Source: Leptospiraceae bacterium
Lineage (GTDB): Bacteria > Spirochaetota > Leptospiria > Leptospirales > Leptonemataceae
Reading direction: 5' to 3'
Length of the DNA stretch: 64,000 nucleotides
Assembly: GCA_026418015.1 (NCBI GenBank)
Contig: JAOACE010000013.1
Coordinates: forward strand, 248,001-312,000
Positions within the stretch are counted from its first letter, which is position 1. Every line of letters begins with the position of its first letter. Below are positions 1 to 64,000 of this stretch, piece by piece. The notes beneath the pieces were generated by a model that was not told the origin of the DNA, did not search any database, and saw nothing but the letters and a program-made list of their open reading frames with translations. The translations under genes and the position numbers were made by a program.

Positions 1-82
1 AATTTGTATTTGTTTTAGATGTTTCATAGATAATTATTAATTAAATTTCTTACAAAAAATTTTCCATTACTTTTATATTTGA

Positions 83-110
83 TTGACTTAATAATCAATT
101 TTATTATACA
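83..110 (+). promoter_or_regulatory. sigma-70-like promoter giving a leaderless transcript
   Basis: TTGACT at 83-88, 16-base spacer, TATACA at 105-110, then 8 bases to the ATG at 119. A start of transcription about 7 bases after the -10 box falls at or next to the ATG, and no Shine-Dalgarno sequence is present. Bases 1-82 hold no other recognisable feature. Confidence 0.6.
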
Positions 111-118
111 ACCAACTT

Positions 119-2188
119 ATGAAAAAAATTTATCGAGCTTGCAACCTTTGCGAAGCAATCTGTGGACTAGAAATACAATACGACGAAGAAAAAAATGAAA
201 TTTTATCTATCAAAGGTGATTCTAATGATCCGTTAAGTAGAGGTCACATCTGTCCAAAGGGAGCTTCGATTGCAGACATTTATTATGATCCGAACCGTTT
301 AAAAAAACCTATAAGAAAACTAAAAAACGGAACGTGGCAGGAAATTGATTGGGAAGAAGCAATCTCTTATACCAAAGAAAACATAAAATCCCTTCAAGAT
401 AAATTTGGACATGATTCCATTGGCATATATTTAGGAAATCCTAATGTTCATAATTATGGTTCTCAACTATATGGTTCGCGATTTATAAAATCATTAAAAA
501 CAAAAAATATTTTTTCTGCAACTTCTGTGGATCAATTACCACATCATTTCGCAAGTTATTTTATGCTTGGTCATCCCAATCTTCTTCCTATTCCAGACAT
601 CGATAGAACACATTATTTTTTGATTTTAGGTGCAAATCCACTTGCCTCGAACGGAAGCTTAATGACAGCTCCTAATATAAGAGAACGACTAAAAGCGATT
701 AAAGAAAGAGGAAAAGTAGTTGTTCTCGATCCAAGAAAAACAGAAACAGCAGAATTTGCATCAGAACATTATTTTATCTATCCAGAATCAGATATTTTTT
801 TCTTACTGAATTTTTTACGATATATCTATGTTCATAAAGCAATTCGTTTAAACCATCTTCAAGATTTGATTAAAGAAAATATCATAAACGAAATCGAAAA
901 AATATTATCGATGTTCCCCAATTTAGAAAATCTTACAGAAAAATTCACAAAAATTTCCCAACAAAATTTAAACAATATTTATAAAGAATTTCTCGATGCT
1001 CCGAATGCAGTTTTATATGGTAGGATTGGCGTTTCTACCCAACGTTTTGGTGCAATCTCTTTATGGCTTATCTATTTGATCAACATCTTAACAGGAAATT
1101 TTGATCAAGTTGGAGGAATGATGTTTACCTCCCCAGCCATTGATTTAATCGGTAAAGTAGAAAAACGCAATCTTTATAAACGATATTATTCTTCGGTTAC
1201 GAACACACCAGAATTTATGGGAGAATTTCCTGTCTCTATTTTAGCAGACGAAATCTTAACAGATCACCCACAATCTATTAAAGGCATGATTGTAATTGCA
1301 GGTAATCCTGTCCTATCTACGCCTAATGGCAATCAGCTAAGAAAAGCATTCCAAAAATTAGAATTTTTTGTAAGCATTGATTTCTACAAAAACGAAACGA
1401 ATCAATATGCAAACATTATTTTACCACCAACCTCTCCCTTAGAACATGAACATTACGATATTACTTTTCTAACACTTGCCGTAAGGAATTATGCAAAATT
1501 TTCCGAAGCAGTATTTCCAAAACAAAAAGATTCTCGCGACGATTGGGAAATTTTTAGTCAATTGATGGATCAAAAGCGAACTATACATCCACAAGAATTA
1601 TTAAACCAAATGCTAAAAAATGGTCCTTACAAGTTAAGTTTAGAAGAACTAAAAAAACATCCCCATGGCATAGATTTAGGATCTCTGAAACCAAACTTAA
1701 AAGAAAGAATTTCGGAGTTAGTACTTTTTCCCAGTATCTTTGTAGAAGGATTAAAAGAAATTTCTAAAAACATGCATTCGTTCTTTGGTTTAAACCATCA
1801 TTTGGCACTAATCGGTAGAAGAGAGTTAAGAAGCAACAATTCTTGGATGCATAACATTCCACGATTAATTAAAGGAGAAGAACGTTGCAAAGTGTGGATT
1901 CATCCAGAAGATGCACAAAAAATGGGAATAAAAGAGAATCAGTTTATCAAAATTAAATCTACAAATGGAGAAATAGAAATAGCAGCACATATCACCGATA
2001 AAATTATGCCGGGTGTAATCAGTATTCCACATGGTTATGGTCATCGCGTTATAGATGATATTTCTTGGATCAATGCGAAAAATCTTACATCGAACGCTAG
2101 TATAAATGATTTAACAGATAACCATCGCGTAGATTTGATCTGTTTTAATGCGGCATTCAACGGAACCCCCGTACAAATTCTTGTATAA
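119..2188 (+). CDS. molybdopterin-dependent oxidoreductase (DMSO-reductase superfamily)
   Basis: A 689-residue catalytic subunit of the molybdopterin oxidoreductase family. The N-terminus carries a 4Fe-4S motif, Cys8-x2-Cys11-x3-Cys15-x29-Cys45, followed by Lys47, as in formate dehydrogenase H and assimilatory nitrate reductase type enzymes. The central region binds the pterin guanine dinucleotides (LILGANP around 168-174), and the last ~120 residues form the molydopterin dinucleotide-binding domain (HPEDAQKMGI, GVISIPHGYGHR). There is no Tat or Sec signal, so it is cytoplasmic. The molybdenum-ligating residue is not obvious: the segment TSVDQLPHH lies where Cys, Ser or Asp ligands usually occur. 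No small iron-sulfur or cofactor-insertion partner lies beside it, so substrate and electron partner cannot be named. Its stop abuts the stop of the convergent norD with no bases between. Confidence 0.85.
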   Translation: MKKIYRACNLCEAICGLEIQYDEEKNEILSIKGDSNDPLSRGHICPKGASIADIYYDPNRLKKPIRKLKNGTWQEIDWEEAISYTKENIKSLQDKFGHDSIGIYLGNPNVHNYGSQLYGSRFIKSLKTKNIFSATSVDQLPHHFASYFMLGHPNLLPIPDIDRTHYFLILGANPLASNGSLMTAPNIRERLKAIKERGKVVVLDPRKTETAEFASEHYFIYPESDIFFLLNFLRYIYVHKAIRLNHLQDLIKENIINEIEKILSMFPNLENLTEKFTKISQQNLNNIYKEFLDAPNAVLYGRIGVSTQRFGAISLWLIYLINILTGNFDQVGGMMFTSPAIDLIGKVEKRNLYKRYYSSVTNTPEFMGEFPVSILADEILTDHPQSIKGMIVIAGNPVLSTPNGNQLRKAFQKLEFFVSIDFYKNETNQYANIILPPTSPLEHEHYDITFLTLAVRNYAKFSEAVFPKQKDSRDDWEIFSQLMDQKRTIHPQELLNQMLKNGPYKLSLEELKKHPHGIDLGSLKPNLKERISELVLFPSIFVEGLKEISKNMHSFFGLNHHLALIGRRELRSNNSWMHNIPRLIKGEERCKVWIHPEDAQKMGIKENQFIKIKSTNGEIEIAAHITDKIMPGVISIPHGYGHRVIDDISWINAKNLTSNASINDLTDNHRVDLICFNAAFNGTPVQILV

Positions 2189-3922
2189 TTAGGTTTGATG
2201 AGATATTTTTAATATTAAAGTTGTTAAAGTTTCGAATAAGTGATTTGGATGATCAAGAATCTTATAATGATTTTGTCCAAACATCAAAGGTAGATAATAT
2301 TTTGCTTCTTTTTCTAATGCAATGCCGAAAAAGTGTATTTGATTTTTTCTTCCTTCTCTTATCGCTTGTTGAATGTCGTATATACCATATTTTCCTTCGT
2401 ACTTATCGTAATCGTTAGGTTTTCCATCCGATAAAAGAATAATCCATTTTTGCGCATAAGAAAATTGATTTAGCAAAGAATTCGCATGCCTAATTGCAGC
2501 ACCAATTCTTGTATAACCTTGTGGTTGAATAGCACCAATTTTTTTAAAAGCATTATCCCATGGTTCTTTAAAATCTTTGATCAAATTAAAATAAATTTGA
2601 TTTCTCGTAATAGAATAAAAACCAGCAATACTAATATAAATGGGAATATCTTTTAATACATCTCCCAAAACAATCAATGCTTCTTTTTCTAAATCTATAA
2701 TGCGATGATTTTCTACATATCCATCTGTTGACAAAGATTGATCGAGCAACAATACAATAGAATAATTGGTGTTTTTTAAACGTTTATTTTGATAAATTCT
2801 TTCGTCTGGTGTTCTTTTGGAAGAAAGATCACAAAAATAATCGACATAAGAATCATAATCTACATCAATACCATCAAATTGTTTATTTATTATAGTAATT
2901 TTATTATAAAAATTATTTATTATTTTTTTTAATTTATGAATATCATTTTTATATTTATTGATTGTTTTTAGATAAAAATTTTCGTTCATTTCTTTAAAAA
3001 ACTTAGGGTATACTTTTACATAATTCTTATTGTATTTTCTTTTTTTTTGATCCCACTCATCATAATAGATAAAATAATCATCGTTTAGATTTTGATCCGA
3101 AACTTCTCCCAAATAACCACTCAGAGAAAATTCTGTTTTATAGATAGAATGGACTTTTTCTGTGGAACGAATCATAAATTGATGTTTGATTTCTTTTAAT
3201 GCTTCCTCATGTTCTTTTAATTCATCTTCTCCATCAAGGTTTCTCCAATTGCCTAAAAACTCCTCGATGGTTTCGATCTTTTCGAAGTTATGCATTAAAG
3301 TATATTCTTGAATTTTTTCTTTATTTTCTTCGATCAATTCTATATTATCAACATTAAGAGAACGATGGATTTCTGTTTGAATATTTCTTTCTAATGGATG
3401 ATTATCAATCGTCGGAGAATTTGCTTTTATATGGATCATTGTTTTAGGATATAATAATCCACTTACGTAGAGTAAATCTTGATCCGAAAGAATAGAAGAT
3501 ATCGATTTCCATATTTTTTGGGATTCGGGATATTCTAGAAAAACATTTTTTAATACAAAAGGGAAAAACTGCAAAGATAATTCCGTATTTTTTTTAAAAT
3601 TGATGTTTTCTTTTAAAAACAAATTGTTTTTTAGAATTTCTGACATATATAAAGTTTTAAACAGATAAAACTGAACATTTAAATCTTTTTCCGAAAAAAA
3701 CGAAATCTTTTCTGGATAGTAGAACAAAAATCCACAACATCCTCCGTATGGGTTTAAACCATTTACAGCTATTTCTATTTCGTATCCTGTTGTTACGCGA
3801 ACCCAAAGTTGAATTGTATCTTTTAAAGATTCAAAGTATACTGTATATGGAGGTTCCTTCTTTTGTTTGAATTTACTCCATTGATTGTATACAAACTGAA
3901 ATATTTTCTGATCAAGTTCCAT
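2189..3922 (-). CDS. norD: NorD-like von Willebrand factor A protein
   Basis: NorD works with the ATPase NorQ to mature the nitric oxide reductase NorBC, probably by helping insert the non-haem iron. The C-terminal ~200 residues are a VWA domain with a MIDAS metal site: DQSLS in the first strand (LLLDQSLSTDG), then GYTRIGAAIRH and LLSDGKPNDYD. The N-terminal ~380 residues are the acidic, poorly conserved NorD region. The ATG at 3922 starts one base after the norQ stop codon and is preferred; an in-frame ATG at 3940 would add six residues and overlap norQ by 17 bases. Neither has a strong ribosome-binding sequence, which fits translational coupling. Last gene of norCBQD. Confidence 0.85.
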   Translation of the reverse strand: MELDQKIFQFVYNQWSKFKQKKEPPYTVYFESLKDTIQLWVRVTTGYEIEIAVNGLNPYGGCCGFLFYYPEKISFFSEKDLNVQFYLFKTLYMSEILKNNLFLKENINFKKNTELSLQFFPFVLKNVFLEYPESQKIWKSISSILSDQDLLYVSGLLYPKTMIHIKANSPTIDNHPLERNIQTEIHRSLNVDNIELIEENKEKIQEYTLMHNFEKIETIEEFLGNWRNLDGEDELKEHEEALKEIKHQFMIRSTEKVHSIYKTEFSLSGYLGEVSDQNLNDDYFIYYDEWDQKKRKYNKNYVKVYPKFFKEMNENFYLKTINKYKNDIHKLKKIINNFYNKITIINKQFDGIDVDYDSYVDYFCDLSSKRTPDERIYQNKRLKNTNYSIVLLLDQSLSTDGYVENHRIIDLEKEALIVLGDVLKDIPIYISIAGFYSITRNQIYFNLIKDFKEPWDNAFKKIGAIQPQGYTRIGAAIRHANSLLNQFSYAQKWIILLSDGKPNDYDKYEGKYGIYDIQQAIREGRKNQIHFFGIALEKEAKYYLPLMFGQNHYKILDHPNHLFETLTTLILKISHQT

Positions 3923-3923
3923 T

Positions 3924-4712
3924 TTAGAAAAATAATGCAACGATATCTTTTAAATTCTTTAATATTTCGGGATCATCAGTTAGTGGATTCAAAATTCCTA
4001 CTTCGCAAGCTAATCGCGGTGGCAATCCATCACCAATCAATTTTGCAGTATGAACAAGCAACCGGGTAGAAACTGTTTCTACCAATCCTAATTCCTGTAG
4101 ATTTCTTACCTTATTTGCGAACAAAACCAATCTTTTAGCATCATCTTCTTTAATTTTATGTCGAACTTCGTTTAAGATAATTTCTATTTCTATATCTTGG
4201 TTAGGATAATTAAACTGAAAAGAAACAAATCGCTGTTTGGTTGATGGTTTAATTTCTTTCCCTAAGCCTTGATAGCCAGGATTATAAGAAGCAATCAGCA
4301 TGAATTCTGGACTAGCAATCAATTCTTCGTTGGTTTTATCAATATACAAGGTTCTTCTATAATCGGTCAAAGAGTGAATTGCTACCAACACATCTGGACG
4401 AGCTTCTGCAATTTCGTCTATATAAATCCATGAATTCTCTCGCACACTTCTTGTTAATGGACCATCTAACCAAACGGTTTCTGCACCTTTAATAACAAAA
4501 CGCCCAATTAAATCAATAGCAGATGTTTCTTCGTGACAACTAACGGTGATCAACTTTTTGTTAAATTTTTCTGCCATAAATTCAACAAACCGGGATTTTC
4601 CACAACCCGTAGGTCCCTTTAATAACAGAGGAAGTTGATTGTTATAACAATATTCAAAAACTTCAACTTCCTTTCCTATAACGCGATAATAAGGTAATGT
4701 TTTTGTAGTCAT
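3924..4712 (-). CDS. norQ: MoxR-type AAA+ ATPase NorQ
   Basis: A 262-residue ATPase of the CbbQ/NirQ/NorQ branch of MoxR AAA+ proteins. Walker A is GPTGCGKS at residues 33-40; Walker B is WIYIDEI near residue 95; a sensor motif (LIASYNPGYQG) follows. It remodels the NorBC complex with the VWA partner NorD encoded immediately downstream. The segment RSVRENSWIYIDEIAEARPDV is typical of the NorQ/CbbQ group. It lies 55 bases downstream of norB in the same orientation, so it is probably co-transcribed. Function is secure from both sequence and operon position. Confidence 0.92.
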   Translation of the reverse strand: MTTKTLPYYRVIGKEVEVFEYCYNNQLPLLLKGPTGCGKSRFVEFMAEKFNKKLITVSCHEETSAIDLIGRFVIKGAETVWLDGPLTRSVRENSWIYIDEIAEARPDVLVAIHSLTDYRRTLYIDKTNEELIASPEFMLIASYNPGYQGLGKEIKPSTKQRFVSFQFNYPNQDIEIEIILNEVRHKIKEDDAKRLVLFANKVRNLQELGLVETVSTRLLVHTAKLIGDGLPPRLACEVGILNPLTDDPEILKNLKDIVALFF

Positions 4713-4767
4713 ATTATGCCTTTAATATTTGTAACCCCACCCACCCGCTTCCCTTTTGTTCAAGTTT

Positions 4768-6117
4768 TTATGCTTCTTGAAGTTCTTTATCTAACATTGC
4801 TTCTTCTTTAGGTGTGCCATATTTTATAAACTGATAGATAAATAATATAGCCCCTAAACTAAATAAACTTGCCGCTAAGATTAATCCCACAAAATGAATT
4901 GCTATTTCTTTTTGAACAAGTAAGAAATCTAAACCCAATTTTTTTTCTAAATAAACCTGAGATATACCTGCAACAGCAAAAGCACCTGTCATAGCAACCA
5001 TACCAATATTTGCTAACCAGAACGCCCAATAACCTACAATATCGTTCCATAGTTTTCTTCCTGTGATCATCGGCATAGCATAAGTAATAACAGCTAATAC
5101 CAACATTCCATAAGCACCCCAGAATGCCATATGTCCATGCATTGCAGTTATTAACGTTCCATGAGTCCATTTATTTACCTGTGGCAAGGTATGAGCAAAG
5201 CCTAAAAATCCAGCACCAACAAAAGACATAATAGCACAACCGATTGTCCAATAGAGAGAAATCTTGTTTGGATGTACGCGACCAGATTTTCTATACATAG
5301 CAATTGCCCATAATGCCATACCTAAGAATGCTAACGGTTCTAATGCAGAGAAAATACCCCCAACCAACAACCAATATTGAGGAGTTCCTATAAAATAATA
5401 ATGATGCCCAGTACCTAATATTCCAGATAAAAAGGTTAATCCTACGATTACATAAAGCCATTTTTCAATTACTTCTCGATCCACCCCTGTTAATTTAATC
5501 AATAAGAATGCCAAAATAGATCCCATAATCAATTCCCATACACCTTCTACCCACAAGTGTACAACCCACCAGCGATAAAAAGAATCTAAGGTTTGATTAT
5601 CAAACCAAATCATTCCAGGAAGGTATAATAATGCCGCGGAAAGTAATCCAAAGAACAGTACCAATTGAGTTGTAGAATGCTTTTTAGCTGTCCAAACAGT
5701 CATGCCAATTATATAGAGAAACAATAAAACATCCACCACAACTAAGTAATCCAATGGTCGAGGAATTTCTAAAAACTTTCTACCTTCCCACCAATTAAAA
5801 TGATATCCCACAATAGCAATAACACCTACTATCACCCATGCAGCTAATTGCAATAGTGCTAATTTTTCGCTGTAGATTTCTCTTTCGGATTCTTCTGGAA
5901 TGATATAATATGCTGCACCCATAAATCCAGTCAAAAGCCATACTACCAATAAATTGGTATGTACAGCACGAGCAGTATTAAACGCGATAAACGGATGCAA
6001 AAATTCAAAACCGATTCGATAAAAAGCCATGATAAAACCATAAACAAGTTGTAACGCAAAAAGTAGCATTGCAACTGCAAAAAAATAATACGCAATTTGT
6101 TGTGATTTGTATTTCAT
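4768..6117 (-). CDS. norB: nitric oxide reductase, cytochrome b subunit
   Basis: The 449-residue, about 12-helix catalytic subunit of cytochrome-c-type nitric oxide reductase, reducing 2 NO to N2O in the inner membrane. All metal ligands are present at a constant offset of 20 from Pseudomonas NorB: His187 and Glu191 (HLWVEGVWE), His238/His239 (GTGHHYY), Glu260, and His327/His329 (HGHMAFWG); His53 is the other haem-b ligand. It lacks the N-terminal quinol-oxidase extension of qNor, consistent with the separate NorC gene upstream (17-base gap). A Shine-Dalgarno sequence (revcomp of tcctcc at 6122-6127) precedes the ATG. Confidence 0.96.
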   Translation of the reverse strand: MKYKSQQIAYYFFAVAMLLFALQLVYGFIMAFYRIGFEFLHPFIAFNTARAVHTNLLVVWLLTGFMGAAYYIIPEESEREIYSEKLALLQLAAWVIVGVIAIVGYHFNWWEGRKFLEIPRPLDYLVVVDVLLFLYIIGMTVWTAKKHSTTQLVLFFGLLSAALLYLPGMIWFDNQTLDSFYRWWVVHLWVEGVWELIMGSILAFLLIKLTGVDREVIEKWLYVIVGLTFLSGILGTGHHYYFIGTPQYWLLVGGIFSALEPLAFLGMALWAIAMYRKSGRVHPNKISLYWTIGCAIMSFVGAGFLGFAHTLPQVNKWTHGTLITAMHGHMAFWGAYGMLVLAVITYAMPMITGRKLWNDIVGYWAFWLANIGMVAMTGAFAVAGISQVYLEKKLGLDFLLVQKEIAIHFVGLILAASLFSLGAILFIYQFIKYGTPKEEAMLDKELQEA

Positions 6118-6134
6118 AATATCCTCCTTTGAGC

Positions 6135-6818
6135 TTATTTTAAGCTACTTAAAAAAGCAGCTAATTCTTGGATTTCTTCTTCGGATAAAGGAAGTTTGGG
6201 CATATTGGTTCCTGGTTTAATAGATTGAGGATCCTTTAACCATTTTACTAAATAGTCTTTCTCGTATTTCGCACCTACATGATCTAGTGCTGGTCCAACA
6301 TTGCCACCATTTCCTCCAATAGCATGACATGCTTTACATACCTGGTTGAATTTTGCAGGAATGTTAGAAATTTCTTGGTTTGTTTTTACTGAGGTTTGTA
6401 CAACAATATCTGGTTTTGGTGGCCATCCATTTGTATCGATTTTACCAACCCATTTAAAGAATGCAATTAGATAAGAAATTTGTTCATCACTAAAATTATA
6501 TTTGGGCATTTTTCTTTCGTTAGGAAACATAGCTTCGGGATCCTTCATAAATAACCTGATCCATTCCTCGCCCCTTTTTTCTACCACCTTTGTAAGATCT
6601 GGTGCATAATAAGCTCCCTCACCCAAAATTGTATGACATCCCATACAATTGTTTTCTTCCCAAATCCTTTTTCCTTTAACGACATCTTCTGTTAGATCTT
6701 TTGTATGGGTTCTTTCTGGTAATTGCCTATGGGTATCTACCGTTAAACCGATAAAAATAGCCGAAAATAAGAATGTTCCCCCTAAAAAGAACATCCTTGC
6801 CTGTGATTTACTGAGCAT
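6135..6818 (-). CDS. norC: nitric oxide reductase cytochrome c subunit with extra haem-c domain
   Basis: NorC passes electrons from soluble donors to NorB and is anchored by one N-terminal helix (about residues 9-27). The first domain has the haem motif CMGCH at 58-62 with Met104 (KMPKYN) as likely axial ligand. Unlike the usual ~150-residue NorC, this one is 227 residues and continues into a second cytochrome c domain with CKACH at 161-165 and Met206 (GTNMPKL) as likely ligand, joined by a Pro-rich linker (WPPKPD). It is therefore predicted to be dihaem; the second domain may replace a soluble electron donor. First gene of norCBQD, with a good ribosome-binding site (TAAGGAGG). Confidence 0.93.
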   Translation of the reverse strand: MLSKSQARMFFLGGTFLFSAIFIGLTVDTHRQLPERTHTKDLTEDVVKGKRIWEENNCMGCHTILGEGAYYAPDLTKVVEKRGEEWIRLFMKDPEAMFPNERKMPKYNFSDEQISYLIAFFKWVGKIDTNGWPPKPDIVVQTSVKTNQEISNIPAKFNQVCKACHAIGGNGGNVGPALDHVGAKYEKDYLVKWLKDPQSIKPGTNMPKLPLSEEEIQELAAFLSSLK

Positions 6819-6907
6819 ATTTCCTCCTTAAATTTAATTTATGGATTTAACCCTCTATTATCTCAATTGAACAAATAGTGTTATAACAATTTATAAAAGT
6901 TTGTCAA
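6819..6907 (-). promoter_or_regulatory. norC promoter and leader
   Basis: Read on the minus strand: TTGACA (6907-6902), 16-base spacer, TATAAC (6885-6880), a leader of roughly 55 bases, then a strong TAAGGAGG ribosome-binding sequence (6830-6823) before the ATG. The bases around the -35 box form AATTGATTTGACAAA (6914-6900), which recurs identically upstream of the hydrolase gene at 42054-42068. A clean FNR/NnrR inverted repeat was not found. Confidence 0.5.
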
Positions 6908-6987
6908 ATCAATTATGTTTATATACTATTATATCATTATTTTTTAGTTGATATTGAGTCTCATTTTCTATAATTTGAGGTTAAAGA

Positions 6988-7962
6988 TTAGGAGGTTCTA
7001 TTTCTATCAAAATTTTTTAATTCTTCGTATAGCGAAATTCCTAAAATAGCATCTTGAAAATTATTAGGTAAGTTTTGATAGATGGACTGATACATTTCTA
7101 TCCAGGGATTTTTAAACTTTATCAGAAAGGGAATCTTTTTTAATTCGTAAAACTTTTCGTATCGAGAAGATTTTGCTTTTCGGTATACATAAATTCCTGT
7201 ATTTCCTACTTCGATTCTTCCTCTTGTAAAATCTAACACCATGGAAAATTCAAAATATTGTCTTTTGCCACCAGATTCTAATTGGATCAGTATATCGTCT
7301 TTTTTTAACAAATGTATGGAACGTTCTTCTATTCCATTTTGATTGTATTCCCAGTAGCTATAGAGTATTTTGGGTTTACCAACATACCATAGAATTAAAT
7401 CTAACCAATGAATTGCATCTTCTAAAAGAGGATCTCGTTTTATAGAAGGAGCTAATACCTTTCCTTGAATGTTTGTTAAATCTCCCAAGGTTCTTCGCAT
7501 TAAGATTTGTTTGATGCTTTGATAGTTTGGATGAAATCTTCGTTCGAAATTTACATAGATGGAAACATTTTGTAGGATGGGTTCTATATCTTTTATCTGT
7601 TGCGAATTATATGCAATAGGTTTTTCCATCAAAATTACAGGGATAGAATAATCTACCAAATCTTTTAAAATTTGACAATGGGAATCTGGACCAGTACATA
7701 CAACAGCAAAATCAATTTTTTTGTTTAAATTTTTTAATAACTCTTGATGCTTAAAAGAATATACAATATCTTTATTACTCTTCCACCAACTCAAAAAAGA
7801 AACGACTTTATCTTTATTTCTATCGCATACCCCAATTAAATCGAATTGATCTTCTAATGCTTTTATTGTTCCAGCATGTGTGCAAGGATGATATCGTTTT
7901 TGATCTAATTCCAACTGCCATCCTATGCGTCCTAATCCAATTAAAACAGTATTCCACTTCAT
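6988..7962 (-). CDS. Gfo/Idh/MocA-family NAD(P)-dependent oxidoreductase
   Basis: A 324-residue protein with an N-terminal Rossmann fold (IGLGRIG at residues 8-14) and the family motif EKPIA that positions the catalytic lysine, followed by the usual alpha/beta substrate-binding domain (WLDLILWY around the catalytic helix). Family members oxidise or reduce sugar-type alcohols; the substrate here cannot be told. It is a single-gene unit between norC and the trpD end of the cell-division series. The ATG at 7962 has a likely leaderless promoter: TTGATT (7995-7990), 15-base spacer, TAGAAT (7974-7969), 6 bases to ATG. Confidence 0.85.
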   Translation of the reverse strand: MKWNTVLIGLGRIGWQLELDQKRYHPCTHAGTIKALEDQFDLIGVCDRNKDKVVSFLSWWKSNKDIVYSFKHQELLKNLNKKIDFAVVCTGPDSHCQILKDLVDYSIPVILMEKPIAYNSQQIKDIEPILQNVSIYVNFERRFHPNYQSIKQILMRRTLGDLTNIQGKVLAPSIKRDPLLEDAIHWLDLILWYVGKPKILYSYWEYNQNGIEERSIHLLKKDDILIQLESGGKRQYFEFSMVLDFTRGRIEVGNTGIYVYRKAKSSRYEKFYELKKIPFLIKFKNPWIEMYQSIYQNLPNNFQDAILGISLYEELKNFDRNRTS

Positions 7963-7968
7963 TAAATA

Positions 7969-7995
7969 ATTCTATTTATATATATTATAAATCAA
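7969..7995 (-). promoter_or_regulatory. probable leaderless promoter of the oxidoreductase gene
   Basis: TTGATT (7995-7990), 15-base spacer and TAGAAT (7974-7969), with 6 bases to the ATG at 7962. The spacer is short, so this is a weaker case than the promoters at 83 or 50889. Confidence 0.4.
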
Positions 7996-8034
7996 TTAAT
8001 ATAATTATTTTATAAAATCAAAATGTATATTTTC

Positions 8035-9081
8035 TTAACTACCTAAAGAAGTTACAGCGATCTTAGGACGAAAGTTTTTCCATTCCTCAAATTTTTCGTA
8101 AACGTTACCTGTTTTTAACAATTCTAATATTTTCTCTGTTGCATCTTTTAAAGAAATATCTTCGAAGAGGGTTAAAGCCAATGCAGAATTGATTGCAACA
8201 ATACTATTTTCGATTTGATTACCCGATCCCTGAATGATTCTAAGAAATCTTTCGACGGACTCTCTTCTATCTTTTACTTTAAGAGAATCTAAACTTTCTG
8301 GCTTAATACCAAAATCTTCTACGCGAAATGTTCCTTCTTTTACAATTTTTCCTTGTTGGATTTGTATATAATCTGTTGGTGCTGCAATGGAAACCTCATC
8401 TAATCCGTCGTGGGAATGAATCACATAAGCATTTTCTCTACCTAACCCAGTAAGTGCTAACGCAATTTGAGGCATATAATCTTTGCTAAATACCCCCATA
8501 ATCTGATGCGTAACTGGTGCTGGATTTGTAATTGGTCCTAAGATATTGAATACAGTTCTTACACCAAGTGTCTTTCGAACAGGAGCTGCATACTTCATCG
8601 CTGGATGCCATTTGGGAGCATATAAAAAAGTAATTCCGACTTTTTCTAAGCATTCAGCTGCTTCTTCGTTAGAAATTTCTATATTGATTCCACATTCTTC
8701 TAATACGTCTGCAGAACCAGTAGCACTAGAAACAGCGCGATTACCATGTTTTGCTACTTTATAGCCTAACGTCGCCATTACAACAGCTGTAATCGTAGAA
8801 ATATTAAGCAAATTCGCATTATCTCCACCAGTACCACAAGTATCTAAAATATTGTATCTTTCGCGAGATGGCCATCGTACTGCTGCTTTTCGCATCGCTT
8901 TGGCAAATCCTTCTATCTCTTGTCCTGTTTCTTTTTTCATTGCTAAGGCAACAAGCATTCCAGCAGTGCGAATTTCTCCAGCTTCTCCTGTCATAATTTT
9001 ATTCATGACAGAATAGGCCTCTTCTTCTGTTAAATCTTCAAAAGACATCACTTTTTTTAAATATTCATTGAATTCCTTCAT
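8035..9081 (-). CDS. trpD: anthranilate phosphoribosyltransferase
   Basis: Transfers phosphoribose from PRPP to anthranilate, second step of tryptophan synthesis. At 348 residues it has the usual length. Visible signatures are DTCGTGGD (PRPP/Mg binding loop), KHGNRAVSSATGSADVLE, and the acidic HDGLDEVS pair. No other trp genes are in the window; it is the last gene of the string ftsK-lolA-rodZ-like-rimO-pgsA-trpD, beginning 3 bases after pgsA with a ribosome-binding sequence (AAAGGAGC). Confidence 0.96.
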   Translation of the reverse strand: MKEFNEYLKKVMSFEDLTEEEAYSVMNKIMTGEAGEIRTAGMLVALAMKKETGQEIEGFAKAMRKAAVRWPSRERYNILDTCGTGGDNANLLNISTITAVVMATLGYKVAKHGNRAVSSATGSADVLEECGINIEISNEEAAECLEKVGITFLYAPKWHPAMKYAAPVRKTLGVRTVFNILGPITNPAPVTHQIMGVFSKDYMPQIALALTGLGRENAYVIHSHDGLDEVSIAAPTDYIQIQQGKIVKEGTFRVEDFGIKPESLDSLKVKDRRESVERFLRIIQGSGNQIENSIVAINSALALTLFEDISLKDATEKILELLKTGNVYEKFEEWKNFRPKIAVTSLGS

Positions 9082-9084
9082 ATT

Positions 9085-9780
9085 TTAGCTCCTTTTGTTG
9101 TAGGGAGGTAGTAATAAACGATAATTGGTAATTAAATATCTTAATCCGGATATGATTGTTATAATTGTTGTAAACAACATTAAATAGTATGGCACAAAAG
9201 AAGACAAGATAAACCATAGATCATTATATTGCCTATGGATAAATTGTAAAAAAAATTCATGTGCAATCTGATAAGTATAAAATCCCATCTCTTTTTTTTG
9301 TATGTAAATTTCGTTTATCATATTTCTTTGTTTGTATGTGATAACTAAAAAACTCAATAAAATAACAATAATGCTAAACATTTGAAAAAAAGTCTTAACT
9401 TTTCCAAACATAGAGGTTTTAATACTTGTACCTTTACGAATTGCCAAACTTCTTAACATCGTAATTAAAACATCTCGACCAACTATGCACAAAACCATCC
9501 ATATTTCCACCTGTTCTGTTAAAAATAAAAAGGTTATAAGAGCACCAACAACCAAAAATTTATCGGCTAAGGGATCAAGGAATTTTCCAAACTCGGATTC
9601 TTGATTTAATTTTCTTGCTAAATAACCATCCACCAAATCCGATAAAGATGCAATTACAAAAATCATAAATGCAATAATTCTATAGGTTTGATTCGGAGAA
9701 ATAATGAGATAAATAAACACTGGCACCAGAATAACCCTTAAGTAGGTAATCATATTGGGAATATTAAATTTCTCATTCAT
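9085..9780 (-). CDS. pgsA: CDP-diacylglycerol-glycerol-3-phosphate 3-phosphatidyltransferase
   Basis: Makes phosphatidylglycerol phosphate from CDP-diacylglycerol in the inner membrane. The CDP-alcohol phosphotransferase signature D-x2-DG-x2-AR-x8-G-x3-D-x3-D is complete (SDLVDGYLAR ... GKFLDPLADK). Predicted 231 residues with several membrane helices. I place the start at the ATG at 9780 (MNEKFNIPNMITYLR), which has AGGAG just upstream; an ORF start at 9807 would overlap the end of rimO by 17 bases. A stretch of about 30 polar residues between helices (QRNMINEIYIQKKEMGFY) is longer than in Escherichia coli PgsA. Confidence 0.93.
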   Translation of the reverse strand: MNEKFNIPNMITYLRVILVPVFIYLIISPNQTYRIIAFMIFVIASLSDLVDGYLARKLNQESEFGKFLDPLADKFLVVGALITFLFLTEQVEIWMVLCIVGRDVLITMLRSLAIRKGTSIKTSMFGKVKTFFQMFSIIVILLSFLVITYKQRNMINEIYIQKKEMGFYTYQIAHEFFLQFIHRQYNDLWFILSSFVPYYLMLFTTIITIISGLRYLITNYRLLLPPYNKRS

Positions 9781-9790
9781 AATCAATCTC

Positions 9791-11137
9791 CTATTCGTTC
9801 GAAACAATTTTTCCTAAATAATCATAAGAAATGGAGCCAGTAATTTGGACGTTATAAAAACTTCCTAACTTAGGTAAATGATTGTATTTTTTCTTCCATT
9901 CACTATATTCGAAAGGAACTATCACAATATCATCAATTTCTGGTGCAGATTGTTGTCTTCTAAAATGCAGTTCATTAGGTCGTATATTTTCTAAAATACA
10001 TTTATAAATTTTATTATAATTTTTTATCATAATAGATTTTAAAATTTCATTATAAAAATTCTGTAAATCATTGATCTTCTGAGAAATTTCTTTTTTGTTT
10101 ACCTTAGAAGCATATTGATAAGCAACAGTATTCTCTTCCGGAGAAAATCCAAAAAAAGAAATATGTTCAATTTTAAGTTCTTCGATAAATTTCTTTATTA
10201 ATTCTATATCCTCCCATGTTTCTTCTGGATAACCAATCAAAAAAGAAGTTCGAATCTCTAAATCGGGAATCATTTGCCTTGCCATAGAAAAAAGATCTTT
10301 AAAAAATTCATAACTACCGAAGCGGTTCATTTTTTTTAATATTCTTTCGGATACATGTTGAAGTGGACTTTCTAAATAAGGAACAATTTTTTTAAAATTT
10401 TTTTTATAAATTTCTTCTAATATTTTTTGAGTTTTTTTATCTGGATAAAGATAAAGAATTCTTAACCATTCTATTCCAGAAATTTGTTCGATTTGTTCTA
10501 AAAGTTCAATAAATTCTTGGTAATGATTTCCATAAGAGTTTGTATCTTGACTCACAAGACAAATTTCTTTTATACCCAAATGGGCTAATTCTTGAACTTC
10601 TCGAAGAATTTCTGATTTTTCTCTAAACCGAAAATTCCCACGAAATTGAGGAATTGCACAAAAATAACAGTTTCTGTTACAGCCATCAGAAATTTTTACT
10701 GGGGCATAGAACTTATTGGGAGATTTGATAGATTCCAAAACCTTATAATAATCCACATTTTGCTTTAAAGGAATCTGAAATTTATTTCGAATCAATTCCC
10801 CAGCTCGATGATACAATCCAGTGCCAAAAATATAATCTACTTCTGGTATTTCAATCTCTATCTCTTTATGATACCGCTCTGCAAAACATCCAACGACAAT
10901 GAGTTTTTGATCATTCTTTTTGGTTTTTAATATTTCTTTAACTTCGATTGCTTGAAAAATTGTATCAATTGTTTCTTTCTTTGCATCTTCTATAAATGCA
11001 CATGTATTGATAATATGAATATCTGCACCTTCTGGACTATTCGCTTTCTGAAATCCCTCCAACAAAAGAGATTTATCCATCTCTCTACTATCTGCTTCGT
11101 TTTTAGGACAACCCAAAGTAGTTATGTAATACTTCAT
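9791..11137 (-). CDS. rimO: ribosomal protein S12 methylthiotransferase
   Basis: A radical-SAM enzyme that methylthiolates Asp88 of ribosomal protein S12. The N-terminal UPF0004 domain begins MKYYITTLGCPKNEAD with Cys9 and further cysteines (INTCAFI, VVGCFAER) for the auxiliary cluster; the radical SAM cluster motif is CNRNCYFC; the C-terminus is a TRAM domain. At 448 residues it is the expected size. TLGCPKN and NTCAFI are the RimO rather than MiaB variants. It starts one base after the stop of the RodZ-like gene. Confidence 0.95.
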   Translation of the reverse strand: MKYYITTLGCPKNEADSREMDKSLLLEGFQKANSPEGADIHIINTCAFIEDAKKETIDTIFQAIEVKEILKTKKNDQKLIVVGCFAERYHKEIEIEIPEVDYIFGTGLYHRAGELIRNKFQIPLKQNVDYYKVLESIKSPNKFYAPVKISDGCNRNCYFCAIPQFRGNFRFREKSEILREVQELAHLGIKEICLVSQDTNSYGNHYQEFIELLEQIEQISGIEWLRILYLYPDKKTQKILEEIYKKNFKKIVPYLESPLQHVSERILKKMNRFGSYEFFKDLFSMARQMIPDLEIRTSFLIGYPEETWEDIELIKKFIEELKIEHISFFGFSPEENTVAYQYASKVNKKEISQKINDLQNFYNEILKSIMIKNYNKIYKCILENIRPNELHFRRQQSAPEIDDIVIVPFEYSEWKKKYNHLPKLGSFYNVQITGSISYDYLGKIVSNE

Positions 11138-11138
11138 G

Positions 11139-12212
11139 CTATTGACTAACTTCTATATTTTCTGCAATTCGAAACTTTGTTGGATCTAATGGATCGGCAA
11201 CCTTACTAAAAGATAATTTTACAATTTTTCCTGGTGGCCCAGCAATTTTTGCAGGTAAATCTCCTAATCGATATCTCACACCTACACCATTTCCAATTTT
11301 AATTTCTAAACGTGTTTCTGCTTCTAGTATTCTCATATCACCTTGATTTAATAATATACCACGATAGGTTTTTCCATCTGCTACCCATTCTAAATAAGTA
11401 TCTTGGATGATTTCTAAGACCACTGTAATATTCTTCTTGTCTCCAATCTCTTTCTTTTTAGCAACAATTTCTACTTGGCTCGAATCTTCCATTATCTCTT
11501 TAACAGAGATTTCTATTTGAACTAGGTTTTTATTTAATTCCGGTATAACATTGCTTAGGATAATTGTTTCGTTCGCATTGGTCAGAATAGAATAATCTTT
11601 TCCTTGATAAAATGCATCGAACTTTAAACTTTTTGGTTCAGATGTTAGCTGAAGTTCGGAAATACATAAATTGATTTTTCCCATTTCTGGAACAGACAAT
11701 TCATAATTTTGAGAAATATCCATTAGAGATAAAAATGGTTGGTTTTCTTGTAGATTAATTTTTTTAATTTCTCTTTCTTTACAAGATACAATTACCGAAG
11801 AAGATTTAGTAAATTTTTTGTTAGAAATAAAACTTGATAGGTAATAAATTCCACCACCAACAATTATAAGGATCAAAGCAATTCCAACAATCTTGTAAAT
11901 TAATTCATAATCAATTTGTAATGTTGGTTTAGAAATCTTCATCAATTCTTCTACCGGAGATTCTGTAATTTGAACCTTTAAACCTTTATATTCTCGTACA
12001 ATTTCCTCTGGGTTTAACCCTAAAAACTCAGCATAAGTTCGTAAAAAACCTACAATATAGGTTTCCGAAGGAAAAACAGAATAATCTTCCTGTTCTAAAG
12101 CTTCTATGTATTTAGGTACAATATGAGTATTTTCCGATACCTCCCTTATAGTATATCCCTTAGACTCTCTTGTTTTTTTTAATTTTTCGCCTAATTTTCC
12201 CAAAACAGCCAT
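11139..12212 (-). CDS. RodZ-like helix-turn-helix membrane protein
   Basis: A 357-residue protein with a cytoplasmic Cro/C1-type HTH domain (about residues 5-75; GYTIREVSENTHIVPKYI, VGFLRTYAEFLGL), one membrane helix (about 110-130) and a periplasmic part whose last ~80 residues resemble the RodZ C-terminal domain DUF4115 (TYLEWVADGKTYRGILLNQG). RodZ links MreB to the cell-wall elongation machinery. Located between lolA and rimO in a division/envelope series, which supports the assignment. Ribosome-binding sequence GGAGG precedes the ATG. Between the membrane helix and DUF4115 lies an extra ~120-residue region I do not recognise. Confidence 0.8.
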   Translation of the reverse strand: MAVLGKLGEKLKKTRESKGYTIREVSENTHIVPKYIEALEQEDYSVFPSETYIVGFLRTYAEFLGLNPEEIVREYKGLKVQITESPVEELMKISKPTLQIDYELIYKIVGIALILIIVGGGIYYLSSFISNKKFTKSSSVIVSCKEREIKKINLQENQPFLSLMDISQNYELSVPEMGKINLCISELQLTSEPKSLKFDAFYQGKDYSILTNANETIILSNVIPELNKNLVQIEISVKEIMEDSSQVEIVAKKKEIGDKKNITVVLEIIQDTYLEWVADGKTYRGILLNQGDMRILEAETRLEIKIGNGVGVRYRLGDLPAKIAGPPGKIVKLSFSKVADPLDPTKFRIAENIEVSQ

Positions 12213-12213
12213 T

Positions 12214-12900
12214 TTATTCCTCCGAAACCAAAGGATTTAAAACAATTCTCACATTATCTGGTGGAGTATACTGGAACAATTTTCCTTCTAGTTCTATGTT
12301 TGTTTCGATGTTACTAAATTCAATCGTTGTTTTTGTTCCAAAACTTCCTTCTGCTATCGATTTTTCTATAAAAAAATTGTCTGCATTGATAAACAAACGC
12401 ATTTTTTCGTATCCACCTATCTTTACTTTTTGTTCTAAATCTAAAACATAGTATTTTTTTCCATCGATTTCTTTTGGTTGATTTATATCATCAAATTTAT
12501 AATGATAGTCGTTGAACAAATGCTTAACACCTCTACCTGGCATTACAGCAAATATAGGTTGATTGTCTTCGTTTTTAGTTTTTAGGGTTAAATCTTGCTT
12601 TCCTACAAGGTTTTGGTTTGCTATAATAATCCAGAGAATTTTTCCATCTGATATAATTAAATCTCTATAAGGCTGAGTAAATTCAAACCGAACTCTACCG
12701 GGTTCTTTATAATATGCCGTTCCATACATCACTTTATTGGGAGAAGTAATTTTAAAATTTGCTTTGTAGGTTTTAAAAGAATCATAGACTTTGATAACTT
12801 CTTTTGCCACCATAGAATGAGATTTCCAATTATGGGGCTGCTGAGACCATAGATGAAAAATATAAATAAAAAAAATCAAAACAATTTTAATAACTTTCAT
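12214..12900 (-). CDS. lolA: LolA-like outer-membrane lipoprotein carrier
   Basis: Periplasmic chaperone that carries lipoproteins from the LolCDE exporter to the outer membrane. I choose the ATG at 12900 because it begins a clean signal peptide (MKVIKIVLIFFIYIFHLWS); the longer reading frame from 12954 adds 18 residues before it. The mature part has the LolA pattern (FKTYKANFKITSPNK, YYKEPGRVRFEFTQPYRDLIISDGK). The stop at 12214 is one base before the start of the RodZ-like gene. No LolB is visible, as is common outside gamma/beta proteobacteria. Confidence 0.85.
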   Translation of the reverse strand: MKVIKIVLIFFIYIFHLWSQQPHNWKSHSMVAKEVIKVYDSFKTYKANFKITSPNKVMYGTAYYKEPGRVRFEFTQPYRDLIISDGKILWIIIANQNLVGKQDLTLKTKNEDNQPIFAVMPGRGVKHLFNDYHYKFDDINQPKEIDGKKYYVLDLEQKVKIGGYEKMRLFINADNFFIEKSIAEGSFGTKTTIEFSNIETNIELEGKLFQYTPPDNVRIVLNPLVSEE

Positions 12901-12988
12901 AAGTATTTCCGTTCGAGTTAAGAATGATAAAAGCAATTTTTTTTTATAAAACAATATGGTAAATCTTTTTATTCAACGTGCTAAATGA

Positions 12989-15898
12989 TTAATCTCTTCT
13001 GAGGATTTCTCTGGGCTTATTGCCAATTGCAGGGCTTAAATATCCCATCTCTTCTAATTTCTCCATAATATTTGCTGCTCTATTATATCCTATCCGTAAT
13101 CTACGTTGTATGTAAGAAGTCGATGTTTTTCCTGTTTCTAGGATGATTTTCCATGCTTTTTTAATCAAATCCTCGTCAATTTGGTTAAACCCAAAATCTG
13201 CATCGATTTCCTGTTCTTCGGGAAGTTCAATATAACCAACAAAGTCATAATGCTGTGTTTCTTGTACGATGATTTCGATTTCTTCTTCTGTTATATTGGG
13301 AGCTTGAATTCTTATAGGAAGTGTAGTTGCAGGAGAACGATACAACATATCTCCTTTACCTAATAGAGTTTCTGCACCGTTAACATCAAGAATAATTCGC
13401 GAATCTACTTTTTGAGCAACTTGGAAACTAATCCTTGCTGGGCAGTTTGCTTTAATCAAGGCAGTGATAACATCCACAGAAGGTCGTTGTGTTGCTAATA
13501 TCATGTGTATACCAACAGCACGAGCTTTTTGGGTTAGTCTAATAATTGATTCTTCTACTTCGCGAGCAGAAACCATCATCAAATCCGAAAGCTCATCTAT
13601 AATAATCACAATATAAGGAATATAGTTGCCTTTTATAGCACCTTTTTTGACTTTTTCGTTATAAGATCGAATATCTCTACATTTCGCGAGAGAAAATAAT
13701 TTATAACGATTTTCCATTTCGTTTACTGCCCAATGCAATGCTTTTTCTGCCAATTTAACATCAATAATGACTGGATATAACAAATGAGGTATGCCTTCGT
13801 AAAGTTTTAATTCTACCATTTTGGGGTCTATCATCAAAAAACGAATTTGCTCAGGTGAATATTGATAAAGTAGCGATGCAATGACTGAGTTTAAGAATAC
13901 CGATTTACCAGAACCTGTGGCACCTGCAATAAGCAAATGGGGTAATCTTGTTAAATCTATATATCTTGTTTTGCCTGCAACATCTTTTCCTAAGGGAATA
14001 TTGATATCTCGTTTTTTGGAGAAAAATTCTGGATCTTTATGTACAAGTTCTCCTAGCGATACAAATTCTCTGGTTTTATTGGGGATTTCTACTCCGATTG
14101 TTGTTTTTCCTGGTATTGGTGCAACAATTCGAACAGATAAAGCAGCTAAATTCATTCTTATTTCGTCTTGTAAATTGAGGATTCTATTAACGCGAACACC
14201 AGGTTCTAAGCGTACCTCATACATTGTTATCATTGGTCCTCTTGTTGCTCCAACCACTTGTCCTTTTATCCCATAATCGCTTAAGACCTGTTCTAATTTT
14301 TGCCAGTTTTCTTGAATCTCTTGTTGGATCGATAGACTACTTACCTGGAAAGAAGCCTGTTCTAAACGTAGATTTTTAACAGAAAGTCTATAAGGAATGT
14401 TGGAGTTTTCTGACGAAATGATCTGTTCTTGTAGCTCTTGAATTTTTTTGTGAATATATTCTGGATTAAAAGCATAAGACGATGGACTTTCTTTTATTTT
14501 TACAACATCGTTATCATTTTTTTCTTGTCTTATATCGGAAAACTCATCTTCTTGCAAGTTTGTATTTTGTATTTCATTATTTGGATGATTTTCTTCTTGT
14601 ATTATAGTATCTTGTATCTCTAAATTTCGAAGCTCACTTTCGCGTATCGTAGGAATTTCTTCCTCTCTAAAATCTTCTATAAGACTTTCTTCTTCGTGCA
14701 CTTGTAGTTGTTCTTGGGAAATATGTTGATTTTCTTTTTTATCATAATTAAAACCAATTTCTTGTACAATCTCCGGATCAAGCTCCATCTTGTCTAATAA
14801 ATCAACAGTAGAAGGAAAATCATTGCCATTATCTTTATTCAAAACGATTTTTTTTTTACGGAAGGATTCGTCTTCGAATATAAACCTATCTTTTTGGGGA
14901 TCAAAATATATCTTGATCTTTTTATTATCTTTTGAGTCGTTAAGTTGATTTACTTCAATTTCTTGTTTTATTGGAACTTCTTCTATAAGGATATCTTGAC
15001 TTTCGTGCGATTGCGATAAAGTAACTGCTTCTTCCTTTGGATAACTTATAGGAACTTCTTTTTGTATTTCTTCTCTTTGTAGATGAAGTTCGCTATTAAC
15101 ATCTTCTGATTCTTCGATTACAACTTTTTGGATCCAAGGCATCTTTTTTTGTGTAGGATTTTCTACTTTACCTTTAAAAATATCTTTTAGAAAGTTCATA
15201 GTTTTTTGTTTAACAGTATTCGTTTTGATTCTATCTTCGGAATTTATTGATTTTCCTTCATTTTTTTTGTTTAACATATCTCTATTTTTTGTTATAAAAA
15301 AAGCCAATAATGGCAATAACTTAGCAAAAAGATTTACCCATGAGATCTTTTTTTCTTCTTTGTTTTTTAAGAAATCATAAAATTCTTGCCACCTTAAAGA
15401 AAACATCTTAAAAAGCGAGATAAAAAATACTATTACGATTAAAATTAAAAATCCCATTTTCCCCAACAAAAAAGAACCTATTGTAAAGAGCTGTTCGCCA
15501 GCAAAGCCAGAGTTCGGATGTTCTAATATTGCAAGCAAACTACTACTGGAAAATAAAAACAAAACAATGCCTATTATACCATTTCTTAGGTATTTTAAAT
15601 CCGAAGAAAAAAAGCTTTTAATAGAAAATACGATTAGTAATGGACCAACAAAATAACTACTTGAACCAAAAAGCTGATACAAAATAAAGTATAAATAATA
15701 TCCCAACAAACCAGACTGTTCTTCTGTTTTTTGAGGGTCCCTTTCGATAAAATACATACTTAAAATTAATAAAACACCAATAATAAAAAAAATCAGAATT
15801 GTTAATTGCGGTTTTTCTTGTCGATTGTTAAATTTCGAAACTACACCAGAAAATATTTTTTTCGCTAATTCCATTTTTTTATTATATCGTAATTCCAT
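12989..15898 (-). CDS. ftsK: DNA translocase FtsK/SpoIIIE
   Basis: Septal DNA pump that clears and orients chromosome ends at division. 969 residues: N-terminal membrane domain with four to five helices (about 30-165), a long charged linker (about 200-480, very Glu/Gln/Ile rich), the alpha/beta motor with Walker A AGATGSGKSV and Walker B YIVIIIDELSDLMM, and a C-terminal winged-helix gamma domain (SYIQRRLRIGYNRAANIMEKLEEMG as separate motifs) that reads KOPS-type sequences. The ATG at 15898 is preferred over TTG at 15901 because it lies 7 bases after a TATAGT -10 box. First gene of the six-gene leftward string. Confidence 0.96.
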   Translation of the reverse strand: MELRYNKKMELAKKIFSGVVSKFNNRQEKPQLTILIFFIIGVLLILSMYFIERDPQKTEEQSGLLGYYLYFILYQLFGSSSYFVGPLLIVFSIKSFFSSDLKYLRNGIIGIVLFLFSSSSLLAILEHPNSGFAGEQLFTIGSFLLGKMGFLILIVIVFFISLFKMFSLRWQEFYDFLKNKEEKKISWVNLFAKLLPLLAFFITKNRDMLNKKNEGKSINSEDRIKTNTVKQKTMNFLKDIFKGKVENPTQKKMPWIQKVVIEESEDVNSELHLQREEIQKEVPISYPKEEAVTLSQSHESQDILIEEVPIKQEIEVNQLNDSKDNKKIKIYFDPQKDRFIFEDESFRKKKIVLNKDNGNDFPSTVDLLDKMELDPEIVQEIGFNYDKKENQHISQEQLQVHEEESLIEDFREEEIPTIRESELRNLEIQDTIIQEENHPNNEIQNTNLQEDEFSDIRQEKNDNDVVKIKESPSSYAFNPEYIHKKIQELQEQIISSENSNIPYRLSVKNLRLEQASFQVSSLSIQQEIQENWQKLEQVLSDYGIKGQVVGATRGPMITMYEVRLEPGVRVNRILNLQDEIRMNLAALSVRIVAPIPGKTTIGVEIPNKTREFVSLGELVHKDPEFFSKKRDINIPLGKDVAGKTRYIDLTRLPHLLIAGATGSGKSVFLNSVIASLLYQYSPEQIRFLMIDPKMVELKLYEGIPHLLYPVIIDVKLAEKALHWAVNEMENRYKLFSLAKCRDIRSYNEKVKKGAIKGNYIPYIVIIIDELSDLMMVSAREVEESIIRLTQKARAVGIHMILATQRPSVDVITALIKANCPARISFQVAQKVDSRIILDVNGAETLLGKGDMLYRSPATTLPIRIQAPNITEEEIEIIVQETQHYDFVGYIELPEEQEIDADFGFNQIDEDLIKKAWKIILETGKTSTSYIQRRLRIGYNRAANIMEKLEEMGYLSPAIGNKPREILRRD

Positions 15899-15905
15899 CA
15901 ATAGA

Positions 15906-15953
15906 ACTATAAAATAAAAATATTCTTTACAATGAGCATTTTTAAAATATTGT
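15906..15953. promoter_or_regulatory. divergent leaderless promoters sharing one -35 box
   Basis: Minus strand (ftsK): TTGTAA (15932-15927), 15-base spacer, TATAGT (15911-15906), 7 bases to ATG 15898. Plus strand: TTTACA (15926-15931), 16-base spacer, TATTGT (15948-15953), 6 bases to GTG 15960. The seven bases TTTACAA at 15926-15932 provide the -35 element in both directions. Confidence 0.5.
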
Positions 15954-15959
15954 CTTCTT

Positions 15960-16790
15960 GTGGTACAAGAAGAATTATTGAGCGAATTATGGAATTATGC
16001 CCCATTGTTACAAAAATATTCAAACGAATTAGAAATGTATTGGGACGAAGCATTACAAGATTTAGAATCCAATAGTAAAGATATTTTTATAAATTATTTA
16101 AATAATTTTTCTCCTACTTCTGTAAAAGAACTGATATTTTATTATTATTTTTTGTATAGTGGATGCTTTTATCTACATATCAAATATTTAAACCAAACCT
16201 ACCTAGAATTTGGGAAAAAAATAGAAATTATTATCAATCCTCTGCTAAAACACAGTAAATTTCTTTGGAATTCTTTAGAAATTTATGCTATCTTTCCCTC
16301 TAAAAGCGAAAAAATGATCGGAGAAATATTTGCTAAAGAATTCTTTCCCTTTGTTAGGAAGATGGTTCTGAACGATATATTATTTCTAAAAAGGAATATC
16401 TACGACTATCTAGAAAATACAATAGAATTCATAGAAAAAAAAAGTAAAATCTATCTAGAAAAAAATATTCCCGTAACACTTACACATTTTAAATTCGAAA
16501 ATATAGATCGATACCTTTGTTATTTAGGAAATATTGGTTCATACAATTTTATTCTAGAAATTGATTCTTATATTCGTTCAAGATTAAAGAAAAGAGATAT
16601 TTTAATCATTCTTTCTTATAATTCTTTTTTAGTGATGTCTATTGGTGCAAGAAAAGAAATTATTTTTGAACGATTTAAAGATGTATACATAGAAATAAAA
16701 AGCCTTGTTTTGGATTATCATATTTATATAGAAAGTTTATTAACACTAGACGATTCAGTAAAAGAAATTTTGCAAAAATTAAAAATTTAA
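15960..16790 (+). CDS. unrecognised cytoplasmic protein, possible degenerate GGDEF-like C-terminus
   Basis: A 276-residue protein, no signal peptide or membrane helix, rich in Lys, Glu, Ile and aromatic residues. The N-terminal two thirds are helical and match nothing I know. The segment around residues 203-235 (IDSYIRSRLKKRDILIIL ... FLVMSIGA) has the spacing of the helix and hairpin around a GGDEF active site, but the signature residues are absent (LSYNSF instead of GGDEF), so any such domain would be catalytically dead; this is speculation. The GTG start is supported by the -10 box ending 6 bases upstream; there is no ribosome-binding sequence. Divergent from ftsK. Confidence 0.6.
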   Translation: MVQEELLSELWNYAPLLQKYSNELEMYWDEALQDLESNSKDIFINYLNNFSPTSVKELIFYYYFLYSGCFYLHIKYLNQTYLEFGKKIEIIINPLLKHSKFLWNSLEIYAIFPSKSEKMIGEIFAKEFFPFVRKMVLNDILFLKRNIYDYLENTIEFIEKKSKIYLEKNIPVTLTHFKFENIDRYLCYLGNIGSYNFILEIDSYIRSRLKKRDILIILSYNSFLVMSIGARKEIIFERFKDVYIEIKSLVLDYHIYIESLLTLDDSVKEILQKLKI

Positions 16791-16900
16791 TTTATAATTA
16801 TTTTTATAAATTATCTATAAGATATCGCTTTAAATAAATTGATTCTATTTGAAATGACTTTTTGATAATTTAAAATATTGTTAATCATAATTTTATGACG

Positions 16901-18308
16901 TTAAAAAAATAATGAATTTAAATTCAACAGAAAATCTTTAATATTTTCTATATCTTTTTGTTCAATGAATGTTTTTAGCATTTTTTTCTCTTCTTTTGGT
17001 ATAAAATGCACTGGGAAAGTTTCTAGTAGTTTTTTTGTTTGGGATAATCCTAAATACTTACGAATATAATTAGAATTAGAATATTTAAAAGTAGTTAAGA
17101 ATTCACTATCGGTAATACCGCGAAAATATTCCAGCATTAGATTAAAATAATCTTTTAATAAAATCAGGTCTTCTTCGACAAGTCTGGGCAAGACAAAGAT
17201 TTGTATTGGATGAGTACGATATTTTTCTTTTGTAACAACTATACCATCTACACCAAACGTTTCTTTTACGTGATAAATTCCTACTCTACCATCCCAGCTA
17301 CCAGTATCCAACGTTCTTACAAACAAAGGATTATGTTTTAGTTTGTTATAAAGTTTTTCGTTTATTCCATAAGTATTGATTTTAAAACTGCCATTAGAAA
17401 AATTGTTTGCATCTAAAAGTTTAACTTCTCTTTCTCCTTTATTTTTTATCACTTCTTCTATTGTTAAGTAGAACTTAATTTTTAATGGACTGGATGATTT
17501 AAAACATAAAACATATTCATCAAATTCGCCGCCTGCTCTGTAAAAGTTTTGAGGCGATAGATAATATTCTTTTTGTGTGGTCTTGCTATTAATTTTTAAA
17601 GCTTGGAATACGACGGGTTTTTGGGAAGGTTGTGCTTTTTTCTCGAAAAAACAGATACAAACATTGGTACCAGTAAAATCGAATATCTTTCGTTCGAAGA
17701 TCACTGCTTTTTTGATGTTATAATATGGCAAAAAATCTTTTCTAATTTTATTCGATACAGAAAAACCAAACAAGAAATTCGTAGGAATGATGTAAATCAA
17801 TTGTTCAAGTCCATGTCTTAGATCGTTTATAAGTGCGATTTGGTATAGATCTTGGTATCCTTTGTTTTGTCCCGAAAAATATTTTATGTTTCTTTTTGAA
17901 TTTTTTACAACGTAACCCAAATAAAGATAAGGGGGATTTGTAATGTGGTAAGGTGGATATCTAAAAGATTTTAAATCCGGATAATTTTTTAAAGTATCTC
18001 TTAACTGGATGTTATTTTTTGCGATGTGAAGGTATTCCATAGTTTTTCGCGTTTTCGATTGCTTTTTCTACCATTTCTTTTTGAATATCATAAAGAAATA
18101 TATGTTCTTTAAAAAAATCTATCCTTTTGTTTTTCGGCACTACTTCTAACATCGGTAGAATAAGATTTCCTTCGCCACAAAAGAAATCCACCCATGTATA
18201 TTTATAGAGAATTTCTTGGATTTCTAGCAAAATATATTCTTTAAAAATATCTATCGAAGTAAGATGAAGCCCAAATTCTCTTCTTTCTTTTATCGACCAA
18301 TCTTTCAT
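16901..18308 (-). pseudogene. N6-adenine DNA methyltransferase split by a frameshift
   Basis: Two overlapping reading frames make up one methyltransferase. The upstream part (18308 to 18012) has the AdoMet-binding motif I (VDFFCGEGNLILPML); the downstream part (18040 to 16901) has the catalytic motif IV NPPY (HITNPPYLYLGY) and a C-terminal target-recognition-like region. The break is at a six-T run on the plus strand (18015-18020; A6 in the coding sense). Removing one A joins the frames as ...SHRK-NNIQLRD... and gives about 467 residues, a normal size for a gamma-class m6A enzyme. The ATG at 18308 is preferred to the TTG at 18314. No restriction endonuclease is adjacent. It may be a true pseudogene, a gene read by ribosomal or polymerase slippage, or a sequencing error. 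Confidence 0.75.
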
Positions 18309-18389
18309 ACTCAAATATAAACGACATTATACTAAACATTTTTTATAAAATAGGTTTTACTCTACAACCATTTTTAAAGCGATTTTAGT

Positions 18390-18419
18390 TTGACGACATG
18401 GTTTTATTTTAAGTTTAAG
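18390..18419 (+). promoter_or_regulatory. probable leaderless promoter of argH
   Basis: TTGACG at 18390-18395, 18-base spacer, TTTAAG at 18414-18419, 7 bases to the ATG at 18427. No Shine-Dalgarno sequence lies in between. Confidence 0.45.
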
Positions 18420-18426
18420 TAAACTA

Positions 18427-19860
18427 ATGGAAACAAAAGAAACATTATGGAAAGGTAGATCCGAAGGGAATGTTCATCCTTTGTTAATTAAGTTAGGTGA
18501 ATCCATTACTTTAGATATTAAATTATACAGAGAAGATTTAAAAGGTTCTTATGTTCATGCAAAGATGTTGAATAAAATTGATGTATTAAACCAAGAAGAG
18601 CTAAACGAAATTTTGAAAGGTTTAAAACAAATCCAAAAAGAAATCGAAGAACATCAATTACCCATCAATGTGGAACTCGAAGATATTCACACACATGTAG
18701 AACAACGTTTAAAAGAAATCATTGGGCCAACAGCAGGGAAATTGCATACGGCACGTTCCAGAAATGATCAAATTGCATTGGATACCCATCTGTATGTAAA
18801 AAGAATTTCATTGGAAATCGCGAAAAAACTCGTAGAAATATGTAATGTTCTAATCGATCGCTCAATTGAACTTTTAGACTATATTTTTCCTTCTTATACA
18901 CACCTACAAGTTGCTCAGCCTGTACGGATTTCGCATCATTTATTAGCATATTTTTGGATGTTTACACGAGATATTGAACGTATGATTTTTTCTTATCAAC
19001 AAGCTAATAGATTACCATTAGGATGTGGAGCTGCAACTGGTGTTAATTACAACAACGATAGGCTGTTTTTGATGAATGAATTAGGTTTTGACGAACTATA
19101 CGAAAATTCTATGGATGCTGTTTCTAGTCGTGATCATATTTTGAATTTTCTTTATGGAATTTCTGTCATTGCCACTCATCTTTCTCGATTATGCGAAGAG
19201 ATTATTTTATTTAGTTCTGTGGAATTTTCATTTCTTGAATTACCCGATTCTCTTACAACGGGAAGTTCTATTATGCCACAAAAGAAAAATCCTGATTTAG
19301 CCGAACTTATTCGCGGTAAAGCAGCTAAATTTATTAGTAACCTTAATGCTTTGTTTATTACAACAAAGGGATTGCCTCTAACTTATAACAGAGATTTACA
19401 AGAAGATAGAAAACCATTGGTAGAATCAGAAGAAATATTAGATATATTAGAAGGAATACGATTAATGATTCTTTCTTTTAAGGTAAACGAAAAAGAGTTA
19501 GAAAAATCTCTACAAAAAGGTTTTGCGACAGCAACAGATTTAGCAGATGCACTTGTTCAAAAAAAACATATTCCTTTTAGAGAAGCCCACCATATCGTAG
19601 GGAAATTAGTAAGATTCTGTGTAGAAAATCGCTACACCTTGTTTGATATTCCCAAAGAACTACGAAAAGAAATTTACCCCGATCTTGCTGATGATGATTT
19701 TTATTTTAATAGCATTGATTTAAAAAAAAGCGTAGAAAAGAAAGTTAGTCGCGGCGGAACATCAAAAGTTCGAATAGAAGAACAAATTCAATATGCAAAA
19801 GAAAAATTAAAAAAAATCGTTGAAAATTTACCAAAAGAAGTTAATTTAACGTTAGAATAG
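18427..19860 (+). CDS. argH: argininosuccinate lyase
   Basis: Splits argininosuccinate into arginine and fumarate, the last step of arginine synthesis. 477 residues, standard length for the fumarase/aspartase superfamily. The superfamily signature GSSIMPQKKNPD, the N-terminal LWKGR and HTARSRNDQ, and TYLQVAQP-type loop (YTHLQVAQPVRISHHLL in two pieces) are present, with the catalytic serine in the GSSIMPQ loop. The stop codon is followed directly by the ATG of the next gene (TAGATG), suggesting an operon of two. Confidence 0.97.
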   Translation: METKETLWKGRSEGNVHPLLIKLGESITLDIKLYREDLKGSYVHAKMLNKIDVLNQEELNEILKGLKQIQKEIEEHQLPINVELEDIHTHVEQRLKEIIGPTAGKLHTARSRNDQIALDTHLYVKRISLEIAKKLVEICNVLIDRSIELLDYIFPSYTHLQVAQPVRISHHLLAYFWMFTRDIERMIFSYQQANRLPLGCGAATGVNYNNDRLFLMNELGFDELYENSMDAVSSRDHILNFLYGISVIATHLSRLCEEIILFSSVEFSFLELPDSLTTGSSIMPQKKNPDLAELIRGKAAKFISNLNALFITTKGLPLTYNRDLQEDRKPLVESEEILDILEGIRLMILSFKVNEKELEKSLQKGFATATDLADALVQKKHIPFREAHHIVGKLVRFCVENRYTLFDIPKELRKEIYPDLADDDFYFNSIDLKKSVEKKVSRGGTSKVRIEEQIQYAKEKLKKIVENLPKEVNLTLE

Positions 19861-20457
19861 ATGGAAGATAAATTACAGTTTTACAAAGAAATCTTTAAAG
19901 ATATTGCAACATACCAAAAGAAAGAAGAAATCAACTTTATCTTGGAAGAATTAGAACAATTTAACGACGAATTATCAGAAAATATCTTAAAAGAAATAGA
20001 AAAATTTTCTAAAACCTTTCCATTACCTTTATACTACTTCTCTCTAATAAGAATAATAAAACTTGCTATGGATCTAAAAAATAAATTATTTATAAATTAT
20101 AATTATTATTTTGATTTATATAATAATTTAAGAAAAAAAATTAATAAATCAGAAGAAGAAAATAGGTTGTTAAACGAAGTAGGAGAAATCCTATATCGTA
20201 TGGACGAAATTGATGGAAACCTCAAAAAAATCATTCCAAATTTAATTGAAGTAATACGAAAACAAATCAATCAAAATCAACAAGAAGAATCTGTTTTTCT
20301 AAAAAAAATCACTGCGGAAGGTTATTCGGAAATCTATCCTGTTTACGAAGACTTAGTAAAAGTTATTCTACATTTACTGGATGAATTAAAGCTAGAAAAA
20401 GGACTCTATAAATTAAGCCGATTGTTAATAGAAGAAGCAAACATTCAAATGCAATAA
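19861..20457 (+). CDS. unrecognised helical protein downstream of argH
   Basis: 198 residues, cytoplasmic, almost entirely predicted helix with many Glu/Lys/Ile/Leu and no cysteines in a motif. It starts at the base after the argH stop with no ribosome-binding sequence of its own, so it is probably translated by coupling. Its stop lies 2 bases from the end of the convergent nucleotidyltransferase gene. I recognise no domain and assign no function. Confidence 0.7.
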   Translation: MEDKLQFYKEIFKDIATYQKKEEINFILEELEQFNDELSENILKEIEKFSKTFPLPLYYFSLIRIIKLAMDLKNKLFINYNYYFDLYNNLRKKINKSEEENRLLNEVGEILYRMDEIDGNLKKIIPNLIEVIRKQINQNQQEESVFLKKITAEGYSEIYPVYEDLVKVILHLLDELKLEKGLYKLSRLLIEEANIQMQ

Positions 20458-20459
20458 AA

Positions 20460-21875
20460 TCATAGATCTGTATCTTCTACAAATTCTGTAAACGTGGATT
20501 TTGGTGGCTTGTAATATAAAGAAACAATCCTTGCATCCATTGGTGGTTTTGTTCGCGGTCCAATTTCCCAGACCATTGCTTTTTGGATCATCTCGTCATT
20601 TTCTTGTGCAAGAGAAAAAATCTTGTAGACCATAAATGCTTCGAAAAAATATTTCTTTTCTTTAAAGTCTTGTTGTTTTTGCTTAATCAACTTGCGCTGC
20701 GAAGAAGAAACATTTCCAATTTGTCTTTGAGCAATAAAAATCTGAAAGATCCGTTCCTGATCTTTTCCAGGTATTTGTAAATGCGCGAAAAGAGGATCTA
20801 ATCTTTTTTTTATGTATTGATCAATTGTTTCTTTTTTTGGAAAGTCTGGATAAAAAACATCAGAAACTAAATCGGCGAATAACAAAGACATAAAAATATT
20901 AAAAGTCAAATCCTCTCTTTCTGCAAGCATTCTATCTGCTATTTGCAATCGTTTTGCAACTGGGGTATCGATAAACTGAATTTTCTGTGCTCTTGAATCT
21001 TTTGACATATTCTGTATGCTTGCATCGATAACACCGGGAAACAATACATCAAACAATCCACATTTAGCCAAGGATTCCATTATACTAGCAGAAATCCCTG
21101 TTCGAAAAATCTTCATAAATTCTTCGTGTAGACGATTTTTGTTTACTTTTAGTATTTCGTATTTATTTCTTTCTATTGCCTTAAAAGATTTTTTTTCGAT
21201 CTCAAAATTCAATAGTGGAGCAAATTTTGCAGCTCTAAGCATTCTTACAGGATCTTCTTTATAAGAGATATCTGGTGGTCCAATTACGCGTATAATGCGA
21301 TTTTTTATATCCTCTACGCCTCCTGTATAATCGATAATGACTTCTTTGATGGGATCGTAAAATAAGGCATTCATGGTAAAATCACGTCTTGCTGCATCTT
21401 CTTTGGGCGTTCCATATATATTATCTCTCTTAAACATGGTATGATCGATTTCTTTAAAGTTACCATTCAAACGATGTTCTGGTACTTTTCTAAATGTAGA
21501 TACTTCGATAATTTTTAATTCATTCCCTTTCTTTTTGGATTTAAAATAAACATGAACAATACGAAATCTCTTACCTATAATTCTACTATTAGCAAAAAGT
21601 CGTTTTATTTCTTTCGGAGTTGCATTTGTAACTACATCAAAATCCTTAGGATTACGATTGAGCAAAAGATCCCTTATACATCCACCAACAAAATATGCTC
21701 TATATTTATTTCTAACCAAACGATTGATGATTTTTAGCCCATCTGGATCCATCATGCTATTTCGTAATTCATGAAAATCACGATAAATTCTCTTACCATC
21801 AGGATATTTTAAATAAGAATCGATACTTTTTTTTCTTAAGAATAAATCTTTCACTTTATACCACAAATTTCGCAT
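20460..21875 (-). CDS. pcnB: PcnB-like poly(A) polymerase / CCA-adding nucleotidyltransferase
   Basis: Class II tRNA-nucleotidyltransferase/poly(A) polymerase family. The head domain has RAYFVGGCIRDLLLNR and the catalytic carboxylates in PKDFDVVTNATP, followed by RRDFTMNALFYD and the family motif EDPVRMLRAAKFA. The extended C-terminal region and DHTMFKRDNIYGTP-type insertion are more PcnB-like than CCA-enzyme-like, but the two activities cannot be separated safely by eye. I start at ATG 21875 (MRNLWYKVK), 471 residues; the reading frame also runs up to 21914. Divergent from the M23 peptidase gene. Confidence 0.85.
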   Translation of the reverse strand: MRNLWYKVKDLFLRKKSIDSYLKYPDGKRIYRDFHELRNSMMDPDGLKIINRLVRNKYRAYFVGGCIRDLLLNRNPKDFDVVTNATPKEIKRLFANSRIIGKRFRIVHVYFKSKKKGNELKIIEVSTFRKVPEHRLNGNFKEIDHTMFKRDNIYGTPKEDAARRDFTMNALFYDPIKEVIIDYTGGVEDIKNRIIRVIGPPDISYKEDPVRMLRAAKFAPLLNFEIEKKSFKAIERNKYEILKVNKNRLHEEFMKIFRTGISASIMESLAKCGLFDVLFPGVIDASIQNMSKDSRAQKIQFIDTPVAKRLQIADRMLAEREDLTFNIFMSLLFADLVSDVFYPDFPKKETIDQYIKKRLDPLFAHLQIPGKDQERIFQIFIAQRQIGNVSSSQRKLIKQKQQDFKEKKYFFEAFMVYKIFSLAQENDEMIQKAMVWEIGPRTKPPMDARIVSLYYKPPKSTFTEFVEDTDL

Positions 21876-21942
21876 TATAAGTATTAAAACTATTTTTGTT
21901 GCTTTTAAAATCAAGTAATTTATCTATGACACTACAAAAAAT

Positions 21943-22881
21943 ATGAAAAAGTATATCAAAAGAGAATGGTCAAAAAAAATTTCCAAATTCATTGATTGGG
22001 GTTGGAAAGGAATTACTGTTTTAGTATATACTGATATTACCAAAGAGCCTAAAAAAATAAAATTTAATTTTTATTCGATTGTTTTCCCCTTCATTATTCT
22101 AGGAACATTAGTTGTTTTATTATTGTACGATAGAATAGAAAAAATGATGATCACTACTCAAAAAATAGAGTATATAAAAAAACAAGAGATGATTTTATAT
22201 AATTTATATTACTCATTAAAATTCAAAGAAACCTTACTAAAAAATATAAACTATCATCTCCACAAAATATATCCTAAAAATCTAGAAAATGTAGTAGAAA
22301 AACAATATTTTATCAAAATCAAAAAAGATCAACCCCCTGCTCATGCATCCACAAAAATGGAAGAAGAAATTTTATTATCCAATCAACTAAGATATAACGC
22401 ATTAATAAACTTAAAGTCTAAACCACAGTTTCTACTAGAAGAGATTTGGCATAAAAGTCATATTTATAATGTAATACCAAAGGGAATTCCCATGTACCCC
22501 GGAACATATAATGTAACATCTCTTTATGGATATAGACAAGACCCTCTACATCAAGGAGAAAATTTTCATACTGGAATAGATTTTGCTTCTCCTCAAAATA
22601 CACCGATATTAGCAGCATCAGATGGAATTGTGCTTCGAGTAAAAAATTCTCTAGATAGTGGTTATGGTTTTTTTGTTGTTCTTCACCATGGTTTAGGTTT
22701 TCAAACCCTTTACGCACATTGTAATAAAATCTTGGTAGAAGAAAATCAATTCGTCGAAGAAAAAAAAGTGATTGCCCTAGTAGGTAAAAGCGGTAGAGCC
22801 ACAGGCAATCATTTACATTTCGAAGTGATTATTGGAACAGATAAAGCAGTTGATCCTCTGCCATTTATTAAACTTAAATAA
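21943..22881 (+). CDS. M23-family metallopeptidase, membrane anchored
   Basis: 312 residues. An N-terminal cytoplasmic stretch of about 45 residues precedes one membrane helix (about 47-66), then a coiled-coil-like linker and a C-terminal LytM/M23 domain with the zinc motifs HTGIDFA (H-x3-D) and HLHFEV (HxH). Such enzymes cut peptidoglycan cross-links or, with changed active sites, activate amidases; here both zinc motifs look intact. The ATG has no Shine-Dalgarno; a TATGAC at 21925-21930 would leave only a very short leader. The stop lies 2 bases before the convergent topA stop. Confidence 0.88.
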   Translation: MKKYIKREWSKKISKFIDWGWKGITVLVYTDITKEPKKIKFNFYSIVFPFIILGTLVVLLLYDRIEKMMITTQKIEYIKKQEMILYNLYYSLKFKETLLKNINYHLHKIYPKNLENVVEKQYFIKIKKDQPPAHASTKMEEEILLSNQLRYNALINLKSKPQFLLEEIWHKSHIYNVIPKGIPMYPGTYNVTSLYGYRQDPLHQGENFHTGIDFASPQNTPILAASDGIVLRVKNSLDSGYGFFVVLHHGLGFQTLYAHCNKILVEENQFVEEKKVIALVGKSGRATGNHLHFEVIIGTDKAVDPLPFIKLK

Positions 22882-22883
22882 AT

Positions 22884-25034
22884 CTATGCCGTTTTACTTT
22901 CGCCTTCTTCGATGTAATCACAAGAAGAACAAGCAATGTATTTTCCTTTTTCTTTGTCGGATTTTTCTAACAATAATTTTCCACATTTGGGACAAACACG
23001 ACCTTCTAGTGGTTTATCCCATGTTGTAAACTCACATTCTGGATAACGCGAACAACCATAAAATGGCCTACTTCGTTTTTTTCGAGAATTCTTTAATACA
23101 ACATCACCAACTCCACAGACAGGACATTTGCCTAAGGGAATAGATTTTGCGTTCATACATTCTGGAAATCCAGTACAAGCGAGAAAATATCCATTTTTAC
23201 CAATTTTTTTTACCATAGGACGACCACACTTTTCGCATTTATAATCTGTTGGTTCGTCTAGATATGTTTTTAATCCTTCCATATTTTCGATGGCATGTTG
23301 AACTGTTTTCATAAATGGTTCATAGAACTTCTTTAACATTTCTACCCAGTTTAATTCTGAATTTGCAATTTGATCGAGTTCTTCTTCCATCTTCGCAGTA
23401 AAATTGATATCCACCATTTCGGGGAAAAATTTGATCAGCATTTTATTTACAAGCATTCCTAACTCTGTTGGTTTTAATGCTCTTTGTTGTCTAACCACAT
23501 AATATCGTTTGATCAATGTTTGAATGGTTGGTGCATAAGTTGATGGTCTACCAACTCCGCTTTCTTCTAACGCTTTGACCATAGTAGCATCTGTATATCG
23601 TGGTGGTGGTTGAGTAAAATGCTGAGTAGGTATTACCGATTGCAATTTTATTACATCATTTTCTTGGATTTGAATTTCTTTAAAAACATCTTTTTCGTCT
23701 TCGTCATTGTAAATCAGAGTAAATCCTTTGAATTTTACTTTTTTAAAATTCGCGCGAAAAAGATACTCTTCGCTATCTAACTTTCCTAAAATATCGATAG
23801 ATGTTGTTTCGGAAATCTCTTCTGCCATCTGCGAAGCAACAAACTTGTTCCAAATCAGTTGATAAAGTTTAAGCTGATCTTTGTTTAAAAATGGAGCAAC
23901 CCTTTCTGGTGTATATTCTACATTGGTGGGGCGAATTGCTTCGTGCGCTTCTTGAGCATTCTTAGATGCTTTTGAAAAAATTCGCGGCTGTTCGCTTAAC
24001 ATTTCTTTTCCGTAATTTCTTTCGATAAATGTTCGAACCTGATTTAATGCTTCGGGACTTACACGTGTACTATCTGTTCTCATGTAAGTAATTAATCCAA
24101 TGGGAGAGCCTTCTACTTCGACTCCTTCGTAAAGTTGTTGAGCTACCATCATGGTTTTTTGAGATGTAAAGCCTAAGCGATTAGAAGCATCTTGTTGTAG
24201 TTTGGATGTTGTATAAGGCGCAGTGGGCTGTCTTCTTCTTTCTTTGACTTTTATAGAAATAACCCTAAATTCTGGGACTGAATTTAAGGTTTCTACAATT
24301 CGATTTGCTTGTTCTTCGTTTTTTATTTCTGGTTTATTTTGATTGATTTGAACAAGAGATGCTTTAAACTTTTTTTTGTTTGCTAAAAATTCTGCTTCAA
24401 TCGTCCAATATTCTTCTGGTTTAAAATTTTGAATCTCTTCTTCTCTTTCGCAAATCAACCTTAATGCAACCGATTGAACTCTACCAGCAGATAAACCCCG
24501 TTTTATTTTTTTCCATAAGACCGGAGAAATATTATACCCCACTAATCGATCTAATACACGTCTTGCTTGTTGGGCATAAACTAAATTCATGTTGATATCG
24601 CGTGGTGTTTTAATTGCATTTTTGATTGCATTTTCTGTAATTTCGTGAAATTCAATTCGCTTTATGTTCGGGTTTTTATCTTTGATAAAATTTGCTATAT
24701 GATAAGAAATTGCTTCTCCTTCTCTATCGGGGTCTGTTGCAAGCAAAATATCTCTTACAGAAGAAGCAATTTTTTTTAGTTTGTTAACAATATCTGTTCT
24801 TCCTCTTACAATAATATATTCCGGCTCGAAGTTACTGTCGACTTTTACGCCCATTCTGGATTTTGGCAGATCAATTAGATGTCCCATTGAGGCTTCTACA
24901 ACATAATCTTTTCCTAAGTATTTGTTGATTGTTTTTGCTTTAGAGGGTGATTCTACAATAACAAGGGTTTTTTCTTTTAACTCCGGAAATTTCACTTTTC
25001 CTTTCGTAGATTTTTTTGCTTTTGTTTCATTCAT
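22884..25034 (-). CDS. topA: DNA topoisomerase I
   Basis: Type IA topoisomerase relaxing negative supercoils. 716 residues: Toprim domain (VIVESPSKAKTINKYLG, DPDREGEAI), catalytic Tyr within YMRTDSTRVS, AHEAIRPT motif, and C-terminal zinc ribbons with several C-x2-C pairs (CEKCGRPM, CPVCGVGD, CPKCGKLL ... CSSCD). The start at 25034 follows a weak GGAAAC purine stretch. A Lys-rich start (NETKAKKSTKGKVK) precedes the Toprim fold. Confidence 0.97.
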   Translation of the reverse strand: MNETKAKKSTKGKVKFPELKEKTLVIVESPSKAKTINKYLGKDYVVEASMGHLIDLPKSRMGVKVDSNFEPEYIIVRGRTDIVNKLKKIASSVRDILLATDPDREGEAISYHIANFIKDKNPNIKRIEFHEITENAIKNAIKTPRDINMNLVYAQQARRVLDRLVGYNISPVLWKKIKRGLSAGRVQSVALRLICEREEEIQNFKPEEYWTIEAEFLANKKKFKASLVQINQNKPEIKNEEQANRIVETLNSVPEFRVISIKVKERRRQPTAPYTTSKLQQDASNRLGFTSQKTMMVAQQLYEGVEVEGSPIGLITYMRTDSTRVSPEALNQVRTFIERNYGKEMLSEQPRIFSKASKNAQEAHEAIRPTNVEYTPERVAPFLNKDQLKLYQLIWNKFVASQMAEEISETTSIDILGKLDSEEYLFRANFKKVKFKGFTLIYNDEDEKDVFKEIQIQENDVIKLQSVIPTQHFTQPPPRYTDATMVKALEESGVGRPSTYAPTIQTLIKRYYVVRQQRALKPTELGMLVNKMLIKFFPEMVDINFTAKMEEELDQIANSELNWVEMLKKFYEPFMKTVQHAIENMEGLKTYLDEPTDYKCEKCGRPMVKKIGKNGYFLACTGFPECMNAKSIPLGKCPVCGVGDVVLKNSRKKRSRPFYGCSRYPECEFTTWDKPLEGRVCPKCGKLLLEKSDKEKGKYIACSSCDYIEEGESKTA

Positions 25035-25056
25035 AAGGTTTCCGTTTTTTTAATTA

Positions 25057-25065
25057 ATTATATCA
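25057..25065 (-). promoter_or_regulatory. extended -10 promoter of topA
   Basis: On the minus strand TGATATAAT (25065-25057) is a perfect extended -10 element; no good -35 box lies 16-18 bases upstream. It leaves a leader of about 20 bases before the ATG at 25034. The rest of the 25035-25209 gap shows a TATAAT on the plus strand at 25128-25133 but no gene behind it. Confidence 0.45.
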
Positions 25066-25209
25066 TAAACTATAAACAATATTTTTTTTCTCTTTTCTAA
25101 TGTTGAATATCTTATTTTTTTTAAGAATATAATCTGACAAGAATTTTGAAACCCTGAATTTTTGCTAAATCGATAACAACATTTAGATTATTTGCCCAAA
25201 AAATCCATA

Positions 25210-27099
25210 CTACCAAATATATTTATCTGCATCTTCTCTTCGATTATGTCCATCTAATACATGGAATCGTCGAATTCTTGCTAATTTTTTCTGGTTCAAT
25301 ATCGAAATTGGGATGTAAACAATCTTTTGTCCAAATCGCGTAGCAAAATAATTCATCTTTTTAGTAGGTGGTTTGTCTGCAACATAAACAATCGTATTTT
25401 TAACATTATAAATGATTGCTGCTGCCAACAATTTTTCTTTTGCAGTTCGAAAATTACGAAATTCATAATCCTCCCAAATGTAAGATAGTCTACCGGGTGG
25501 ATAGGATAATAAAAATCCTCCATAGATACATCGCGCTATACCAGGTCCTACAATATTTTCTTCTGGACTAGTTGCATAAAATGCCATATCTCCTTCTTGA
25601 TCATGCTCTCCCCACCAGACGCTCTTCCAGAAATACTTTTCTTCATCGTTACTAAAAATGACAACAATGTTGCCAGCATCCCAATTGCTTTTTAATAATT
25701 CTTTAACATAAATTGTGTTTTTATAATAGTTGCGAATCGTCTCTCTGTAATCAATACCATCATACAAACTCGAAGTAAAAGGGAAGCTCTTCGATTCTAA
25801 CGATTTAACCAAAGACAACGCTTTTTTTCTTAGATAATTACCATATTCTTCTAAGATGATGTCCTCTGGTGGATAAGAACACATTCCATAGTTATCCCAC
25901 AGCTCTCTCCATTGTCCAGGATATTGCTCTTTGTGGATTTTAGATTTTATTTCTTTTACCATCTTTGTATGAGGTTTATAAAGCTTTGTTCGGAATCGAA
26001 CAATTTCTGAATCTAAACCCAATTCTTCTAAAGAAAGCGTTAATTCCGGGAAAGGAGATGATTCTTTTTCTATGTTCATCAACTTTTCGTAAAAAATTTT
26101 CGCGAAATTATCATTTACAAATCCTTTCGCAGCATGAATCAAAAATAACGGGATAGGAATTAATTTTTTGTGTAAAATACTTAAATTTCGCGCGAATTGA
26201 AAAAAATATTTTTCTTTTTGAGGAGGAACAATTTCTCCCGATTGATTTTCGTATTCATTCTTCGTTAATCTATAAACATTGCGTTGAAGTTGAACTCTAT
26301 CGAAATACTTCCAACTTCTTGGTTCGTTGCGAAATTTATTCCACAAGTTATTATAATAACCTGGTTGAAACAAAATTTCTGGAGAATTTTCAGAAAGAGA
26401 ATATATCTCTACTTTTAATTTATCCAAATCAAACTGAGCTTGGTTTTGTTTTAATTGAAACTCAAAAGAATCTTTTAACTCTTCTAATTTTTTGGTTGGC
26501 TGTTGTATAAAATACTCAATTTGATGAAAATGTTTTATACCACATACCAGTAAGATGTTTTTATTAGGATACTCTTCTTGTAATTTTTTTAACTCTAAGG
26601 ACATGTAAACTTCTCTGTAAAGATCGATAGGATGCGGAACCATACTTTGTGATTTTTTTAATAAATCTAACAACTCTTTAACAGAGATATAATGAAGACT
26701 ATAAGTATCGGGAAATTCATCAAAATATCTATATAAGCTTATTAAGTTCGCGTTTATAGGTGGATTATCTATATAATAAAGAGAGATTTGCTGTTCATAA
26801 CAATCTCGGATTGCTTCTACGATAGGTTCTAATGGTTCTAAAACAAGATAACCTTTAAAATCTGCTTCGATTTGTAATACAGGATAAGATTGAATAAATG
26901 GTAAAACTTTATCTAAATATTGTTCTAAATAAAAAGGTAGTTCAACCGCTACAATATCAGGTGGATTATCAAAAAAGTGTTTTTTTAGAAGAAGTGTAAA
27001 TTCTAACGAACCATGAACAATGGGTAAAACTTTAATATTAGGAGTAATATTAACAGCTTGATCTACCAAATTGAGTATTTTACTGTTTGATGTTATCAT
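25210..27099 (-). CDS. TraB/DUF5682-like N-domain fused to an unknown C-terminal domain
   Basis: 629 residues, no signal or membrane helix. Residues 22-200 resemble the TraB/PrgY/ChaN-like fold: KVLPIVHGSLEF with His29-Gly30, VAVELP at 51-55, and LLVCGIKHFHQI at 183-194, where related proteins have a conserved Gly-His. Residues 390-629 hold dense conserved-looking motifs I cannot match to a family: PGQW 394-397, CSYPPED 407-413, YDGIDYRET 446-454, WWGEHDQEGDMAFYAT 495-510, GPGIARC 518-524, YPPGR 533-537. The concentration of His, Asp, Glu and Trp suggests an enzyme. It begins one base after the stop of a MoxR-type ATPase gene, so the two are expected to work together. The family call for the N-domain is tentative. 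Confidence 0.6.
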   Translation of the reverse strand: MITSNSKILNLVDQAVNITPNIKVLPIVHGSLEFTLLLKKHFFDNPPDIVAVELPFYLEQYLDKVLPFIQSYPVLQIEADFKGYLVLEPLEPIVEAIRDCYEQQISLYYIDNPPINANLISLYRYFDEFPDTYSLHYISVKELLDLLKKSQSMVPHPIDLYREVYMSLELKKLQEEYPNKNILLVCGIKHFHQIEYFIQQPTKKLEELKDSFEFQLKQNQAQFDLDKLKVEIYSLSENSPEILFQPGYYNNLWNKFRNEPRSWKYFDRVQLQRNVYRLTKNEYENQSGEIVPPQKEKYFFQFARNLSILHKKLIPIPLFLIHAAKGFVNDNFAKIFYEKLMNIEKESSPFPELTLSLEELGLDSEIVRFRTKLYKPHTKMVKEIKSKIHKEQYPGQWRELWDNYGMCSYPPEDIILEEYGNYLRKKALSLVKSLESKSFPFTSSLYDGIDYRETIRNYYKNTIYVKELLKSNWDAGNIVVIFSNDEEKYFWKSVWWGEHDQEGDMAFYATSPEENIVGPGIARCIYGGFLLSYPPGRLSYIWEDYEFRNFRTAKEKLLAAAIIYNVKNTIVYVADKPPTKKMNYFATRFGQKIVYIPISILNQKKLARIRRFHVLDGHNRREDADKYIW

Positions 27100-27100
27100 A

Positions 27101-27958
27101 CTAATCTAAGTATCTTAATGCTTCGTCTCCTAATATATTCTGTACTGCAATATGCATCAACTCTATCAATTGTTTTTCTTTAAGCTTTTGATTTTTTTTG
27201 TTCAAATCCAAGTAGTTTTTTTGATATGCAAGTTTTAATATTAATCGTGTAATATTAATTCCATCCCTTATAGAGAAAGGTTCATCTTCGAAATGAGCTC
27301 TTTGCAAAAATTTTACAACATAATTAATCACTTCGGGTGGAGCAAAAGGTATGTTGGCTGTTAAAATTTCTGCTTCTTCGTCGGCATCTGCAAAATCTAT
27401 GTAGATAGAAGGTTGAAGCCTACTTTGAATATATTCTGGTACTTCGAAAGTAGAAGCATCTTCGTTCATCGTTGTTACAAAGCGAAAATCATCGTGCGCT
27501 TTAATTTTTATACCTAGTATTATGGACTCTATGTACCTACGGTGATCAAGCAACGGCGCAAGAGAAGCCCAGGATTTTTCTCCCATTCTATTGCCTTCGT
27601 CTAAAACTGCTACACCACCTTTAATCATTGCAGTAACAATTCCCGACGCAACATATTTGATTTTTCCCTCGGAAGAGATTACAGGTGTTATAAGCAAATC
27701 TTCTGGTCTTGTATCCATCGTCGCCTGAAATATCCAAAAAGGTTTTTGCATTTCCATCGCAACAGCACAGGCCAAGGTGGTTTTTCCTACCCCTGGCTTA
27801 CCAATCAACCGAGGATTTAATGGTAAATCGTTTGGGTGTACTTTTAGCCAAGAAGCTTTCAGTTGATCTTTGACAAAATTGTTTCCCACCCATTTTACAT
27901 CAATATTATCTGGTGGGGTTAACTCTATCTCTACACCTTCAATGATAATTTTTTCCAT
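27101..27958 (-). CDS. MoxR-type AAA+ ATPase (AAA_5)
   Basis: 285 residues with Walker A GKPGVGKTT at 53-61, Walker B GVAVLDE at 115-121, and sensor region VTTMNEDA followed by an arginine-containing IQSRLQP (sensor/arginine finger region). MoxR proteins are chaperone-like ATPases that usually act with a VWA-domain protein; none is encoded here, and the partner gene immediately downstream encodes a TraB-like/unknown-domain protein instead. It is clearly distinct from NorQ at 3924-4712. Upstream, TTGATA (27997-27992) lies 39 bases from the ATG with AATATT 17 bases further on. Confidence 0.88.
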   Translation of the reverse strand: MEKIIIEGVEIELTPPDNIDVKWVGNNFVKDQLKASWLKVHPNDLPLNPRLIGKPGVGKTTLACAVAMEMQKPFWIFQATMDTRPEDLLITPVISSEGKIKYVASGIVTAMIKGGVAVLDEGNRMGEKSWASLAPLLDHRRYIESIILGIKIKAHDDFRFVTTMNEDASTFEVPEYIQSRLQPSIYIDFADADEEAEILTANIPFAPPEVINYVVKFLQRAHFEDEPFSIRDGINITRLILKLAYQKNYLDLNKKNQKLKEKQLIELMHIAVQNILGDEALRYLD

Positions 27959-28069
27959 ATCTAATACTAATATTTATTTACAATAGAAAAATATCAAACA
28001 ATTTTTGTTAATTTTTTACTTTTTTTAGTCGAATATAAATGATAAGGTGGATTTTTTAAGGAGTATTCA

Positions 28070-28996
28070 ATGAAAAGATTTGTAAGTTTTCTTTTATTTT
28101 TTTTAAGTTTAACATTATTTGGTCAAAATCCTCCCATTAGAGAAACTACAACAGAACAGCCAAAAGAAAAAGGCGATATAATCAAAATACAAGATTATTT
28201 TCCTGTTAGCATGGAAGATCCGAAAATTTCTGTTACCGACGTTTCTGTGGATAGAAGATTTTCTCCCGATGGTAAAGGAGAAATTTTAGATATTTTTTTT
28301 AACATCGATAATAATACAAGCGAAAGAATTGATTTATTTGTATGGGTAATCGCATACTACGAAACCGATGCAGTAGAAAAAGAAGAAAGAAGGATTGTTC
28401 CTTATCCTACTTGGAGGGTTTACGATCCAGATAAAAGAACTTATATAACAAGATTTATTAAGATTACACCAAAAGATATTCCTATTGATAAAATCTGGAA
28501 TCCAGAAGATCCAGACTATCAAAAATATCATAATGTCATCAAGAGAATGCGAAATGTTGTAGGGAACCTTAAAGTAATTGGCGATGTATACCCACCAGTT
28601 TGGAAATACGTAAGCTATATTATGAGATATCCTACGCAAGGTGTTCCTACAACAATGTACGGTGATTTAGGACCAACGCCAGATAAGCTTTTGTTTACTA
28701 ACTTTATTCCTCCAACGCCGGAAGAAAAACGAACAAAGATATTTAAACATATTCCAGATCATACCTTTACTATTAACTATAACAGACGAAGAACAATTTT
28801 TCGAAGCCATCATTATTCAGATTATAGAGCAGATTATTATTTTTTTAACACATTTCGTATCCTGATTTTTGATGCTAACAAAGCAAAACAATTCGAAGAA
28901 CAAGCTAATAGAGAACTAAAACAAGGGGAAAAACCCATCGATGCATTGATGTATCATAGAATATTTTTTATAAACAGAGAAATGAAGATTCGATAA
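28070..28996 (+). CDS. secreted protein of unknown function
   Basis: 308 residues beginning with a signal peptide (MKRFVSFLLFFLSLTLFG, cleavage near residue 19), so it is exported to the periplasm or beyond. Mature part is rich in Tyr, Pro, Arg and Asp with no cysteine. It has a beta-sandwich-like start (VSVDRRFSPDGKGEILDIFFNIDN), then Pro-rich, Tyr-rich segments; I recognise no family. A good ribosome-binding sequence (TTAAGGAG) lies 8 bases before the ATG, in contrast to its leaderless neighbours. Followed by a hairpin at 29001-29018. Confidence 0.75.
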   Translation: MKRFVSFLLFFLSLTLFGQNPPIRETTTEQPKEKGDIIKIQDYFPVSMEDPKISVTDVSVDRRFSPDGKGEILDIFFNIDNNTSERIDLFVWVIAYYETDAVEKEERRIVPYPTWRVYDPDKRTYITRFIKITPKDIPIDKIWNPEDPDYQKYHNVIKRMRNVVGNLKVIGDVYPPVWKYVSYIMRYPTQGVPTTMYGDLGPTPDKLLFTNFIPPTPEEKRTKIFKHIPDHTFTINYNRRRTIFRSHHYSDYRADYYFFNTFRILIFDANKAKQFEEQANRELKQGEKPIDALMYHRIFFINREMKIR

Positions 28997-29000
28997 AAGT

Positions 29001-29018
29001 TCGGTTTTAAAAAACCGA
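29001..29018 (+). terminator. hairpin after the secreted-protein gene
   Basis: TCGGTTTT (29001-29008) and AAAACCGA (29011-29018) form an inverted repeat just after the stop at 28996. No long U-tract follows (GTCTTTC), so termination strength is uncertain. Confidence 0.45.
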
Positions 29019-29040
29019 GTCTTTCGAAATAAATATTTTA

Positions 29041-29069
29041 TTGACGTTTTATTATACATTAGATATACA
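29041..29069 (+). promoter_or_regulatory. strong sigma-70-like leaderless promoter
   Basis: TTGACG (29041-29046), 17-base spacer, TATACA (29064-29069), then 6 bases to GTG at 29076. No ribosome-binding sequence fits between, and the frame contains no ATG near the start, so initiation on the 5'-terminal GTG is the simplest reading. Confidence 0.6.
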
Positions 29070-29075
29070 ACATTT

Positions 29076-30593
29076 GTGGTGGAAAATTTTCCAAATAATA
29101 GCAAACTTAAAAGTGATTTTTCTAAGGATGATATAACTATTCAAAATATAGTCACACTACTTTTAGAAAAAAAGAAGGTTCAATATAAGTTTAAAACCAA
29201 CCATGATCCCCTTATACAATATCTTCATGCAATTTTACATAGAATCCTTTCGGAGTTAGATTTAAGCTTTTTAACAGAAACAATCCATGTAATTGTTCTA
29301 GAATTGATTTCGAATTTTTTAAAAGCCATTGCAAAACGCATTTACTTTAAAGAAAAGAATTTAGATATTACAAACTTTAAAGATTATGTTGATAATATCA
29401 ATAAATTCAAAGCAGAAGTATTAGAATATTGGGATAAATACAAATTCAATTTAGAAGAACATGGTTATTATTTAATTATCGATTTCATTATCTTAGAAGA
29501 TAGCTTTATTTTTTACATAAAAAATAACATCAAAGTGAACATTTTCGAAAAAGAACGTATAGAAAAACGTTTAAATGCAGATGTTAACAATCCTAATTTT
29601 TACAGCGAAATTGATTCCACAGAAGGTGGTGGCCTTGGACTATTATTAATCACATCTCTTCTCGAAAATTGTGGTATCTCTAAAAATAATTTTAAATTTG
29701 AATTTAAACCCGATTCTACAATTGCAATTCTTAAAATTCCATTAAAATTAAACAAACCTCAAATAGAAACTTATCTAAAAGAAATCATCATAAATAAAAT
29801 CGAAGCTTTACCTTCTTTTCCAGAACATATTCAGGATTTAATAGAAAAATGTGATTCGGGAGAAGTTGCAACAGAATACATTACAAACAAAATTATCAAA
29901 GATCCAGCATTAACTTCCCAGATTTTAAAATTGGCTTCTTCTGCTGGATACATAACACGTAATAAAAATCCCAATCTAAACTTAGCCATCAACCTTATTG
30001 GTTTAAAACAACTAAAACATTTACTGATGATTTATGCTGCGAAAAATGTTTTTAAAAATCTTGTAGATCGTAAATTTTTGGAAAATATCTGGTTCGAAAG
30101 CAATCGCATTGCTTTTTTCTCTCGTAAATTGCAAAAAAAAGAAGAATTAAAAGAAGTAAATTTTATCATAGGAATTCTAAATCTTATAGGGAAACTGGTC
30201 TTATCGAGTTTAGATATAAAAGAAATCAAAAAAATTCGAAGGCTTTCTCAGAATAAAATAAATTTAAGCGATCAAGTATTAGAGGAATTAGAGATTGGAA
30301 TCAGTTATCCAGAAATTGGTGCGATGTTAGCAGAAATTTGGAAGTTTCCGAATAACGTTGTATATGGAATTCGCTATCAATTTAAACCTTTGCAGATAAG
30401 CGAAGATAAAATTGACCTGATTTATCCCATATATTTAGCAAAATGTATCAATGAAATTTTAAATCAGCGTTTTTCTTACGATTTTATCGAATACAAAGTA
30501 CTTCGATATTTTAATTTACTTAACAATTACAAACAATTCGAAAATTTAGTTGAATCCCTTAAGAACGAATTCGAAAGTATTTATTCTTTATAA
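29076..30593 (+). CDS. GHKL-ATPase / HDOD fusion signalling protein
   Basis: 505 residues with two domains. Residues about 45-225 look like a histidine-kinase-type ATPase: an N-box-like ELISNFLKAIAKR with Asn80 and a glycine lid EGGGLGLLLITSLL at 183-196. No phosphorylatable dimerisation histidine domain is evident, so it resembles anti-sigma-type or stand-alone GHKL ATPases. Residues about 243-490 form an HDOD domain (LPSFPEHIQDLIEKCDSG, DPALTSQILKLASSAGY, INLIGLKQLKHLLM), a non-catalytic relative of HD hydrolases used in regulation. Soluble. The start codon is GTG (or the following GTG). The 3' end overlaps the convergent NrsF gene by 35 bases. Confidence 0.75.
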   Translation: MVENFPNNSKLKSDFSKDDITIQNIVTLLLEKKKVQYKFKTNHDPLIQYLHAILHRILSELDLSFLTETIHVIVLELISNFLKAIAKRIYFKEKNLDITNFKDYVDNINKFKAEVLEYWDKYKFNLEEHGYYLIIDFIILEDSFIFYIKNNIKVNIFEKERIEKRLNADVNNPNFYSEIDSTEGGGLGLLLITSLLENCGISKNNFKFEFKPDSTIAILKIPLKLNKPQIETYLKEIIINKIEALPSFPEHIQDLIEKCDSGEVATEYITNKIIKDPALTSQILKLASSAGYITRNKNPNLNLAINLIGLKQLKHLLMIYAAKNVFKNLVDRKFLENIWFESNRIAFFSRKLQKKEELKEVNFIIGILNLIGKLVLSSLDIKEIKKIRRLSQNKINLSDQVLEELEIGISYPEIGAMLAEIWKFPNNVVYGIRYQFKPLQISEDKIDLIYPIYLAKCINEILNQRFSYDFIEYKVLRYFNLLNNYKQFENLVESLKNEFESIYSL

Positions 30594-31230
30594 AAAATAT
30601 TATAAATCCTATTAAAAATAAAATCAATACAGGTAGATAATGGGTATAAAAGATATGTGCAGCTTCATGACTTTGGCAAATAAAACCAACACAAACTGTT
30701 CCAGAAATAGAAGATGCAAGTATACCGCCTAATATAGTAGATTTCCAATCGATCACAAACCGTTTTTTAATAAAATTATAGACAAATATAAACAAAATTA
30801 AGCCTATAATGATGGTTCCAGTAGTGCAATAATAAAATTCCGTTAGACTAATTTCATAATTTTCGTGAACATACATTTGATATAAAATTAATATGCCCCA
30901 TAAGATAAAAAATAAAATCGATATATACTTCCACAAAAGATAATTTCTACCAGGTAAAGCAGCAAAAATTGCACAAATAAAGGATGATACAGAAGCAATA
31001 AAACCAATCAGAAAAATTGGATTCATTAACAGATCCCAAAAGGAATGTTTAACAGAATGTTTAACGGAACGAAAAAAATCCGAAAAAACATAATAATTAA
31101 CTAGAATTAAAAGTATAACCAAAGAACACCAAATTACACAAGGGAACTTCCAACCTTTACGTTTTGTAGGTTTTAAATCTTTTGCAAGTATTTCGATTAA
31201 TTCTTCGGTATTTTTTTTATTATATATCAT
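30559..31230 (-). CDS. NrsF-like anti-sigma membrane protein (DUF1109)
   Basis: 223 residues with six predicted membrane helices. The C-terminal pattern CQSHEAAHIFYTHYLPVLI followed by a last hydrophobic helix matches the NrsF/DUF1109 family, in which a conserved Cys and His lie before the final helix; NrsF holds an ECF sigma factor (SigF) at the membrane in Caulobacter. The gene overlaps the end of the adjacent sigma-factor gene by 11 bases, the expected arrangement for a sigma/anti-sigma pair. Its last 35 bases are also coding on the other strand. The inducing signal is not known here. Confidence 0.8.
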   Translation of the reverse strand: MIYNKKNTEELIEILAKDLKPTKRKGWKFPCVIWCSLVILLILVNYYVFSDFFRSVKHSVKHSFWDLLMNPIFLIGFIASVSSFICAIFAALPGRNYLLWKYISILFFILWGILILYQMYVHENYEISLTEFYYCTTGTIIIGLILFIFVYNFIKKRFVIDWKSTILGGILASSISGTVCVGFICQSHEAAHIFYTHYLPVLILFLIGFIIFFIKNKYFRIRS

Positions 31231-31777
31231 TTTCGCTTAAAATCTTTTTAATTTTTTTATATGCTCTATGAGCTGCAACCTTCACTGCACTTTCTGATAA
31301 ATTTAATATTTTCGCAGCATCTTTAATAGAATAATTCTCTAACTTTAACAGTGTGATAATCTTTTTTTCTCTTTCTGTCATTAGTTCTAATATACTCTTG
31401 ATTCTTTCTTGATTATCGTAGTTTTCTTCTGTCTTATAACGAACATTCGATGCATATTGATTAAAAGTTTCAGTCGAAATTTCAAATTTTTTTATACGAA
31501 TATCTTTTCTAACGTAATCCACATATCGTCGATAAGCAATAGACAAAATCCAATTCGAAATCGATAGTTTGGGATCATAAGTATGTTTTGCTTTATGAAT
31601 AGAAATCAAGGTCTCTTGTACAAGATCTTCTATCACAGTTTGATCATAAACCTTTGTATAAAAATAATTCTTTAACAATTTAGAAGTATTCATCAAAAAT
31701 TTTTTGTAAGAATCTTGATCGCCCTCTAAAGCTTGGAGCATTAAGTTTTTTAATTCATTGATATCAATATTTTCCAT
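31220..31777 (-). CDS. ECF-type RNA polymerase sigma factor
   Basis: 185 residues with sigma region 2 (VIEDLVQETLISIHKAKHTYDP, SNWILSIAYRRYVDYVRK) and region 4 helix-turn-helix (REKKIITLLKLENYSIKDAAKILNL, SESAVKVAAHRAYKKIKK). Together with the overlapping NrsF-type gene it is probably a SigF-like stress-responsive ECF factor. It lies 18 bases downstream of mscS and is probably co-transcribed with it. Ribosome-binding sequence is weak. Confidence 0.92.
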   Translation of the reverse strand: MENIDINELKNLMLQALEGDQDSYKKFLMNTSKLLKNYFYTKVYDQTVIEDLVQETLISIHKAKHTYDPKLSISNWILSIAYRRYVDYVRKDIRIKKFEISTETFNQYASNVRYKTEENYDNQERIKSILELMTEREKKIITLLKLENYSIKDAAKILNLSESAVKVAAHRAYKKIKKILSENDI

Positions 31778-31795
31778 ATAAAATAATCATTTAAA

Positions 31796-32650
31796 CTAAA
31801 AATCATATAAATTTTCGTAAGATGTTTCTAATTGTATGTTTTTTTGCTTTTTGATAACTTTTAAAAATTCCCTCCAAAATAAATCTTTTATGTTTCTTTG
31901 TTCTTTTGGTTCGCACAAAAAACGTAAAGAAACAATTACACTTCCTTTATTATATTCTATATAAGTTCTTGGTTGAATTTTTTGGAAGTATATTGCATAT
32001 TTTTCGTAAGAAATTTTGATCTTTTCGCTTTCTTCTTCGATAGGTCGAAGTAGTTTGTTAATGATTTTTAAAATCAACTCTTCGGCTTTTTCTATATCGC
32101 TATTAATCGTTAAAGGAATTTTTATCTCTAACCAATTAAAGGCAAATTCCTTGCTAAAATTGGAAAGTGGATATAAAAACACATAAGAATTAGGGATGTT
32201 AACAACCCTACCAGAACTTTGACCTCCTAAATACAAAGGATAAAGCTGAAGCATAGTAAAATCAAGTAAACGAATATCTAATACATCACCATAAAAATCG
32301 TTAATTTTAATTCTATCTCCTATAACAAAAGGTCTTCTAATAATTAAATAAAAAAATCCATACATATTTAAGATAACTTCTTTAAAAATTAGTAATATAC
32401 CTGCACCAAAAATACTTAATACAGTTACTAATTCTTTTAACTTTGGCAATAATGGTGGTATAACAAACAATAATATAAAAAATACAAAAAAATAATTTAT
32501 ATATATTTTATAAATTCTATATTCTTTTAAATCATGAATCCTATGTTTTAAATATCGAACAATAAAATTTCTTATTAGAAATAGAACAAAAATAAAAAAT
32601 GCTAGGTAGATAAACTGTATGATACCGTCAGAAAACTCAAAATCTTTCAT
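31796..32650 (-). CDS. MscS-family mechanosensitive channel
   Basis: 284 residues with three N-terminal membrane helices and the MscS pore/beta-domain core: ILLIFKEVILNMYGFFYLIIRRPF, VIGDRIKIND, GDVLDIRLLDFTML, VVNIPNSYVF. These channels open on membrane tension and release solutes under osmotic downshock. First gene of an mscS-sigma-nrsF operon, which suggests that the sigma factor answers an envelope or osmotic condition. A 13-base palindrome lies 47 bases upstream of the start. Confidence 0.9.
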   Translation of the reverse strand: MKDFEFSDGIIQFIYLAFFIFVLFLIRNFIVRYLKHRIHDLKEYRIYKIYINYFFVFFILLFVIPPLLPKLKELVTVLSIFGAGILLIFKEVILNMYGFFYLIIRRPFVIGDRIKINDFYGDVLDIRLLDFTMLQLYPLYLGGQSSGRVVNIPNSYVFLYPLSNFSKEFAFNWLEIKIPLTINSDIEKAEELILKIINKLLRPIEEESEKIKISYEKYAIYFQKIQPRTYIEYNKGSVIVSLRFLCEPKEQRNIKDLFWREFLKVIKKQKNIQLETSYENLYDF

Positions 32651-32696
32651 CTTATGATATTTTTTTTATAATTTTATTTGAATCAATCATTTTATA

Positions 32697-32709
32697 TTTT
32701 GGTCCAAAA
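32697..32709. promoter_or_regulatory. perfect 13-base palindrome upstream of mscS
   Basis: TTTTGGTCCAAAA, two 6-base arms around one base, 47-59 bases upstream of the mscS ATG. The one-base centre cannot form an RNA hairpin loop, so it reads as a protein-binding operator rather than a terminator. Which protein binds is unknown. Confidence 0.35.
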
Positions 32710-32762
32710 ACCAATTTAGAATATTTAATTATATAATTAATTTATCAAAGAAATTAATTATT

Positions 32763-33647
32763 TTATTTATTAAATATATCGTAAAAATAATCTTGATCTT
32801 CGATTGCTAATCCTCTATTGGGATAAGCTTGATCATAGAACAATGCAGCTAAAATTTCGAAACGTTCATCATAAGGTAGCTGATTTTCTTCCCAATAGAT
32901 ATTTCTTCGTTTGATAAGATATGCAACAGTATCATCTTCGCAAGAAAATGGTATGTTTAATTCATTCAGTTTTCGAATTAACCAATTGATATTCCAACTT
33001 ATATAATCTCCTAATACTTCCAAGTAAGCTAATGTTGGTTCAAACTTCATGATTGTTTCGCACAAATAAAGAACCACTTTGTAGGATTCGGGATTATGCC
33101 TTGCTTCCCTTAATGTTTGTGCTACTTTTTCGTGGAAATGAAATGTATCTTTGTAAGATTCTAAAATAGTGGTTGTATGTTCAGGATAATCATTCAAGAC
33201 ATTTACCAAATCACAAAAACGGTTTTTTTTCATGAGCTCATTTAGAATGGGATATCTATCATCAAAGGGTGGATCAATCAAGGGAATGTACAAATACCGA
33301 ATTTCTGTTATAAAACGAGATTCCTTAGGAACATAATACTCTATCCAAACTGGTTCCACATAATAATTATACTTTTCTTCGATAGGAAGATCTGGTTCGA
33401 CAGCAAGTGATTTTAATTTTTTTACATCATCTGTTACAACTTTCTTCCCTTCGTATTTAAAACCAGCTTTTTGAATTCGTTTTATATCCCCTTTTGTAGC
33501 TAATTGTTTCCTGGAATACAATACATCTTCGGATTTAATAATTTCGTCTTCGAAAACCTTTTTCTTTTTGGGAGTTTTTTCTTGGGACTCTTCTAAAGAT
33601 TCAGGAATCTTAATATCAACAACATCTTTTTCGAAAGATTCGTCCAT
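32763..33647 (-). CDS. conserved-looking cytoplasmic protein of unknown function
   Basis: 294 residues. The first ~75 residues are charged and low-complexity (DESFEKDVVDIKIPESLEES, KTPKKKKVFEDE); the rest is a compact helical region rich in Tyr, Trp and Pro (YYVEPVWIEYYVPKE, CDLVNVLNDYPEHTTT, LGDYISWNINWLIRKLNEL). No signal or membrane helix. It follows the HEAT-repeat gene by 9 bases and is the last gene of the leftward operon that begins with the VKOR-DsbA gene. No family recognised. Confidence 0.7.
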   Translation of the reverse strand: MDESFEKDVVDIKIPESLEESQEKTPKKKKVFEDEIIKSEDVLYSRKQLATKGDIKRIQKAGFKYEGKKVVTDDVKKLKSLAVEPDLPIEEKYNYYVEPVWIEYYVPKESRFITEIRYLYIPLIDPPFDDRYPILNELMKKNRFCDLVNVLNDYPEHTTTILESYKDTFHFHEKVAQTLREARHNPESYKVVLYLCETIMKFEPTLAYLEVLGDYISWNINWLIRKLNELNIPFSCEDDTVAYLIKRRNIYWEENQLPYDERFEILAALFYDQAYPNRGLAIEDQDYFYDIFNK

Positions 33648-33656
33648 TGGTTTAAT

Positions 33657-34910
33657 TTATAGATCAAAATTAACGAATTTTTTTAAATCCAATAGAGTAT
33701 TATCTTTCGCGTAGTCTTTTAAAACAGAAATTATCAAATACTTTTCTTGATTAGAAAGAGAGGGTTGCTCTAATAAGTCGTAAAATTGATGATAATTTTT
33801 GGGTGTAATAAAATGACAAAGTGTATAAACTAATTCTAAACGCACTTGTGAGTTATTTTCTACATATATTAAATTTAATAAATCTTCTAAATAGTTTTGC
33901 ATGTTAAGCTTATGTATTGCCTTTAACGTTAGAATTCTTATATCTTTATTTTTATGCTGTAATAAAAATACTAATGAACGGGAAGGATCTCCCTTTTCTA
34001 ATTCTATTAATGTCAATATGCCTTCTTGTATAACATCTTCGTCATTTTCTATCAATAAATGTCGCGAAATTAAGCTTATCGACGAATAATTCTTTAAATT
34101 CCTAAATGTTCTTATCGTTGCTAATCGTATATTTTTGTTAGGATGATTTAAAGTATTGTTTAAAAGATACAAGTTGTTATAGAACTTTTTTTGTTCAATG
34201 AGTTCAATCATTGCCAATATTACATCATCTTCTTCTTTATCGATGTTTCTAAATAGATAAAATGTTTCGCTTTCGTAATTAGATAGTGCACGAATAGCAA
34301 AGATTCTTATGGTAACATTTGGATGAAGCACAAATTCCCTTATAAATGGAATTAATCGTTTGTCTGTGTAATATATGCTATTTTCGAGTCCATATAGAAT
34401 CAACAATTCATTACTAGACTTTAAGTATTCTACAATGATAGGAATCACAATATCGCTGTTTAATTCTTTTAATGTTAAGATTGCTTCTTTTCTTATTTGG
34501 TGATCTGGATGTTTCGTTAATCTTATAATAGAAAAAACTAAACGTTGCTCTTTCCATTTTCGCGCTAATTCCAAACTATCTAACAATGTTTCTTTATCCC
34601 TCTTGTTGCTTATAAATTGATCTAAAAGAATATACCAATTGGGTAGTATAGAAACCAAGTCATCACCTAAAAGTTTGAAGATTCTTAAAATCATTCTATG
34701 TTCTAATGGATTATCACTTTCGTTTAAGTATTTTGCAGCTTTTCTTAGAAGATAATATTGTTTTGTTTGATAACCAATCCAAATCGCTTTGATTCTTTCT
34801 TCGCCACCTTGATTCATCATTTTGATTAGGTTTTCGCTAGAAATATCTATGGATAGTAGAGACGAAGAATAGATTACGAATATTATAATAAAATTATATA
34901 ATTTCTTCAT
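33657..34910 (-). CDS. exported HEAT-repeat protein
   Basis: 417 residues with a signal peptide (MKKLYNFIIIFVIYSSSLLS) and about eight HEAT-like helical repeats, for example HPDHQIRKEAILTLKEL, HPNVTIRIFAIRALSNY, HPNKNIRLATIRTFRNL and HKNKDIRILTLKAIHKL. Such repeats make curved protein-binding scaffolds. Likely periplasmic. It starts one base after the stop of the TPR gene. Partner unknown. Confidence 0.85.
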   Translation of the reverse strand: MKKLYNFIIIFVIYSSSLLSIDISSENLIKMMNQGGEERIKAIWIGYQTKQYYLLRKAAKYLNESDNPLEHRMILRIFKLLGDDLVSILPNWYILLDQFISNKRDKETLLDSLELARKWKEQRLVFSIIRLTKHPDHQIRKEAILTLKELNSDIVIPIIVEYLKSSNELLILYGLENSIYYTDKRLIPFIREFVLHPNVTIRIFAIRALSNYESETFYLFRNIDKEEDDVILAMIELIEQKKFYNNLYLLNNTLNHPNKNIRLATIRTFRNLKNYSSISLISRHLLIENDEDVIQEGILTLIELEKGDPSRSLVFLLQHKNKDIRILTLKAIHKLNMQNYLEDLLNLIYVENNSQVRLELVYTLCHFITPKNYHQFYDLLEQPSLSNQEKYLIISVLKDYAKDNTLLDLKKFVNFDL

Positions 34911-34911
34911 A

Positions 34912-36921
34912 CTATTTCCCCATCTTATCTATGATTGTATTTTTATATCTTATTGCAGTTTCGTTCAATGGATCGATTTGTAAAACCATTTGGAATGCTT
35001 GTAATGCCCTTTGATATTCTTTATTTTTATAATATGCAATTCCTAACGTTAAATACACATCTTTTTGTATAGATGGTGGATGATCTTCGTAAGTTAACGG
35101 TAGCAACGTTTCTATAACATTTTCAATATCTCTTTGCGAAGATGATTCCAACAAAATTTTACCTTTGACTACTAAGATTTTAGGATCGTTCGGCGAAAGT
35201 CGTATTGCTTTATTGATCCACGATTTTGCAATTTCCAGATTGTTGATTTCTTTAGTCAATAGATAACTATCGGCGATTTGTACAGCTGCTTCTTTTTTTT
35301 GTTCCACAGAAGAATCGATTGAATCAAAAACCTTTATAAAATAAGAAACAGCTGTGTTGTAATCTTTTATATTTTTATAAAGATTTCCCAATTCCATATA
35401 AACAGTCGAAGCATTCTTTTCGTCGATGTTTACTTTTTTTAATTCTTGGACAGCTAAATCATAACTTCCTAAATTTTGATAAGTTTTTGCAAGAATAATA
35501 TGAAATTTATTTTTTTCTTCGGGAGTAATATAGGGTTGATTTAAAGCTAATTTCCAAGTTTCTATTGCTTTGTCCTTTCGTCCTCCATAATAGTATGCTT
35601 TTCCTAATTCGTAAAACACATCAATTTTTGGGTTTGGACTTAATTCCAAAGCTTTTTTTAATGCATTAACAGAATCTGCATATCGTTCCATTTTGTTATA
35701 AATTCTTCCTAAATTTAACAATGCGTTGATGGTGTCTTCTGTTCCTGGAGTTCTGTTAACAATTTTCCTGTATATTTCTGCCGCTTGTAGAAGATTATTA
35801 CTTCTTTCGTAAAGTTCTGCTAAACGGAATAACGTAGAGATATGATCAGGATTATATTGCATGGAACGTTCCATGGTTCTTATTGCAGATTCCATATCGT
35901 TAAATTCTTCGAAGGCATAAGATAACTTTTCGAACACTTCTGGATCCGTTGCACCTAAACTCATTGCTTTTTTAAAATATTCTTTGGCATTAGTTTCGTC
36001 TTTTAGTTTTAAGTAGATCACCCCAATGTTATAATAAATTTTCGCGTTATCGGGGGCTAATCCAGCTGCCCTTTTATAATAGCTCAATGCCTTTTCGTAT
36101 TGATCAACAGAATAATAAATCTGGCCTAACAATCCCAATACATTAGCAGTTAATGCATGATTAGGAAATAGTTCCAGAAAATGCTGTAATTCTAAGATAG
36201 CTTCTTGGGTTTTACCCTGCCTAATGAGAGAAATTGCTAAATTATATCGCGCAACAGGTTCATTGGGTTCAGATTCTACACCTTTTCGAAATTCCTCTTC
36301 TGCTTCTTTTGCCCCTTTAATGTTCATGATGATGTTTCCCGTTAAAATAGCAACAAGAGCATCCTCGGGAGCTATTTTTTTTGCTTTTTTTGATAATTCG
36401 TAAGCCTCATCTAAATTGCCTAATCGATATTCGGTAATCGCCAAGTTAACGATTGCAGGCAAGTAGCTTTCGTCGAACTTTAAGGCTTGTGTAAAATAAT
36501 GTTTTGCCAAAGGATATTTTTCTAAATCTAATGCAATAATTCCCAAATAAGTATATGCTACGACCTTTTCTTTTTCGTTTGTTGTAGAATCAATCAAGGA
36601 CTGAAAGTATTTCTCTGCTTTGTTTAAAAAACCTTCGCGATAATAACTAATGCCCTTTTCTAAAGCAGGCGTAATCTCTTTGGGATAATAATATTTTTCT
36701 TTTAGCTCTGAACTTATATCTGGTAATTGTTTTTTAAAATCAAATATATTAGGTATTTTTTTGCTGTTGTAATAATACAAACCAGCTAAAAAAATAAATA
36801 GAATTAACAAAAAAATACCACCACCAATCAAGAATAAATATTTATTCGACTTTTTTTCTTGAACTTCTATTAATTCTTCTTGCAAATTTTCGTTTTCAAG
36901 AAGAATTCTGTTTTTTTCCAT
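34912..36921 (-). CDS. membrane-anchored TPR protein
   Basis: 669 residues: cytoplasmic N-tail, one membrane helix (about 28-50), then roughly fifteen tetratricopeptide repeats exposed to the periplasm (for example AIVNLAITEYRLGNLDEAYEL, AKIYYNIGVIYLKLKDETNA, IDVFYELGKAYYYGGRKDKA). Probably an assembly or scaffold protein; the following gene encodes an exported HEAT-repeat protein, so the two may act in one periplasmic complex (inference). Five bases downstream of nusB. Confidence 0.87.
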   Translation of the reverse strand: MEKNRILLENENLQEELIEVQEKKSNKYLFLIGGGIFLLILFIFLAGLYYYNSKKIPNIFDFKKQLPDISSELKEKYYYPKEITPALEKGISYYREGFLNKAEKYFQSLIDSTTNEKEKVVAYTYLGIIALDLEKYPLAKHYFTQALKFDESYLPAIVNLAITEYRLGNLDEAYELSKKAKKIAPEDALVAILTGNIIMNIKGAKEAEEEFRKGVESEPNEPVARYNLAISLIRQGKTQEAILELQHFLELFPNHALTANVLGLLGQIYYSVDQYEKALSYYKRAAGLAPDNAKIYYNIGVIYLKLKDETNAKEYFKKAMSLGATDPEVFEKLSYAFEEFNDMESAIRTMERSMQYNPDHISTLFRLAELYERSNNLLQAAEIYRKIVNRTPGTEDTINALLNLGRIYNKMERYADSVNALKKALELSPNPKIDVFYELGKAYYYGGRKDKAIETWKLALNQPYITPEEKNKFHIILAKTYQNLGSYDLAVQELKKVNIDEKNASTVYMELGNLYKNIKDYNTAVSYFIKVFDSIDSSVEQKKEAAVQIADSYLLTKEINNLEIAKSWINKAIRLSPNDPKILVVKGKILLESSSQRDIENVIETLLPLTYEDHPPSIQKDVYLTLGIAYYKNKEYQRALQAFQMVLQIDPLNETAIRYKNTIIDKMGK

Positions 36922-36926
36922 TCCTA

Positions 36927-37418
36927 TTAACCTTTATTTTCTTTTTCTTCTTGATTTTCAAGTAAATATTTATATACTTTGTCTAAAATTGCATTTACAA
37001 ATTTAACTGCTTTTTCATCATCATATTTTCTTGTTAAAGTACAACAAGTATCTATGATGATTGGACCAGGAAATTCTCCTTTTAAGATTTCATAAGTCCC
37101 CATACGTAATATACATCGGACAATACTAGAAATTTGTCTTATATCTTTTTTGCTATACTGCTGAATAATTTCGTCTATATCAGTTTCGTATTCTGTTACA
37201 CCTTCTACTATATCATAAATTAGTTGTTTATTCTCTTCTGTTAAATTGCTATGAACCCACGTTAATTTTAAAACCTCTTCTAATGGAGCTGATCCCAAAT
37301 CAATTTGATACAATGCTTGCAAAGCAATTTCTCTTAGGTTAAAATTAGGATGTTTAGCATCGGATTTTTTTTCGAACCTTGGTCTTTCTTTTAGTTTAAC
37401 AATGATGGTTCTTTTCAT
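36927..37418 (-). CDS. nusB: transcription antitermination factor NusB
   Basis: 163 residues with the all-helical NusB pattern: REIALQALYQIDLG, LTEENKQLIYDIVEGVTEYETDIDEII, IVRCILRMGTYEIL, and the C-terminal DEKAVKFVNAILDKVYK. It binds boxA RNA with S10 in rRNA antitermination. The first ~28 residues (basic, Lys/Arg-rich) extend beyond the usual start. Overlaps the end of ribH by 4 bases, and the ribH-nusB order is a common arrangement. Confidence 0.93.
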   Translation of the reverse strand: MKRTIIVKLKERPRFEKKSDAKHPNFNLREIALQALYQIDLGSAPLEEVLKLTWVHSNLTEENKQLIYDIVEGVTEYETDIDEIIQQYSKKDIRQISSIVRCILRMGTYEILKGEFPGPIIIDTCCTLTRKYDDEKAVKFVNAILDKVYKYLLENQEEKENKG

Positions 37419-37897
37419 GTTTTATTTATACCTTCGATTTGATTGTAAAGATCACACATCTCTATCAATGCAATTGCACCTTCGAAACCTTTGTTGCCTG
37501 CTTTTGTTCCTGCTCGTTCAATTGCTTGTTCAATCGTATCCGTTGTCAGTACACCAAAAATGATGGGTATATTTGTATCCATCGTAGCTCGAGAAATCTG
37601 ACTTGCTGCTTGACCAGCTACATATTCATAATGATCCGTAGCACCCCTAATTACACAACCTAAACACAAGATTCCATCGTAGTTTTGGGTCTGAGCAATC
37701 TTCTTTGCAGTAGCACCTAATTCAAAAGAACCAGAAACATAAAAAATATCATAATTCTCTTCGGGAATACCATATTTTTTAAAAGCCAACAACGCACCTT
37801 CTTTTAAACGTTCCGTGATAAAATCATTCCATCGGGAAACTACAATTGCATATCTATATCTGCTTGCATTCAAAATAGAGCCTTCGTAAACCTTCAT
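37415..37897 (-). CDS. ribH: 6,7-dimethyl-8-ribityllumazine synthase
   Basis: Penultimate enzyme of riboflavin synthesis, condensing the ribityl-uracil amine with dihydroxybutanone phosphate. 160 residues from ATG 37897 (MKVYEGS), chosen because it matches the family N-terminus and has AAGGA upstream; the frame runs open to 37978 inside the preceding gene. Signatures: VSRWNDFIT, VSGSFELG, CLGCVIRGATDHYEYV with the catalytic His, and FGVLTTDT. Other rib genes are not in the window. Confidence 0.96.
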   Translation of the reverse strand: MKVYEGSILNASRYRYAIVVSRWNDFITERLKEGALLAFKKYGIPEENYDIFYVSGSFELGATAKKIAQTQNYDGILCLGCVIRGATDHYEYVAGQAASQISRATMDTNIPIIFGVLTTDTIEQAIERAGTKAGNKGFEGAIALIEMCDLYNQIEGINKT

Positions 37898-37907
37898 AAC
37901 ATTATCC

Positions 37908-39182
37908 TTATTGTTTTTTATTTCTTTGTTTAAACTCCTCGTATGCAGCTTTCCCTTCTTTTTCGTAGACAAGTGCATCTAATAAATTCAAAAAATATTT
38001 TTCGTCTGGAGTTCCACGCGAAACTAATCTGTTATTTACTAAAATAGTTGGTGTAGAATTAATCTCTACTTTTTTTGCATCTTCAATATCTTGATTAATT
38101 CTTTGTTGAGCAATGGGACTTGTCATACAAACGAAAAGTCTATCCCAAGGAATTCCTAAATTTTTACTGATTCGTTCTAATTGCTCTAAATCGATGGGCA
38201 ATTGTTGCTCTTGCAAGCCAAAAATTTCATGATAAAATCTAGGAAATTGTGGATAATCTGCTGCACAAACTGCTGCTTGTGCACCATTACACCTCCAATC
38301 ACCATAGGGCTTTCTCGGCGGTGATTGAATTTCTTTATTACACGTAGAATCTAAGGGAAATTGTCTATAATAAATTACAATTCTTCCTGGCCAGCGTTCC
38401 AATGCTTTTTTTAAAATATAAGTTGTATGTAAACAATGTGGGCATAAGAAATCTGCAAATTTCTGAATAACAATATAACCTTGCGGATTTCCTTCCAAGG
38501 TTTTTAGGTTTTTCGTCGATAAATCTACTTCTTTTAGTGCGCGAAAATCTTTTAAGTATTCTTCCACTTTACCTTCTGGCAACAATGCATCTGCTACAAT
38601 TTCCTCTTTATGGGATTTCGATTTTAGATAATATATCCCCATTACTAGGGTAGAAATTATAATAGAAATAACTAAAATAGTTAAACCTTGTTGCACCATT
38701 AAGAGATAATTTTCTTTTGGTTTATTACGATTTTTTAACACGAGGGTAATGATAAAAAGTGCAAATGTTACAAAATAGGTATAAACACATAACAAACAAG
38801 GAACAATTAATTTAGTAAAATTGATGTACCCTAATATAGAATCAAAAACTATTCCAAAAATTGCAGCATAATATGAAATCAAAATACGAGAATGGTTAAT
38901 TGTTGTATCATTTTGATTTTCTTTAAAATAAGAAATACCAAACAAAATCGTGATAAATGTATAATAAATTAACCCTAAATAAGCAATAGGAATTCCGAAA
39001 ATTTTCGAATATCCACTTTCTCCTAATTCTTTACATCCATCAACTCCATCGATAGCACACCCCAAAGAAGAAGTACAAATATCTGGAAAAACTTGTTTAC
39101 ATATTAAGAGAATCGTTATCAAAACACCAATCGTTCCAACAACTAATCCAACTAGGTAGTAAATACGGTTTTTTCTATACAT
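37908..39182 (-). CDS. VKOR-DsbA fusion disulfide oxidoreductase
   Basis: 424 residues combining a membrane vitamin-K-epoxide-reductase-like domain with a periplasmic thioredoxin-fold domain. VKOR part: loop cysteines Cys42 and Cys50 (GCAIDGVDGC), IFGIPIAYLG, and redox pair CLLC at 129-132. DsbA-like part: CPHC at 247-250 (FADFLCPHCLHTTY) and a cis-proline region STPTILVNN. The pair would transfer electrons from substrate thiols through the thioredoxin domain to quinone, replacing DsbA/DsbB. First gene before ribH-nusB-TPR-HEAT; no clear -10 box is seen. Confidence 0.9.
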   Translation of the reverse strand: MYRKNRIYYLVGLVVGTIGVLITILLICKQVFPDICTSSLGCAIDGVDGCKELGESGYSKIFGIPIAYLGLIYYTFITILFGISYFKENQNDTTINHSRILISYYAAIFGIVFDSILGYINFTKLIVPCLLCVYTYFVTFALFIITLVLKNRNKPKENYLLMVQQGLTILVISIIISTLVMGIYYLKSKSHKEEIVADALLPEGKVEEYLKDFRALKEVDLSTKNLKTLEGNPQGYIVIQKFADFLCPHCLHTTYILKKALERWPGRIVIYYRQFPLDSTCNKEIQSPPRKPYGDWRCNGAQAAVCAADYPQFPRFYHEIFGLQEQQLPIDLEQLERISKNLGIPWDRLFVCMTSPIAQQRINQDIEDAKKVEINSTPTILVNNRLVSRGTPDEKYFLNLLDALVYEKEGKAAYEEFKQRNKKQ

Positions 39183-39262
39183 AGACTACTAATTTATTTT
39201 AATCAATGGATTTGAAAAGAAAAAATAAGGGAATTACGAAGAAATGTCAAGTATAAATTTTA

Positions 39263-39336
<74 letters not shown>

Positions 39337-39382
39337 TCTTCTATACAGAAAAATCTAATTTACTCTTGCGTCAATTTGAATT

Positions 39383-39607
39383 TTACCTGATGAAAGATTC
39401 TATTTTAAATTGGGAATAGGACTCATTCCAAACCAAGTTTAAATGATTGATGTAGCTTTCGTATTTATCGTTAAAACCAATTTGATTTTCTACTCCATAA
39501 TCTTTTTGCCAATAGGGTGGCGAAGTAATAATAAGATGGACTGATTGATCTGGTATTTATTCCATGTTTCGAGAATCACCAATGATAATTTTGTGGTAAG
39601 TGATCAT
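39383..39607 (-). pseudogene. remnant of a DNA methyltransferase (TSPPYW type)
   Basis: Reading leftward from the ATG at 39607 gives IIIGDSRNME, an in-frame TAA, then IPDQSVHLIITSPPYWQKDYG and about 40 more residues to a second stop at 39383-39385. DSRNM(E)xIPDxSVHLIITSPPYW is the start of N4/N6-methyltransferases carrying catalytic motif IV before the AdoMet motif (beta class). The interior stop and the loss of the whole C-terminal part mark it as dead. This explains most of the 39337-39644 gap between the tRNA and the MCE gene. Confidence 0.8.
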
Positions 39608-39644
39608 TATTTTTGATAAATTATAATAAAATTTTATAAAATAA

Positions 39645-40466
39645 CTAAAACGATGTTAATAAAATGCGTATAAAACTTGTAACTGGTGCTTGTTCGCGGG
39701 TATCCTCTAAATTTTCTCTCATTTCTCGAACGACAATTTTAGCATCCGAAACAACTGTATTGGCATTGTCGTGCAATTTACTGTCGTTAATCAATTGTCC
39801 GATTGTTCCCTGTCCTTGGTTGATTTTATCTGTTATTTCTGCGATGTTGCTTAGTGTTCTTTTAACATTTTCGCGGTTTTCGCTGATTAATTCTGACAGT
39901 CCAGCAATGGGATCCCCTGCATTGATTCCAGATAAAACTATTTTTGTTTTTCCTTCGTTTATATCTTTTATGTTGGATTTGATGGCACTTCTACCAAGTC
40001 TTTCCATATCTAGACTACTATACCACATTACATCGATTCGCGTGGGATAATATCCTTTAACGGGTTCGCTGTTACCGGGATCGATTGCAACGACTTTACC
40101 AGAAAGGATAGATTCATTTTTTAAAGAGATGGAATAATTCTCGAAAAATATAATATCCTTTTTTAGTTCTACTACAATTGCAACGCGTTGTTTAACCCTT
40201 TTAGGAGAAGAATCTGGCACAGGGATGTTATTTTCGTCCACAGAAACTAAATCCATATCCACAACGGTTCCAGCAGGCACACCCAATACAGTAACCTTAG
40301 AACCCACTTTGATTCCTTCTGCATGATCAAAATAAATTACTAATTGTTTACCTTTTTTTGCAAAAGGACCACTTTCCGAAACAATGGTAAAATATCCCAC
40401 TAGTGCAAGCGATCCAAAAAATAATAACCCAACAATAAAATTTTGAAATAATTTCACAAATAACAA
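39645..40466 (-). CDS. MCE/MlaD-domain lipid-transport protein
   Basis: 273 residues with one N-terminal membrane helix (about 8-28) and an MCE domain (KQLVIYFDHAEGIKVGSKV, VLGVPAGTVVDMDL), then a helical tail (NRENVKRTLSNIAEITDKINQG, QGTIGQLINDSKLHDN) as in MlaD/Mce proteins that bridge the membranes for phospholipid traffic. The usual permease (MlaE) and ATPase (MlaF) genes are not adjacent. The frame starts with TTG at 40466; a GTG at 40457 is an alternative start. A TTGACG at 40492-40487 lies 35 bases upstream of the GTG. Confidence 0.85.
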   Translation of the reverse strand: MLFVKLFQNFIVGLLFFGSLALVGYFTIVSESGPFAKKGKQLVIYFDHAEGIKVGSKVTVLGVPAGTVVDMDLVSVDENNIPVPDSSPKRVKQRVAIVVELKKDIIFFENYSISLKNESILSGKVVAIDPGNSEPVKGYYPTRIDVMWYSSLDMERLGRSAIKSNIKDINEGKTKIVLSGINAGDPIAGLSELISENRENVKRTLSNIAEITDKINQGQGTIGQLINDSKLHDNANTVVSDAKIVVREMRENLEDTREQAPVTSFIRILLTSF

Positions 40467-40568
40467 GGAAAAATAATAAAAAAAAACGTCAATATTTTTT
40501 AAACAATGCTTTTGAATATTTCAGTTGATCAATGATTTTATCCCAATTTAAAGGGTATATCTTAATTT

Positions 40569-41114
40569 ATGAAAAATCATCGTTGGAAAAAATTAGCTAA
40601 ATGGTTTGTTATTTTTTTAACTCTATTAGTAGTTGGGATATTTTCTCGCTATTGGTGGAAAGAAAAGCGATGGAGATATATTATAGTTCATCACACTGCA
40701 TCAGATTTGGGGAATCTGGAATATTATCGGCGAATACACCAACAAGAACGTGGTTGGGATGATATCGCTTATCATTTTGTTATAAATAATGGATCCTTTC
40801 AGACAATACCAGGTCAAATAGAAGAAAGTAACCTTTGGAAGGAACGAAGACGAGGATATTCTACGAGTAATAAATGGGTCAATACCTTTGCTATTGCAAT
40901 TGTAATTGTTGGAAATTTAAACAATCATCCACCTCTTCCTCAACAATACGAATCATTGATAAATCTTCTTGTTCAATTATCAAAACAATACAATATTCCA
41001 CCAGAACGTATCATTGGTCACAGAGAAATCCAGAACACAGAGTGTCCTGGAAAATATTTGAATATGGCAAAGGTTCGATTAGATGTAAAAAAGAAATTGA
41101 ATATCAAAAATTAA
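40569..41114 (+). CDS. membrane-anchored N-acetylmuramoyl-L-alanine amidase (Amidase_2)
   Basis: 181 residues. A basic start, one membrane helix (about 12-26) and an Amidase_2/PGRP domain. Zinc ligands are recognisable as His41 (IIVHHTA), His151 (IIGHREI) and Cys159 (NTECPGKYL). It would cleave the bond between N-acetylmuramic acid and the stem peptide on the periplasmic side. A purine stretch AAAGGG lies 13-18 bases before the ATG. The last 11 bases overlap the end of the convergent hydrolase gene. Confidence 0.88.
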   Translation: MKNHRWKKLAKWFVIFLTLLVVGIFSRYWWKEKRWRYIIVHHTASDLGNLEYYRRIHQQERGWDDIAYHFVINNGSFQTIPGQIEESNLWKERRRGYSTSNKWVNTFAIAIVIVGNLNNHPPLPQQYESLINLLVQLSKQYNIPPERIIGHREIQNTECPGKYLNMAKVRLDVKKKLNIKN

Positions 41115-42024
41115 TTTGATATTTTTTTATAAAATTTTTAAAATATTCTTGGTATTTTTCGTAATTGTCATCGATAGAGTATGCATGTTTAGAACCCCAA
41201 TCAGTTAAAATCAATTCTTTTTCGTTTAATTGTAATGATTTATAAATATCTTCTGAATGATGATAAGGTGTATAATCATCTGTTTTCGAATGATAGATTA
41301 ATATAGGCGTTCTAATATCTTTTGCATATTTCTGTGGAGATACATCATCTAAATCTGCACCAGTTCTTAATTCAGAAAGTAAAAATGCTCCTTTTAGAAA
41401 AATAACTGCTGGCTTAGGATATAAAACCATCGATCGTTCTTTTACTATGGTATATAAATCTGCATAGGGTGATTCTGCTAATATCATCTTAAACTTTCTT
41501 TTCGAATAACCTGCTGCTTGAATTACGGTTGCAGCCCCCATGCTTTCGCCAAACAAAGCAATTTGTTCATCTTGTAGGTTTGCTTTATTTTTAAACCAAT
41601 CGATCATTTTTAACAAATCAAATTTTTCGTAATAGCCAAAGGTACCAAAATTCCCTGTACTTTTACCATGATGTCTTGCATCATACATCACCAAATGACA
41701 TTGAAAATCTTTAAATAGCTGTGTATAAGTAATCATACGGATTCTTGTTCCTTTGTATCCATGATGAAAGACTACCCCACACGATCTCTTACCAGGAAAA
41801 TACCATCCAGAGATTTTGATATCGTCAAGTTCTAAGATAAAATCTTCTGGTTTCTCGAGCCCTACTTGTTCTATGCTATGGATTTTATAATCCCTTATAT
41901 CGTCTTCGTGTGTTCTTACAGTAAAAAATACCAATTGATTCGAAAAGTACCACGATATTCCCCCATAGATCAAAATTAAAATGGATAAACTTCCTAGAAT
42001 AATTTTTGTTTTTGTTGACTTCAT
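41104..42024 (-). CDS. alpha/beta hydrolase with N-terminal membrane anchor
   Basis: 306 residues from ATG 42024 (the frame also offers TTG at 42030). One N-terminal helix (about 9-24), then an alpha/beta-hydrolase fold: oxyanion region VVFHHGYKG, nucleophile elbow LFGESMGAA (GxSxG), Asp in YHSKTDDYTPY and His in DWGSKHAYSI. This arrangement matches the BEM46/YqkD-type serine esterases; substrate unknown. A TTGACA (42061-42056) sits 37 bases before the ATG, though the -10 region (AGTTTT) is poor. Confidence 0.87.
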   Translation of the reverse strand: MKSTKTKIILGSLSILILIYGGISWYFSNQLVFFTVRTHEDDIRDYKIHSIEQVGLEKPEDFILELDDIKISGWYFPGKRSCGVVFHHGYKGTRIRMITYTQLFKDFQCHLVMYDARHHGKSTGNFGTFGYYEKFDLLKMIDWFKNKANLQDEQIALFGESMGAATVIQAAGYSKRKFKMILAESPYADLYTIVKERSMVLYPKPAVIFLKGAFLLSELRTGADLDDVSPQKYAKDIRTPILIYHSKTDDYTPYHHSEDIYKSLQLNEKELILTDWGSKHAYSIDDNYEKYQEYFKNFIKKYQINF

Positions 42025-42134
42025 AATCAACGAAAACTTTTGATATGATAGTATTTGTCAAATCAATTTATTTTTAGTTGTTGAATACATTTTTGGTTAA
42101 AAAACATCAAAAAAAGATAGATTTTTAAACAACA

Positions 42135-42164
42135 TTTACAAATTTTCCTTTTTTATATGTATAT
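42135..42164 (+). promoter_or_regulatory. alaS promoter placing the start at ATG 42172
   Basis: TTTACA (42135-42140), 18-base spacer, GTATAT (42159-42164; or TGTATA one base earlier), then 7 bases to ATG 42172. An earlier in-frame ATG at 42157 lies inside the spacer/-10 region and would be upstream of transcription. Confidence 0.45.
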
Positions 42165-42171
42165 GAAGAAA

Positions 42172-44973
42172 ATGAATTGTAAAGAACTAAGAAAAGCTTG
42201 GGTGGATTTTTTTAAATCTAAAGATCATTTACATTTGCCCTCAGCAAGTTTACTTCCTTCGGATGATCCTACATTATTGTTTACTTCTGCTGGAATGGTA
42301 CCTTTTAAAGATTACTTTAACGGAACAAGAAAACCACCACATCCCAGAATTGTTACAATACAAAAATGTTTAAGAACAACAGATTTAGAAAGTGTTGGAA
42401 AAACAGCACGCCATTGCACATTTTTTGAAATGTTAGGAAATTTTAGCTTTGGAGATTATTTTAAAAAAGAAGCCATCGAGTGGGCATACGAATTTTCTAT
42501 AAAAGTTTTGGAATTAGACCCAGAAAAAATTTATGTGACAGTTTACCAAGAAGACGACGAAGCTTTCGAAATCTGGAACAAAAACATTGGAATACCCAAA
42601 CATAAAATTATTCGATTAGGCAAAGAACATAATTGGTGGGGACCTGCGGGTGATTCTGGACCCTGCGGACCTTGTACAGAACTTTATTTAGATAGAGGCG
42701 AAGAAATTTGTTATTCAGAAACAGGCTGTAAAAACCCAAAAACCTGTAAACCAGGAAATGATTGTGATAGATTTTTAGAATATTGGAACCTTGTTTTTAA
42801 CGAATTTTTTCAAGATACCGAAGGCAAATTACATCCACTTCCTCAGAAAGGAATTGATACAGGTGCTGGTTTAGAGAGAATTATTGCATTGTTAAACCAA
42901 ACTGATAGTGTTTACGAAACAGATGAATTGTACAAAATTCAAGATGCATTCAAAAAAGAAATAGAAAAACGATTGAATAAAACATTAGATAATTCGTACT
43001 TAACTCTTTCTGCTCTTCGCGTACTAACGGATCATGTTCGATCGATAACATTTGCCATTTCTGATGGAATCTTTCCCGAAAATACTGGACGTGGGTACGT
43101 AATTCGTAGGATTATAAGAAGAGCTTTACTTTTTGCTCATCAATTAGGAATCCACGAACCTATACTCTATAAAATCCATCCTGTTGTTGTAGAAATATAC
43201 CAAGAATTTTATCCAGAATTAAAACAAAATTACTCCCTTGTGCAAGAAACGATTCTACAAGAAGAAAATCGCTTCTTAGAAACCTTAACCAAAGGGATCA
43301 AAAAATGGAAGGAATTTTTAGAAGAGCACAAAAAAGAAAAAGCATCTTTATTCGATGGCGAAAAAGCATTTATTCTATACGATACTTATGGTTTTCCCTT
43401 AGAATTAACCATCGAATTAGCAGAAAAAGAAGGCATTAAAATCGATGTTGAAAAATTCCATCAAAAAATGGAAGAGCAAAAAGAAAAATCAAAACAAAAC
43501 CAACAATGGAAAGATTTTCAATTCCCACCTAATTTTCCTTTCATTAACGAAAAAACCGAATTTACTGGCTACGAAAACTACCAAGAAAAAGGAAAAATCT
43601 TATCTATCATATATAACAATCAAATCCACAAAGAGATAGAAAGAAAAAATAATGACAACGAAATCATCATAATAACAGATAAAACATGTTTCTATCCAGA
43701 AGGCGGTGGGCAAGTAGGCGATACGGGATATATCAAAAGTAAAAATGGTACATTTCGTGTTATAGATACCAAAAAGAAAGGCGAAATTATTCTCCATATC
43801 GGAAAAATTATAGAAGGAACACTAAAAGAAAACGAAGAAGTTGAATTAGAAATAGACAAAGAACGTAGAAGATTTTTAACTTATCACCATAGCTCTACTC
43901 ATCTATTAAATAAAGCTTTAAGAGATGTATTAGGGGATCATATCTATCAAACAGGTTCACTTGTTGCACCAGACTATTTAAGGTTTGATTTTTCTCATAA
44001 CAAAAAGATGAGCGAAAAGGAACTAGAAGAAGTAGAAAAAAGGGTTATCGAAGCCATCAATGCACATGCAAAAGTCGAAGCAAAAATCATGGCAATCGAA
44101 GAAGCCAAAAAAACTGGTGCTATTGCCACCTTTGGCGAAAAATATGGTGATGTTGTGCGAATCATAGAAATGGGCGAAAAAGGTAAATATTCTATTGAAT
44201 TTTGTGGTGGCTGTCATGTTAACAATACCGGCGATATTAAATTTTTCCATATTATAAAAGAAAGTAGCCCTGGTGCTGGCAATCGTCGAATCGAAGCAGT
44301 TGCAAACGAAAAAACCATTGATTATTTCTACGAAAAAATCCAAGAACTCAAAAAATTCATGGGTGAATTTAAACAAAAATATCAAAGCGAACAAAACGAA
44401 GAAATTCAAAAACTCTTGAGTGAAATTGTGCTAAATTTACCAACCACAAAAGAAGAAATAAAAAAACAACTAGAAACAAATCCCTTCCAAACCATAGAAC
44501 TAGAAAAAAACATTCAAAAAATAGAATTACAAATCACAGAAACAGAGAAACAAATCAAAAAAATTCAAAAAAAAGAGGGACTTAATAAAGAAAAAATCAA
44601 CCAAATTCTTAATGAAAGTATTCAACATATGTTGGATTTAAAAGTTGTTAAAGTATTTTCTATCATAGAAGATAACCTAAACATAAACGATCTAAAAGTA
44701 TTGACAGACAAAATAAAAGAACAATATCCCGATGCAGTGATTCTTTGTGGTTCAAGGAATACAGATAAAGGAACTTTGTTGTACACTTGTACAAAAAAAG
44801 CATTAGAATACGGTATAGATTGTAATCAACTCTTAAAGGAAACCATTGGTATGATCGATGGAAAAGGTGGTGGAAAAAAGGAATTGGCACAAGGTGGAGG
44901 AAAATCAGAAGATTTAGAACAAGCGATAGAAAAAGCAAAAGAACTATTAAAAGCAAAATTTGCATATTTATAA
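42172..44973 (+). CDS. alaS: alanyl-tRNA synthetase
   Basis: 933 residues from ATG 42172 (MNCKELRKAWVDFFKSK), which matches the family start; the frame could add five residues from 42157 but that ATG overlaps the promoter. Class II catalytic core (LLFTSAGMVPFKDYF, RTTDLESVGKTARHCTFFEMLGN in pieces), editing domain with the zinc/editing motif HHSSTHLL and CGGCHV, and a C-Ala domain ending GGGGRKE-like (IDGKGGGKKELAQGGGK). Somewhat longer than the usual ~875 residues, mostly in the helical part before C-Ala. First gene of a likely alaS-yajQ-unknown-AraC operon. Confidence 0.96.
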   Translation: MNCKELRKAWVDFFKSKDHLHLPSASLLPSDDPTLLFTSAGMVPFKDYFNGTRKPPHPRIVTIQKCLRTTDLESVGKTARHCTFFEMLGNFSFGDYFKKEAIEWAYEFSIKVLELDPEKIYVTVYQEDDEAFEIWNKNIGIPKHKIIRLGKEHNWWGPAGDSGPCGPCTELYLDRGEEICYSETGCKNPKTCKPGNDCDRFLEYWNLVFNEFFQDTEGKLHPLPQKGIDTGAGLERIIALLNQTDSVYETDELYKIQDAFKKEIEKRLNKTLDNSYLTLSALRVLTDHVRSITFAISDGIFPENTGRGYVIRRIIRRALLFAHQLGIHEPILYKIHPVVVEIYQEFYPELKQNYSLVQETILQEENRFLETLTKGIKKWKEFLEEHKKEKASLFDGEKAFILYDTYGFPLELTIELAEKEGIKIDVEKFHQKMEEQKEKSKQNQQWKDFQFPPNFPFINEKTEFTGYENYQEKGKILSIIYNNQIHKEIERKNNDNEIIIITDKTCFYPEGGGQVGDTGYIKSKNGTFRVIDTKKKGEIILHIGKIIEGTLKENEEVELEIDKERRRFLTYHHSSTHLLNKALRDVLGDHIYQTGSLVAPDYLRFDFSHNKKMSEKELEEVEKRVIEAINAHAKVEAKIMAIEEAKKTGAIATFGEKYGDVVRIIEMGEKGKYSIEFCGGCHVNNTGDIKFFHIIKESSPGAGNRRIEAVANEKTIDYFYEKIQELKKFMGEFKQKYQSEQNEEIQKLLSEIVLNLPTTKEEIKKQLETNPFQTIELEKNIQKIELQITETEKQIKKIQKKEGLNKEKINQILNESIQHMLDLKVVKVFSIIEDNLNINDLKVLTDKIKEQYPDAVILCGSRNTDKGTLLYTCTKKALEYGIDCNQLLKETIGMIDGKGGGKKELAQGGGKSEDLEQAIEKAKELLKAKFAYL

Positions 44974-44993
44974 TTTTTCCTAAGGAGCAAAAT

Positions 44994-45485
44994 ATGTCCA
45001 AAGAACATTCCTTCGATATTGTATATAAAATTGATGAGCAAGAATTAGCCAATGCTATCAACCAAACTTTAAAAGAAGCTTCCACGCGATATGATTTTAA
45101 AGGCACTCCGGTAGAAATAGAAAAACAAAAAGATGAACTTTACTTAACTGCTGCTGACGAAATGAAGATGAAAGCATTGATTGATATGTTTCAAAGTAAG
45201 CTAGTAAAGCGTGGAATCAACCTTAAAGCAATTAAATTCGAAGAGATAGAAAAAAATATTTCTGGTAGAGTAAAGTGCAAGGCGAAAATTCAGAATGGTC
45301 TTACACAAGAGCAAATCAAAAAGATCAATAAACTTATCAAAGATTCTAACATAAAAGTACAAACGCGTCAACAAGGAGACAGTGTTCGCGTTATAAGTAA
45401 AAGCATAGACGATCTGCAAGCAGTAATAAAATTTCTAAAAGAACAAGATTTGGACTTTGCCATTTCCTTCGATAACTATAAATAA
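44994..45485 (+). CDS. YajQ-family nucleotide-binding protein
   Basis: 163 residues, full length for the YajQ/UPF0234 family: SFDIVYKIDEQELANAINQ, RYDFKGTPVEIE, and the C-terminal repeat QVRVISKSIDDLQ-like (DSVRVISKSIDDLQAVI). Family members bind nucleotides, including cyclic di-GMP in Xanthomonas, but the role here is not known. A clear ribosome-binding sequence (TAAGGAG) precedes the ATG, 20 bases after alaS. Confidence 0.93.
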   Translation: MSKEHSFDIVYKIDEQELANAINQTLKEASTRYDFKGTPVEIEKQKDELYLTAADEMKMKALIDMFQSKLVKRGINLKAIKFEEIEKNISGRVKCKAKIQNGLTQEQIKKINKLIKDSNIKVQTRQQGDSVRVISKSIDDLQAVIKFLKEQDLDFAISFDNYK

Positions 45486-45488
45486 TCT

Positions 45489-46445
45489 ATGCACTATGAT
45501 TCTATTACACATCTATTAGAAAAAGGAGAATTTGCAGAAGCAATTAATCTTGTTGGCGAATTACTACAAGAAAATCCAGAAGATTTAGATTTTATCTCTG
45601 CTTATTTTACCATTAAATATTGGCAAAACAGAGAACCATTGTTATATAACTTGAAAAATAAATCCATTTCTTTTCTAATGGAGGAATGGGACAAATTCGA
45701 ATCAAAATTAAAAGAAAAAAAATATAAGCATAATCCTATTACCCTTACTCTAAAAAAATTTATCATTCAAAAGATTGTTCTTCAACTAAGAAATAAGTTT
45801 AATAAAGAAGGTTTTGAAGAATCGGATTTTCCATTACTTTTATCATTAGCAAAACAACTCTTATCTTTACAAGACTATGCCAGCGCTAGGGAATTGCTTT
45901 ATTATTATCATCAATTCCATCATCATAACTCTATCGTCTTTTTTTTATTAGGAGATACTTTTTGTTTAGAAGCCGAAATAAAAGGAAATGTAAGTCTATA
46001 TTATAAAGGATTCAGTCTTATTCGCGATGGTTATTTGATTGATGCGAATCATTTTCCTATCGAAGATGTTCAATCTAAAATATTAAATAATATTATAAAA
46101 GAACTTAAATTTTTATACGAAGATCAACAACAAAGAATCCAAGCTTGGCTACCTGTTTATATTATGCTAAAATCTTTCTATCCAGAAATTAGAAAACTTA
46201 CTGTAGAAGAAATCCAAGAAATAGAAGAAGAAATTCAACGTTTAGAAGAAGAATTAGAAGAAGTATCAGAAAAATATTACGAAAAAACATTGGCAAGATT
46301 AATCTTTTATTATTTAGTGATTTTACATTCTTTGGTTTATCATTATTCCGACGAAGAACGTTTAAACGAAATTCTAACAAATTTAGAAAAACTAACCCCC
46401 AAAATATACAACGAAGTCATAAAAATTCTCTCAAAAGAAGTATGA
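45489..46445 (+). CDS. helical TPR-like protein of unknown function
   Basis: 318 residues, soluble, all-helical. The first ~40 residues resemble a tetratricopeptide repeat (GEFAEAINLVGELLQENPEDL) and a second occurs near 130-165 (QDYASARELLYYYHQFHHHN). A Glu-rich coiled-coil stretch lies at about 238-262. Begins 3 bases after yajQ and overlaps the next gene by 4 bases (ATGA), so it is translationally coupled to the AraC-type regulator. I cannot assign a function. Confidence 0.72.
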   Translation: MHYDSITHLLEKGEFAEAINLVGELLQENPEDLDFISAYFTIKYWQNREPLLYNLKNKSISFLMEEWDKFESKLKEKKYKHNPITLTLKKFIIQKIVLQLRNKFNKEGFEESDFPLLLSLAKQLLSLQDYASARELLYYYHQFHHHNSIVFFLLGDTFCLEAEIKGNVSLYYKGFSLIRDGYLIDANHFPIEDVQSKILNNIIKELKFLYEDQQQRIQAWLPVYIMLKSFYPEIRKLTVEEIQEIEEEIQRLEEELEEVSEKYYEKTLARLIFYYLVILHSLVYHYSDEERLNEILTNLEKLTPKIYNEVIKILSKEV

Positions 46446-47497
46446 AAATAATTCAATCTCATCTAATCTGGATAAACATCAATCTTATTAGCATAATATT
46501 TTTAATCTATGTAAAATCCTTCCGAAAAAATATTCGCTTTATTAGTATATTATTTTTTTTAATCGGAATACTTTGTTATCATTTTTATTGGTTAATGCTC
46601 TTGTATGAATATTACAACATTCTAGGTTTTATTTTTTATACAGGAATGAATTTAATCTCGTATTTTTTTTGGCTATTTTCTTTGTCTATTTTTATCGATC
46701 ATTTTACCATTCGTCCCTTTCATATATTCGTAGGCATTTTAAAATTCATTGTGGGAAATGTATCTATCTTTCTTTCGTACATGAACAATTCATTAGAAGA
46801 AGTTTTTTTATTGCTCCATAAAAGTTATTACTTCCAAGTACCGAATATTTTGTTTTCTTTTATTTTGGTTTTACACTCCCTCTACATTGCTTACAAAGAA
46901 AAGGACTCGGATTTAGTAATATTAAGAATCGATGTAAGAAAATTTCATATATTTATTATTGGTATTTTTATTATTTGGATGTTTTTGTATTATTTAGTAT
47001 TTCGCCCCCTATCCTACACAGAAATTTTTAATTTAGTCAACGCAGTTCTAATCATGATTTTGTGTATTGTCTTTTTTTTATTTGGATATCCTTATCTATC
47101 TCTATTAACAGAAGAAGACAACCCCAAAAAAGTAGATAAAACGCTCCAATACGAATTTTCTCAGGATATTCTGAATAAAGTAATGGAAATGTTCGAAGTA
47201 AAAGAAATCTATAAAGAAGAAGGTTTAACTATAAGAAAACTTTCGGAATACATGAACATGCAAGAATATAAATTAAGAAATATTATTAACAAAGGATTAG
47301 GTTATAAAAACTTCAATGATTTATTAAACTCTTATAGGATTAAAAAAGCAAAAGAATTACTCTTAAATACGAACGATAAAGATCTTTCTATAACAAGAAT
47401 AGCATTAGAAGTAGGATATCCCAATGCGGCAGCTTTTAATAGGGCTTTTAAACAATTTACAGGTTTAACACCATCAGAATTCAGAAAAAAAAAATGA
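46442..47497 (+). CDS. membrane-anchored AraC-family transcription regulator
   Basis: 351 residues. Residues about 5-215 contain seven predicted membrane helices, rich in Phe, Ile and Tyr; residues about 250-351 are an AraC/XylS DNA-binding domain with two helix-turn-helix motifs (LTIRKLSEYMNMQEYKLRNIIN and ITRIALEVGYPNAAAFNRAFKQFTGLTPSEFRKK, in pieces). Such proteins couple a membrane signal to transcription. Target genes unknown; the next rightward gene is the fatty-acid hydroxylase at 47591 beyond a terminator. Confidence 0.88.
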   Translation: MKIIQSHLIWININLISIIFLIYVKSFRKNIRFISILFFLIGILCYHFYWLMLLYEYYNILGFIFYTGMNLISYFFWLFSLSIFIDHFTIRPFHIFVGILKFIVGNVSIFLSYMNNSLEEVFLLLHKSYYFQVPNILFSFILVLHSLYIAYKEKDSDLVILRIDVRKFHIFIIGIFIIWMFLYYLVFRPLSYTEIFNLVNAVLIMILCIVFFLFGYPYLSLLTEEDNPKKVDKTLQYEFSQDILNKVMEMFEVKEIYKEEGLTIRKLSEYMNMQEYKLRNIINKGLGYKNFNDLLNSYRIKKAKELLLNTNDKDLSITRIALEVGYPNAAAFNRAFKQFTGLTPSEFRKKK

Positions 47498-47525
47498 TCA
47501 ATTTTAAAATTGATCATTTTTTTTT
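47491..47525 (+). terminator. intrinsic terminator overlapping the AraC-gene stop
   Basis: A perfect inverted repeat, AAAATGATCAATTTT (47491-47505) and its complement (47506-47520), followed by five T. The TGA stop codon at 47495-47497 lies inside the left arm. It should work in either direction because A-tract and T-tract flank the stem. Confidence 0.8.
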
Positions 47526-47554
47526 AATAATTGAAAAGATTTATTTTTTTTCTC

Positions 47555-47563
47555 TGATATAAT
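47555..47563 (+). promoter_or_regulatory. extended -10 promoter of the hydroxylase gene
   Basis: TGATATAAT with the TG dinucleotide one base before a perfect TATAAT (47558-47563). A TTGAAA at 47531-47536 is 21 bases away, too far for an ordinary -35. A GAGGAGG ribosome-binding sequence at 47580-47586 precedes the ATG at 47591. Confidence 0.5.
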
Positions 47564-47590
47564 TCTTTATAAAATATTTGAGGAGGGAAT

Positions 47591-48421
47591 ATGGGATATA
47601 TTCAAGGACAAATTTACGCCAACACTGGTGTCGTTTTTTTAGTAATAACAATCATCAATTTGATTCGTTATGTACTAATCGCTGGTTTAGCATTTATTAT
47701 TTTTTGGGTTTTGCTAAAAGATAAGATTTCTTATAGAAGAATTCAAAAAAGACAACCAAAACCAATAGATTTTAAAAGAGAAATCTTTTATTCTATGCTT
47801 ACGATTATTATTTTTGGTATTGTTGGTGTGATTGTATATTTTTTAAGGATCCATGGTTATACCAAAATATATTCTGATGTGAATCAATATGGTTGGGGAT
47901 ACTTTTGGTTTTCCGTTATTGCATTAATCTTTTTGCACGATACCTATTTCTATTGGACACATCGACTAATGCATCATCCGAAAATTTTTAAGTATGTGCA
48001 TTTGGTTCACCATAAATCCAATAATCCTACACCTTTTGCTGCTTATTCGTTTCATCCATTAGAAGCAATTGTAGAAGCTGGAATTATTCCTCTTGCTGTT
48101 TTTATTATGCCAGTTCATAATGGTGCGTTGTTTATCTTTATTACATTTTCTTTTATCATGAATGTATTAGGTCATGTCGGTTATGAATTTTATTTTAAAG
48201 GTTTTACAAAAAATCCTTTTACATGGTGGAATAATACAAGCACACATCACAACATGCATCATCAATACGTAAATTGGAATTTTGGATTATACTTTAACTT
48301 TTGGGATCGGTTGATGGGTACAAATCACCCCAAATATCACGAAACATTCGAAGAAATTACTAAAATACCTTTAATATCTGTAAGAAATCAAAAGGCAGAA
48401 ATTTTAAAATTATCCGAGTAA
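47591..48421 (+). CDS. fatty acid hydroxylase / sterol desaturase family protein
   Basis: 276 residues with four or more membrane helices and the di-iron histidine clusters of the family: HDTYFYWTHRLMHH, HLVHHKSNNPTPFAAYSFHPLE and STHHNMHHQYVNWNFGLYF (in pieces). These enzymes insert oxygen into or desaturate lipid carbons in the membrane, using O2. The substrate here cannot be told. It has its own promoter and a strong ribosome-binding site, and ends at a bidirectional terminator. Confidence 0.93.
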   Translation: MGYIQGQIYANTGVVFLVITIINLIRYVLIAGLAFIIFWVLLKDKISYRRIQKRQPKPIDFKREIFYSMLTIIIFGIVGVIVYFLRIHGYTKIYSDVNQYGWGYFWFSVIALIFLHDTYFYWTHRLMHHPKIFKYVHLVHHKSNNPTPFAAYSFHPLEAIVEAGIIPLAVFIMPVHNGALFIFITFSFIMNVLGHVGYEFYFKGFTKNPFTWWNNTSTHHNMHHQYVNWNFGLYFNFWDRLMGTNHPKYHETFEEITKIPLISVRNQKAEILKLSE

Positions 48422-48439
48422 TAGGGGGCTAACCCCTAT
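48421..48439. terminator. bidirectional terminator between convergent genes
   Basis: ATAGGGG (48421-48427), loop GCTAA, CCCCTAT (48433-48439). It lies on the stop codons of both the hydroxylase gene (plus) and dprA (minus, stop 48436-48438). Confidence 0.6.
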
Positions 48440-49401
48440 ACTTCGATTTTTAATACATTTGCGCCTTCTTCTATGAGCTTTTTATTTCCATCATTATGGA
48501 TTAAATTATCGAAAAAAGGGTGATCAAAACAGTATATATCGCGATTCTCTTGTAATGCATAATCTGTGCTTATCAATGCACCACTTTTTTCGCCCGCTTG
48601 CATTACGAACAAATACTGGGATAAACCCGTAATAATTCGATTTCGCAGAGGGAAGGTATATTTTCCTGCTTTGTACGAAGGAAAAAACTCACTCACCAAA
48701 TAAAATTCCTGATGATTGGATACTGCTTCTAAGAATAATTTTAAGTGCTTTTTTGGAGAGACAAAATCGATTCCAGAACCTAAAATTGCAATTGTTGGTA
48801 CGTTAAAAAAAATAGAAGATTTATGCACTCTATAATCAATTCCTCTTGCAAAACCGGAAACAGTTGCAATCATTTTTTGATTTTTTCTTAAATTTTCTCT
48901 AAAAAGTTTTAATTGGGTTTGATGGACTTTTCCGATTTGTTTAACCAATTCGTCACTATTTTTAAAGATAGAAAATAATTCTACTACTCTATCTGTTGCA
49001 AGTAGGGAAACTGGGAAGGGATTTCGCGTACCAACAATGGATATACTGTCATATTCGTTAAAGTTGAGCATCTTTCCATTAGAAGATTTTATAAACAAAA
49101 CAATAGGAGGATCATAAATTTGTTTTAATAGATAAGAATATTCTGGTTCATTCCACAAGATAATTTGGTTAAAATGGAAATTTTTTTGGTTTTTTAAATA
49201 TCTTTGGGTTTTAGAAATCGCATAATTTATTTGATTTTTATTATAAAAATATTTTAATAATTGAATGTTTTGTTTTACATTCCATGGTTCGTTAGAAATA
49301 GTAATATTTTTGTTATGTTCTTTGATAAAATGAAGAAACCTACGTCGATAAGGAAATGCAGAAAAAAATAAGGCTGTTTCTAATTTTCCGGAATCTTGCA
49401 T
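48436..49401 (-). CDS. dprA: DNA-processing protein DprA
   Basis: 321 residues with the DprA/Smf Rossmann-like fold: SIVGTRNP, VSGFARGIDYRVHKSSI, TIAILGSGIDFVSPKKH, FPLRNRIITGLSQYLFVMQAGEKSGALISTDYALQ (in pieces). DprA loads RecA on incoming single-stranded DNA during transformation, but is conserved in many bacteria not known to be competent. It lacks a clear C-terminal DML1-like winged helix. Overlaps the upstream TPR lipoprotein gene by 22 bases. Confidence 0.92.
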   Translation of the reverse strand: MQDSGKLETALFFSAFPYRRRFLHFIKEHNKNITISNEPWNVKQNIQLLKYFYNKNQINYAISKTQRYLKNQKNFHFNQIILWNEPEYSYLLKQIYDPPIVLFIKSSNGKMLNFNEYDSISIVGTRNPFPVSLLATDRVVELFSIFKNSDELVKQIGKVHQTQLKLFRENLRKNQKMIATVSGFARGIDYRVHKSSIFFNVPTIAILGSGIDFVSPKKHLKLFLEAVSNHQEFYLVSEFFPSYKAGKYTFPLRNRIITGLSQYLFVMQAGEKSGALISTDYALQENRDIYCFDHPFFDNLIHNDGNKKLIEEGANVLKIEV

Positions 49402-50267
49402 TCAGGCTTTCCTTCTATGCAATATTGAAGATTCTTCATGTTTTCTAATGCTTGTAGATAGCTTCGGTTTCTTTTGATGTCGCCTTTTAACATCTTTCTG
49501 GAATACATTTCTTCGATGATTTTTGTAATATCTTCGTAAATCTTAAATGCTTCTTGGAACTCTCCATTTTCTACAAGGATATGAGCTTTTGCAAAATAAG
49601 CAGGTGTATAAAATCGCTCTTTTTTTATTGCATAATCCAAGTAAGCGATGGCTTTATTAACATCTTTTGATTCTGTGGGAATTTTTCCATACAAAACACC
49701 CAAACTATATGCAAAGCGAATATCGTCTGGATAAGCAGCATATCCGCGCTCTAAAAGAAACAATGCTGTTTTTAAACGTTCCTCTTCCCACCCTAATACG
49801 CGAGAAGCATTTCCGTAGCAAATACCTGCCTCGTAAAGTAAATCTGGTAGTAGCTCATGGTACATCAATGCTTTCTTAAAATAAGGAAGAGCAGATTCGT
49901 AAAGATTGAGTTTTTCTTCTGGTTCGTTTAATTGCTGATTTACAGATTGTTTAAAATATTCTGTTGCAAGTTCATAAGAACCTTGACTCAACAAAGCTTT
50001 GCCAATTTTCCAAGCCAACTCTCCTTGTAGCTTTTTTTCTTGTGCATATTTGTGAATGGTTTCGTACAACTCTTTACTGTCTTTTTCGGAAACCTTTAAC
50101 TGATTTTGCCACATTTTTAAATCTTCTTCGTTGATTTTAATCTTTCTTTCGCGACGATGCTCAAAGGACCAATTTTGAATAAGATTCTTTATGTTATCGC
50201 AAGAAGTAAAATTTAAAACTAACAAGATTAAAACTACCTTGGATTTTAATAGGAACTTTGCTTGCAT
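49380..50267 (-). CDS. TPR lipoprotein
   Basis: 295 residues from ATG 50267 (MQAKFLLKSKVVLILLVLNF), chosen because it begins a lipoprotein signal ending at TSC (Cys at residue 24); the open frame to 50333 would add 22 residues before it. Mature part has about five TPR-like repeats (SYELATEYFKQSVNQQ, DIRFAYSLGVLYGK, NKAIAYLDYAIKKE, TPAYFAKAHILVENGE). The lipobox has Ser at -1 and is loose, as is usual in spirochaetes. Co-directional with dprA and overlapping it. Confidence 0.82.
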   Translation of the reverse strand: MQAKFLLKSKVVLILLVLNFTSCDNIKNLIQNWSFEHRRERKIKINEEDLKMWQNQLKVSEKDSKELYETIHKYAQEKKLQGELAWKIGKALLSQGSYELATEYFKQSVNQQLNEPEEKLNLYESALPYFKKALMYHELLPDLLYEAGICYGNASRVLGWEEERLKTALFLLERGYAAYPDDIRFAYSLGVLYGKIPTESKDVNKAIAYLDYAIKKERFYTPAYFAKAHILVENGEFQEAFKIYEDITKIIEEMYSRKMLKGDIKRNRSYLQALENMKNLQYCIEGKPECKIPEN

Positions 50268-50322
50268 AGTAAAAACTTTTTTATATTTTCGAACTAACAT
50301 AAAAATCCATAAGAAAAAATTT

Positions 50323-50832
50323 ATGTCAAACACAAATATTCAACAAATCATAGAGAAAATTTTTCAACTAGAAAATCAGCTAAAAGAAGACCAATACACC
50401 AAAGAACAAATTCAGAACTTTTTTAGCTATCATCATTACGATGTTTTTATCTTAATCTATGAGCCAAAAACCATTCTAAAAATCCTTCAAAATCATACAT
50501 GGAATATTATAAACAACCAAAAGGACATTTTATTACCATTTGATGTTATTGGTTATGCATTATTTTTCAAAAATGATTCGGAACAATTGTTGGAACTACA
50601 CAAAATCGTGATAGATTCTAAGTTTCGAGGTCGCGGATTGGCTTTTGATTTTTTAAGTCAAATCCTGAATGATTACAAAAAACTAAACTATCGAAAGATC
50701 TTTTTAGAAGTTTCGGAACAAAATCTACCCGCCATAAACTTATACAAAAAATTAAACTTTAAGATAATCCAGGTTCGAAAAAAATATTATCAAAACAACA
50801 TAGATGCATTCGTTATGACGTTAGATATTTGA
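50323..50832 (+). CDS. GNAT-family N-acetyltransferase (RimI-like)
   Basis: 169 residues from ATG 50323 (MSNTNIQQIIEKIF); the longer frame from 50191 would overlap the promoter and start of the divergent lipoprotein gene. GNAT motifs: HKIVIDSKFRGRGLAFDFLSQIL (acetyl-CoA-binding R/Q-x-x-G-x-G/A in FRGRGLA), FLEVSEQNLPAINLYKKLNF (RimI-type VxxxNxxAxxLYxxxGF). Suggests acetylation of a protein N-terminus or small amine; substrate not evident. Stop is TGA. Confidence 0.88.
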   Translation: MSNTNIQQIIEKIFQLENQLKEDQYTKEQIQNFFSYHHYDVFILIYEPKTILKILQNHTWNIINNQKDILLPFDVIGYALFFKNDSEQLLELHKIVIDSKFRGRGLAFDFLSQILNDYKKLNYRKIFLEVSEQNLPAINLYKKLNFKIIQVRKKYYQNNIDAFVMTLDI

Positions 50833-50888
50833 GTTTTTTGTAATATCTAATTAATCGAAATTTTTTCAAAAAAAATAAAAAATATATG

Positions 50889-50916
50889 TTGCAAAAAAAA
50901 AGTGAATCATTATAAT
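50889..50916 (+). promoter_or_regulatory. leaderless promoter of the outer-membrane protein gene
   Basis: TTGCAA (50889-50894), 16-base spacer, consensus TATAAT (50911-50916), 7 bases to ATG 50924. The earlier in-frame ATG at 50915 overlaps the -10 box and cannot be the start. Confidence 0.65.
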
Positions 50917-50923
50917 GTTTTTT

Positions 50924-52099
50924 ATGAGTATGTTAGAACGTAAAATTATAAAAGTATTATTTTTTAGTATTTGTTTTTTGCTGGTAATAAATCCTGCGTT
51001 TTCCCAACAAAAAGAAGAAGAAGATAAGGGGAGTATTGATATAAACCTTTCGGTGGTTTCGAATTATGTTTGGAGAGGTCATGATTTCTACAGAAATTAT
51101 GCACTACAAAAACAAAAGTCTTATGGACCACATACAGGAACATGGGCATTTGAACCAACAATTACTTGGCACACCCCAGCCGACGGTTTTTATGTAAGTC
51201 TTTTTTCTTCGATCGCACTAAAAGGAAGAAACGATGTAGACATAGACAAACGGTTACAAAAAGAACCTGGTGGCAATTTTATCCAAGGTAGAACATCTTT
51301 ACTTGATCCAAATTTTAATTTTATCAATGATTTAAAGGCAGAATTCGCTTCTTTGGGAAATGATGTCTCGAATTATCAACAAGCACCCAATTTCTACAAG
51401 GAATCTGTCGGTCTAAAGCGAAATGACGAATTAGATATTACCATAGGATACGAAAAAGAAACCAAAAATGTAGGAGTAATTGGTTTTGGTATTTATCATT
51501 ATGCATATGCTAATACCGTAGCAAGAGGTACACCCTATGGAACAGAGGTATATATAACTTATGCACCACCTTTTCTAACATCATTAAAATTGGGGATTTA
51601 CGAAGATTTAGAAATCCATACGACATATTATCAGTTATCTTATGGGGGAGAATATGAACTAACAAAAGGACTTAAATCCTCCTATACAATTTCTGCGGGA
51701 TATTATGTGATGGATAAGGTCCAAGGTGCAAGCGATGTTACTTTAAATTATACAGTATCGAAAAGTATTACAGATAAAAGTAGTATTTACATTGGATTGA
51801 ACGCGGCATATTGTCCCGATTTAAAAATACAAGAATATTACTGGGGTTCTGGCGATGCAATTACAAAAGAAGTTTATAAAACACATCTTCCCATTGATTT
51901 AAACGGAAAAAGTACAATTTACGATGGCAAGGTAGCAGATCCATCTAAAACCATTGGTCCTGTTAATGAATATATTAATGCCCAAATAAGTGATTTGATT
52001 ACAAATCAGACTGGCATTCCTTATACTTATACACCACGTCAAAGCTTACCAAAATACTTATGGTGGTTATCTTTTGGATATCAAACAACCATAGAATAA
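50924..52099 (+). CDS. putative beta-barrel outer-membrane protein
   Basis: 391 residues from ATG 50924 with a signal peptide (LERKIIKVLFFSICFLLVIN, cleaved near PAFSQ). The mature part alternates hydrophobic and polar residues in strands ending in aromatic residues (INLSVVSNYVWRGHDFY, GFYVSLFSSIALKG, YTISAGYYVM, IYIGLNAAYC, LWWLSFGYQT), typical of an outer-membrane barrel. SNYVWRGHD resembles the opening of the Gcw/TIGR02001-type barrels. Its function (porin or other) is not known. Ends directly at a strong terminator. Confidence 0.78.
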   Translation: MSMLERKIIKVLFFSICFLLVINPAFSQQKEEEDKGSIDINLSVVSNYVWRGHDFYRNYALQKQKSYGPHTGTWAFEPTITWHTPADGFYVSLFSSIALKGRNDVDIDKRLQKEPGGNFIQGRTSLLDPNFNFINDLKAEFASLGNDVSNYQQAPNFYKESVGLKRNDELDITIGYEKETKNVGVIGFGIYHYAYANTVARGTPYGTEVYITYAPPFLTSLKLGIYEDLEIHTTYYQLSYGGEYELTKGLKSSYTISAGYYVMDKVQGASDVTLNYTVSKSITDKSSIYIGLNAAYCPDLKIQEYYWGSGDAITKEVYKTHLPIDLNGKSTIYDGKVADPSKTIGPVNEYINAQISDLITNQTGIPYTYTPRQSLPKYLWWLSFGYQTTIE

Positions 52100-52126
52100 A
52101 AGACGGAAGATTATCTTTCGTCTTTT
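52098..52126 (+). terminator. intrinsic terminator after the outer-membrane protein gene
   Basis: A 13-base-pair stem with one G.U pair, AAAAGACGGAAGA (52098-52110), loop TTA, right arm 52114-52126 ending in TTTT. It begins inside the TAA stop codon and separates this gene from the phosphatase gene 14 bases further on. Confidence 0.75.
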
Positions 52127-52139
52127 GGATTTAAAAATT

Positions 52140-53870
52140 ATGCAAAGAAAATGGTATCAAAAACGTAGTATAATAAGTTTGATCAATATTTTGGTATTTA
52201 TTGTATTTATAGTTGTATTTGAATCTTACACGTTTACAAAAAGCAAATTAGAAACAAAAAATCTCTCCCAGCTAATCCAATTTTTTGTGTGGAATTTGGA
52301 TGATGCTTCTGCCAAACAATATTTAGATGTTTATATAAAAAATCAAAATATTAACAAGGTTGTTATACGACATCCCAATGGTAAGGAATTTTTAAGCATA
52401 GAAAAAACAGAAACATTTTCTCTAACACAAAGTGTTTTAAAATTTTTATTTTTAATTCGCACATATCCTCTACAAGAACCTATTTTTTACGAAAAAGAAA
52501 ACATTGGAACGATAGAAGTATATTGGATTAACGAAAATATATATATTTACTTTTATGCTTTTATTATTTTAATATTAATTACAATCATTGCACATTTTTA
52601 CGTAGAAACAATTATACAAAAAAACCGATTAAATCAAGCATTCAAAGAAATCAATGAACTAAAAATTCAACAGGATGCAGATTATTATCTTACAAGTTTA
52701 TTGATTCGCCCTCTTTGTTATATCAATTTTCCAAGTAGAAACTATATCCTTCAGCATTATTTAGATCAAAAGAAAAAATTCACTTACAAAAAATACAACA
52801 CAGAAATCGGTGGTGATTTTATCTTAGTAAAAGAAATTCAGCTAAGAAAAAGAGATTACATTTTATTTATTAATGCAGATGCGATGGGGAAATCTCTCCA
52901 AGGTGGAAGTGGTATTCTTGTATTAGGTTCCATTCTGTATGCAATCTTAAAACGATTAGAATTTCGTAAAGACGACCAAAATAAATATCCGGAAATTTGG
53001 CTAAAATACTTATGTTTAGAAATACAAGAATTGTTCGAATCTTTTCAAGGATCTATGATGTTATCGGCGGTCATTGGTCTTATTGATGTAAATTCTGGAA
53101 TTATGTTTTATGTGAATTTTGAGCATCCCTATCCTATTGTTTATCGAAAAGGTAAGGCTGATTTTATTGGAAATAATTATATTTTAAGAAAAATTGGTTA
53201 TCCAAAAGTTTTTCAACAAGATATTAAGATACAAGTATTCGAGCTAGAAGTTCAAGACATTTTTTTTGTTGGTTCAGATGGTAAAGACGATATAGAAATG
53301 CAATCAGAAGATGGAACAAAATACATAAACGAAGACGAAACACTTTTTTTAAGATTGGTAGAAAAATACGAAGGAGAATTACCATTAATCATAGAAGCCA
53401 TCAAACAAAAGGGAAAAATCATCGATGACATAAGTATTTTAAAATTTCATGTTATACACAAAGAAGTACCTCATATTAACGATATTCCTGCAAATCATAC
53501 TCATCGGTTAATAGAAGAAATTCATACACTCATCCGACAAAGAAAATTTCAGCAAATCTATATTCTTCTAAAGCCCTATGTAGAAGAATATGGTTCTGAT
53601 AATTCTTTGCTCTACTACTATGCAGCAAGTTGCTATAAACTAAAAAAATACGACGAAGCCATAGAAATAGGCGAACGATTATTAAACAGAATAGAAATTA
53701 TCAAACCCATTTATTATATATTGATAAAATCCTATCTTGCAAAAAATGAATTAAACAGAAGTAGTTATCTATTACAAGAAGCAAAGAAAGTAAAACTTGA
53801 CGATGATAAAGTCAACAAATTAGAATTACTCTTAAACAAAAAACAATCTTCTACCTTAGAAAAATTATAG
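52140..53870 (+). CDS. SpoIIE-type protein phosphatase with TPR tail
   Basis: 576 residues from ATG 52140 (the frame could start at TTG 52125, inside the terminator stem). Two membrane helices (about 10-33 and 150-170) flank a periplasmic region of about 110 residues; then a PP2C/SpoIIE phosphatase domain with the metal-binding GGDFILVKEI, NADAMGKSLQGGSGILVLGSILY, GLIDVNSG and FFVGSDGKDDIE; then TPR-like repeats near the C-terminus (LYYYAASCYKLKKYDEAIEIGERLL). Such enzymes dephosphorylate anti-anti-sigma (STAS) proteins. No STAS or anti-sigma kinase is adjacent. Confidence 0.87.
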   Translation: MQRKWYQKRSIISLINILVFIVFIVVFESYTFTKSKLETKNLSQLIQFFVWNLDDASAKQYLDVYIKNQNINKVVIRHPNGKEFLSIEKTETFSLTQSVLKFLFLIRTYPLQEPIFYEKENIGTIEVYWINENIYIYFYAFIILILITIIAHFYVETIIQKNRLNQAFKEINELKIQQDADYYLTSLLIRPLCYINFPSRNYILQHYLDQKKKFTYKKYNTEIGGDFILVKEIQLRKRDYILFINADAMGKSLQGGSGILVLGSILYAILKRLEFRKDDQNKYPEIWLKYLCLEIQELFESFQGSMMLSAVIGLIDVNSGIMFYVNFEHPYPIVYRKGKADFIGNNYILRKIGYPKVFQQDIKIQVFELEVQDIFFVGSDGKDDIEMQSEDGTKYINEDETLFLRLVEKYEGELPLIIEAIKQKGKIIDDISILKFHVIHKEVPHINDIPANHTHRLIEEIHTLIRQRKFQQIYILLKPYVEEYGSDNSLLYYYAASCYKLKKYDEAIEIGERLLNRIEIIKPIYYILIKSYLAKNELNRSSYLLQEAKKVKLDDDKVNKLELLLNKKQSSTLEKL

Positions 53871-54734
53871 GGAAGGATTCCAAATTCCTTTCTCGTTAAA
53901 GTGGTTTTCTCTTAATAATTTATTTAACTCTCCTGTTTGTTTTAATTCTTTTAAACCTGCGTTAAAATCTTGTAATTTTTTTTGAGCATAAGGAGATTTT
54001 CGCGATATACAAACATACAAAAATTTATATTCCAGTTCGGGAGTAATAAAATAAGTTTTTTCGAAAAAATCAGGATATTGTTTAATCAAGTAAGTTCGAA
54101 TCAAATAATTAGCAACATTGGGATCGATAAAGATTAGTTGCACGCGATTATAATAAAGCTTTTTTAGGTTACTTAAATCATCGGTGGTTTCTTCTTTTTG
54201 TAAATAGTTAGCACTATCGAAATATTTTGTATTGGTATAACCTCTTACAATGCCAATACGATAAGAAGTTAAAGCATGGAAATCTTTCATATCGTATTGT
54301 GTTTTAAATTTATAATTGATATCTTTTCTTCCATAAAAACCAGCAGGACCACCAGGGTATGGATCAGAAAAATAAAAGTCTTTTTTTAGATCTTCGTTAT
54401 AATATTCAGGAAAATAGCCATCAATCTCTCCACTTGCAGCTAATTGCATGGTTCTAGCCCAAGGATAAAATTTAATTACTACCTTATAACTCTTTTGTTC
54501 GTAAATTTTTTTAACTATTTGATAAACATATCCATAATTGGGTAAATCTTGACCAATATAAGGCTGCCACTCTAATGTTGTCAAAATGATGGTATTTTTT
54601 CTGTCTTGGATTTCGTCTTGATTTTTTGCTTCGATAGAATTCGACGTTTTAACAAAATCTTGTTTGTTCGATCTAAAAAAAAGATCACAATTTATATAAA
54701 ATAAAAAAACTAAAATAAACATTATGTTCTTCAT
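53865..54734 (-). CDS. extracellular solute-binding lipoprotein (SBP family 3)
   Basis: 289 residues from ATG 54734 (MKNIMFILVFLFYINC), where Cys16 would be lipidated with the loose spirochaete-type lipobox; the frame extends to 54773. Mature part follows the family 3 pattern (TTLEWQPYIGQDLPNYGYV, VVIKFYPWARTMQLAASGEIDGYFPEYY in pieces, SYRIGIVRGYTNTKY, LDFNAGLKELKQTGELNKL-like end). It lacks a transporter gene next to it, so it may be a sensor or orphan binding protein for an amino-acid-like ligand. The last 6 bases overlap the convergent phosphatase gene. Confidence 0.85.
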   Translation of the reverse strand: MKNIMFILVFLFYINCDLFFRSNKQDFVKTSNSIEAKNQDEIQDRKNTIILTTLEWQPYIGQDLPNYGYVYQIVKKIYEQKSYKVVIKFYPWARTMQLAASGEIDGYFPEYYNEDLKKDFYFSDPYPGGPAGFYGRKDINYKFKTQYDMKDFHALTSYRIGIVRGYTNTKYFDSANYLQKEETTDDLSNLKKLYYNRVQLIFIDPNVANYLIRTYLIKQYPDFFEKTYFITPELEYKFLYVCISRKSPYAQKKLQDFNAGLKELKQTGELNKLLRENHFNEKGIWNPSL

Positions 54735-54741
54735 ACAATTT

Positions 54742-54769
54742 AAACTAAAATTATTTTTAAAATTTGCAA
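54742..54769 (-). promoter_or_regulatory. probable leaderless promoter of the solute-binding lipoprotein
   Basis: TTGCAA (54769-54764), 16-base spacer, TAGTTT (54747-54742), 7 bases to ATG 54734. The -35 hexamer is the same as at 50889; the -10 match is only fair. Confidence 0.4.
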
Positions 54770-54800
54770 ACATTTTTTATTAAAATAATTCTGATTTTTA

Positions 54801-55778
54801 TTATAATCCAGCTTTGATTAAATCATGGATTCGAATCAAACCAATGGGTTTATCTTCATCATCAACAACGGGCAAAACACTTATCTGTGATGGTCTATCT
54901 TCCATTATGTGTAATGCATCGATTGCTTTGGTTCCTTTTTTTACGCAAATGGGATTTTTTGTCATAATTTCTTCGATTTTTCTGTCGAGAATATTGCCAA
55001 ATTTTAAGATTGCTCTTCGTAAATCACCATCAGTGACAATGCCAATAATTTTTCGATGATTGTCTACAACAATAGCGCCACCTAAGTTAGGCTTTGTAAT
55101 CGTTTCTATTAGTTCTTTCATCGTTGCAGATACAGAAATAATCGGTTCTCCTTGATCCAAAATCAACAAGTCCTCTACGTTTAATAACAACCTTTTACCT
55201 AATTGTCCAGCAGGATGATAAAAAGCAAAATTTTCTGGTTTAAAATTTTTTACTTTTGCAATAGTAGATGCTAAGGAATCTCCAATTACTAACGACACTG
55301 TTGTCGAAGAAGTTGGTGCTAAATTTAGTGGGTCTGCTTCTCTATTTACAAATGCATTGATAATAACATCCGATAGTTTGCCTGCTCGGGAATTCGGATT
55401 TCCTAATATACTGATGATTTTATTTCCCATTTTTTTTACCACTTGTAGCATTTGGACAACTTCGTCAGATTCACCACTTTTTGCAATAACAAGTAGAACG
55501 TCGTCTTTTTGCAATACACCTAAATCGCCATGTAGTGCTTCTCCCGGATGTAAAAAAAAGGCTGGCGTTCCCAAAGAAGAAAAAGTTGCAGCTAATTTCT
55601 GAGCAATTAGACCAGACTTTCCCATTCCTGAACAAGCTAATTTGCCTTTACAATTAAGAATGATATCAATTGCATTTAACAGAGAGTCTTTTTTTATGTT
55701 GTTGATATTTGCTTGTAATTCTTGTATTTGTAAATTATAGCTTGTTTTAAAAAATTCATAAATAGATTCTTTGTCCAT
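54801..55778 (-). CDS. kdsD: arabinose-5-phosphate isomerase (KdsD/KpsF)
   Basis: Interconverts ribulose-5-phosphate and arabinose-5-phosphate, first step toward Kdo of lipopolysaccharide. 325 residues: SIS domain (ACSGMGKSGLIAQKLAATFSS, FFLHPGEALHGDLG, AKSGESDEVV, ADPLNLAPTSSTT), then two CBS domains (GAIVVDNHRKIIGIVTDGDLRRAI and ISVLPVVDDEDKPIGLIRIHDLI in pieces). All family hallmarks are present. A TTGAAA lies 34 bases before the ATG with a weak TTTTGT -10. Confidence 0.95.
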   Translation of the reverse strand: MDKESIYEFFKTSYNLQIQELQANINNIKKDSLLNAIDIILNCKGKLACSGMGKSGLIAQKLAATFSSLGTPAFFLHPGEALHGDLGVLQKDDVLLVIAKSGESDEVVQMLQVVKKMGNKIISILGNPNSRAGKLSDVIINAFVNREADPLNLAPTSSTTVSLVIGDSLASTIAKVKNFKPENFAFYHPAGQLGKRLLLNVEDLLILDQGEPIISVSATMKELIETITKPNLGGAIVVDNHRKIIGIVTDGDLRRAILKFGNILDRKIEEIMTKNPICVKKGTKAIDALHIMEDRPSQISVLPVVDDEDKPIGLIRIHDLIKAGL

Positions 55779-55832
55779 AAAGCCACAAAATTTTTAAAAG
55801 AAATGATTTCAAACTATTCTAATATTAATCCA

Positions 55833-56363
55833 TCATTTTCGCCTTTTTTTTAAATCGTATCTTCCCATAAGTTCTGCTTTTTCTATAATTAAGGGTTGAA
55901 TTTTTTCTTCTAATTGTTTGGCTGTTAGTCCAACAGGAAAATTGGTTTTTTCTTTAAGAGCATAAAGCTTAAAAAAATAGCGATGCTCTCTGTCTGGTGG
56001 ACATGGACCACCATAACCAATCTTAGGCCAGCTGTTTTTCCCCTGTGTTAAGGTATGCTGATTGACTTTGATTGTTTCGGTTTTAGGAAGATTTTCTGGA
56101 AGAGATGTAACTTCCACAGGAATGTTGTACAAAACCCAATGTACCCATAGACCTACGGGAGCATCAGGATCATCCATGATTAATGCAAAAGATTTTGTAC
56201 CAGCGGGGATATTTTTCCATTGCAAAGGAGGAGAAATATCCGAACCATCGCAAGTATATTGCGAAGGAATCATGCTATTAGATTGGAATGCTGGACTGAA
56301 TAATTCTAATGCCATAAGCTGCCTCCCAATCAAAAATAAAATTAAAAGGTAATAATTTTTCAT
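55833..56363 (-). CDS. YbhB/YbcL-family phosphatidylethanolamine-binding-like protein
   Basis: 176 residues with a signal peptide (MKNYYLLILFLIGRQLMA) and the PEBP/RKIP-like core: IPSQYTCDGSDISPPLQW, LIMDDPDAPVGLWVHWVLYNIP, KIGYGGPCPPDREHRYFFKLYAL. The ligand-pocket DPDAP and GxPxPP..H motifs are intact. Exported; biological role of the family in bacteria is not settled. Single-gene unit with its own promoter. Confidence 0.93.
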   Translation of the reverse strand: MKNYYLLILFLIGRQLMALELFSPAFQSNSMIPSQYTCDGSDISPPLQWKNIPAGTKSFALIMDDPDAPVGLWVHWVLYNIPVEVTSLPENLPKTETIKVNQHTLTQGKNSWPKIGYGGPCPPDREHRYFFKLYALKEKTNFPVGLTAKQLEEKIQPLIIEKAELMGRYDLKKRRK

Positions 56364-56370
56364 GATAAAT

Positions 56371-56398
56371 CAATTATAAGTTTTAGATTTTGTGTCAA
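56371..56398 (-). promoter_or_regulatory. promoter of the PEBP-like gene
   Basis: Consensus TTGACA (56398-56393). Either TAATTG (56376-56371) at 16 bases with 7 bases to ATG 56363, or a perfect TATAAT (56378-56373) at a short 14-base spacer with 9 bases to the ATG. Both put the transcript start within a few bases of the ATG. Confidence 0.5.
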
Positions 56399-56468
56399 GA
56401 TTTTATTGTTTTGTAAATTATGTTTAATTTCTAGAAATTAATGATCAACACTAAAATTAGTGAAATAT

Positions 56469-57215
56469 CTATCCGCGAAATTCTTTTCTTCTTCTGGGTT
56501 TTAATTCAATCAATTTTGTGTTAGCTGTTTCGGATTCGTGAATTAAATATTCTACTGTATATGCAACATCATCTGGTTCTAACAAAAAATCTTTGATTGC
56601 ATTTTCATCCATACCACCAAAACCAGTCCTTACACCCCCAGGACAAATGACAGAAACTGCAATTCCATATTCTTTTAGATCTTCTCTTAACGATTCTGTA
56701 AAACCATTTAAACCAAATTTAGAAGCAGCATAGGCAGTACCTGTTTTAAAGCCATTTAAACCAGCCACCGAAGAGATGTTGATGATCTGCCCAGCGCGTT
56801 GTTTAATCATAGAAGGAACAACATATTTGGTAAAAAGAAAAGGTGCCATCAAATTTACTTGGAGTATTTCCATAAATTCTTGGGAAGTAAACTCATCAAC
56901 GCGTTTGAATTTACCGATTCCCGCGTTATTGATTAATACATCAATCTTACCAAAGGTTTTTAATCCCTTTTCTACGACTGATTGAATCTCTTCCTCGTTT
57001 TTAACATCACAGGGAATCGCAATTGCTCTACCGCCTATTTCTTCTATCTTTTTTGCAAGTTCTTGTATTACGTCTTTGCTTCTTGCTGTTAATATAAAAT
57101 CATGATACAGATGATTTTTCGGATCGTTTCCTGATATTCCTAAGCGTTCTACAATTGCCTTCCCTATTCCTTTCGATGCACCAGTAATTAAGATTGTTTT
57201 TGGATGATTTTTCAT
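56469..57215 (-). CDS. short-chain dehydrogenase/reductase
   Basis: 248 residues, classical SDR: cofactor motif TGASKGIGKA (residues 11-20), NNAGIG, catalytic Ser in INISSVAG and Tyr-x3-Lys in YAASK. Arg/Lys residues after the first strand (TARSKD) suggest NADP(H). Substrate not evident. It begins 22 bases after the end of the MTA phosphorylase gene on the same strand without a Shine-Dalgarno sequence, so it may be the second gene of that unit. Confidence 0.92.
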   Translation of the reverse strand: MKNHPKTILITGASKGIGKAIVERLGISGNDPKNHLYHDFILTARSKDVIQELAKKIEEIGGRAIAIPCDVKNEEEIQSVVEKGLKTFGKIDVLINNAGIGKFKRVDEFTSQEFMEILQVNLMAPFLFTKYVVPSMIKQRAGQIINISSVAGLNGFKTGTAYAASKFGLNGFTESLREDLKEYGIAVSVICPGGVRTGFGGMDENAIKDFLLEPDDVAYTVEYLIHESETANTKLIELKPRRRKEFRG

Positions 57216-57237
57216 TTAATAATAAATTAAATCAATT

Positions 57238-58101
57238 TTATAAATCGGGAAAGAGATATTTTAGTTTTTTTATTTGATCTGAATTTCTTTTTTCTGGTAC
57301 TGTAATAATAGAACTATGGATAGAATTTTTATATGGATTTGCAAGATTGTATACATCTAACACAACCGCTTTTAACAATTTTTTAGCATTTTCTGCATTT
57401 GCATGCAAATTTTCTATCACCATTTCTACATTAACTGCTTCTTCATCCTCTTTCCAACAATCATAATCTGTGGACATACATACCATTTGATAAGATATTT
57501 CTGCTTCGCGTGCCAATTTCGCTTCTGGTAATACACTCATATTGATTATGTCTGCTCCCCAACTGCGATATAAATGAGACTCTGCTCTGGTAGAAAAAGC
57601 TGGTCCTTCCATACAAATCAATGTTTTATCGCGATGCATTGGAACGTTGAGCACATCTTTATGTTTGTAAATTACATCTGCCAAAACAGAAGAAAAAGGA
57701 TCAGCAAACATAAAATGAGCAACCACACCATTTTCGTAGAAGGTATGCGGTCTAATACCTTTTGTTCTATCGATGATTTGAGAAGGCAAAACGAAATCTC
57801 TGGGTTTTATTTCTTCTCTTAGTGAACCAACCGCAGAAAATGCAATTATGTGTTCAACTCCTAAGGATTTTAATGCTGCAATATTTGCACGATAGGGAAC
57901 TTCGCTTGGATTGTAATAATGACCACGTCCATGACGGGATAAAAATGCAATTTCTATCTGATTATATTTTCCGATGAATATTACATCGGATGGCTTTCCC
58001 CATGGTGTTTCGGGAAAATACTCACTGATGATTTCTATATTTTCTATTTGATAAAATCCAGATCCACCGATAACGCCAATTTTAACTTGTTGTTTTTCCA
58101 T
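57238..58101 (-). CDS. mtnP: S-methyl-5'-thioadenosine phosphorylase
   Basis: 287 residues of the PNP/MTAP class 2 family: IGVIGGSGFYQIE, phosphate-binding FLSRHGRGHYYNPSEVPYRANIAALKSLG (in pieces), MEGPAFSTRAES, INMSVLPEAKLAREAEISY and MVCMSTDYDCW. It recycles methylthioadenosine to adenine and methylthioribose-1-phosphate in methionine salvage. The STDYD segment is typical of MTAP rather than inosine/guanosine PNP. Other salvage genes are not in the window. Confidence 0.93.
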   Translation of the reverse strand: MEKQQVKIGVIGGSGFYQIENIEIISEYFPETPWGKPSDVIFIGKYNQIEIAFLSRHGRGHYYNPSEVPYRANIAALKSLGVEHIIAFSAVGSLREEIKPRDFVLPSQIIDRTKGIRPHTFYENGVVAHFMFADPFSSVLADVIYKHKDVLNVPMHRDKTLICMEGPAFSTRAESHLYRSWGADIINMSVLPEAKLAREAEISYQMVCMSTDYDCWKEDEEAVNVEMVIENLHANAENAKKLLKAVVLDVYNLANPYKNSIHSSIITVPEKRNSDQIKKLKYLFPDL

Positions 58102-58186
58102 ATAGTTACAAACATTTTTTTCGAATTAAAACGTCATTAATTTTTTATAAATTAATTTATAAATAGAAAAAAGAAAAAGTCTTCCT

Positions 58187-58435
58187 CTACGCGGAGGTTT
58201 TTGATTCTGTTTTTGTATTTTGGGAAGAACTTTTTGAATCCCCATTATTAGAATTTTTCTTATAATCCGTAACATAGAATCCACTTCCTTTAAAGACTAT
58301 TCCTACACCTCCACCAATCAATCTTTCTACTTCTCCACTACACTCTGGACAAATTTTATCTGGCTCAGCAGTAATACTTTGTAATTTATCGTATTTATGT
58401 CCACAGGATTTGCATTGGTATGTATATGTTGGCAT
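58187..58435 (-). CDS. FmdB-type zinc-ribbon protein
   Basis: 82 residues: an FmdB/CxxC-CxxC regulatory-type zinc ribbon with MPTYTYQCKSCGHKYDKLQ, CPECSGEVERLIGGG and GSGFYVTDYKK, then a Ser/Thr/Lys tail. The function of this widespread small family is not settled. A TTGACC box (58469-58464) sits 34 bases before the ATG with a poor -10 (AATTTG). A short CCTC/GAGG inverted repeat covers its stop codon. Confidence 0.93.
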   Translation of the reverse strand: MPTYTYQCKSCGHKYDKLQSITAEPDKICPECSGEVERLIGGGVGIVFKGSGFYVTDYKKNSNNGDSKSSSQNTKTESKTSA

Positions 58436-58509
58436 ATTACCAAATTTTTTTTAGCTATATTATGGTCAACAATTTTTATAAAATAATTTTAGTGAAAATT
58501 TTTTTATAA

Positions 58510-59121
58510 CTATTGATTGATTGACTCGATAATCCTTTTTACCAAAACATCGATGTGGATTTTTTTTAACGATGATACTGGTATGGTTCTTTCGAAAAGT
58601 ATCGGTTCGTTTTTCCATTCTTTTAGTAATTGATCTCTTTCGGTTTGCTTTAATTTATCCCACTTACTTCGGATCAAAAGAATGTCTTTATCGTGATCTA
58701 AACAATAATTTAAAATCGAATATTCTTCTTTTTCCAACTTTCTTCTTGAGTCCATGATGAGTAAAATCATCTTTAAGAAAGGTGCATTTGCAATGTATTG
58801 ATCAATAACATAATGCAGTTGTTCATTTTCTGCTTTGGATAGTTGAGCAAAACCATAGCCAGGTAGATCTACTAAAAAAAATTCTTTATAATGTGACTTA
58901 TTGGATGGTACATAAAAATAGTTGATAGTTCTTGTTTTACCAGGTGTTGCTGATGTTAATGCTAATTTTTTTTGGTTACAGAGAGCATTAATAAGCGATG
59001 ATTTTCCTGAGTTGGAGCGACCCACAATTGCAACAGCTGGAATTGGAGGTATCTTACCTTCTTGAATCTGATTAACATTCAAAAAGGACTTATAAAATTT
59101 TACATTGGGAAAAAACTGCAT
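58510..59121 (-). CDS. engB: ribosome-biogenesis GTPase EngB/YihA
   Basis: 203 residues with G1 GRSNSGKSS, G3 DLPGYGFA and G4 RSKWDK (usually TKxDK; here the Asp and Lys remain). EngB assists assembly of the large ribosomal subunit. Last gene of the leftward engB-GDPD-panC-ogt-phosphatase operon; its start is 2 bases after the stop of the GDPD gene. Confidence 0.95.
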   Translation of the reverse strand: MQFFPNVKFYKSFLNVNQIQEGKIPPIPAVAIVGRSNSGKSSLINALCNQKKLALTSATPGKTRTINYFYVPSNKSHYKEFFLVDLPGYGFAQLSKAENEQLHYVIDQYIANAPFLKMILLIMDSRRKLEKEEYSILNYCLDHDKDILLIRSKWDKLKQTERDQLLKEWKNEPILFERTIPVSSLKKIHIDVLVKRIIESINQ

Positions 59122-59123
59122 AT

Positions 59124-60182
59124 TTAAAACTGGATTTTTTTAAAAAGTTCTTCGACATCTATTTTGGGGTATTTTTCTGGAAAAAAATATTGTAATGCAA
59201 CATTTGCTTTATCGGTAAAAATTCCACTGCTACCAAAAATTCGAAGTAATCTCATCTGATACTTTTCGTTTATTGTATAATGATGAGTTAAAATATCGTT
59301 TGCAAGAGAACGTCGAATATTCCACGGATATCCCATATAACCTGATGGTCCAAGATGGGCATCTACACTTTTTGCCATTTCCACTAATTTAGAAAATCCT
59401 CCATACTTTTTTTGCATATCTTCATCAACTAGATAGACTCTGGGAACCCCAGGTGCATATTCTTTTAAAAGCTTTAAACTTTCAATTTCGAAAGATTGAA
59501 AGATCACTTTTGAATAAGTAGAGGAAGAAATTTCTTTATCTTTTAGGTTGATTTTTTTTTCTTTTAACAGTTGGGGGTTGATTTGTTCTGAATCAATCCA
59601 GCCCATTTTATACAACAAAAGAACAAGTTCTTTTTCTATACCAGGATATTTCTGGGGTGATTTTGTCTCTAAGTACAATCCTAATGTTGGTTTGGTTTTT
59701 GCTAAGTTTGCCAATTCTTCTAATGTAAAAATCTTTAATCCTTTAAAGGATGCTCGAGCTCTATCGGGAAATTTTTCGTTAAACCAACTTCCTAAATCCA
59801 ATTGTAATAATTCTTTATAGGTTAAATCCCCTATGCCAGCATCTATTTTATCTGGAAAAACATCTTTTATATTGGTGGTTCTTTTTAAGTCATCATCATG
59901 GAAACAAACCAACACACCATCCTTAGTTCTCTGAATATCTGCTTCTAAATATAAATCCTCTCCAATTTCTAATGCTAATAAATATGCTGGCAATGTTTCT
60001 TCTGGGGCATAATACGAAAGACCACGATGTGCCATGATCGCAGGATAAGGAATGCGATACTTTTTCGACAATTCCTTATTTTTGATTTCGAAGCTTTTAA
60101 ACATAGATATACTCCCACCAAGTAGTAAAAAAAATATAATTATAATTATAAAATTAATTTTATTAATTTTATTAATTTTCAT
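59124..60182 (-). CDS. glycerophosphodiester phosphodiesterase
   Basis: 352 residues with an N-terminal membrane helix or uncleaved signal (about 10-25) and the GDPD TIM barrel: catalytic AHRGLSYYAPEETLPAY, metal-binding LEADIQRTKDG and HDDDLKRTT, later LYLETKSP and FQSFEIESL. Hydrolyses deacylated phospholipids to glycerol-3-phosphate and an alcohol, probably in the periplasm. The start codon shares a base with the panC stop (TAATG). Confidence 0.93.
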   Translation of the reverse strand: MKINKINKINFIIIIIFFLLLGGSISMFKSFEIKNKELSKKYRIPYPAIMAHRGLSYYAPEETLPAYLLALEIGEDLYLEADIQRTKDGVLVCFHDDDLKRTTNIKDVFPDKIDAGIGDLTYKELLQLDLGSWFNEKFPDRARASFKGLKIFTLEELANLAKTKPTLGLYLETKSPQKYPGIEKELVLLLYKMGWIDSEQINPQLLKEKKINLKDKEISSSTYSKVIFQSFEIESLKLLKEYAPGVPRVYLVDEDMQKKYGGFSKLVEMAKSVDAHLGPSGYMGYPWNIRRSLANDILTHHYTINEKYQMRLLRIFGSSGIFTDKANVALQYFFPEKYPKIDVEELFKKIQF

Positions 60183-61033
60183 TATGATTCGCCTCTAAGT
60201 TCTATATTGTCGATAAGACGTACATTTTCTGTGTAAACTGCAACTGCTATAAGATCACCTTCTTTTGCTTCTTTTACACTTTCTAATGTATTAGGGTCTA
60301 CAATTTCTACATATTCAACTCTATTCAGTGCACCTGTTTCCACAATATCTTTTATGATTTCTTTTAGGTTTTCTGGGTTTCTTTCGCCTTTTTGCCATTC
60401 TTTTTTAGCGATATTCAATGCTCTGTAAATTAGAAGTGCATCGGAATAACCATTCGGAGAAAGTCTTGCATTCCTAGAACTTAAAGCAATACCTGATTCT
60501 TCGCGGATCAAAGAACATCCTATAACGTCTATATCTAAATCCAAATCTTTTACCATTTGCTTAATGATTAAGTATTGCTGATAATCCTTTTTTCCAAAAT
60601 ATGCTTTATGAGGCTCTACAAGATGAAACAATTTTAAAACCACTAACAAAACCCCTGGGAAATGACCAGGTCTATAAATACCACATAATTTATTCGTTAA
60701 AGAAGGAATATCCAAATAGATTTTGGGCTCCTCTGGATAAATTTCTTCGATTTCTGGAAGAAATAATAAATCTATGTTCTCTTGTCTAAGCAAACCTTGA
60801 TCCCTTTCGAAATCTCGAGGATATTTTTTTAAATCTTCTTCGGAATTGAACTGCTTTGGGTTAACAAAAATACTAACTACAATGTAGTCACATTCTTTTT
60901 TTGCCTCTCTTATTAAAGAAAGATGCCCTTCGTGTAAATATCCCATCGTAGGTACAAATCCAATGATTTTACCTTCTTTTTTTGCTCTATGAATTTCTTC
61001 TTTTAATGCTTTTTTAGATTTTACAACCTTCAT
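60182..61033 (-). CDS. panC: pantothenate synthetase
   Basis: Joins pantoate and beta-alanine using ATP. 283 residues with HIGH-like GYLHEGHLSLI, IFVNPKQF, FGKKDYQQ, and KMSKS-like ALSSRNARLS. Full length. Overlaps the ogt gene by 20 bases; panB and panD are not in the window. Confidence 0.97.
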   Translation of the reverse strand: MKVVKSKKALKEEIHRAKKEGKIIGFVPTMGYLHEGHLSLIREAKKECDYIVVSIFVNPKQFNSEEDLKKYPRDFERDQGLLRQENIDLLFLPEIEEIYPEEPKIYLDIPSLTNKLCGIYRPGHFPGVLLVVLKLFHLVEPHKAYFGKKDYQQYLIIKQMVKDLDLDIDVIGCSLIREESGIALSSRNARLSPNGYSDALLIYRALNIAKKEWQKGERNPENLKEIIKDIVETGALNRVEYVEIVDPNTLESVKEAKEGDLIAVAVYTENVRLIDNIELRGES

Positions 61034-61499
61034 GTTCGAGTAACCATTTTTTAATTTCTATTCCACCTGAAAATCCAAATAATTGATGATTTTTTCCAAC
61101 AACCCTATGGCATGGTACAACAATAGGAATAGGGTTCTTGTTACATGCATTTCCCACTGCTCGCGAATAATTAGAATTATAACCAGATAAAATGCCTAAT
61201 TCTTTATAAGATACAGTGCTACCAAAAGGAATTTTTGTTAATGTATTCCAAATATTTTTCTGAAAAGGCGTTCCATAAACTTCGTATTTTGGTGGAGAAA
61301 TCGCTTTTTTATCATAAAAATATGCATCAAAATAATCATTTATTTTATTTATAAATTTTATCAATTGATTATTTTTATCTATTCTAGCTTTTTTTGGCTT
61401 GGATATAAAATTTATCTTATAAATAAAAAAGCTGGATTGTTTTTCTAATATGAGGATTTCTAGATAAATTGGAAAATATTTATAATAAAATCGATACAT
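61014..61499 (-). CDS. ogt: methylated-DNA-protein cysteine methyltransferase
   Basis: Suicide repair enzyme removing alkyl groups from O6 of guanine. 161 residues: a divergent N-terminal domain of about 70 residues, then the conserved DNA-binding helix (PFGSTVSYKELGILSG, SRAVGNACNKNP) and the active-site PCHRVVG with Cys130. The start shares a base with the upstream phosphatase stop, and its end overlaps panC. Confidence 0.94.
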   Translation of the reverse strand: MYRFYYKYFPIYLEILILEKQSSFFIYKINFISKPKKARIDKNNQLIKFINKINDYFDAYFYDKKAISPPKYEVYGTPFQKNIWNTLTKIPFGSTVSYKELGILSGYNSNYSRAVGNACNKNPIPIVVPCHRVVGKNHQLFGFSGGIEIKKWLLEHEGCKI

Positions 61500-62017
61500 T
61501 AATTTTTTAAGTTATGAGTCTTATCTAGAAGTTCAACAAGATAGTTTAAAATATTTTCTGCCGTTCTTAATACAATTTTTTGTACTTCTTGAAAACCATT
61601 ATATCCTCCGTAGTAAGGATCAGGTACGTCGGGAATCTGATTTTTATCTTTGATAAGTGGATCAAATTCGCGAAATAGATGTACTTTTTTTCTATGTTCT
61701 TGAGTTTTTGCTAATCGTAATATATCTTCGTAATTATAGTGATCCATAGCAAAAATAATGTCGAAACGATCAAAATCTTGAGGTTGGAATTGTCTTGCTA
61801 TGTGATCTAATGTTATGTTGTATTCTTCCGCAGCTTTTCTTGTATAAGTATGAGGTTTTTCTCCCACATGGTAGCTACTTGTTCCAGCAGAATCAACTTC
61901 GATTTCGTTTTCTAAACCTCTATCGCGGATCAATTTTTTTAATGTTCCTTCCGCAGCAGGAGATCGGCATATATTTCCATGACATACAAATATAACTTTG
62001 ATTTTTTTCTTATCCAT
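61499..62017 (-). CDS. low-molecular-weight protein tyrosine phosphatase
   Basis: 172 residues from ATG 62017 (MDKKKIKVIFVCHGN). P-loop VCHGNICRSP with Cys12, and the catalytic Asp in DVPDPYYGG. Family members dephosphorylate protein tyrosines, or arsenate in relatives, but the extra cysteines of arsenate reductases are absent. An in-frame ATG at 62029 is closer to the promoter than a transcript would allow. First gene of a five-gene operon in which every junction overlaps or nearly touches. Confidence 0.93.
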   Translation of the reverse strand: MDKKKIKVIFVCHGNICRSPAAEGTLKKLIRDRGLENEIEVDSAGTSSYHVGEKPHTYTRKAAEEYNITLDHIARQFQPQDFDRFDIIFAMDHYNYEDILRLAKTQEHRKKVHLFREFDPLIKDKNQIPDVPDPYYGGYNGFQEVQKIVLRTAENILNYLVELLDKTHNLKN

Positions 62018-62026
62018 TAGGATTAA

Positions 62027-62055
62027 CATAGATAATCAAAAAGTTTAATCGTCAA
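62027..62055 (-). promoter_or_regulatory. probable promoter of the phosphatase-ogt-panC-GDPD-engB operon
   Basis: TTGACG (62055-62050), 17-base spacer, TCTATG (62032-62027), 9 bases to ATG 62017. The alternative ATG at 62029 lies inside the -10 box. Confidence 0.4.
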
Positions 62056-62144
62056 TAAAATAATAATACTAACTTTATTTGATTAAAAACTTAAAACTTA
62101 AAAAATTATGTTGATTCCATTTGTTAAAAAAAAAATATTGTTCT

Positions 62145-62516
62145 ATGGAACCACGTTATTTTCAGTATTTGGCTCAAGAAAAAGCAACAGAGCCACCAAG
62201 TTTACCCTCTGGTAATGGACAACAACCCTCGTTGTGGACTGCATATTATCCTTTAATAATGGTTTTGATTTTTTTTGCAATATTATACTTTTTTTCTATT
62301 CGTCCACAAAGAAAAGAAGAGCAGCGAAGAAAGGATTTATTAGCGCGTTTAAAAAAGGGCGATGTAGTTATAACACAAGCTGGTATTATCGGTTCTGTTC
62401 ATTCTATTAAAGATGATACAGTGGTTTTAAACCTTCAGAATAATGCAAGAATGGAAGTTTTAAAATCAACTATTTATGATTTACGAAACAAACCACAAAA
62501 CCAAGATCAAGAATAA
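62145..62516 (+). CDS. yajC: preprotein translocase subunit YajC
   Basis: 123 residues from ATG 62145. One membrane helix (about 40-62) followed by the YajC core (YFFSIRPQRKEEQRRKDLLARLKKGDVVITQAGIIG in pieces, VVLNLQNNARMEVLKSTI). Part of the SecDF-YajC accessory complex. A TTGATT box starts 34 bases before the ATG; the -10 (TATTGT, 62136-62141) is closer to the ATG than in other cases. The frame also runs upstream to a TTG at 62121. Confidence 0.93.
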   Translation: MEPRYFQYLAQEKATEPPSLPSGNGQQPSLWTAYYPLIMVLIFFAILYFFSIRPQRKEEQRRKDLLARLKKGDVVITQAGIIGSVHSIKDDTVVLNLQNNARMEVLKSTIYDLRNKPQNQDQE

Positions 62517-62517
62517 A

Positions 62518-62856
62518 ATGATAAGAAAGTTCACCATATTAGCTTTGTTGATTTTTCTAAATATTAGCGTTATCAAGCCTCAAACACCTGATACTTCCCC
62601 ACCAGATACATATAAAGAAGTTCTACCTGGATATAAAAAACAATCAAAGATTGTTGTGGACAATAAACCGGAAGAAAATCAACCACAAAAAGAAGTAAAA
62701 AAAGAGCAGCCAGAAAAACCTAAAAAAGAAATCATCAACGAAGAACCCAAAAAAACCTTTTCTATTAAAGAATTATTAGAGAATAAAAACGTTGTTAATA
62801 TAATTTTATTAATAATAATTTTTATAATATTTTTTATATATCGAATAAGGAAGTAG
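62518..62856 (+). CDS. small membrane protein between yajC and secD
   Basis: 112 residues from ATG 62518, two bases after yajC. Signal peptide or first helix (KFTILALLIFLNISVIK), a Pro/Lys/Glu-rich middle of about 55 residues (EENQPQKEVKKEQPEKPKKE), and a C-terminal membrane helix (VVNIILLIIIFIIFFIYRI). Its place between yajC and secD suggests a link to protein export, but no known Sec component has this form. The sequence shows no recognised domain. Confidence 0.65.
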   Translation: MIRKFTILALLIFLNISVIKPQTPDTSPPDTYKEVLPGYKKQSKIVVDNKPEENQPQKEVKKEQPEKPKKEIINEEPKKTFSIKELLENKNVVNIILLIIIFIIFFIYRIRK

Positions 62857-62861
62857 ATAAA

Positions 62862-64000
62862 ATGAGTAAACTAATAGGTAAAACAATTATAGTATTAGGG
62901 ATATTGATCATAAGTTTTATATTGCTTTTACCAAACTATGATATCCGAAAAATAGAAATCCATTTTTTAGAATATTACAGGACAGAAGATGGTCAAAAAA
63001 TTGTTATTACAGAAGAGCAAATCAGAAACTTTTTAGAATCAGAAAATGGATTAAAAGGATTCTTTCCACAATCGAAGTGTTTGGAAAGCGATCCGGTTAA
63101 AGAAAGAAAATGCACCGTAGAACAAAGATTTTTTACACCAACGAAATTGAATGAATTTACACAACGTTTTCCTAATCTTGTTGACAACAGAAAAACCAAG
63201 ATTCTACCCCATAGAGTGGAAAAATTCCTAGGTTTTTTTTCTCAATCTGGAGTTAAAAAGCTATCTTTAAAATTAGGTCTAGATCTACAAGGTGGTATGA
63301 GGGCAATTTTTCGTGCAGATTATGATGCTTATCTTCAACACCTTAAAGATAAATATCAACCCATTTTAGAAGAATTAGAACAAAAATTAAAAAACGAAAA
63401 ACTTTCTGCCCAAGAAAAAGAAGAAATCGAAAATAGAATCAAAAATATCAACAGGAATTTTGAACTATCAGAAACAAAAAAATTAGAATTACTCGAAGAA
63501 GCACGTTCTATTATAGAAAAACGGTTATCGAACCAAAATTTAACAGAACCAGAAATTCGCATTCAACCATCAAGTTATAGCATTAACGTAGACTTACCAG
63601 GCGTTGCAAATTCAGCAGAAGTACTAGAAATCATTAAAAGCACAGTTACCGTAGAATATAGACTTGTAAACGACGAAGCGACAAATCGCCTTAATACACC
63701 AGAATTTTTATCTTATATTAAAAAATTACAAGAAATCTATCGCGAAGAAAGACCCGATTTTTACGAAGCAAAAAAAATATTAGAAGAAATTCAAAATAAA
63801 GCAAACTTAAGCGAAAAAGATGGAAAAATCTTTTTGTATTGGAGAAAAAGTAGAACGGGTCAAGGAAAATATTTACCCTATGAATTTCGCGTTCTTGGAC
63901 CAGTAGTATTAGATGGTAGCGATATGGCAGATGCAAGAGAAGCGATTAATCCTAATAGCACATGGTATCAGATCAATTTTGTTTTAACAGCGGAAGGCGC
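62862..64000 (+). CDS. secD: protein translocase subunit SecD, 5' part (runs off the window)
   Basis: The frame is open from ATG 62862 to the end, about 379 codons, so the C-terminal membrane half is missing here. First membrane helix at about residues 8-25, then the periplasmic P1 region with the family signature LGLDLQGGMRAIF, a helical insertion (LKNEKLSAQEKEEIENRI), RLSNQNLTEPEIRIQPSS, VDLPGVANSAEVLEII and GPVVLDGSDMADA. SecD with SecF uses the proton gradient to pull exported proteins into the periplasm. Starts 5 bases after the small membrane protein gene. Confidence 0.95.
   Translation, partial: MSKLIGKTIIVLGILIISFILLLPNYDIRKIEIHFLEYYRTEDGQKIVITEEQIRNFLESENGLKGFFPQSKCLESDPVKERKCTVEQRFFTPTKLNEFTQRFPNLVDNRKTKILPHRVEKFLGFFSQSGVKKLSLKLGLDLQGGMRAIFRADYDAYLQHLKDKYQPILEELEQKLKNEKLSAQEKEEIENRIKNINRNFELSETKKLELLEEARSIIEKRLSNQNLTEPEIRIQPSSYSINVDLPGVANSAEVLEIIKSTVTVEYRLVNDEATNRLNTPEFLSYIKKLQEIYREERPDFYEAKKILEEIQNKANLSEKDGKIFLYWRKSRTGQGKYLPYEFRVLGPVVLDGSDMADAREAINPNSTWYQINFVLTAEG

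Follow-up and report, generated by a model that had tools for sequence, protein, structure and literature searches.

We asked whether a MoxR-type ATPase whose neighboring gene does not encode a VWA protein belongs to a system of its own. MoxR ATPases form seven subfamilies, YehL among them, and a VWA protein generally accompanies them (PMC3893208). The window analyzed here, a stretch of 64,000 nucleotides from a Leptospiraceae bacterium, has one such arrangement, NorQ (3924-4712) with NorD (2189-3940), as a reading made from the sequence alone had recognized. The same sequence-only reading pointed to a second MoxR-type ATPase followed one base later by a 629-residue protein, and these open reading frames were confirmed. 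Both genes are on the minus strand, with the ATPase gene first (Table 1). In relatives, the junction between the genes is a 4-bp overlap (G001, G003, and G009) or a short gap. The related genome of Leptospiraceae bacterium KatS3mg129 has the pair as well, with a partner 81% identical and an ATPase 91% identical to those in the window. Two other genes were seen at these loci. Upstream of the ATPase gene lies a divergently transcribed gene of 308 codons (window positions 28070-28996), without a Pfam match, which is kept beside the pair in several genomes of family f1 (L002, L047, and L051). In two genomes, a third gene of about 260 codons, whose family was not recognized, lies just downstream of the partner gene (L048, 8490-9266; L049, 8241-9023), overlapping it by 4 bp in L048.

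Table 1. Features of the ATPase and partner genes, in window coordinates
Feature	Residues	Position	Strand	Basis or remark
MoxR-type AAA+ ATPase	285 aa	27101..27958	-	Pfam matches, invariant motifs
Walker A, GKPGVGKTT	53-61	27776..27802	-	Sequence, invariant columns
Walker B, AVLDE	117-121	27596..27610	-	D120 and E121 invariant
Gene junction, TAG-t-ATG		27097..27103	-	One base separates stop (27103-27101) from start (27099-27097)
Partner protein	629 aa	25210..27099	-	ORF, family alignment
N-domain, probable TIKI/TraB/EreA-ChaN fold	~14-215	26455..27060	-	hhalign, structural matches, profile
Middle region, mostly helical	216-380	25960..26454	-	Partly aligned to DUF5682 (hhalign to residue 331)
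C-domain	~381-629	25213..25959	-	Best conserved part of partner
Motif DGIDYRET	447-454	25738..25761	-	D447, G448, D450, R452, E453, and T454 invariant in alignment
Motif WWGEHDQEGDMAFYAT	495-510	25570..25617	-	W495, E498, and D504 invariant
Motif GPGIARC	518-524	25528..25548	-	G518, G520, and I521 invariant

The ATPase matched the Pfam families AAA_5 (E = 4e-18) and AAA_3 (E = 1e-6), both over cut-off. Its Walker A, Walker B, and sensor-1 residues were invariant across 12 aligned members, with relatives 55 to 91% identical. With an intact AAA+ core of the AAA_5/AAA_3 type, the protein belongs to the MoxR AAA+ family. It did not group with YehL: the clade of this ATPase was separate from the YehL clade with support of 99/98 and 100/99, in a tree that has long branches and in which the deeper order between the two clades is not resolved, and BLAST comparison of the ATPase with the YehL clade gave an E value no better than 0.006. 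The best NCBIfam match was GvpN (E = 1e-7), far below cut-off, and the best PHROG was phrog_249, "porphyrin biosynthesis" (E = 1e-20), which we take to be cyanophage CobS-like. Because of this last match, a role in metal insertion is possible and is weighed below.

We then looked at whether the two genes keep company elsewhere. Across 393 spirochaete genomes, the ATPase was found in 51, the partner in 50, and both in 50. The partner counts are of homologues covering the protein, some of them split across contig ends, and comprise 49 genomes and one very divergent case (G057). Every partner-carrying genome had the ATPase (50/50), and the only genome with an ATPase and no partner (G179) is a draft that is 85% complete and in about 450 contigs. 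Fisher's exact test for this co-occurrence gave a p value of about 8e-63, a calculation that ignores the relatedness of the genomes. The pair spans six spirochaete families, and five genomes of family f1 have neither gene. Full-length partner homologues (26 to 81% identical) are known from Spirochaetota and Chlamydiota. The genes are adjacent, and often overlapping, in family f1, in one f18 genome, and in one divergent f16 genome; they are also adjacent on a plasmid of the chlamydial Neochlamydia sp. S13, the only match in a plasmid search, and on an IMG/VR contig. A phage search returned no match. The genes are unlinked in the genomes examined from f14, f7, and f44; their neighbors there differ between lineages, and each gene is still present once. 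The trees of the ATPase and of the partner recover matching main clades. Thus, the pairing is far beyond chance, and the pair is real and old. Co-occurrence, adjacency, persistence when unlinked, and matching tree clades are the strongest evidence that the two proteins act together, and we are confident that they are a conserved VWA-less MoxR pair acting as a unit. The suggestion that this MoxR-type ATPase has a dedicated, conserved non-VWA partner was therefore borne out (50 of 51 ATPase and of 50 partner genomes), and the adjacency of the genes is not peculiar to the genome in which it was first seen.

Several loci depart from this pattern. The pair of G057 (L043, 9315-11813) is very divergent, with an ATPase only 27% identical and a partner that lacks the majority of the conserved positions in the two domains. 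In two f14 genomes, the partner gene is broken by TAG codons and the ATPase gene is intact: one TAG is present in L101 (G188), and in the other genome (G162:C1:258073-259918) the partner gene is in two pieces with several TAG codons. Where it is unlinked, the partner gene can lie directly 3' of a class A penicillin-binding protein gene (Transgly plus Transpeptidase), as in L032 (6237-8639) and relatives; this linkage was seen in the examined f14 genomes of genus g36 and not in the two other f14 genera seen. Two IMG/VR contigs have the partner at their edge (L065, 1-4583; L066, 125-1957). L065 also has the ATPase, and a tyrosine-recombinase-like gene comes next. The genes on these two contigs could be either host DNA flanking a prophage or cargo.

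Ternary conflict systems of the MoxR-vWA type are known (PMC7159879), and homologues at two IMG/VR contig edges and on one plasmid would fit a role in conflict or phage defence, with the motor releasing a TIKI-type effector. Against the PADLOC models of known anti-phage systems, the partner had no match and the ATPase had only weak generic AAA matches. The pair also does not look like a vWA-MoxR-VMAP system, having no VWA gene near and no VMAP-type Pfam hit. Defence genes are not consistent neighbors, the C-domain shows conservation, not diversification, and a single copy per genome together with congruent trees is typical of a housekeeping gene. We consider a conflict module very unlikely.

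We searched for VWA genes with a profile built from seven VWA proteins, which recovered all seven control genes, NorD included. The search detected no VWA gene closer than about 8 kb, either to the pair in the window or at any other locus scanned for the pair or the partner (about 30 loci). Thus, the usual though not strictly defining feature of MoxR systems, partnership with a VWA gene, is missing beside this pair, as had been noticed from the sequence. That the pair is self-contained, as the same reading proposed, was not established, since each of the nine genomes checked has 4 to 11 VWA matches elsewhere. One of these proteins could act in trans, in which case this would be an ordinary MoxR-VWA system with its third gene scattered. 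Scattering is known here, because the two genes of the pair lie apart in f14, f7, and f44, and single VWA genes occur at distances of about 6 kb (G093, measured to the ATPase gene) and about 11 kb (G008, measured to the pair). However, several of the VWA genes in the nine genomes adjoin other MoxR genes of the same genomes, and the profile that recovered every control found none near any scanned locus. Therefore, we think it improbable that a VWA protein supplied in trans completes the pair.

Next, we considered what the partner is. Searched against Pfam, the partner from the window gave weak hits only. Across 17 family members, DUF5682 was the Pfam family with the most member matches (four, best E = 0.00049), and DUF5694 and TraB_PrgY_gumN also appeared. 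Comparison by hhalign of the partner with eight DUF5682 proteins, including YehM, gave a probability of 98 and an E value of 3e-13 over residues ~15 to 331 (~295 columns). Along its full length, the partner scored 9.9 bits against DUF5682, where 26 are needed. By this profile alignment, the N-terminal half of the partner is homologous to DUF5682 (E. coli YehM), and we do not file the protein as a DUF5682 member. The family profile also matches spirochaete proteins of ~400 residues at model positions ~14 to 195; the four of these that were examined are TraB_PrgY_gumN proteins (E = 8e-26 to 3e-36), and a fifth match, of 847 residues, is a DUF5682 protein. The middle region has three invariant columns only.

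The predicted model of the partner is of moderate confidence in the N-domain only. Structural matches to the N-domain model had Z scores from 11.6 to 6.2, the best being a Tetrahymena complex IV subunit (11.6), and named TIKI/Ere-type structures stood at ranks 4 to 12. These further matches included HopBA1 (7.4), EreC (7.3), PMT (7.3), RRSP (7.0), and 3b55 (6.3), where RRSP is what we take 6a7h, listed as a bacterial toxin, to be. HopBA1, PMT, 3b55, and ChaN are TIKI-superfamily structures that resemble RRSP (PMC6254334). Several of the Z values are individually in the range of chance matches, and the result carries weight because a single superfamily occupies the top of the list. Profile and structural matches together thus support the TraB/ChaN-like N-domain that had been read from the sequence, and the domain very probably has the TIKI/TraB/EreA-ChaN fold. 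The partner shares with TIKI-superfamily proteins this fold, the TraB profile hits, and an H-E-R-H pocket. It differs from them in adding a middle region and a C-domain that are absent there and in being tied to an AAA+ motor.

Four pocket residues that are the likely catalytic positions, H29, E53, R162, and H190, are invariant in 17/17 aligned partner members. Catalysis by EreC is proposed to proceed via H50, E78, H289, and R261 (PMC7979712). Counterparts of the His-Glu pair and the second His (EreC H50, E78, and H289) are present in the partner as H29, E53, and H190, with equivalence assigned by order, motif, and DUF5682 alignment. Unlike in EreC and RRSP, the second catalytic Glu (EreC E47 and RRSP E3900) is not at its usual place, and an invariant proline occupies position -3 relative to H29; invariant E95 or E163 might stand in for it. 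The fold alone is no proof of hydrolysis, because ChaN has the same fold and binds haem (PMC7979712) and PMT has it without the catalytic residues (PMC6254334 and PMC7979712). In addition, the homologue on L065 has A, P, I, and S in place of H29, E53, R162, and H190 and keeps the C-domain motifs. Hydrolysis may therefore not be essential, and this homologue suggests that the C-domain, not hydrolysis, is the constant function. We regard the N-domain as a putative hydrolase that is about equally likely to be active or not.

The haem binding of ChaN bears on the metal-insertion role raised by the PHROG and sub-cut-off GvpN matches of the ATPase. If the pair were a metal- or haem-insertion chaperone, the ATPase would act like NorQ, CbbQ, or CobS, and the partner would serve as a carrier, or as a subunit of chelatase type, with its TIKI-fold domain binding the metal or haem and passing it on to a client enzyme. 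NorQ and CoxD do mature metalloenzymes (PMC3893208). However, no metalloenzyme gene is consistently beside the pair, and the conserved pocket fits the hydrolase pattern. We therefore judge an insertion chaperone unlikely.

The C-domain is the best conserved part of the partner, with 32/249 columns invariant and a mean pairwise identity of 0.475 versus 0.326 for the N-domain. The conserved-looking motifs first noticed there are present and mostly invariant in the family alignment; one viral-contig homologue has E in place of D447. The C-domain had no family match in Pfam or the PDB sequence set, and searches of the whole partner against NCBIfam and PHROGs gave no C-domain family either. Thus, the view that this domain fits no described family held. 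Three candidates were rejected. The C-domain shows no detectable relation to VWA domains (hhalign probability 0.6%, E = 0.09), and it does not match the C-terminal half of DUF5682 (probability 0.3%). A Pfam hit to Slo-like_RCK (residues 557 to 610, E = 0.003) was below cut-off, occurred in two members only, and was taken to reflect general Rossmann-like likeness. The AlphaFold2 model of the domain, made from four sequences, had a pLDDT of 45, and Foldseek and VIA-align found no match to it (best Z = 3.4); because the model is poor, this null result says little about the fold.

How new is the pair? It resembles NorQ/NorD, RavA/ViaA, and other MoxR-VWA pairs in joining a MoxR-type ATPase to one dedicated partner gene, and it differs from them in that the partner is not a VWA protein. 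The nearest known system is YehL-YehM-YehP(-YehQ), where a MoxR gene is also directly followed by a gene for a protein with the homologous N-terminal half. YehM/DUF5682 and the partner share H, E, D, R, M, and G-x-x-H positions. DUF5682 genes sit in MoxR-DUF5682-VWA operons of the yehL-yehM-yehP type, often with SWIM, DUF5691, or DUF4132 genes, and the DUF5682 copies of Methylosinus and Streptomyces have no adjoining gene annotated as VWA. In contrast to YehL-YehM-YehP, the present pair is without an adjacent VWA gene, its ATPase is in another clade, and no SWIM or DUF5691 neighbors were recognized; the C-terminal half of the partner shows no detectable relation to that of DUF5682. The literature searched did not mention DUF5682 and gave no function for the present pair or for the YehL-YehM-YehP operon. 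Two or more of the names yehL, yehM, yehP, and yehQ stand together in only two of its papers, which to judge by their titles are genome-resource reports, with each name used once. The proposal that this is a candidate undescribed system thus stands in part. The dedicated non-VWA partner and its unplaced C-domain bear it out; the homology of the N-terminal half to DUF5682/YehM means that the pair is not wholly undescribed and is instead related or analogous to a known, uncharacterized system, from which it differs in having no adjacent VWA gene.

We propose that the two proteins would form a physical complex. The ATPase would assemble into a MoxR-type AAA+ ring, and the C-domain would be the main interface of the partner with this ring, either replacing the VWA adaptor or making its role unnecessary. 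ATP hydrolysis would reshape the partner itself or a client that the partner holds. The His-Glu-His pocket of the N-domain would then be able to bind, and probably hydrolyze, a substrate with an ester or amide linkage at the proper time. We give an even chance to the pair being such a two-component machine, a VWA-less relative or analogue of E. coli YehL-YehM(-YehP) working by this mechanism. That the C-domain is an adaptor in place of VWA is speculative and somewhat doubtful. We would put forward just as tentatively that a MoxR subfamily has swapped its VWA adaptor for a novel domain joined to a hydrolase of the TIKI type, with the ring directly powering or gating a TIKI protease or esterase.

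A conserved, one-to-one, non-VWA partner would demonstrate that a MoxR ring is able to work through another kind of adaptor. Since both systems have a TIKI-fold protein next to the motor, the pair gives a handle on E. coli YehL-YehM-YehP, and, with its minimum of two genes, it should lend itself more readily to purification and testing than the longer operons do.
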